Below, one piece after another: positions 1-22,813 of a DNA stretch of 22,813 bases (the stretch's first letter is position 1; each line of letters opens with the position of its first letter). Source of the DNA: a virus. The stretch covers positions 1-22,813 of IMG/VR virus record IMGVR_UViG_3300049214_000126. One strand, given 5' to 3'. The position numbers and the translations under genes were made by a program. Below the pieces are notes generated by a model, which worked only from the letters and a program-made list of their open reading frames with translations, ran no database searches and was not told where the DNA came from.

Positions 1-97
1 GCAAGAACACTGGCCTAAAGCCTACAAAGCGTTTCGCGAAAAGTGTATGGCGGCCCCTGCTGCCAGGGAGATAGTGCTTGCGCCTACTTTGCCTTGA
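1..97 (+). CDS. 3' end of an unknown phage gene (partial)
   Basis: The reading frame is open from the left edge of the window to a TGA at 95-97 and encodes about 31 residues, including HWPKAYKAFREKC and ending in APTLP. The mixed charged and aromatic composition looks like real coding sequence. The next gene begins inside it with a 20-nt overlap, and the Shine-Dalgarno of that gene (CAGGGAG, 64-70) lies within this tail. The function cannot be inferred because only the C-terminus is present. The other two frames hit stops early or give a less protein-like composition. Confidence 0.5.
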   Translation, partial: QEHWPKAYKAFREKCMAAPAAREIVLAPTLP

Positions 98-1403
98 TGC
101 CCAAGCGAACGCGGTAGACTGGCTCCTGCGCTGCCAGGCGGCCGGGCACGCGGTCAAGTGGTATGTACCGCCTAAGCCGCGCCTCGACCCGATCGGGCGC
201 GGCCTTATCGAGCGCGTACCCGAATGGCGACCGTGGGTGCAGTGGGCCGACTTGATTTTCCTGACGGACAACACGCTCTGGATGCGCGACATGGATATGC
301 TGCGCCGGCACCAGAATACGCCGCCGATCGTGGGTGCTACGGAAGAAGTCGCCGACTGGGAACTCGACCGCAACAAAGGCATGGCGATGTTCCGCCAGAA
401 AGGCATCGCCGTTCCTAAATCGGTGGATTTTCACGACTACGACGCGGCCATCGCCTTCGTCAAAAAGCAGGACAAGGCGTTCGTGTCCAAGCCGAGCGGC
501 GATGCGGACAAGGCGTTGTCGTACGTAGCCAAGACACCCGAAGATTTGGTGTATATGCTGCAACGGTGGAAAAAACATAATAAGCGGCGCGACTTTATTT
601 TGCAGGAGAAAATCGATGGCGACGAAATGGCAGTGGGCGGGTGGTTTGGCCCTGCCGGCTTCGCACCCGGATGGTGTGAAAATTTTGAGTTTAAGAAGTT
701 ATGCGACGGCGACCGCGGACCGAATACTGGCGAGCAAGGAACTGTGCTTCGCTACACTTTACGCTCCGCATTGGCCGATGCAGTCCTTGCCCCATTCGCC
801 CCCGCCTTACGTCGGTCGGGTTACGTCGGTTACGTGGACGTAAACTGCATCATCGACGCTGCCGGTGCCCCCTGGCCTTTGGAGTTCACATGCCGCCCCG
901 GCTGGCCTACGTTCAACATTCAGCAGGCTTTGCATGAGGGAGACCCCGCGGAATGGCTGATGGACCTGGCGACGGGGCACGCCCCTTCGATCTTCGAAAA
1001 GGACACGATCGCGGCGGGCGTGGTCCTCTCGATACCGGATTACCCGTTCAACAAACTGGCAGTGGACCTGGTGACGGGGATTCCCGTCTATGGAATTCAG
1101 CCATCAATGCGGGATTCGATCCACCCCTGCGAAGTCGCCCTCGGGGCCGCCCCCCAAAAAATAAAGGGGCAAATCCTCGAAGCGCCGATCTGGGTAACGG
1201 CGGGCACGTATATTCTGGTGGGGAGCGGGACAGGGGCGACGGTGGAGGAAGCCCGCCGGCACGCCTATCAGATATTGGATCGCTTGTCGTTGCCGAATTC
1301 GCCAATGTACAGGACGGACATAGGGCACCGGCTCCGCTGGCAGTTGCCCCGCCTACAGGACCACGGATACGCCCTTGGGATGAGCTACGCGGCGACTCCC
1401 TAG
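78..1403 (+). CDS. ATP-grasp ligase resembling phosphoribosylamine-glycine ligase (PurD-like)
   Basis: The 441-residue protein has the order of a PurD-type ATP-grasp enzyme: an N-terminal pre-ATP domain (1-95), DRNKGMAMFRQKGIAVP (97-113), the ATP-binding lysine in FVSKPSGDADKA (K138), LQEKIDGDEMAVGGW (175-189), and DGDRGPNTGEQGT (210-222), close to the PurD signature DGDxGPNTGGMG. The metal-binding segment that is EFNxRFGDPE in PurD is EFTCRPGWP here (269-277), so the Asn is Thr and GDPE is lost. The family joins an amine to a carboxylate with ATP. The altered site suggests a substrate other than phosphoribosylamine (inference). The start is TTG at 78: TAG stands two codons upstream in frame and CAGGGAG lies 7 nt before it. 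The fold is well supported; the reaction is not known. Confidence 0.85.
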   Translation: MRLLCLDAQANAVDWLLRCQAAGHAVKWYVPPKPRLDPIGRGLIERVPEWRPWVQWADLIFLTDNTLWMRDMDMLRRHQNTPPIVGATEEVADWELDRNKGMAMFRQKGIAVPKSVDFHDYDAAIAFVKKQDKAFVSKPSGDADKALSYVAKTPEDLVYMLQRWKKHNKRRDFILQEKIDGDEMAVGGWFGPAGFAPGWCENFEFKKLCDGDRGPNTGEQGTVLRYTLRSALADAVLAPFAPALRRSGYVGYVDVNCIIDAAGAPWPLEFTCRPGWPTFNIQQALHEGDPAEWLMDLATGHAPSIFEKDTIAAGVVLSIPDYPFNKLAVDLVTGIPVYGIQPSMRDSIHPCEVALGAAPQKIKGQILEAPIWVTAGTYILVGSGTGATVEEARRHAYQILDRLSLPNSPMYRTDIGHRLRWQLPRLQDHGYALGMSYAATP

Positions 1404-1438
1404 CCAAGCAATCGGTCCTCACAGAGCTTGCCCTGGAC

Positions 1439-1660
1439 GTGCAGCGTGAGCTGCTGACAGTGCCGCTGCCTGGGCCAGAGGATGAGACTTTCCTTGGCGT
1501 GGCCCGCGTGAAACAGGCGACGGCCGCCGCCGTGCTCGGCACCACGACGAAGTTGCAGGAGAACGCTTTTCAGCGGGAAAAGGCCAGCAACCTCAACAAG
1601 CTGCTGGCGTCTTTCAGGGCGGGAGAGATACCGACGTTTTTGGAGGGGGAGGCGGGTTAA
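1439..1660 (+). CDS. small hypothetical phage protein
   Basis: A 73-residue frame follows the ATP-grasp gene and ends at TAA 1658-1660. It contains VKQATAAAVLGTTTKLQENA and then a Lys/Arg-rich helical stretch (FQREKASNLNKLLASFRAGE), so it is probably alpha-helical. The frame stays open far upstream, but that part is out of frame with the ATP-grasp gene and is its shadow. GTG at 1439 is the first usual start after the ATP-grasp stop and has only a weak ribosome site, so the start is uncertain. The gene converges on the end of the leftward operon with a 9-nt gap and no obvious terminator. The function is unknown. Confidence 0.5.
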   Translation: MQRELLTVPLPGPEDETFLGVARVKQATAAAVLGTTTKLQENAFQREKASNLNKLLASFRAGEIPTFLEGEAG

Positions 1661-1669
1661 CGCCGCGCG

Positions 1670-1987
1670 TCACTTCGCCACCTTCAACTTCGACTTCAAC
1701 TTCGACTTTGCCTTCCGCTGCTCTAGTGCTTTATCCGACGCAATCAGTTCCTCTAGCGCATCCGCCGCTGCCCTGGACGCTGGCGTATTTGCGGTTACAA
1801 CTGTCACAAGCAACTCAGACACCAAACCAGATATTCCCCCAAACATAGACGCAAAGCCCAGCATCGCGTTGTCTACGCAAACACTTTCCGCGTTGTACAG
1901 AGCGTAAAGTAAATTTATAATCGCTTGTACTTCCTCGTCGCTCAAAGCGTCGCCAGGAGCAGCAAGTTCCGGTTTTCTGAATGTCAC
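1670..1987 (-). CDS. small hypothetical protein, last gene of the leftward operon
   Basis: The protein has 105 residues, with a hydrophobic, glycine-containing middle (about 42-70, including MLGFASMFGGISGLVSELLV), a helix rich in Ala and Glu, and a strongly basic tail with repeated KSKLK units ending KLKVAK. It starts with GTG at 1987, overlapping the TGA of the primase-helicase gene (GTGA), so translation is probably coupled. Its last six residues equal the last six of the primase-helicase, and the DNA there is a 23-bp repeat. The hydrophobic stretch might contact a membrane, but it contains charged and polar residues and a membrane segment is not certain. No family was recognised. Confidence 0.7.
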   Translation of the reverse strand: MTFRKPELAAPGDALSDEEVQAIINLLYALYNAESVCVDNAMLGFASMFGGISGLVSELLVTVVTANTPASRAAADALEELIASDKALEQRKAKSKLKSKLKVAK

Positions 1988-2006
1988 TTTGCCACCTTCA
2001 ACTTCG
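1670..2006. repeat. pair of 23-bp direct repeats at two adjacent gene ends
   Basis: Positions 1670-1692 and 1984-2006 are the same except for one base (C/T at the seventh position). Each copy encodes the C-terminal KLKVAK plus stop of a leftward gene: the 105-residue protein and the primase-helicase. The distance between copies equals the length of the intervening gene, as expected if that gene was inserted or arose by a duplication at the 3' end. Confidence 0.85.
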
Positions 2007-4827
2007 GTTCCGGCGGCATCATGGCCACAATATTGCCCTCGACCACGCCCGCCACGACAGGATTAAGCCCGTCGAAAATATAAACCCGCGCAAACGCGAC
2101 CTGAAGCTCCCGCACGCCCGCCGAAAGCGTCATCATTTTCTCGCCCTGCAAAACCTTGTCGGTTTTGAATTTGTGCAAAACGCTGCGCTTGTCGAACTTC
2201 TTTTCAAGCAGCCACGAATCGAAGAACGATTTGTCGATGTAAATGCGATTGCTATCGCGCTCAACCCGCGCATACAACTTGCCGCGCGGGAGCAGAATAG
2301 GCACTTGATAGAACCGATCCCTGTTCTGCCATTTCTCGGGCACGACCAGAATCTTGTCCTGGTTCTCGGCCAAAAACCGTCCCAGCGGGTTCGTATTCGC
2401 CTTGAGCGACCTGCGCTCCGCTGCTGCCTCGCTGACTTGGCTGATCGCAAACTGCATGTATCTGTCCGGTGTGAACTGGAAGAAATTCAGCCCTTGCGCA
2501 ATCCGCATGGTAATATCGAGTGCGGCCAACGTGCGAATCTGATAGCGACACTCCGGACCTAATCCGGGCAGGGATTGATACTCCTTGATTTTTGCGTCAA
2601 GCGCCGCCTGCACGAAAGGCAGCCTCTGCACCACCGCCGCGATAAACTCGCGTCCGATCCAGCCGCAGTTTTGTCGGCACTCGCGCACCACTGCCAGCAT
2701 TTCGCTCTGAGAGTAGATCGAGGGCGTGACGGCATACTCAAACACCCTGGCCGCTGCCGCGTCCTCGCTGCCGCCTTTCGCCAGCCCCAACCTGTCGCGC
2801 AAGGACAGGTTGCCGCTGGTCAGGATCAGATTGTTCCAAGTATTTTCTATCTGCATCAGCGACCCGTCGCGCTGCGAACGGCGCTTCTCTCGCCCGAGCG
2901 TGAAATCCATCACAACCCGTTCGGCAATATCCGGGTCCTGAAGGGTAAATTCATCCCAATAAATCGGGAGGTTGCCGGCCTGCGCCACAAAGCGGTTGCG
3001 CGCGTTCTCGGTGTCGCTACTGACTACTGTAAAAGCTTGCTCGCTTCCCCACTGCGACAAAGCGACCCAGGCTGCGAAACTCTTGCCTGTGGCGGTGTCG
3101 GGACTGTATCCGTGGCACAGAACCGCACCGTCCCCGCCCGTGAGGCAAATGAGTGGGGCTGCGAGCGCCAGCATGATCGTGAGCATGTGCGGCTCCATGC
3201 CAGGCGCCACAAACTTGTGCGCGGCCTTCACCCAGGCTTCGCGTGTGCCTTTCGGCTGCATCAGCGCGGCGCGATTGCGTAGGTTCTCGGCCAGTGCGGC
3301 AAGCCTTTGCGACCCGTCGGCGAAGTATTCGGTTTCCGCGAGCACGAAAGACGTAACCAAATCGGGGCTACTGAACCCTGCCGGCTTAAAACCGAATTGG
3401 TCATACAAAGATGTGTATCCTTGCGGTTCCAAGTGGTTTTGCGCCGATGCGATGTAAACAGCCATGGCTCGCCAGTTACTTTCAGGAAAGGCCGGGATAA
3501 AGCGGGCGAAGGCTCCGCGCGCCTCGCGGCTGGCCAGCACGTGGTTCGGTATCTGAAATTCTTCCCATCCCTTGGTCGCCTTGTGGCGAAAAACCGAGCC
3601 TAAGCCGTGGCCTAATTCGCTCTTGGTCATGCGCGCAAGATAAAGTGGACGGGTGTAGATCGGCGCGATTTTCGCGTCCTCCCCTTCGCTTTCCAGGTAG
3701 TAAACCCCCCTGTCGTCCGTCTTGAAAGGCCAGGGGGCTTTTGGTATATCGCTCGGCGGTTCGCCGGGCTGAACCCTCGGCGCGCTCCCAGCTTGGCCAG
3801 TCGCAGCCGCGCGGCCGAGCTGCACCGGGCTTGTGATCCTGCCTTTGTGCGGGCATCCCTCGCACCCCTGCGGCCAGTGTTTCTCCAACGTGGCACAGGT
3901 CGTGCCGCCCGTTGTTTTTGCGCGCACCCGATCGAGCTTCTCTGCTGTCTCTGCCTCGGTGTACGTTTCGTGGGCAGATGACCATTCTTGCGCCAGCGCA
4001 TCGCCATCCTCGCACCAAGCGAGCACACCTATCAGCGGATACCAGCACCCGGAGCGCGCCTGCTTGTTGTCGCGCATGTCCGCAAGCTGGAGGCAGTGTT
4101 GCGCCGCCAGGGCGGCACTCGCCGGCGGTGCCGCGCCGTGCATATCGCCCAAAAAACCCCCCGCCGGCCGGGTCGGGCGAGACAAACCGGCGGGGGGCGG
4201 CGAAAGCGTGCTGCGAGCCGCTCCGGCGAGCGCGGCGAGCACAGCTTTCGTTTCGTTGAGGCGAATGTCGCCCCACAACTCGACCGGCTTCGGCTCGGCC
4301 TTGCGGTTGAACGTGCCGGGATACCGCAGTATCCGCACCAAATCGGTCGTGACCGCGTGATCCAGCGCGAGACCAGCCGAGCGGCAGTGCTCGCTCAAAA
4401 CCGTCGCCGCCGGCAACCATACGGCGGGAGGAATGGCTTCGTCTAGCACGATGTAGCAGTGCAGTCCGTTGCCGCTGTTCACCCACGTAGGTAACACGCC
4501 GAGACTGCTGACCAGAGACGCGACGGCCCTTGCTGCTTCCGCCTGGCTCGCATAGGCCCCGGGCTTTACGTCCGCATCGAGGCGGAAGGTTTTCAGCGAG
4601 TGAACCAGCTCTCCAAGTCTGCGGCGGCCTGTTAGACTTGCTGTACAAAAGTAGACATCCTCGCCAGTAGCGTCGATACTTTGAAGGTCGGTCACTAACG
4701 AAAAGTTATCACTATAAAAACGGTGCGAAGGCTTTCCGACCTTGTGTTTTATCATCAGGCACCGGAGTCCTTGCTCCGGTAAAACGGCGTCAGCGAACCG
4801 GGTCGTATAGAAACTCGTTTCGGACAA
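1984..4827 (-). CDS. phage primase-helicase (AEP-like primase fused to DUF927-like ATPase)
   Basis: The protein has 947 residues. The N-terminal half matches phage archaeo-eukaryotic-type primases: FADAVLPEQGLRCLMI (11-26), the acidic DAD (84-86), SGNGLHCYIVL (118-128) and LRYPGTFNRK (167-176). A cysteine cluster follows (C311, C322, C325), a likely zinc site. The C-terminal half is a DUF927-type helicase with a P-loop in HGYSPDTATGKS (572-583) and Walker B PIYWDEF (621-627). The protein should prime and unwind DNA at the phage fork. The start is TTG at 4827: AAAGGAAG lies 9 nt upstream, and the N-terminal residues it adds are conserved-looking, so the later ATG at 4755 is less likely. It overlaps the upstream HTH gene by 38 nt. 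Confidence 0.88.
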   Translation of the reverse strand: MSETSFYTTRFADAVLPEQGLRCLMIKHKVGKPSHRFYSDNFSLVTDLQSIDATGEDVYFCTASLTGRRRLGELVHSLKTFRLDADVKPGAYASQAEAARAVASLVSSLGVLPTWVNSGNGLHCYIVLDEAIPPAVWLPAATVLSEHCRSAGLALDHAVTTDLVRILRYPGTFNRKAEPKPVELWGDIRLNETKAVLAALAGAARSTLSPPPAGLSRPTRPAGGFLGDMHGAAPPASAALAAQHCLQLADMRDNKQARSGCWYPLIGVLAWCEDGDALAQEWSSAHETYTEAETAEKLDRVRAKTTGGTTCATLEKHWPQGCEGCPHKGRITSPVQLGRAAATGQAGSAPRVQPGEPPSDIPKAPWPFKTDDRGVYYLESEGEDAKIAPIYTRPLYLARMTKSELGHGLGSVFRHKATKGWEEFQIPNHVLASREARGAFARFIPAFPESNWRAMAVYIASAQNHLEPQGYTSLYDQFGFKPAGFSSPDLVTSFVLAETEYFADGSQRLAALAENLRNRAALMQPKGTREAWVKAAHKFVAPGMEPHMLTIMLALAAPLICLTGGDGAVLCHGYSPDTATGKSFAAWVALSQWGSEQAFTVVSSDTENARNRFVAQAGNLPIYWDEFTLQDPDIAERVVMDFTLGREKRRSQRDGSLMQIENTWNNLILTSGNLSLRDRLGLAKGGSEDAAAARVFEYAVTPSIYSQSEMLAVVRECRQNCGWIGREFIAAVVQRLPFVQAALDAKIKEYQSLPGLGPECRYQIRTLAALDITMRIAQGLNFFQFTPDRYMQFAISQVSEAAAERRSLKANTNPLGRFLAENQDKILVVPEKWQNRDRFYQVPILLPRGKLYARVERDSNRIYIDKSFFDSWLLEKKFDKRSVLHKFKTDKVLQGEKMMTLSAGVRELQVAFARVYIFDGLNPVVAGVVEGNIVAMMPPEPKLKVAK

Positions 4828-5098
4828 GACGCAGCGCTTCCTTTATCTCGTTAATCGGCAAACTTTGGTCAACAGGAAGCCTTTGCTGCGCAACAGCTTT
4901 GTGGATACGAGCGAGTTTATTTTCGATACTTTGCCGGCGCTCAATCGCCTGCCGCCGGCGCGGTAAAAAGTCGAGGTCGGACAACCATCGTTGCAGCGTC
5001 GGCAGCGGCAGGTCAAGCAGAACCGCGAGATCGGCCGGGCGGCACCCAGCCGCCCGCATCGCGTCCTTCAGTCGATCGGCAAAAAGTGGCTCAGTCAC
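4790..5098 (-). CDS. small helix-turn-helix protein
   Basis: The protein has 102 residues. Residues 3-40 (FADRLKDAMRAAGCRPADLA, then VLLDLPLPTLQRWLSDLDFL) read as a Cro/XRE-like helix-turn-helix, and the rest is a basic helix. It starts with GTG at 5098, overlapping the TGA of the preceding gene (GTGA), and its 3' end overlaps the primase-helicase by 38 nt. It may be a DNA-binding accessory of replication or a regulator; the sequence does not decide. HTH assignment moderate, role unknown. Confidence 0.7.
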   Translation of the reverse strand: MTEPLFADRLKDAMRAAGCRPADLAVLLDLPLPTLQRWLSDLDFLPRRRQAIERRQSIENKLARIHKAVAQQRLPVDQSLPINEIKEALRLVRNEFLYDPVR

Positions 5099-6345
5099 GA
5101 CAGACCCGGAATACCCTTCAAGATTTCATCGATCGCCGCACTTGTGGGCTGCGGGTTCAACACGACTGCCTGACTTGCGGGCAAACTGCCATTTGTTTGG
5201 GCAGGGAGGGGTTGCGTAGCTGCCACGCCGCCGGAATAGGCATTGGTGGCAGGCTGCGTAGTGAACACGCCGAGCGGTTGAGAGGCGGCGACAGGCTGCG
5301 CCTGAGCGGCTTCCGGGTTCCGGGGCGGTCTGCCGCGGCGACGGGGCGCTTCCTGCACCGTATTGGAGGCCTGCTGCGAAGGCAGGTGCTGAGCTGCCGC
5401 CGCCATGGCCTGCGCCTGCATGGCCTGGAATTGCGCCCACTGAGCAGGATCGACACCGGGAGGGCATGTCGGGGCAACCGGCGTGGTTGCGGCTTGGGGA
5501 GCGGGAGCGGGAGCGAGAGCGGGAGCGGGAGCGGGAGCGAGAGTGAGCTGTTCGACCAATTTCTGCACCACTTCGCCGATCTGCCGTGGTTGCTCGGCCT
5601 GCTGCACCGGCCCACCGGCTTCCTGCAAGCCGATCTGCAACAGCGCCACTTCCGCCTGGTAGGCGGCCTGCACCGCCGCATCTTCGGCCTGAGATACCCA
5701 ATCGAGGGCGCGGAACGCGAATTGCGGAAAATTCGCCTCGGGCACGAAGGTAAGTCGAGTGACAACCATCGTCACGGCCGCGCCGTTGGCCTCTGTTTCC
5801 TTCGCGTAAGCAGCCAGGTTTTTTAGCGAGGCGCCGGGAACGTCGAGTTCCCAAGAGCCGGGTAGCAGCACACGCTCGCCGGCCGCCTTGTTCGGCGCGA
5901 ACACCAGCACCGCCATGCGTTTCACGTCAGAGCAGGCCTTGGTCGGCTTGCCAGAAACGCCAACGTTGCTGCCCCATTTATTGAGGTCGCATGTCGCGCA
6001 TACCTCGGACACCGGATCGGGCACTCGATCGCCAGGCCCCTGGCCGTTGTCCGCCCAGCAATCGGGAGCAGTGCCCTCCTTGTTCGGGTCGTACGCACCT
6101 TCGTAGTAACGCTTCGAGATATTCGGGTTCGCGCGGACCAGGATCACGTCGAGTTCCATGGTGCCGGTGTAGGTTTTATCGCCTTCCGCCGATATAAGCG
6201 CCCACTTGCTGCCGGCGTAACTGATTTTCTGCCAACTACCCGTGGGCAGATTGGACAGGATCGATTGATGGGCGGAAACGGCGGCGTGCCGGCGCAAATG
6301 CGCGGGGACGTTGGCGCCGAAATTAAAGATTGCGAGTTCGTTCAT
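5095..6345 (-). CDS. putative phage ssDNA-binding / recombination-associated protein
   Basis: The 416-residue protein has a folded N-terminal part (about 1-220) that includes WALISAEGDKTYTG, VRANPNISKRYYEGAYDP and a cysteine cluster (CATCDLNKWGS and KACSDVKRMAV), as in a conserved phage protein usually found beside replication genes. I recall that family as ssDNA-binding-like, but this is not proven here. The second half is low complexity: alternating Ala-Pro (APAPAPALAPAPAP), Gln/Ala-rich stretches, and a basic RRRGRPPRNP resembling an AT-hook. It ends DEILKGIPGLS. The ATG at 6345 has a perfect AGGAGG 8 nt upstream, inside the end of the preceding gene, which suggests high expression, as expected for a coating protein. 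Confidence 0.65.
   Translation of the reverse strand: MNELAIFNFGANVPAHLRRHAAVSAHQSILSNLPTGSWQKISYAGSKWALISAEGDKTYTGTMELDVILVRANPNISKRYYEGAYDPNKEGTAPDCWADNGQGPGDRVPDPVSEVCATCDLNKWGSNVGVSGKPTKACSDVKRMAVLVFAPNKAAGERVLLPGSWELDVPGASLKNLAAYAKETEANGAAVTMVVTRLTFVPEANFPQFAFRALDWVSQAEDAAVQAAYQAEVALLQIGLQEAGGPVQQAEQPRQIGEVVQKLVEQLTLAPAPAPALAPAPAPQAATTPVAPTCPPGVDPAQWAQFQAMQAQAMAAAAQHLPSQQASNTVQEAPRRRGRPPRNPEAAQAQPVAASQPLGVFTTQPATNAYSGGVAATQPLPAQTNGSLPASQAVVLNPQPTSAAIDEILKGIPGLS
5497..5544. repeat. hexanucleotide microsatellite (GGGAGC)8, imperfect
   Basis: Eight consecutive 6-bp units are present, GGGAGC with three single-base variants (two GAGAGC-type units). They encode the Ala-Pro alternation in the tail of the putative ssDNA-binding protein. 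A change in unit number would add or remove Ala-Pro pairs without shifting the frame. Confidence 0.9.
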
Positions 6346-6348
6346 AAA

Positions 6349-6747
6349 CTAGGCCCTCCTGACCTGCGCTGAAACCAAATACGACACTTCGATGCCTTGC
6401 GGCACACCGCGCGAGGCCGAATTGTCGAGATATTCCTTAATGGCTTTCGTGTCCACTTCAGCGACGAAAAAATCAAGGTCGTGTTGCAACGCGAAAATCT
6501 CCAACTCGTGGCGATCCGTCACCTTGATATTGCACCGCTCCACCGTCAGCACGGTGCCGTGCTCCGTCTTGGCGTTTTTAAGACCGGCCTCGTTCAGCTT
6601 GGCTAAAAACCAACCTTCCATCTTTTTGAGGTTTTCGTTCAGCGGTGCAAGCTCGGCTTTATGCTTTTCCGCCAGCGCCTCTTTTTCGTCGCGCGTTTTG
6701 ATATAAGCCGCGACGACACGCTCGAAATCCAGTGAGGCACCGCTCAT
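6349..6747 (-). CDS. conserved phage protein with N-terminal coiled coil
   Basis: The protein has 132 residues. Residues 15-55 are a charged helix (KTRDEKEALAEKHKAELAPL and onward) likely to form a coiled coil. The rest (EAGLKNAKTEHGTVLTVERC, then FVAEVDTKAIKEYLD and VPQGIEVSYLVSAQVRR) has the layout of a conserved family of roughly 130-140 residues found near phage ssDNA-binding and nuclease genes, of unknown function. The ATG at 6747 has GGAGG 8 nt upstream and overlaps the stop of the preceding small gene (TAATG). It may be a partner of the neighbouring putative ssDNA-binding protein, by context only. Confidence 0.75.
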   Translation of the reverse strand: MSGASLDFERVVAAYIKTRDEKEALAEKHKAELAPLNENLKKMEGWFLAKLNEAGLKNAKTEHGTVLTVERCNIKVTDRHELEIFALQHDLDFFVAEVDTKAIKEYLDNSASRGVPQGIEVSYLVSAQVRRA

Positions 6748-6926
6748 TAGGCTTGCCTCCTAATAAGTCGAACCACCTTGACTTTATCGTACATGTCGAA
6801 AAAGTCGAGGTGAGGATCGCGGTGCTCGCCCCAGGTCTCGACGGCTTCAAGAATATAATCTTTGGCGTCGGCAAACCGCACACCGTCCAGTAATGTAAGC
6901 GTTACCTTAAACTCCATCTTTTTCAT
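6747..6926 (-). CDS. 59-residue hypothetical protein
   Basis: Reading the gap between the helicase and the coiled-coil gene on the minus strand gives a clean 59-residue frame that starts MKKMEFKVTLTLLDGVRFAD and ends VKVVRLIRRQA. The ATG at 6926 overlaps the helicase TGA (ATGA), and its TAA shares a base with the next ATG (TAATG), so it fits the tight packing of the operon. It looks like a small alpha/beta protein with two strands (FKVTLTLLDG and VKVVRLI) around a helix. The function is unknown. A longer frame on the same strand here is a shadow. Confidence 0.8.
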   Translation of the reverse strand: MKKMEFKVTLTLLDGVRFADAKDYILEAVETWGEHRDPHLDFFDMYDKVKVVRLIRRQA

Positions 6927-8506
6927 CTGCCCGCCCTCACCATTTCAAGAATCGCACCTTGTAAACTACTCTTTTCCGCCAAGCGCCGGTAAATCTCCTT
7001 CTCGACCGGCGTGCTGGCGAGCCTGGCAATCAGCATCTTGCGCTTTTGCCCAGGCCGGTTCATCCGCGCATTCGCCTGCTCGTAAACCTCCAGCCGATCC
7101 GATGGCGCATACCAAACAGTAGTATTTGCAGCGACAAGAGTAAGGCCATGGGCCATTGTGCCGGGGTCCGCCACGATGATGCGCGGCGTCTCCGTATTCT
7201 CGAAATTCTGGAAAATGACACCGCGCTGTTTGGCCGATACATTGCCGTTCACCATCTCGACGGAAAATTCTTTCGAGAGATAGCGGTAAAGCATTTCCAC
7301 GACGCTCGTCAACGGGGCAAAAACCAGTACTTTGCCGCTGGCCTCGCGGCACAGCTCATTCAAGGCGTCAAGGCGTGGGCTGCAATCCAGGTGATGGGCT
7401 CGGCGCTGCTGGTCGTATATTTCGCCGCACGCGATCTGAATGAGCTTCATACGGAGCACGCCTTCGTTGACGGCATCGATCCGCTCGCCCGTGGCCATCT
7501 GCACCGACAAGTCTTTACGCAGCGCATCGTACGCAGCCTGCTGCTCTTTGGACAAAGCTACTTCCAGTGGTGGCGGAATCTGGCAATCGGGCAAATCCAT
7601 ACATTCGTCGCGAGCGAACCGAATGGCGGGCGTCAGGATCGAAAACGCCGCGGCTTTCGCCGCCGGTCGCGCTACCCATTTGAAGCTGCTCGCTTTCCAC
7701 ATCGTGCGCTCGCGGAAAGCATCGAACGGCTCGGTATAGTCCTTGCGCACAATCCGCGCCTGGCTCCAAGCGTCCGTCGGCTGGTTCGGCACCGGAGTGC
7801 CGCTCATCCAGGTGATATACGGTTTGTTGTGGATTGTGGCGCGCAGCACGCGACTACGAAAAGTCGTGTGATCCTTGAACGCGCTCCCCTCGTCCACTAT
7901 CACCGCGTCGATATCCTCGCGGTCACGCAGCGTGAGCGCAATGCCGCCAAGCACGAGTTTTCGCCCGCGCTGCGTGCCGATCGCAAGCCCGTCATGGTTC
8001 AGAATGTAGAAATCGCGTTTTTGCGCTAGTGCAGAGGCGCGCTCCTTCCGGTCGCCATAGACCAGGATGCTTGAGCGGCGATTCATGAAGTGTCGGAATA
8101 TCTCGTCTGCCCATGCTCGCCTGAGAATTGATAGCGGGGCAAGAATGACCGCGCGATGAACCATCCCGAGCCGCATGAGATAGTCGTAGGCCCACAATGC
8201 TGCCAAGGTTTTTCCGACACCCATTTCAGAGAGGTTGAAGCTGCGAGGGTGCGCCGCAATGAAAGCGGCCATGAGGCGCTGATGCGCCATGGGGGTAATG
8301 CCGGGCTTGCTGGGCCAGTCATAGGTTATCTCCATCAGCGACGGCACGGGCAGGCCGATCAACCGCAACACCTGTATGTTTGGCTGCGTGGCTTTCACGG
8401 CGACATGCGTGCCGATCTGGTGCGCGGCGTCGGGCAGGTACTGCAGCACGGCGGGGGCGTGCTCGGCCGGGTAGATAATCGCGCGGTGCGCGGCGCTGAA
8501 GATCAT
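6923..8506 (-). CDS. SF2 helicase / SNF2-like ATPase
   Basis: The protein has 527 residues with a full helicase core: MAHQRL (73-78), Walker A EMGVGKT (94-100), LAPLSILRRAW (122-132), Walker B VIVDEGS (202-208), motif III SGTP (235-238), VLVFAPLTSVVEML (393-406) and motif VI QANARMNRPGQ (477-487). The RPGQ ending of motif VI is typical of the SNF2 group within SF2. It should be an ATP-driven translocase acting on DNA, perhaps displacing bound proteins or remodelling forks. The first 60 residues carry no recognised motif. The ATG at 8506 overlaps the TGA of the PAPS-reductase-like gene (ATGA). No nuclease domain is fused, but two nuclease genes lie just upstream in the operon. Confidence 0.9.
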   Translation of the reverse strand: MIFSAAHRAIIYPAEHAPAVLQYLPDAAHQIGTHVAVKATQPNIQVLRLIGLPVPSLMEITYDWPSKPGITPMAHQRLMAAFIAAHPRSFNLSEMGVGKTLAALWAYDYLMRLGMVHRAVILAPLSILRRAWADEIFRHFMNRRSSILVYGDRKERASALAQKRDFYILNHDGLAIGTQRGRKLVLGGIALTLRDREDIDAVIVDEGSAFKDHTTFRSRVLRATIHNKPYITWMSGTPVPNQPTDAWSQARIVRKDYTEPFDAFRERTMWKASSFKWVARPAAKAAAFSILTPAIRFARDECMDLPDCQIPPPLEVALSKEQQAAYDALRKDLSVQMATGERIDAVNEGVLRMKLIQIACGEIYDQQRRAHHLDCSPRLDALNELCREASGKVLVFAPLTSVVEMLYRYLSKEFSVEMVNGNVSAKQRGVIFQNFENTETPRIIVADPGTMAHGLTLVAANTTVWYAPSDRLEVYEQANARMNRPGQKRKMLIARLASTPVEKEIYRRLAEKSSLQGAILEMVRAGR

Positions 8507-9243
8507 TTACTACAAACCCTGCACTTTAGCTTACTGAGCGAGTCTGTGCGCGTATCTTTCGGCACTTTGCCGGCAGAAAATTCAGCAGCTAACTCGACAA
8601 GTGAGGCGGGCCAAGTGTCGCGACCGGGCGAACGAAAAGTGTATCCGGTTTGCTTTTCCCACGCTATGCCTTCGGCGTAACCTTCAGGGTCGTCTCGCCA
8701 CAACTCGTACCATTCAATTAACCGCTGAAAAAAGCAAACCCGGCAATCTGTGCGTTTGGGGAAACTTCGCCAGCCCTCGGAAAAAAGAAAAGACCATACA
8801 TCATCCAAACTCATCTCTAGCTCGCGAAGCGGAAATATCATCTGAACGTTGGGTACATGTGCGTAGTCGCCGCCTTCTCTTTCGGCTTCGTCCGCGCGTA
8901 AACCAACGTAAAATTTTGCCGGCGCAAGTTTTTCGAGAAAATTCGCAAAAGGTTCGATTTTCAGTTGCCGCGTACACCAACGCTGGCGCCAATTAGGTAA
9001 AGCATTATAGTGCTCTATAAGACCCTTTAGCCCTCCAGGCCGCATAACAGGATAAATTGTTCCTACAGCCGCCGCTACTTTCCGCATATGCCCGAACCAC
9101 TCGGCAGGTTCGTTGCCTGTAGGGGTGCATACCCAAATAAAATTAGTATCTGGCATAGCCCGTTTAAGAAGCAGAGCCATGCACACAGAGTCTTTGCCGC
9201 CGGAAATCGCACCTACGTGCCTTACTAACGCCTGCTCGGTCAA
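8503..9243 (-). CDS. PAPS reductase-like PP-loop enzyme
   Basis: The 246-residue protein has a PP-loop SGGKDS (14-19) close to the N-terminus, as in the adenine-nucleotide alpha-hydrolase (PAPS reductase/DndC-like) superfamily, then RWCTRQLKIEP, a motif common in phage members. Two CRVC motifs (C167/C170 and C241/C244) could bind zinc or an Fe-S cluster. The superfamily activates a substrate with ATP or reduces sulfonucleotides, and members act in sulfur assimilation, tRNA thiolation and DNA phosphorothioation. The substrate here is unknown. The TTG at 9243 overlaps the TGA of the preceding gene (TTGA) with a GGGG 9 nt upstream; an inner start would remove the P-loop. Confidence 0.85.
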   Translation of the reverse strand: MTEQALVRHVGAISGGKDSVCMALLLKRAMPDTNFIWVCTPTGNEPAEWFGHMRKVAAAVGTIYPVMRPGGLKGLIEHYNALPNWRQRWCTRQLKIEPFANFLEKLAPAKFYVGLRADEAEREGGDYAHVPNVQMIFPLRELEMSLDDVWSFLFSEGWRSFPKRTDCRVCFFQRLIEWYELWRDDPEGYAEGIAWEKQTGYTFRSPGRDTWPASLVELAAEFSAGKVPKDTRTDSLSKLKCRVCSK

Positions 9244-9536
9244 AACAAAAACCCCGCCGTCGCCAACTCGTAAACCAACTCAGACACCAGATGCACCGCG
9301 ATCCCGACGCCGCCTGCCGCCTGCGCTTCCTCAATCCGCTTCGCCTGCCACTTTTTTGGCAGCTCCCCTTCGGCCAAAACCTCAATCATGATGAAACGCC
9401 CGTCGATACAGGCCACGCGGTCGCCCACGCCGTTCTTGCCGTATCCGTTGGCGAGCACCGGGAAATGAAAACAGCGCGGACCGAGGCTGTCCAGCCATTC
9501 CTTGATTTTCTTTTTCTCGCGCTGTTGCTGGGTCAC
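9240..9536 (-). CDS. VRR-NUC-type nuclease domain protein, possibly inactive
   Basis: The 98-residue protein (from GTG at 9536) consists almost only of a VRR-NUC domain: a basic helix (REKKKIKEWLDSLG), GVGDRVACIDGRFIMIEV, then a helix with Q (KKWQAKRIEEAQAAGG) and the last strand VGIAVH. This family is a PD-(D/E)XK nuclease with D...EVK. Here the catalytic Lys of EVK is Leu (IEVLAEG) and the usual PD is GD. The GTG start overlaps the stop of the Cas4-like gene (GTGA), as in the other junctions. An ATG at 9584 would add 16 residues and a 52-nt overlap, with a poorer ribosome site. It may have lost cleavage and act as a DNA-structure binder (inference). Confidence 0.8.
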   Translation of the reverse strand: MTQQQREKKKIKEWLDSLGPRCFHFPVLANGYGKNGVGDRVACIDGRFIMIEVLAEGELPKKWQAKRIEEAQAAGGVGIAVHLVSELVYELATAGFLF

Positions 9537-10216
9537 GCCGCACTTCTGTTGTGTTGGCACGCCTTGACCGGGCACCACTGACATAGAGGGCTCTGGCGCT
9601 CGGGGAACGTCTCTGCCTGCTCAACCTCATCCATCAGCTTGGTCAGATGCGCGTGCTGCTGCGCTAACGTGCCCCGCCAAAAAGTATGGCGCTCGCCTAT
9701 TTCGCCCGTTTTCGTGTAGACGTTAAACGCAGTGATCCTCTCTGCCCGCCCGTAATGCGCGAATACCAGCGCTGCGTTGATCGAGTGCTGAAGGTAGTTG
9801 TCGCGCGGCTTTCCTGTTTTCCAATCGACAATAATCGCATCCGCCTGCACTGCAGTTGTGTAGGCGTTCAGGTCGGGCACACCGCGCAGGCGGGGCGTGT
9901 CGTCGTAAATCTTGTCCGGCGCCTTTTTCTCGAAGAAATCGGTCGGGCGCCAGTCCTTCGTCGCCCCGAGCTTCATTTCAACCGCCAGTTTCAGCCCGCG
10001 CGCTGTGAAACTGGCACATACCGGCTCAATCGTAGCAAGTTCGGGCGGCAACGGCGCGCCATGGAGCAGGCGACGTTCGATCGCCTTGTGCAGCGCCTTC
10101 CCCTCAATCGTGGCCGGCGTGTCCGTGTAAGGTATGGTTTTGGCAATATAAATCTCATATGCGCGCCGCGGGCATATGTCGTGGTATGTGTTCAGGAAGG
10201 TGTACGAGAAAATCAT
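9533..10216 (-). CDS. Cas4/RecB-like PD-(D/E)XK nuclease with Fe-S cysteines
   Basis: The 227-residue protein has the motifs of a RecB/Cas4-type nuclease: GKALH with H43, GVPDLNAY (D115), IIVDWKTGK (D131, K133) and Q143 in the following helix. Four cysteines, C15 (CPRRAYE) and C212/C215/C220 near the C-terminus, match the Fe-S ligand arrangement of Cas4, AddB and Dna2. It is probably a single-strand exonuclease or end-processing enzyme in recombination. It ends six bases after the polymerase stop and has an ATG at 10216 with a short-spaced TAGGG. No cas genes or CRISPR repeats are nearby, so a role in adaptation is not suggested. Confidence 0.88.
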   Translation of the reverse strand: MIFSYTFLNTYHDICPRRAYEIYIAKTIPYTDTPATIEGKALHKAIERRLLHGAPLPPELATIEPVCASFTARGLKLAVEMKLGATKDWRPTDFFEKKAPDKIYDDTPRLRGVPDLNAYTTAVQADAIIVDWKTGKPRDNYLQHSINAALVFAHYGRAERITAFNVYTKTGEIGERHTFWRGTLAQQHAHLTKLMDEVEQAETFPERQSPLCQWCPVKACQHNRSAA

Positions 10217-10222
10217 CGCGCC

Positions 10223-12052
10223 CTACTTATCATATTTATCCGATATATGCACTTCGGCGGCCAAGGGTATGCCGGGCATCCAATCGGGCACTCGGCACAG
10301 CTCCTGTTCAACGATAATCTTCGTATCCAAACCAAACTCTTTCGGAGCACTGTAAACCAATTCATCATACGATGTAAGGCACAATTTCGCATAGGGCGTG
10401 CGATCGATGATGCGAAGGTGGGCTTGCCATATAATCATAACCTCTAAAAACTGCACAACGTTTTCACAGAGCTTCGGCCCGTGCAGAAAAATCCGACCAC
10501 CGCGAGTCGGCAGACGCCACGAACCTTCTTCATCGATATGAAGCCCTGTGTAGTCGAGGTACGTGCCGTTAGGGCCGTATATCTTGTGGTCGCGTAGCTC
10601 AAACCGCACCGGCCCCTGTTGCCAGACCACGTTCGCGCCCTGGCGCAGCAACGGCAACACTTGGTCACTGCACTTGTTCCAAAATTTGACGATATGAGGG
10701 TGCTTCGGGCGGTAAACACCTTCAATGGCTTTTTCCGCTTCTTCGTCTGTAATCATTATGCCGTTAGTGCGGCAATACTCCCTAAACCTGCTCGGCTTTC
10801 CGTCCGACTTCACCCTGCCCCCCATGCCAAAACCCGCGCCTAAAATTAGCTGCTTAAGGAACGTACGTTCGGTAATATCTTTTTTTGTAATCGTTCGGCC
10901 GTAATAATCCGGCCCCAGCTCGCAATAAACATCCCTACCGGCCGCCAGCGCGTCCAAAACCCATTGCTCACCCGACAGCGCACAGTTGATCCGAAGCTGA
11001 ATCTGGCTGCTATCACCGATCACCAACACTTGGCCTTCAGGCGGCAAGATCGACAAGCGCAACTCACCGCCAGGCTTGTCCAACCTCGGCAGGTTGCTGT
11101 AATTCGATCCGTCGCCCGCTGACGTTCGACCGGTGTGCGCGCCGCGGTATTTCTGGTAAACCGGTAGCGGGCCGCGCCCGAAAGTTTGCAGCATCCGCAT
11201 CCCCCTGGTCTCGCCCAATGTCGATTTCACCCCCAGCCGCGCCATCGCCAGCGCCTGCACCCGCTCATCCTCGTGCTCCAACAAGGCGGTCATCGCCTCG
11301 TCGGTCTTGGCCAGGGCGGGTATCTCGCGTCCCTCGGGGTCTGTTTTCGTCGGAGGCATCCATTTCATTGGGCACGGGTAGCCAAGCGACTCAATCGCCA
11401 CCTTGAATTTATCCGCGCTCTGCATCGCATCCGCGTTGGTTTCCGCGGCCGCTAGAAGTGCGGCTTTTTTCTGCCGCTCGGCGACCACGAAAGCAGCGCA
11501 GCGACGCACGTCCAAGCGCAACACAGGCTCGGTGAAAAGCCGGATCGTGCTGTCGATCACCCGCAGCTCGTCGCGCGGCACGTGCGGAAGCAGGCGCAGG
11601 AAGATTTGGTAAGTCAGCCAAGCGTCGTGGTTGGCTCCCTCGCGCAGGTTGGCCATGAGAAGCGGGCCAGGATTTTCCACCCCGTCGAATTCATTATAGG
11701 GCACCGTCTTTTCGGGCAAACCGAAATGCGCCGCCAAGGCGCCGAGACTATGGCTTTTCGCGCGCGGCATGACCAGGCGCGCCATAGAGAGCGTATCGAG
11801 GTAGAAGGCGGGGCGAACCCGCTCATGCCATTGGAGGATCGCCCCGTCGAAGTGTGAATGGTGGTTGAGGATCGCGGTGCCGGCCCAATCGCCCCATCCA
11901 TTCCAAATACCGTCAGTCTGCGGGTCGTAAGAACCCCAGCAATGCACCTTGAAACGCGGGTTGCGCAGGTATTCCTCGGTCGTGAGTTTTTTGAGCGTGT
12001 AGCCACTTTTCGAGCAAAAAAATGTTTCGGCGTCGAGACTGATTATTTTCAT
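10223..12052 (-). CDS. family A DNA polymerase with 3'-5' exonuclease domain
   Basis: The protein has 609 residues from ATG 12052. The exonuclease domain has DAE (D7, E9), HFD (D69) and HD (D143). The polymerase has GRTSAG (about 308-313), motif A GDSSQIQLR (D347), motif B R396/K400/F408 in ERTFLKQLILGAGFGMG, and motif C SYDELV (Y562, D563, E564). In most family A enzymes motif A is SQIELR and motif C is HDE, so the Glu that acts as ribose gate is Gln here and the His is Tyr. ATG 12052 overlaps the TGA of the preceding gene (ATGA) and has GGAGGGAG about 11 nt upstream. GTG at 12064 would place the ribosome site too close. It is the phage replicative polymerase. Confidence 0.92.
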   Translation of the reverse strand: MKIISLDAETFFCSKSGYTLKKLTTEEYLRNPRFKVHCWGSYDPQTDGIWNGWGDWAGTAILNHHSHFDGAILQWHERVRPAFYLDTLSMARLVMPRAKSHSLGALAAHFGLPEKTVPYNEFDGVENPGPLLMANLREGANHDAWLTYQIFLRLLPHVPRDELRVIDSTIRLFTEPVLRLDVRRCAAFVVAERQKKAALLAAAETNADAMQSADKFKVAIESLGYPCPMKWMPPTKTDPEGREIPALAKTDEAMTALLEHEDERVQALAMARLGVKSTLGETRGMRMLQTFGRGPLPVYQKYRGAHTGRTSAGDGSNYSNLPRLDKPGGELRLSILPPEGQVLVIGDSSQIQLRINCALSGEQWVLDALAAGRDVYCELGPDYYGRTITKKDITERTFLKQLILGAGFGMGGRVKSDGKPSRFREYCRTNGIMITDEEAEKAIEGVYRPKHPHIVKFWNKCSDQVLPLLRQGANVVWQQGPVRFELRDHKIYGPNGTYLDYTGLHIDEEGSWRLPTRGGRIFLHGPKLCENVVQFLEVMIIWQAHLRIIDRTPYAKLCLTSYDELVYSAPKEFGLDTKIIVEQELCRVPDWMPGIPLAAEVHISDKYDK

Positions 12053-12231
12053 GGTATCCCGCACTCCCTCCGTATCCGCTCGATATCCAACCTGAGCGCG
12101 CAGTTGTCGTAGGTGGTGTTAGTCGGAATCATTTTATGCATGTTCTGCAACAGCCACGCCAGTTCGGTGTTTGTCAGGTCAGAGACGAGTTTGCGAAACC
12201 CGTCATCCGACATAATGATAAGGTCGCGCAT
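12049..12231 (-). CDS. 60-residue hypothetical protein
   Basis: The frame begins MRDLIIMSDDGFRKLVSDLT and ends IERIRRECGIP; it is mostly helical and charged. The ATG at 12231 shares a base with the TAA of the clamp gene (TAATG), and its TGA overlaps the polymerase start (ATGA), so it lies as a coupled link between clamp and polymerase. A TTG at 12264 would give 71 residues but would overlap the clamp by 34 nt. The function is unknown; its place suggests a link to the polymerase or clamp, which the sequence does not prove. Confidence 0.7.
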   Translation of the reverse strand: MRDLIIMSDDGFRKLVSDLTNTELAWLLQNMHKMIPTNTTYDNCALRLDIERIRRECGIP

Positions 12232-13481
12232 TACATCCGCAATGGCATAATGACGGACAACCAAGAGTCATCGCCCGGCACGGTTACGAGGATTGGCGCG
12301 CCAGGGTCGCACACACCTGGCTTTTTATCTGCCTCGCGGAAAGCAAGCTGCACCGAGCCTGATATGCACGAAAGCGTGTCGATCAGATACCGCGCCTGGA
12401 CGCCTATCTCAGCGGTAAAACCCGGCGTTTCCAGCGGCGCAACCCAACGGACTGATGATCCGTATTCAGGCGATTGCGCCGAGACGCAGCAGTAATCAGG
12501 GCCGAGGTCGATCTTGACGGGCTGGCTGCGCTCTTTGTTGATTTCCTTAACCGCCTTCACCGCGTCGCTTAGCTGCGCCGCATCGAACACCGCCTTCAGA
12601 ACGTTATGGCGCGGGATAATCCTGTCGAATTTGGGGAAAACCCCGTCTACAAGTTTTGTGGTAAGCGTGATGGCGCCGAAGGAAAAGCACATGCGGGTCT
12701 CAGTCAGATCGATCCTCACAACATCGCAGCACCTGGCGAGCAATGGCGTCAACATGGCGGTCGCGGCACGCGGCGCGATGATATGCGGCAGTTCGGTAAT
12801 GCCGGCCGGCAGGGCGATCGACTTCAGAAACAGGCGATGTCCGTCACTTGTGACGAACGCGAGCTTACCGTCGTGAATGCAGATATGCACCCCGTTTAGG
12901 TAGTAGCGCGTTTCCTCTGTTGATATACCGTGTTTCACGGCGTTCAGCGCGCCGAGAAGCACATCGGCCGGCAAACTGAAGGATTGCTGCCACGCAGGCG
13001 CGGAGACGCTTGGAAAGTCCTTGGCGGAAAGTGTGGCGAGCGTTGCACCGCCGATCTTCAGGAGATCGGAAGCGGAACCTTCAAGCGCGTACGTAATTTC
13101 GCCGCCAGGCGGCAAGCTTTTTACGACGTTGAACAGGAGCTTGGCGTTTACGCAGACCGCCATGTCAGGCACATCCTGCGCTTCGATCTTTTCGGTCAGC
13201 GCAATTTCCGTGTCGGTGCACGTCAACGTCAGGATACCGCCCAAGGTTCGAAGCAACACGCATTCCAAAATCGGTGTAATGCTGCGTGTCTCGGCCGCAG
13301 GCAACACGCGCTTCAGCGCCGAAGCGAACGCGCCCCACCCGCCGAGAGCGTGTTTCGCAGGCTTCGGGGAATGTCGCGCACAAATCTCATCCCATAGTTC
13401 CGCAGCGGTGAGGTTCGCGCCAGTTAGAGCGACGTTCGCATGCGCAGTCCAACCGGCGAAAAATGCATTTTTAGGTGTCAT
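12231..13481 (-). CDS. dnaN: DNA polymerase III beta-like sliding clamp
   Basis: The 416-residue protein has, from about residue 46, the three-domain layout of a bacterial beta clamp: FASALKRVLPAAETRSITPI near the N-terminus, LLRTLGGILTLTCTDTEIAL, TRYYLNGVHI followed by VTSDGHRLFLKSI in the middle domain, VDGVFPKFDRIIP, and the family-typical end VIMPLRM. The first 45 residues (NAFFAGWTAHANVAL and onward) are an extension not usual for DnaN. The clamp should encircle DNA and hold the phage polymerase. No clamp loader is in the window. The ATG at 13481 has AAAGGG at suitable spacing. Its N-terminal AFFAGW resembles the end of the nearby repeat protein. Confidence 0.92.
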   Translation of the reverse strand: MTPKNAFFAGWTAHANVALTGANLTAAELWDEICARHSPKPAKHALGGWGAFASALKRVLPAAETRSITPILECVLLRTLGGILTLTCTDTEIALTEKIEAQDVPDMAVCVNAKLLFNVVKSLPPGGEITYALEGSASDLLKIGGATLATLSAKDFPSVSAPAWQQSFSLPADVLLGALNAVKHGISTEETRYYLNGVHICIHDGKLAFVTSDGHRLFLKSIALPAGITELPHIIAPRAATAMLTPLLARCCDVVRIDLTETRMCFSFGAITLTTKLVDGVFPKFDRIIPRHNVLKAVFDAAQLSDAVKAVKEINKERSQPVKIDLGPDYCCVSAQSPEYGSSVRWVAPLETPGFTAEIGVQARYLIDTLSCISGSVQLAFREADKKPGVCDPGAPILVTVPGDDSWLSVIMPLRM

Positions 13482-13507
13482 GAGTTTTTCCCTTTACCGA
13501 AAGTTTA

Positions 13508-13768
13508 TTATCGCGTCAATGCGGCAACGGCCGCGCGGAACGCCTCGCGTGAGCTGGTGTACGGGCCGCCCCATTTTATGCGGTACGTCCAATACCAGCC
13601 TGCGGCCTTGTATCCTGGCTGGCCAGGGGACTTGTCGCCTCTAGCTATTTTGGCCAGAGGGTCGCTCTCGCTTTGATAAGACACAATGACCTTTGTGGGC
13701 ATCGGGTAAGCGCTGTTGATTGTCTGGACGCCAGCATAGGCGTCGTGGGTGCGGCGGGGCTGTGTCAT
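13508..13768 (-). CDS. small hypothetical protein
   Basis: The protein has 86 residues, polar, with a Tyr/Trp-rich middle (GYKAAGWYWTYRIKWGG) that looks like two beta strands, followed by a helix (SSREAFRAAVAALTR). The ATG at 13768 overlaps the TGA of the hendecad-repeat gene (ATGA). The gene ends 26 nt before the clamp start, and that gap holds the clamp's ribosome site. The function is unknown. Confidence 0.7.
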   Translation of the reverse strand: MTQPRRTHDAYAGVQTINSAYPMPTKVIVSYQSESDPLAKIARGDKSPGQPGYKAAGWYWTYRIKWGGPYTSSREAFRAAVAALTR

Positions 13769-14301
13769 AGCGCGTGATCTATCTGCCAGCCGGCAAAAAA
13801 CGCGGCGGCGCGCGCTTTGTCATAGGCGTCCAGAGAGGTGCTGCACGCTTTGTAATAGGCGTCCCGAGCGGTGGGGCGCGCTTTGTAATAGGCGTCCAGA
13901 GCGGCGGCGCACGCATTGTCATAGGCGTCGCGAGCGATGATGCACGCTTCCTTGTGGGCTTCGCGAGCGGGGGAGCACGCTTCGTAATAGGCGTCGCGAG
14001 CGGCGGCGCACGCTTTGTCATAGGCGTCGCGAGCGGCGGCGCACGCATTGTCATAGGCGTCGCGAGCGATGATGCACGCTTCCTTGTGGGCTTCGCAAGC
14101 GGGGAAGCACGCTTTGTAATAGGCGTCGCGAGCGTTGGCGCTGAGTAAATTACGCGCAGCCCAGTAAAAGTCGAATTCATTGGCGTGCGCTACGCAAAGG
14201 GGTTCGGTCAAAACTACACCGGCCGGGAATAAAGCGCGGAATTTATCCGCTTGGTCGGCGCAAGCGTTTTTCGCCCGCAACATTTCGTAAGTAAGTAACA
14301 T
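13765..14301 (-). CDS. hendecad-repeat helical protein
   Basis: The protein has 178 residues. Residues 55-164 are ten tandem 11-residue units of the type A-A-R-D-A-Y-x-K-A-C, most ending in Cys. Small or aromatic residues fall at spacings 3-1-3-1, the a-d-e-h pattern of a right-handed hendecad coiled coil, with Arg/Asp and Asp/Lys pairs. It is therefore likely a long rod or tetramer, with rows of Cys. The N-terminus (1-54) is non-repeated and the end is AFFAGWQIDHAL. The ATG at 14301 has AGGAGG 6 nt upstream. Frames on the opposite strand are shadows caused by the repeats. The function is unknown; a scaffold or packing role is possible. Confidence 0.75.
   Translation of the reverse strand: MLLTYEMLRAKNACADQADKFRALFPAGVVLTEPLCVAHANEFDFYWAARNLLSANARDAYYKACFPACEAHKEACIIARDAYDNACAAARDAYDKACAAARDAYYEACSPAREAHKEACIIARDAYDNACAAALDAYYKARPTARDAYYKACSTSLDAYDKARAAAFFAGWQIDHAL
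13810..14139. repeat. ten 33-bp tandem repeats encoding 11-residue units
   Basis: The units are 33 bp each in the hendecad gene, with conserved GCGTCGCGAGC-like cores. A block of four units (132 bp) is nearly duplicated: bases around 13901-14002 match those around 14033-14134 with only a few differences, so a recent duplication is likely. Confidence 0.85.
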
Positions 14302-14344
14302 TTATGCCTCCTATTTATGCTTAAGGAATATGTATCAAGAGAGC

Positions 14345-14374
14345 GGAGCGCGCAAGTGTCGCCTCGCGTGCTCC
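14345..14374. other. intergenic hairpin upstream of the hendecad gene
   Basis: A 9-bp stem (14345-14353 with 14366-14374, one G-T pair) has a 12-nt loop. On the plus strand it is followed by GGTTTATT, so it could be a weak rightward terminator. On the minus strand, in which the genes run, no U-run follows. It lies in the 111-bp gap between the two hendecad genes, which otherwise holds only the ribosome site of the downstream gene and no convincing promoter. Confidence 0.4.
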
Positions 14375-14405
14375 GGTTTATTCAAGCTGCGATCGCCTGC
14401 CTCCG

Positions 14406-14425
14406 CACCGCTTTAGAGAGCGGTG
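14406..14425. other. perfect 7-bp hairpin over the stop codon
   Basis: CACCGCT (14406-14412) and AGCGGTG (14419-14425) flank a 6-nt loop that contains the stop codon of the shorter hendecad gene. It lacks a U-run in the leftward direction. It may protect an mRNA end or be a chance product of the repeat-rich DNA. Confidence 0.4.
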
Positions 14426-14661
14426 GCGCGCGCTTGCTTGTAGGATTCCCGAGCGATGGCGCGCGCTTGCTTGTAGGCTTCCCCAGCGGCGGCGCATTCT
14501 TGCTCGAAGGCTTCCCAAGCGATGGCGCGCGCTTGCTCGTAGGCTTCCCAAGCAATGGCGAGCGCTTGGTTGCGGGCGTCCCGAGCGTTGGCGCGCGCTT
14601 TGCTATAGGCGTCGCGAGCAGCGGCATCCGTTACTGTCTGGTAGATATCTGACTTTTCCAT
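14413..14661 (-). CDS. second, shorter hendecad-repeat protein
   Basis: The protein has 82 residues. Residues 13-78 are six tandem 11-residue units such as AIAWEAYEQAR and AAAGEAYKQAR, of the same pattern as in the following gene but with Trp and Gln more often and Cys only once. It is probably a helical oligomer. It starts with ATG at 14661 beside AGGATC and ends at TAA 14413-14415. Its sequence relation to the next gene points to a shared origin by duplication. The function is unknown. Confidence 0.7.
   Translation of the reverse strand: MEKSDIYQTVTDAAARDAYSKARANARDARNQALAIAWEAYEQARAIAWEAFEQECAAAGEAYKQARAIARESYKQARATAL
14428..14625. repeat. six 33-bp tandem repeats encoding 11-residue units
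   Basis: Six imperfect 33-bp units make up the body of the shorter hendecad gene. They share the period, but not the exact sequence, with the repeats at 13810-14139. Confidence 0.8.
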
Positions 14662-14685
14662 GATCCTGCCCGATCCTGTTTTGGG

Positions 14686-14919
14686 TTAAACTTCAGCGTT
14701 AAGCGTGCCTTCGAGTGCCAGAAGCGACCGCGCCATCTGGTAGGTATCCGGGTCATTCGCCAGCCAAGCGCCATCGCGGAGAACCCGCAGCTCGCCGGCC
14801 GAACGGGTTGCCCAGAATGTGCGGGATGCACTGGCAAAGACGGGATCGAGCGATGCTGTCAAGGCAAAGTCCGCCTCAATCTCGGCCGCGCTCAGTAGTT
14901 TTGACCATCGACAGTTCAT
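14686..14919 (-). CDS. small hypothetical protein
   Basis: The protein has 77 residues (starting MNCRWSKLLSAAEIEADFAL), probably mostly helical. The ATG at 14919 overlaps the TGA of the preceding gene (ATGA) with GGAGG 7 nt upstream, which firmly sets the start. It ends at TAA 14686, 24 nt before the shorter hendecad gene. No family was recognised. Confidence 0.75.
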   Translation of the reverse strand: MNCRWSKLLSAAEIEADFALTASLDPVFASASRTFWATRSAGELRVLRDGAWLANDPDTYQMARSLLALEGTLNAEV

Positions 14920-15218
14920 AGCACTACCTCCCCGCGCCGAACCTTATCCTGGCCGCCGCCGCAGTATGTCGCCGGAAGCGCAAAACCCTTTTCGAGGTAG
15001 GTCAGCAAACGATCTTGAAAGTTTTCGTAAAGCGCGCGGTGCAGGCTCATGCCGCACGCCATGTCCGCGATGACGCTATCCACGCGGCCGAGATAAAGGC
15101 CAAGCGCGTAAATATTGTGGTGGTGCCGGCGCGGGTTAGCCGCGGCCTTCTTTTCTTCCGCTGCATCAAACGCGGTGACAAGGTGCGCCAGCTTGGCGCT
15201 GATTTGTTCGGGTGTCAT
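14916..15218 (-). CDS. conserved phage hypothetical protein
   Basis: The protein has 100 residues. The middle part (HHHNIYALGLYLGRVDSVIA, then FQDRLLTYLEKGFALP) resembles small phage proteins of unknown function that share NIYAL and a helix ending in a Leu-rich segment. It has three consecutive His. The ATG at 15218 has GGGGG 8 nt upstream, and its stop overlaps the next start (ATGA). Confidence 0.7.
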   Translation of the reverse strand: MTPEQISAKLAHLVTAFDAAEEKKAAANPRRHHHNIYALGLYLGRVDSVIADMACGMSLHRALYENFQDRLLTYLEKGFALPATYCGGGQDKVRRGEVVL

Positions 15219-15221
15219 TGC

Positions 15222-15389
15222 TTACGCCCCCTTTACGGAGGCGTAAGCGGGAAGATCGGCGAGAGCGCTTGCTTTGTAGTAGTCGCCGCCGGAAGACACG
15301 GTAGAGTCTTCACCGGTAGCGCGGTACGCGCGGACGGCTTCGAACGCGAGAAGTTCTTGTTCGGCGGTTTCGAAGATAAAGGTTGGCAT
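15222..15389 (-). CDS. 55-residue hypothetical protein
   Basis: The minus strand upstream of the 100-residue gene holds a 55-residue frame starting MPTFIFETAEQELLAFEAVR and ending AYASVKGA. The ATG at 15389 has TAGGAGC about 7 nt upstream, and the TAA lies three bases before the next ATG. The N-terminal FIFETAEQELLAFEAV looks like a strand followed by a helix. The function is unknown. Confidence 0.75.
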   Translation of the reverse strand: MPTFIFETAEQELLAFEAVRAYRATGEDSTVSSGGDYYKASALADLPAYASVKGA

Positions 15390-15462
15390 TTTTACGCTCC
15401 TATCGGGTTGACACCACCTGTCTAATCCAAGCCTGAGACATAATCAAGAAGCGTAATTGTAT

Positions 15463-15897
15463 TTATGCCGGATATTTTTCGGGGGTTGGGTAGTTGTAAT
15501 AGGACATGGCTTGGCGCCACCTATTGCGAACGTCCGCCATATCGAAGGGCTGCGTGAAGCCAGGCGTTGGAGCGGACATATCCTGGATATCCTTGACGCA
15601 GATCGCCCATAGCTCGTCGGGCGTAGGGCGAGGCTTCGCGCCTTTCTTTGCGGGCGCGGGCTTGGCTGGTGCTGCCTTGGCCAGGGAGGGTAGCGCCGCC
15701 TGGCGCTGTACCCACGCTAGGGCGGCCGGCACGGCGCACAGCAGATCGACCAGGCGACCGGCCGCGGGATTTATCTCTGCCGCTCCGCCCGCCACCCAGC
15801 TCTCACTGGTGCGGCGGTTCACGGCGAGATACCGGGCCGCATCGCTATGCGACCAGCCTGCGTTCGCCAGGAAAACTTTATACTCATGCCCGTTCAT
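15463..15897 (-). CDS. HTH DNA-binding protein, first gene of the leftward operon
   Basis: The protein has 144 residues. Residues 4-54 (EYKVFLANAGWSHSDAARYL, then AVNRRTSESWVAGGAAEI) read as a helix-turn-helix of the Cro/XRE kind. An Ala/Pro/Lys-rich linker follows (about 72-92), then a C-terminal helical part (DELWAICVKDIQDMS). It starts with ATG at 15897 with AGGAG 7 nt upstream, and that ribosome site touches the outer end of the 38-bp inverted repeat. Position and motif make it the likely regulator that binds that repeat. It could instead be an origin-binding protein. A 73-bp gap with no clear promoter separates it from the next gene. Confidence 0.8.
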   Translation of the reverse strand: MNGHEYKVFLANAGWSHSDAARYLAVNRRTSESWVAGGAAEINPAAGRLVDLLCAVPAALAWVQRQAALPSLAKAAPAKPAPAKKGAKPRPTPDELWAICVKDIQDMSAPTPGFTQPFDMADVRNRWRQAMSYYNYPTPEKYPA

Positions 15898-15905
15898 GTC
15901 GCGCT

Positions 15906-15997
15906 CCTACGATCTGCCAGTGTCCCCCTACGATTGACCAGTGTTAAATTAAAGAATCGCACTGGTCAATCGTAGGGGGACACTGGCAGATCGTAGG
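15906..15997. promoter_or_regulatory. perfect 38-bp inverted repeat with four operator-like 16-mers
   Basis: Positions 15906-15943 are the exact reverse complement of 15960-15997, around a 16-bp AT-rich centre (15944-15959). Each arm carries two direct 16-bp sites, CTACGATCTGCCAGTG and CTACGATTGACCAGTG, 21 bp apart (two helical turns), so four sites point head to head. The layout fits a multi-site operator or an iteron-type origin. If transcribed right through, it would form a very stable RNA hairpin reaching the ribosome site of the HTH gene. Confidence 0.85.
15941..15969 (-). promoter_or_regulatory. possible leftward promoter inside the inverted repeat
   Basis: On the minus strand TTGACC (15964-15969) is followed, 17 bp on, by TAACAC (15941-15946). 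The -35 box is good but the -10 box matches only half of TATAAT. It would start RNA near 15934, inside the left arm, so the transcript could not form the full hairpin and would leave the ribosome site of the HTH gene free. The -35 box overlaps one operator-like site. Confidence 0.3.
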
Positions 15998-16136
15998 TTT
16001 TCGCGGTGCGGGAGGCTTACGGGAGGGCTGGCAAAGGCTCGACGGCACCGCGCAAAAACTTCTAAGTGTTTGAAAAAATTAGATCGTTTCGGTTTGTTTC
16101 GTAGGAAAATAAGTAAGGCTACACGGAAAGCAGGGG

Positions 16137-16155
16137 TACACTGGATTCCAGTGTA
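16137..16155. promoter_or_regulatory. 19-bp perfect palindrome, probable operator
   Basis: TACACTGGATTCCAGTGTA has two 9-bp arms around one base. Its ACACTGG half-site also occurs in each arm of the inverted repeat at 15906-15997, so the same protein may bind both. Confidence 0.55.
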
Positions 16156-16352
16156 GTGCGAAAAGTTGTGTGGTGTATCATTATTTAGATTTGTTACTAA
16201 CTATAAGAATAACTTCTTGGTCAATACCTTAGCTCGCTAGCGGAAAAGAACTTCCACCAAGTAAATCCGAATCAATGACTTGGAAAATCCCGTGGCCTCC
16301 AACGCATACCATAGCACACGATACGACTAACGCGATCTGTTAATCTAACTAA

Positions 16353-16449
16353 CAAAACGTTAGGCGAATTTCTAACCTATTGATATTGCTGGTCTAGCAA
16401 TGCCGCATAAGATCCATTATGCCAACTCGACACTAGGTCGAGGGTTTTG
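16353..16449. other. array of four hairpins closed by an outer helix, possible structured RNA or origin
   Basis: CAAAAC (16353-16358) can pair with GTTTTG (16444-16449). Between them lie GTTAG/CTAAC (16359-16363 with 16372-16376), ATTGCT/AGCAAT (16385-16390 with 16396-16401), GCATAA/TTATGC (16405-16410 with 16417-16422) and CTCGAC/GTCGAG (16426-16431 with 16437-16442). The last three have loops of 5 or 6 nt and exactly 3 nt between them. The stems differ in sequence but share the geometry. It resembles a multibranched RNA fold, but it lacks the T-loop and anticodon features of a tRNA. The strand is undetermined. Confidence 0.4.
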
Positions 16450-16456
16450 AGACGGC

Positions 16457-16502
16457 GTTGGCGGCCTGGCTCGGCGGGTCGATGGGGCGCGGGCCGGCCA
16501 AC
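16457..16502. other. GC-rich bulged hairpin
   Basis: GTTGGCGGCC (16457-16466) pairs with positions 16492-16502 through ten base pairs and one bulged G, with a 25-nt loop. It follows the hairpin array directly and could belong to the same structured element. Confidence 0.35.
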
Positions 16503-16705
16503 TCGGGATTTGCCGCGGGCGCGCAGGAGGGTCATTAAAATCTAATTCACCCCCTCCAATTCCGCGCTCTATTTCAGTTTTAGGCTTTTTCCCGCCTAGG
16601 CGCTGCGCCCAATTTCAGTTTCGGCCTATCTCGCACCGCCGAACACCTTGTTTCCGCCAGTCCAGACCCCTTCCCAGCCCGATAGAAAAATGCTTTGGTA
16701 AGCAG

Positions 16706-16921
16706 ATGCCTCGTCGTCGCACCTCACCGCAAGCCGCCGCCCGCGCAGCCGAGAAATTGCGCGGGGTCGAATTGCGTCCATTGATTCTGGACAGTTTGCA
16801 CATTTGGCCGAAATACAAATTCCGGCCTCTGTCTGTCGCGGAAGCAATAATGTTACCGCGTAACCAGATTATGTTACGCACCCGAGATTATATTCCTCCG
16901 GAAGAATGGGAAAAGGCCTAA
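16706..16921 (+). CDS. small hypothetical protein at the head of the packaging genes
   Basis: The protein has 71 residues: a basic N-terminus (MPRRRTSPQAAARAAEKLRG), then KYKFRPLSVAEAIMLPRNQI and the acidic end IPPEEWEKA. The ribosome site (GGTAAG close to ATG 16706) is weak, so the start is less certain. It precedes the KTSC gene by 3 nt. It occupies the place where a small terminase subunit is often found, but no HTH or other small-terminase feature is visible, so that role is not claimed. Confidence 0.6.
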   Translation: MPRRRTSPQAAARAAEKLRGVELRPLILDSLHIWPKYKFRPLSVAEAIMLPRNQIMLRTRDYIPPEEWEKA

Positions 16922-16924
16922 CTG

Positions 16925-17134
16925 ATGGACTGGCAAGAAGTCGAAAGCACAAACATTCGGCGCATCGCGCACGACACTGACGCGCAGGAGTTGCACGTCG
17001 AATTTCATAGCGGGAAGACGTACAAGCACAGCGGCGTGGACGCGCGCACGTTTGACCGGCTGATGGCCGCCGACAGCCACGGAAGCCACTACAACCGCCA
17101 TATCCGTGGTCAGTATCCGGCCGAGCAAGTGTGA
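16925..17134 (+). CDS. KTSC domain protein
   Basis: The 69-residue protein matches the KTSC domain: VESTNIRRIAHDTDAQELHV, then EFHSGKTYKHSGVDARTFDR, and the closing SHGSHYNRHIRGQYP. KTSC is a small domain known as a stand-alone phage protein and at the end of some lysyl-tRNA synthetases; its biochemical role is not settled. The ATG at 16925 follows the previous stop by 3 nt, and its TGA overlaps the GTG of the terminase gene (GTGA), so the two are translationally coupled. Confidence 0.85.
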   Translation: MDWQEVESTNIRRIAHDTDAQELHVEFHSGKTYKHSGVDARTFDRLMAADSHGSHYNRHIRGQYPAEQV

Positions 17135-19119
17135 ACGATCTCACTGAACCCGAAGCGCGCCGCCAGCTCCTGGCGGAAATTATCGCGAACCGCCCGCGAG
17201 CCCACCGCATTCTTTTTTCGCGTCGGCACACGCTCGGCACCTGCCCGGCGCAGGTTGAATTCATAAACCGTTTCCACTCGCCCATTCCCCGCACCGTAGA
17301 CGAAGCCTTTCGCGGGTTTGCTAAATCCACGATGAGCGAGGAGGGCGCGATCATCAAAGCGGGTATCCGCGAGTTCAGTTACTGCATTATCCTCGGTAAT
17401 ACTTATGCCATGGCCGCAAAACGCCTGGCCTCGATCAAACGGGAGGTTGACCAGAATAGAGCCTTGAACATTGTATTTGACGACCTCAAAGGCCCGGTGT
17501 GGAACGAAGGACAGATACAGCTATCTAACGGCGTGGTCATTCAGGCGTTCGGCGCGCGGCAGTCGATCCGCGGCGCAAAGGAAGAAACCCGCCCTGACTT
17601 TGTGATTATCGATGACCTGGAAGACCCCGACTGGGTGCGCACGCCTGACGCGATCCGCGAGAACGCCATCTGGTTTGCGGCCGACTTTCTCCCAGCCCTG
17701 GCCGACCCGCTGCGCACGCCCATTCGGATGCTGGGTACGCCTCTGTCGGAAAATTGCCTGTTGCGCCAGCTCGCGTTGTCGCCTGAATGGAGCCGCAAGC
17801 AATACCCTGTGAAATACCTGAACGAAAAAGGCGAATGGCAAGCGACCTGGCCTCAGAAGCATCCGCTCGAAGATATCGACCGGATTGAAAATTCTTTTCG
17901 TTCGTTGAACCGCCATCGCGAGTTCATGCAGGAATACATGCTGGAAAGCGAGAGTCAGGAAGAACTGGTTTTCAAGCCTGAGCACTTCAAATACACGTCC
18001 AAGGTGCCGGTATGGCAACCGCTTTACGCGATGATTGACCCGGCGCGGACGGTAAAACAGACTTCCGCGTTCACCGGCTGGGCGGTATGGTCGTGGGCAC
18101 CCGGCGGGCGCCTGGACGTGTGGGAGTGCGGCGGCGATCTGCTGATGCCTGACCAGGTGATCGATCTCGCGTTTCGGCTGAACGAGCAATGGAACCCGGT
18201 GGAAATTGGGTTCGAGGAAGATGGATTGAACGAATGGGCACTTCAACCGATACGTCATGCGCAGGCAACCCGCGGCGCCCTTCCTTTGCGACCGATGAAA
18301 GCGCCGCGCGGGAAAATAGACTTCATCCGTGGCTTGCAGACGTATTTTGGACATGGCGCGGCGAGCGTAAATTGCACGGCGAACTCGTTTGCAGTTGCTG
18401 CGGCGCAGTTCTTAGGTTTCCCGCGCGGAAGGATTGACGCGCCGAACGCGCTTGCTTTCTGCCAGCTCATGCGCCCCGGCGAGCCGGTCTACCCCGACTT
18501 TTCGGCCGAGTGCATTTTTGACGATCCCGACCCTCTGGTCCGCTACGCGCCTTGCTATCTCGCGGCCAACGCGGACGGGGCCAGGACGACCGCGGCGCTA
18601 ATGCAGGAGCATCAGGGCGTCATTCGGGTGCTGGGCGACTGGGCGGTGGACGGCCAGCCTCTGGACGTGCTTGAGGGGATCGTGCGGGAGGCTTCCCGGT
18701 TTGCCGGGCAACGTCTGGTGCCAGTGCTCGGGCCGGCGCATTACCAGACTTATCGCAACCACGGGCTGGCGCAAGCCTTCAACCACTTGCCGCTCCCCAC
18801 CACCCCTGGCATGGAGCCGGCGCGCGGCCGGCAGGCGATCAAGGACGCCTTGCAACGCCGGGTCAGGGGGGGCCCAGCCTTTCAGGTCGCGAGCCAAGCC
18901 CGGTGGACGCTCAGGGCCATGACGGCGGGGTATGCCTACGAAAGCCTGAAGGGAAATGTTCTGGCGGCGCACCCACGGGACGGGTTATACAAATGCCTGG
19001 CCGAAGGGATTGAATCCTTCGCCGCCTCGTTGTCTTTTCTCGGCGAGGATACGAGCGTTGGGAATTGGAAAGAAACCGCGGACGGCAGGGTTTACCGGTC
19101 TGCTTTGAAAAATAGGTGA
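17131..19119 (+). CDS. terL: terminase large subunit
   Basis: The 662-residue protein has an N-terminal ATPase with a P-loop variant AFRGFAKST (about 59-67), Walker B FVIIDDLED and the coupling motif LGTP, then a C-terminal nuclease with the first acidic residue in AMIDPART and further acids in EIGFEED. It cuts and pumps phage DNA into the prohead through the portal. It starts with GTG at 17131 overlapping the KTSC stop. The ATPase and nuclease assignments are clear. The packaging type (cos or pac) cannot be read from the sequence. Confidence 0.92.
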   Translation: MNDLTEPEARRQLLAEIIANRPRAHRILFSRRHTLGTCPAQVEFINRFHSPIPRTVDEAFRGFAKSTMSEEGAIIKAGIREFSYCIILGNTYAMAAKRLASIKREVDQNRALNIVFDDLKGPVWNEGQIQLSNGVVIQAFGARQSIRGAKEETRPDFVIIDDLEDPDWVRTPDAIRENAIWFAADFLPALADPLRTPIRMLGTPLSENCLLRQLALSPEWSRKQYPVKYLNEKGEWQATWPQKHPLEDIDRIENSFRSLNRHREFMQEYMLESESQEELVFKPEHFKYTSKVPVWQPLYAMIDPARTVKQTSAFTGWAVWSWAPGGRLDVWECGGDLLMPDQVIDLAFRLNEQWNPVEIGFEEDGLNEWALQPIRHAQATRGALPLRPMKAPRGKIDFIRGLQTYFGHGAASVNCTANSFAVAAAQFLGFPRGRIDAPNALAFCQLMRPGEPVYPDFSAECIFDDPDPLVRYAPCYLAANADGARTTAALMQEHQGVIRVLGDWAVDGQPLDVLEGIVREASRFAGQRLVPVLGPAHYQTYRNHGLAQAFNHLPLPTTPGMEPARGRQAIKDALQRRVRGGPAFQVASQARWTLRAMTAGYAYESLKGNVLAAHPRDGLYKCLAEGIESFAASLSFLGEDTSVGNWKETADGRVYRSALKNR

Positions 19120-19122
19120 CGC

Positions 19123-21225
19123 TTGACCGGCAAAACCACCCTCAAAACCGAGTTGTCCGGCCGCAAAGGCATAGAGGAAACGCTTCTCAAAACCTTCGCC
19201 GGCATTGAGAAAGCATTCACCGAATGCACCGACCGTATCAACGGCAATCTTGATTTTTGGGACATATTCAATTGCGAGTTAGGGCCGTCGCAGTTCTATA
19301 CCGGCAACGCGCAGGCTTTCGTGCCGATCGTGCATGACGCGATCGAGGCGCGCAAGACGCGGTTCGTGAATCAGGTTTTCCCGCAATCAGGCCGGTATGT
19401 AGAGGTTGTGACGGATGACGAAGAATTACCTACCGCTCTTCTCGCTCTGGTCGATCATTACGTGGAATTTGCGCGGCTTCGCGTGGACGTGCTCCCTGCT
19501 TTATTCAAGCACGGCGACATCGAAGGCCAGTGGTCAGTCTACATCGACTGGACCGAGCGCACCAGGCACGTCACCCGGCGCGTCAGAAAACCGCTCGACC
19601 TCGGCGACGGTAATACCGTTCCCCAAGACGCGCTTGCGGAAGATGACGGGGTAGAGGATATTGAGGAAGAAATCGTTAAGGATTTTGGCCCTACGGTCGA
19701 AGTTGTTCTCGATAACGACCTCATGATTCTGCCGAACATCGCCGATACAGTTGACGAGGCGCTCTATCGCTACGGTGGCAGCGTCACGATATTGCGCCGT
19801 TGGTCGGAAGAAATGATCAGGCAAAAAATTGCCGCCGAAGAAATCGAGAAAGAAGCGGGCGAAGAGCTGATTACCCGCATGAAAGGCGTGGCGGATGGCG
19901 TCCAGAAAGACGAGAAGAAGGCGATGGCGGACGCGGCCGGCGTCAAAACGGCCGGCAAATACGCGCTTGTCTACGAGACGTGGAAAGTACTTGATGTTGA
20001 CGACGCGAAGCGTCTGACGCGCACCTATTACGCAGGCGAAAAACTTGTTTTGTCGTGCCGGCTCAATCCGTTCTGGTGCGATCTGTGCCCGCTTCTCTCT
20101 GTTGCGGTGGACAAGATTGGCGGCAGCGTCAAGGGTATATCGAAGGTAAAAGCGGTCGCACCTTTGCAATATATGGCGAACGATTTTTTGAACGAGGGGG
20201 CGGATAGTGCGAGTTATGCGCTCATGCCGATTATCGCGACGGATCCGCTCAGCAATCCTCGCGTGGGGTCGATGGTCGTGGATTTGGGCGCGGTATGGGA
20301 GGTTGACCCGACAAAGACGAAATTCATGGAGTTTCCTAAGCTCTGGCAAGATGCATTAGGGCTGGTGCAGGCTTTGACGCAGCAGATATTTCAAACGCTA
20401 AGTGTCAACCCGTCCATGATTTCCCAGCGGAGCCAGGCCAAGAAGCCCACGCAGGCAGAGATTGCCGCCGAGCAGGCGATCGATATGCTGGCGACGGCGG
20501 ACGTGATTATGCCATTCGAGGCGGGCATTCTGACGCCTATGGTGCAGCGGTTCATTGAGTATGACGCTCAGTTTCGGGAGGAAGCGCTATGGGTGAAGGC
20601 GTTTGGCCGGCAAGGGCAGAAATCAGCCATGGAGCAGATTCCGCCGCAGCAGATGGGGAACAAGGCGTACTTCTATTGGTATGGCGTTGAGCAGGCGCGC
20701 TCGGCGCAGCAGATGCAGCAGCAGATTTCGTTTATGAACGTGCTTATGCAGATTCCGTCCGACAAACTGAAAGGCAGGATCATTGATATGGTGCCGGTGA
20801 TTGAGCGCGCCGTGGAAAACGTGTTCGGGCCACGCCTAGGGCCGCAGGTGTTCAAACCAATCAGCGACGTGATGGGGATGCCGCCCGAGCAGGAGAACCA
20901 GCTTCTGCTCGAAGGCAACGACTTGCCCGTCAGCCCCGCCGACGACGACCGGGCGCACTTGATGGCACACCAGCAGGCGCTGGTTCAGGCGCGGGACGCG
21001 CACGCCGTGCAGGCGATCCGTCAACACATGTTCAAGCACACGGTGCAGATGGGGCAGAAAAACGCCGCGGCGGCCGCGCAGGCGCAGCAGGGCGGTCAGC
21101 CGGGGGGGCAGAGCGGCGGCCCGCGGCCGGGTGCGCAGAACACCATGCCGCGGGGCGGGCAGGCGCCGGCGGGCGCGGTGCATAGCGACAACATGCCGCT
21201 CTCGATGCCGCGCAAAACCGCCTAA
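19123..21225 (+). CDS. podovirus-type portal protein
   Basis: The protein has 700 residues. FWDIFNCELGPSQFYTGNAQ, FVPIVHDAIEARKTRFVNQV and the long helical middle fit podovirus portals, and the position after TerL agrees. The C-terminus is low complexity (Gln, Gly, Ala and Pro rich, from about residue 640). It starts with TTG at 19123, 4 nt after the terminase stop, with AGGTGA at the junction as a ribosome site. The portal forms the ring through which DNA enters and leaves the head. Its stop overlaps the stop of the convergent gene (CTAA, 21222-21225), so no terminator fits between them. Confidence 0.88.
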   Translation: MTGKTTLKTELSGRKGIEETLLKTFAGIEKAFTECTDRINGNLDFWDIFNCELGPSQFYTGNAQAFVPIVHDAIEARKTRFVNQVFPQSGRYVEVVTDDEELPTALLALVDHYVEFARLRVDVLPALFKHGDIEGQWSVYIDWTERTRHVTRRVRKPLDLGDGNTVPQDALAEDDGVEDIEEEIVKDFGPTVEVVLDNDLMILPNIADTVDEALYRYGGSVTILRRWSEEMIRQKIAAEEIEKEAGEELITRMKGVADGVQKDEKKAMADAAGVKTAGKYALVYETWKVLDVDDAKRLTRTYYAGEKLVLSCRLNPFWCDLCPLLSVAVDKIGGSVKGISKVKAVAPLQYMANDFLNEGADSASYALMPIIATDPLSNPRVGSMVVDLGAVWEVDPTKTKFMEFPKLWQDALGLVQALTQQIFQTLSVNPSMISQRSQAKKPTQAEIAAEQAIDMLATADVIMPFEAGILTPMVQRFIEYDAQFREEALWVKAFGRQGQKSAMEQIPPQQMGNKAYFYWYGVEQARSAQQMQQQISFMNVLMQIPSDKLKGRIIDMVPVIERAVENVFGPRLGPQVFKPISDVMGMPPEQENQLLLEGNDLPVSPADDDRAHLMAHQQALVQARDAHAVQAIRQHMFKHTVQMGQKNAAAAAQAQQGGQPGGQSGGPRPGAQNTMPRGGQAPAGAVHSDNMPLSMPRKTA

Positions 21226-21671
21226 GCGGTAAATCGCGCCGCGAGGTTGCTCTTGACTAGCGCCCATACAGCCGGGTCGTATTCGTAATCGCCGCATTCG
21301 ACTTGGATCACGGCGCTGACGAATTTTTCCATGGCGGCCCAATCGTGCGTCGCCGCAGGCGCGTCCATTTCAAACCCTGTTTTTTCGTGGATCGCGGAGA
21401 CATAGGCCGCCGTGTCGTTTTCGTTGCCCGGCGCCTGGCGCTCAACCAGCGCCGCCCAGGTTTTGCACCCGTCTTTGTCTTGGTAGGCTTGGAAATTAAG
21501 GATTGCGGCGCGGATGCCGGCGGCGGGCGACTGAAATACGCAGAAACGGTTTTCAGTCGAGAGGAATTTCGTGCCGTACACCTGCCCGTTCCAATCGTTA
21601 TGGTCGGAGTAATCAATATTGGCCGGGTTGTTGTTCTGGATACCGCGGGGGATGATGTTGGCGGTTGTCAT
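21222..21671 (-). CDS. virion-associated or peptidoglycan-related protein (putative)
   Basis: The protein has 149 residues. The start region IPRGIQNNNPANIDYSD, then FCVFQSPAAGIRAAILNFQA and PGNENDTAAYVSAIHEKTG, resemble phage proteins with GIRNNNPGNI and SPAxGIRA motifs that are often called structural proteins or peptidoglycan-degrading enzymes. The exact activity is uncertain. ATG 21671 is chosen because GGAA lies 8 nt upstream and the conserved start follows. A GTG at 21734 would add 21 residues overlapping the previous gene. The gene converges on the portal gene. Confidence 0.7.
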   Translation of the reverse strand: MTTANIIPRGIQNNNPANIDYSDHNDWNGQVYGTKFLSTENRFCVFQSPAAGIRAAILNFQAYQDKDGCKTWAALVERQAPGNENDTAAYVSAIHEKTGFEMDAPAATHDWAAMEKFVSAVIQVECGDYEYDPAVWALVKSNLAARFTA

Positions 21672-21699
21672 GTCAGGTTTCCTTCGGTTATGGCCGGCG

Positions 21700-22233
21700 C
21701 TATTGTAGTCCGATTCCGTCCAAATAGATATCACAAGTCTCCGTGGTACCGCTCGCAGTCGTCAGAGAAAAATACAACTGCGTTGCAGATTGCCGGAACG
21801 TAGAAACTGCATTTGTTAGCTGCTGAATAGCCGCCGCTGACGTCAACGCAGTATATGTCTGAGCGGCCGCCACGACGGCGGTTCCGCCTTTTGATGCGGC
21901 GGTGTAGATACCGCCCTGGGCCCCAGCAGGAGTAGCTGAGCAATTCGTCGCGTAGATGGACGAAACCGCGTAGTATGTCGGCATGTTGTAGACAAACATT
22001 ACCATCGGTTGATCAGTGGTGATGTTCATGTTTGCGGATTTCAGAACTGCTAAATGCGCCGTAGCAGCATATGCGTCCGAATACGGCACCATTGGGCTAG
22101 CCCACGCCAAAGGATTGCCCGCAGATGTGCCTGGAGGATACGATGACCAGTTTTGTTCGCTGCCCGACGCTGGTGCAGCAAACGCCGGCATCGCGTAAAG
22201 GCATGCCGCAAGAAAAATCAGTTTCGTGCGCAT
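21700..22233 (-). CDS. secreted hypothetical protein with Sec signal peptide
   Basis: The 177-residue protein begins with a typical signal peptide: MRTK, a hydrophobic core (LIFLAACLYAMP) and the cleavage motif AFA before APASGS. The rest is Ser/Thr/Ala-rich with a Tyr-rich middle (MFVYNMPTYYAVSSIYATNC) and looks beta-rich. The ATG at 22233 shares a base with the TAA of the preceding gene (TAATG), with GGGG 8 nt upstream. A phage protein exported across the inner membrane may act in the cell envelope, for example in lysis or exclusion of other phages. No family was recognised. Confidence 0.75.
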   Translation of the reverse strand: MRTKLIFLAACLYAMPAFAAPASGSEQNWSSYPPGTSAGNPLAWASPMVPYSDAYAATAHLAVLKSANMNITTDQPMVMFVYNMPTYYAVSSIYATNCSATPAGAQGGIYTAASKGGTAVVAAAQTYTALTSAAAIQQLTNAVSTFRQSATQLYFSLTTASGTTETCDIYLDGIGLQ

Positions 22234-22813
22234 TATTGTAACCCCAATAATTGTTCCATCATCGTAAGACCCGGCCCGGGCGCCGCGAGAGTGCCTGTCA
22301 AAATAGCCTGAGCATTATACCATGGATGAGTGTTATCGAACGTAAGTATAGGTGCGGTGAGAGAGTAGCCAGGAGCAGAGCACTCCAAAACGTCACCCGC
22401 GAGAATTCCAGATCCCACAATGGCACTGCTGCTGACGGTCACCGTCGTTGTTGTCGCGGAAACAACGGCGGTGTTCCCACCGTTGATCGCCGAAGGCGTC
22501 GTGGTGTCCTGAAGATTGTCCCCAGGCAAGCAATAATAAAAGTTGGTCGCGTTTGTGGTAATGGTTGTAGAACCCGCAGCAGCAGCGCTCGTGGATGTGC
22601 TTCCTGCTGAAAGGTAGTCCCAGAAATTCCCGCTACCTGTATAATTCGGATTGAGCGTGGCAGCACGACTGAGATACGGGACAGGATCCATGACCGGGAT
22701 TTTCGGGCAGGTTTGTCCTGCTGCACCACTGGATGTTGGTTGGCAAGTCGTGCTTAACGCCGCTAAATGCGTCCGCATTGTCGCCACATAGTTTTGCAAC
22801 GTCGGCTGTCCAT
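22233..22813 (-). CDS. unknown Ser/Thr-rich protein, start outside the window (partial)
   Basis: The frame runs off the right edge. At least 190 residues are seen, including the TTG-start-like region LQNYVATMRTHLAALSTTC, a stretch FWDYLSAGS, and a long beta-rich Ser/Thr/Ala segment (NGGNTAVVSATTTTVTVSSS). It ends MMEQLLGLQ. The composition suggests a surface or fibre-like virion protein, but no motif decides this. Codons upstream of TTG 22799 are open, so the true start lies outside the window. Confidence 0.65.
   Translation of the reverse strand, partial: GQPTLQNYVATMRTHLAALSTTCQPTSSGAAGQTCPKIPVMDPVPYLSRAATLNPNYTGSGNFWDYLSAGSTSTSAAAAGSTTITTNATNFYYCLPGDNLQDTTTPSAINGGNTAVVSATTTTVTVSSSAIVGSGILAGDVLECSAPGYSLTAPILTFDNTHPWYNAQAILTGTLAAPGPGLTMMEQLLGLQ

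Follow-up and report, generated by a model that had tools for sequence, protein, structure and literature searches.

A perfect 38-bp inverted repeat, 92 bases in total, was found just upstream of a gene for a small DNA-binding (HTH) protein, and it was read, with a probability of roughly 0.55, as an autoregulatory operator composed of asymmetric, helically phased sites for this adjacent XRE-like HTH protein. The window, that is, the whole stretch of 22,813 bp that was analysed, comprises an entire IMG/VR virus record, is probably a genome fragment, and belongs to a lineage of unclassified tailed phages. The leftward block consisted of replication genes, namely primase-helicase (1984-4827), a small HTH-like protein, SNF2 helicase, exonuclease, DNA polymerase A, and sliding clamp, while the rightward block began with the large terminase (terL) followed by the portal. 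The small HTH-like protein of this block, which had a weak XRE-like match, was encoded on the minus strand (4790-5098), and its gene overlapped the beginning of that for the primase-helicase. A control region of about 800 bp (15898-16705) extended without coding sequence from the leftward operon to the first rightward ORF. The repeat had been placed between divergent operons by the first-pass annotation; divergent blocks do flank the region, although the repeat occupies its left end, with the first rightward ORF about 700 bp away. AT-rich segments were present beyond the repeat at 16050-16100 and 16150-16250.

The two arms were complementary at 38 of 38 positions, at exactly the coordinates first described. 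The left arm (15906-15943, plus strand) contained site 1 (15906-15922), the linker TCCC, and site 2 (15927-15943), and the right arm (15960-15997, minus strand) was its exact mirror with site 2' (15960-15976), the linker, and site 1' (15981-15997). The centre between them, TTAAATTAAAGAATCG (15944-15959), was confirmed as an AT-rich loop of 16 bp, with A or T at 13 positions. Each arm had been described as holding two direct 16-bp sites spaced by 21 bp; the spacing could be retained (starts at 15906 and 15927, repeated in each arm), whereas the sites were better defined as 17 bp, CCTACGATCTGCCAGTG for site 1 and CCTACGATTGACCAGTG for site 2, separated by the 4-bp linker. Site 1 could be divided into CCTACGAT-CTG-CCAGTG and site 2 into CCTACGAT-TGA-CCAGTG, so that 14 of 17 positions were identical and all three differences fell within the spacer. 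The half-sites CCTACGAT and CCAGTG started at 15906, 15917, 15927, and 15938, in steps of 11, 10, and 11 bp, and this periodicity places all of them on one helical face. The repeat adjoined the HTH gene as previously noted, with a gap to the ATG of 8 bases (15898-15905) rather than 9. The pentamer TCGCG preceded the repeat at a distance of 2 bp (15899-15903) and followed it at 3 bp (16001-16005); this pair faintly resembles a target duplication and probably occurs by chance.

The element is real and statistically extreme. The expectation for a perfect 38-bp inverted repeat with a loop of up to 100 was approximately 1e-16. Within a yardstick of about 404 kb including the window (loop of up to 30), no other perfect inverted repeat exceeded 14-bp arms, a length reached in the approximately 381 kb of related phages. 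Allowing up to three mismatches, the 17-mer occurred four times in the window against 0.29 expected from shuffles, each time inside the repeat, and nothing comparable to the repeat was present elsewhere in the window. It is very improbable that the element has its source in a fold-back formed during assembly or amplification, or in a palindromic host repeat (REPIN or MITE-like) that was inserted. The origin from a single metagenomic record, the perfect arms, and the TCGCG on both flanks would agree with such a source. However, a fold-back would copy flanking DNA past the site borders and would not create the internal direct sites or the second dyad described below, and the arm pattern was absent from viral contigs and matched just once, no more than expected by chance, among 84,980 species genomes. 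A DNA similarity search against phages and plasmids likewise returned no match beyond chance. A REPIN or other dispersed host repeat was dismissed, as the many copies expected in bacterial genomes were not found, and an insertion element was unconvincing with the TCGCG flanks at unequal distances.

The gene next to the repeat (15463-15897, minus strand) encodes a protein of 144 amino acids, which is the proposed binder. In profile searches, the protein alone scored below every curated family cut-off. A permissive search matched it with regulators of Erwinia phages Stean, PEp14, and Pavtok, and with those of Klebsiella phages LASTA, SJM3, SopranoGao, and ZX1. The identity to these Pavtokvirus and Lastavirus "transcriptional regulators", which are encoded divergently between terL and terS, was about 29-40% across the N-terminal part, and the E-values were weak (0.01-0.1). 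The alignment of the protein with these regulators contained 17 invariant columns, including GWS, AA, L, V, R, T, and W of the HTH, the distant relatives matched Pfam HTH_3 and HTH_31, and the profile matched the solved transcriptional regulator 3vk0 (E = 2e-4). Based on these invariant columns and matches, the protein is likely a divergent XRE-like HTH protein. An AlphaFold model predicted from the single sequence was poor, with a mean pLDDT of 52. Searches with the protein in viral and genome contigs revealed nothing beyond chance.

The position of the repeat, which lies 8 bp away from the start of the HTH gene, supports the operator reading; a regulator gene adjoining its operator is the commonest arrangement in autoregulation. 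A role of the repeat as an operator or activator site for another protein, either a second phage regulator (such as the small protein of 4790-5098 or one encoded outside the fragment) or a host factor, would be unlikely. The record is a fragment that holds a second small HTH-like protein, and relatives with comparable dyads have a first leftward gene of a non-HTH kind; however, the HTH gene is 8 bp away, and no cluster of sites could be observed near 5098.

Putative expression signals of the leftward operon overlapped the repeat. The Shine-Dalgarno sequence of the HTH gene, AGGAG (15904-15908, minus strand), lies 6 nt before the ATG, and three of its bases form the outer end of the left arm. 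The sequence TAGGAGCG precedes the gene starting at 15389 just as it precedes the HTH gene. A weak leftward promoter-like match, TTGACC-18-AACACT (15940-15969, minus strand), was predicted inside the repeat; this was the top minus-strand score of the control region, which favours the operator reading, while several places in the window scored higher. A stricter promoter scan did not detect any promoter, this match being below its threshold. The leftward promoter may be located within the repeat, as the prediction suggests. A second perfect dyad, TACACTGGATTCCAGTGTA (16137-16155), carried the half-site CCAGTGT; besides the repeat, it alone among the palindromes of the window (gap of up to 5) reached arm lengths of at least 9. 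The heptamer CCAGTGT was found in seven copies in the window against 1.5 expected; five of the seven were in the control region, two of which formed the second dyad. This enrichment and reuse of the half-site argues for the operator reading, and the dyad is a possible auxiliary site. An extended likeness of 16127-16146 to the arm was not beyond that of shuffles and was discarded. An intrinsic terminator, defined as a short GC-rich stem followed by a T run, was also rejected, with none detected in the scan and a 38-bp stem that is situated at gene starts with just TTTT past the right arm.

The overlap with the Shine-Dalgarno sequence is also relevant to a possible function at the RNA level. Leftward transcripts initiated to the right of 15997 would contain a 38-bp hairpin, either masking the Shine-Dalgarno sequence of the HTH gene or serving as a substrate for RNase III, with the result that the regulator would be made only from transcripts starting inside the repeat. 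The minus strand of 15880-16010 was predicted to fold at -89.6 kcal/mol compared to -34 for shuffles, with the Shine-Dalgarno sequence at the stem base, and a transcript starting in the centre folded unremarkably. Pairing would also account for the mirrored spacer and linker. However, any perfect inverted repeat folds in this manner and the opposite strand folds equally well, the direct repeats within the arms and the half-site in the second dyad would need a separate reason, and no Rfam family was matched. An RNA function as the purpose of the repeat appears improbable. A dual element, acting in DNA as a four-site operator on the leftward promoter and in RNA as a 38-bp hairpin hiding the regulator Shine-Dalgarno sequence in read-in transcripts, would be very improbable; if true, the arms would be kept perfect by selection on both pairing and binding.

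The perfection of the arms had been attributed to gene conversion or strong selection. Although three spacer positions distinguish site 1 from site 2, each site equalled its mirror partner, and the linker was mirrored as well. This exact mirroring of the spacers CTG/TGA and of the linker TCCC indicates that an arm was copied as a unit or that the arms are held by pairing, as selection on four separate binding sites alone would not hold the spacer and linker. Templated correction of a quasi-palindrome is one route to a copied arm. The earlier proposal could thus be narrowed to unit copying, which would be recent, or to selection on pairing, and the data favour neither.

Of the relatives revealed by a search with terL, L005 was 90% identical, on a contig that stops within terL, and the other 24 were at about 30%. 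Searches with the HTH protein, sliding clamp, terL, arm patterns, and DNA similarity returned no relative spanning the repeat stretch; the sliding clamp gave nothing beyond chance in viral contigs, and the HTH protein was not found in eight records holding distant terL-relative loci. Genomes of 38-39 kb shared terL, portal, and the gene at 78-1403 with the window. In several of these relatives, the leftward genes were followed by a long and mostly non-coding stretch that preceded terL. L013, L018, and L020, together with near-identical kin, contained two to three small dyads of the ACACATTGTGT type immediately before the first leftward gene; in L018 a dyad at -908 was separated by about 20 bp from the ATG, located at -929. 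The occurrence of these dyads in the same region, upstream of the first leftward gene, supports the operator reading, and the first leftward gene in these dyad-bearing relatives is not an HTH gene. The repeat sequence itself was not conserved at the distance of these relatives, and the Pavtokvirus and Lastavirus regulators of the same distant family had no comparable repeat upstream of their genes.

The same non-coding stretch contained origin-type repeats. Four perfect DnaA boxes (TTATCCACA) were found on one strand at about -500 to -320 of terL in L013, L015, and L020, where this stretch is likely a replication origin, and L010 carried four iteron-like 22-bp direct repeats of the CATATCGACCAGTAGCGGGCCA type about 470-370 bp upstream of terL. 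A resemblance between the L010 iterons (ATCGACCAGTAG) and the arm (ATTGACCAGTG) was too short to count. The first-pass annotation had offered an origin with iterons as a second possibility, in which an initiator, for example the primase-helicase, would bind the four sites as iterons and open nearby AT-rich DNA. The DnaA boxes or 22-bp repeats of these relatives, the AT-rich segments that follow the repeat, and established origins between divergent operons, such as that of the PLE satellite (PMC7145576), are in agreement with an origin. However, the origin-type repeats of the relatives lie 300-500 bp from terL and not beside the start of a leftward gene, and no DnaA box (TTWTNCACA) was present in the 1.6 kb upstream of terL in the window. 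The four sites are moreover mirrored, as two direct repeats per arm, instead of arrayed, they overlap a ribosome-binding site, and no initiator gene adjoins the repeat. An origin is possible for the wider region, but no specific feature singles out the inverted repeat, for which a role as part of an origin is unlikely. With the dyads of the relatives at the first leftward gene and their origin-type repeats nearer terL, the repeat in the window occupies the dyad position.

Other features were recorded in the window and its relatives. A stretch of the TAAGAAAGTAAGAGGTATTAAGG kind, often after a CT-rich run, was present 600-900 bp upstream of terL in L013, L018, L020, L010, L025, and L029, and AAAATAAGTAAGGCTA at 16105-16120 of the window was weakly similar to it. 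The 38,284-bp record L030/L031 contained an exact terminal repeat of 65 bp and many related contigs ended 100-500 bp upstream of terL, which suggests that the genome ends at this place or that a repeat breaks the assemblies. In Pseudomonas phage KPP25, two non-coding gaps far from each other each preceded a gene block and contained an inverted repeat with the same arm, TGTTACGAAATT (26394-26432 in L046 and 26258-26296 in L047), which may represent a promoter or operator element common to both blocks. Tandem repeats of 33 bp (13769-14197 and 14387-14650; 13 register copies, 60-84% alike) encoded 11-residue repeats, for example CAAARDAYDKA, in leftward ORFs of the window. A Pfam colipase-like match at these repeats looked spurious, and L029 had a repeat-rich protein at a similar position.

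Among experimentally studied systems, the nearest parallel found was the C repressor of P2, which recognises a pair of direct repeats of 8 bp, spaced by 22 bp and surrounding a -10 region (PMC4752584). Operators of this type were defined by same-orientation sites about 20-22 bp apart, overlap with or flanking of the -10/-35 elements, and cooperative binding by the own HTH repressor. As with P2 C (O1/O2), a small HTH regulator is accompanied here by asymmetric sites that share one orientation, are spaced by about two helical turns, and lie near a putative promoter. The 21-bp repeat of each arm agrees with this spacing, and the closeness to the 22-bp P2 C operator, along with the half-site phasing of 10-11 bp, favours the operator reading, while the weak promoter-like match alone overlaps the sites. 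The likeness concerns the site layout and not the protein sequences, and the HTH protein is a putative binder here. Whereas P2 has one pair of 8-bp direct repeats, two pairs are mirrored here as perfect 38-bp arms. Asymmetric operators have also been reported for P1/P7 (C1) and mycobacteriophages L1/L5 (PMC1934351), which similarly have non-palindromic sites in several copies; those are scattered genome-wide, unlike the four copies confined here to one element, with none elsewhere in 22.8 kb. The arrangement resembles lambda-type operators in that a site cluster lies beside a regulator gene and between divergent gene blocks. However, lambda sites are each pseudo-palindromic, while the 17-bp sites are not; CCTACGATTGACCAGTG is not self-complementary, and symmetry was seen only in the arm pair and in the dyad at 16137-16155. 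Similar to the iteron origin of PLE, repeats with inverted symmetry occupy a non-coding stretch between divergent operons, but here there is no adjacent initiator gene and no one-directional array, and the repeat overlaps a ribosome-binding site.

The autoregulatory operator of the first-pass annotation is thus the preferred reading, favoured by the position, the XRE-like neighbour, the promoter-like and Shine-Dalgarno overlap, the half-site reuse, and the dyads of the relatives, with the binding itself presumed. The asymmetric sites, arranged along one helical face as two pairs with the AT-rich centre between them, would be occupied by subunits of the HTH protein. The bound protein would lie over the leftward promoter as well as the start of translation of its own gene, and would thereby act in repression rather than activation; as it accumulates, the HTH gene and the leftward operon would be shut off, and the dyad at 16137-16155 may serve as an auxiliary site. 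Against this stand the scores of the HTH protein alone, which are under family cut-offs, the weak promoter match, the Pavtokvirus and Lastavirus regulators without such a repeat, the dyads of relatives that adjoin a non-HTH gene, and the mirrored spacer and linker, which site-by-site binding does not explain. The element is striking in form and probably ordinary in function; most probably it is an operator, of a known kind but with an unusually perfect mirrored form.

If the HTH protein binds the repeat, it would be a candidate regulatory switch for this unclassified tailed-phage lineage, and the base-exact mirrored pairs of direct repeats would be useful for studies of small HTH proteins and asymmetric sites. 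The mirrored, neutral-looking spacer and linker bases pose a clean question of templated arm copying versus selection on pairing. In the comparison, the non-coding DNA ahead of terL moreover emerges as a control region shared within this group of phages, and likely as an origin region.
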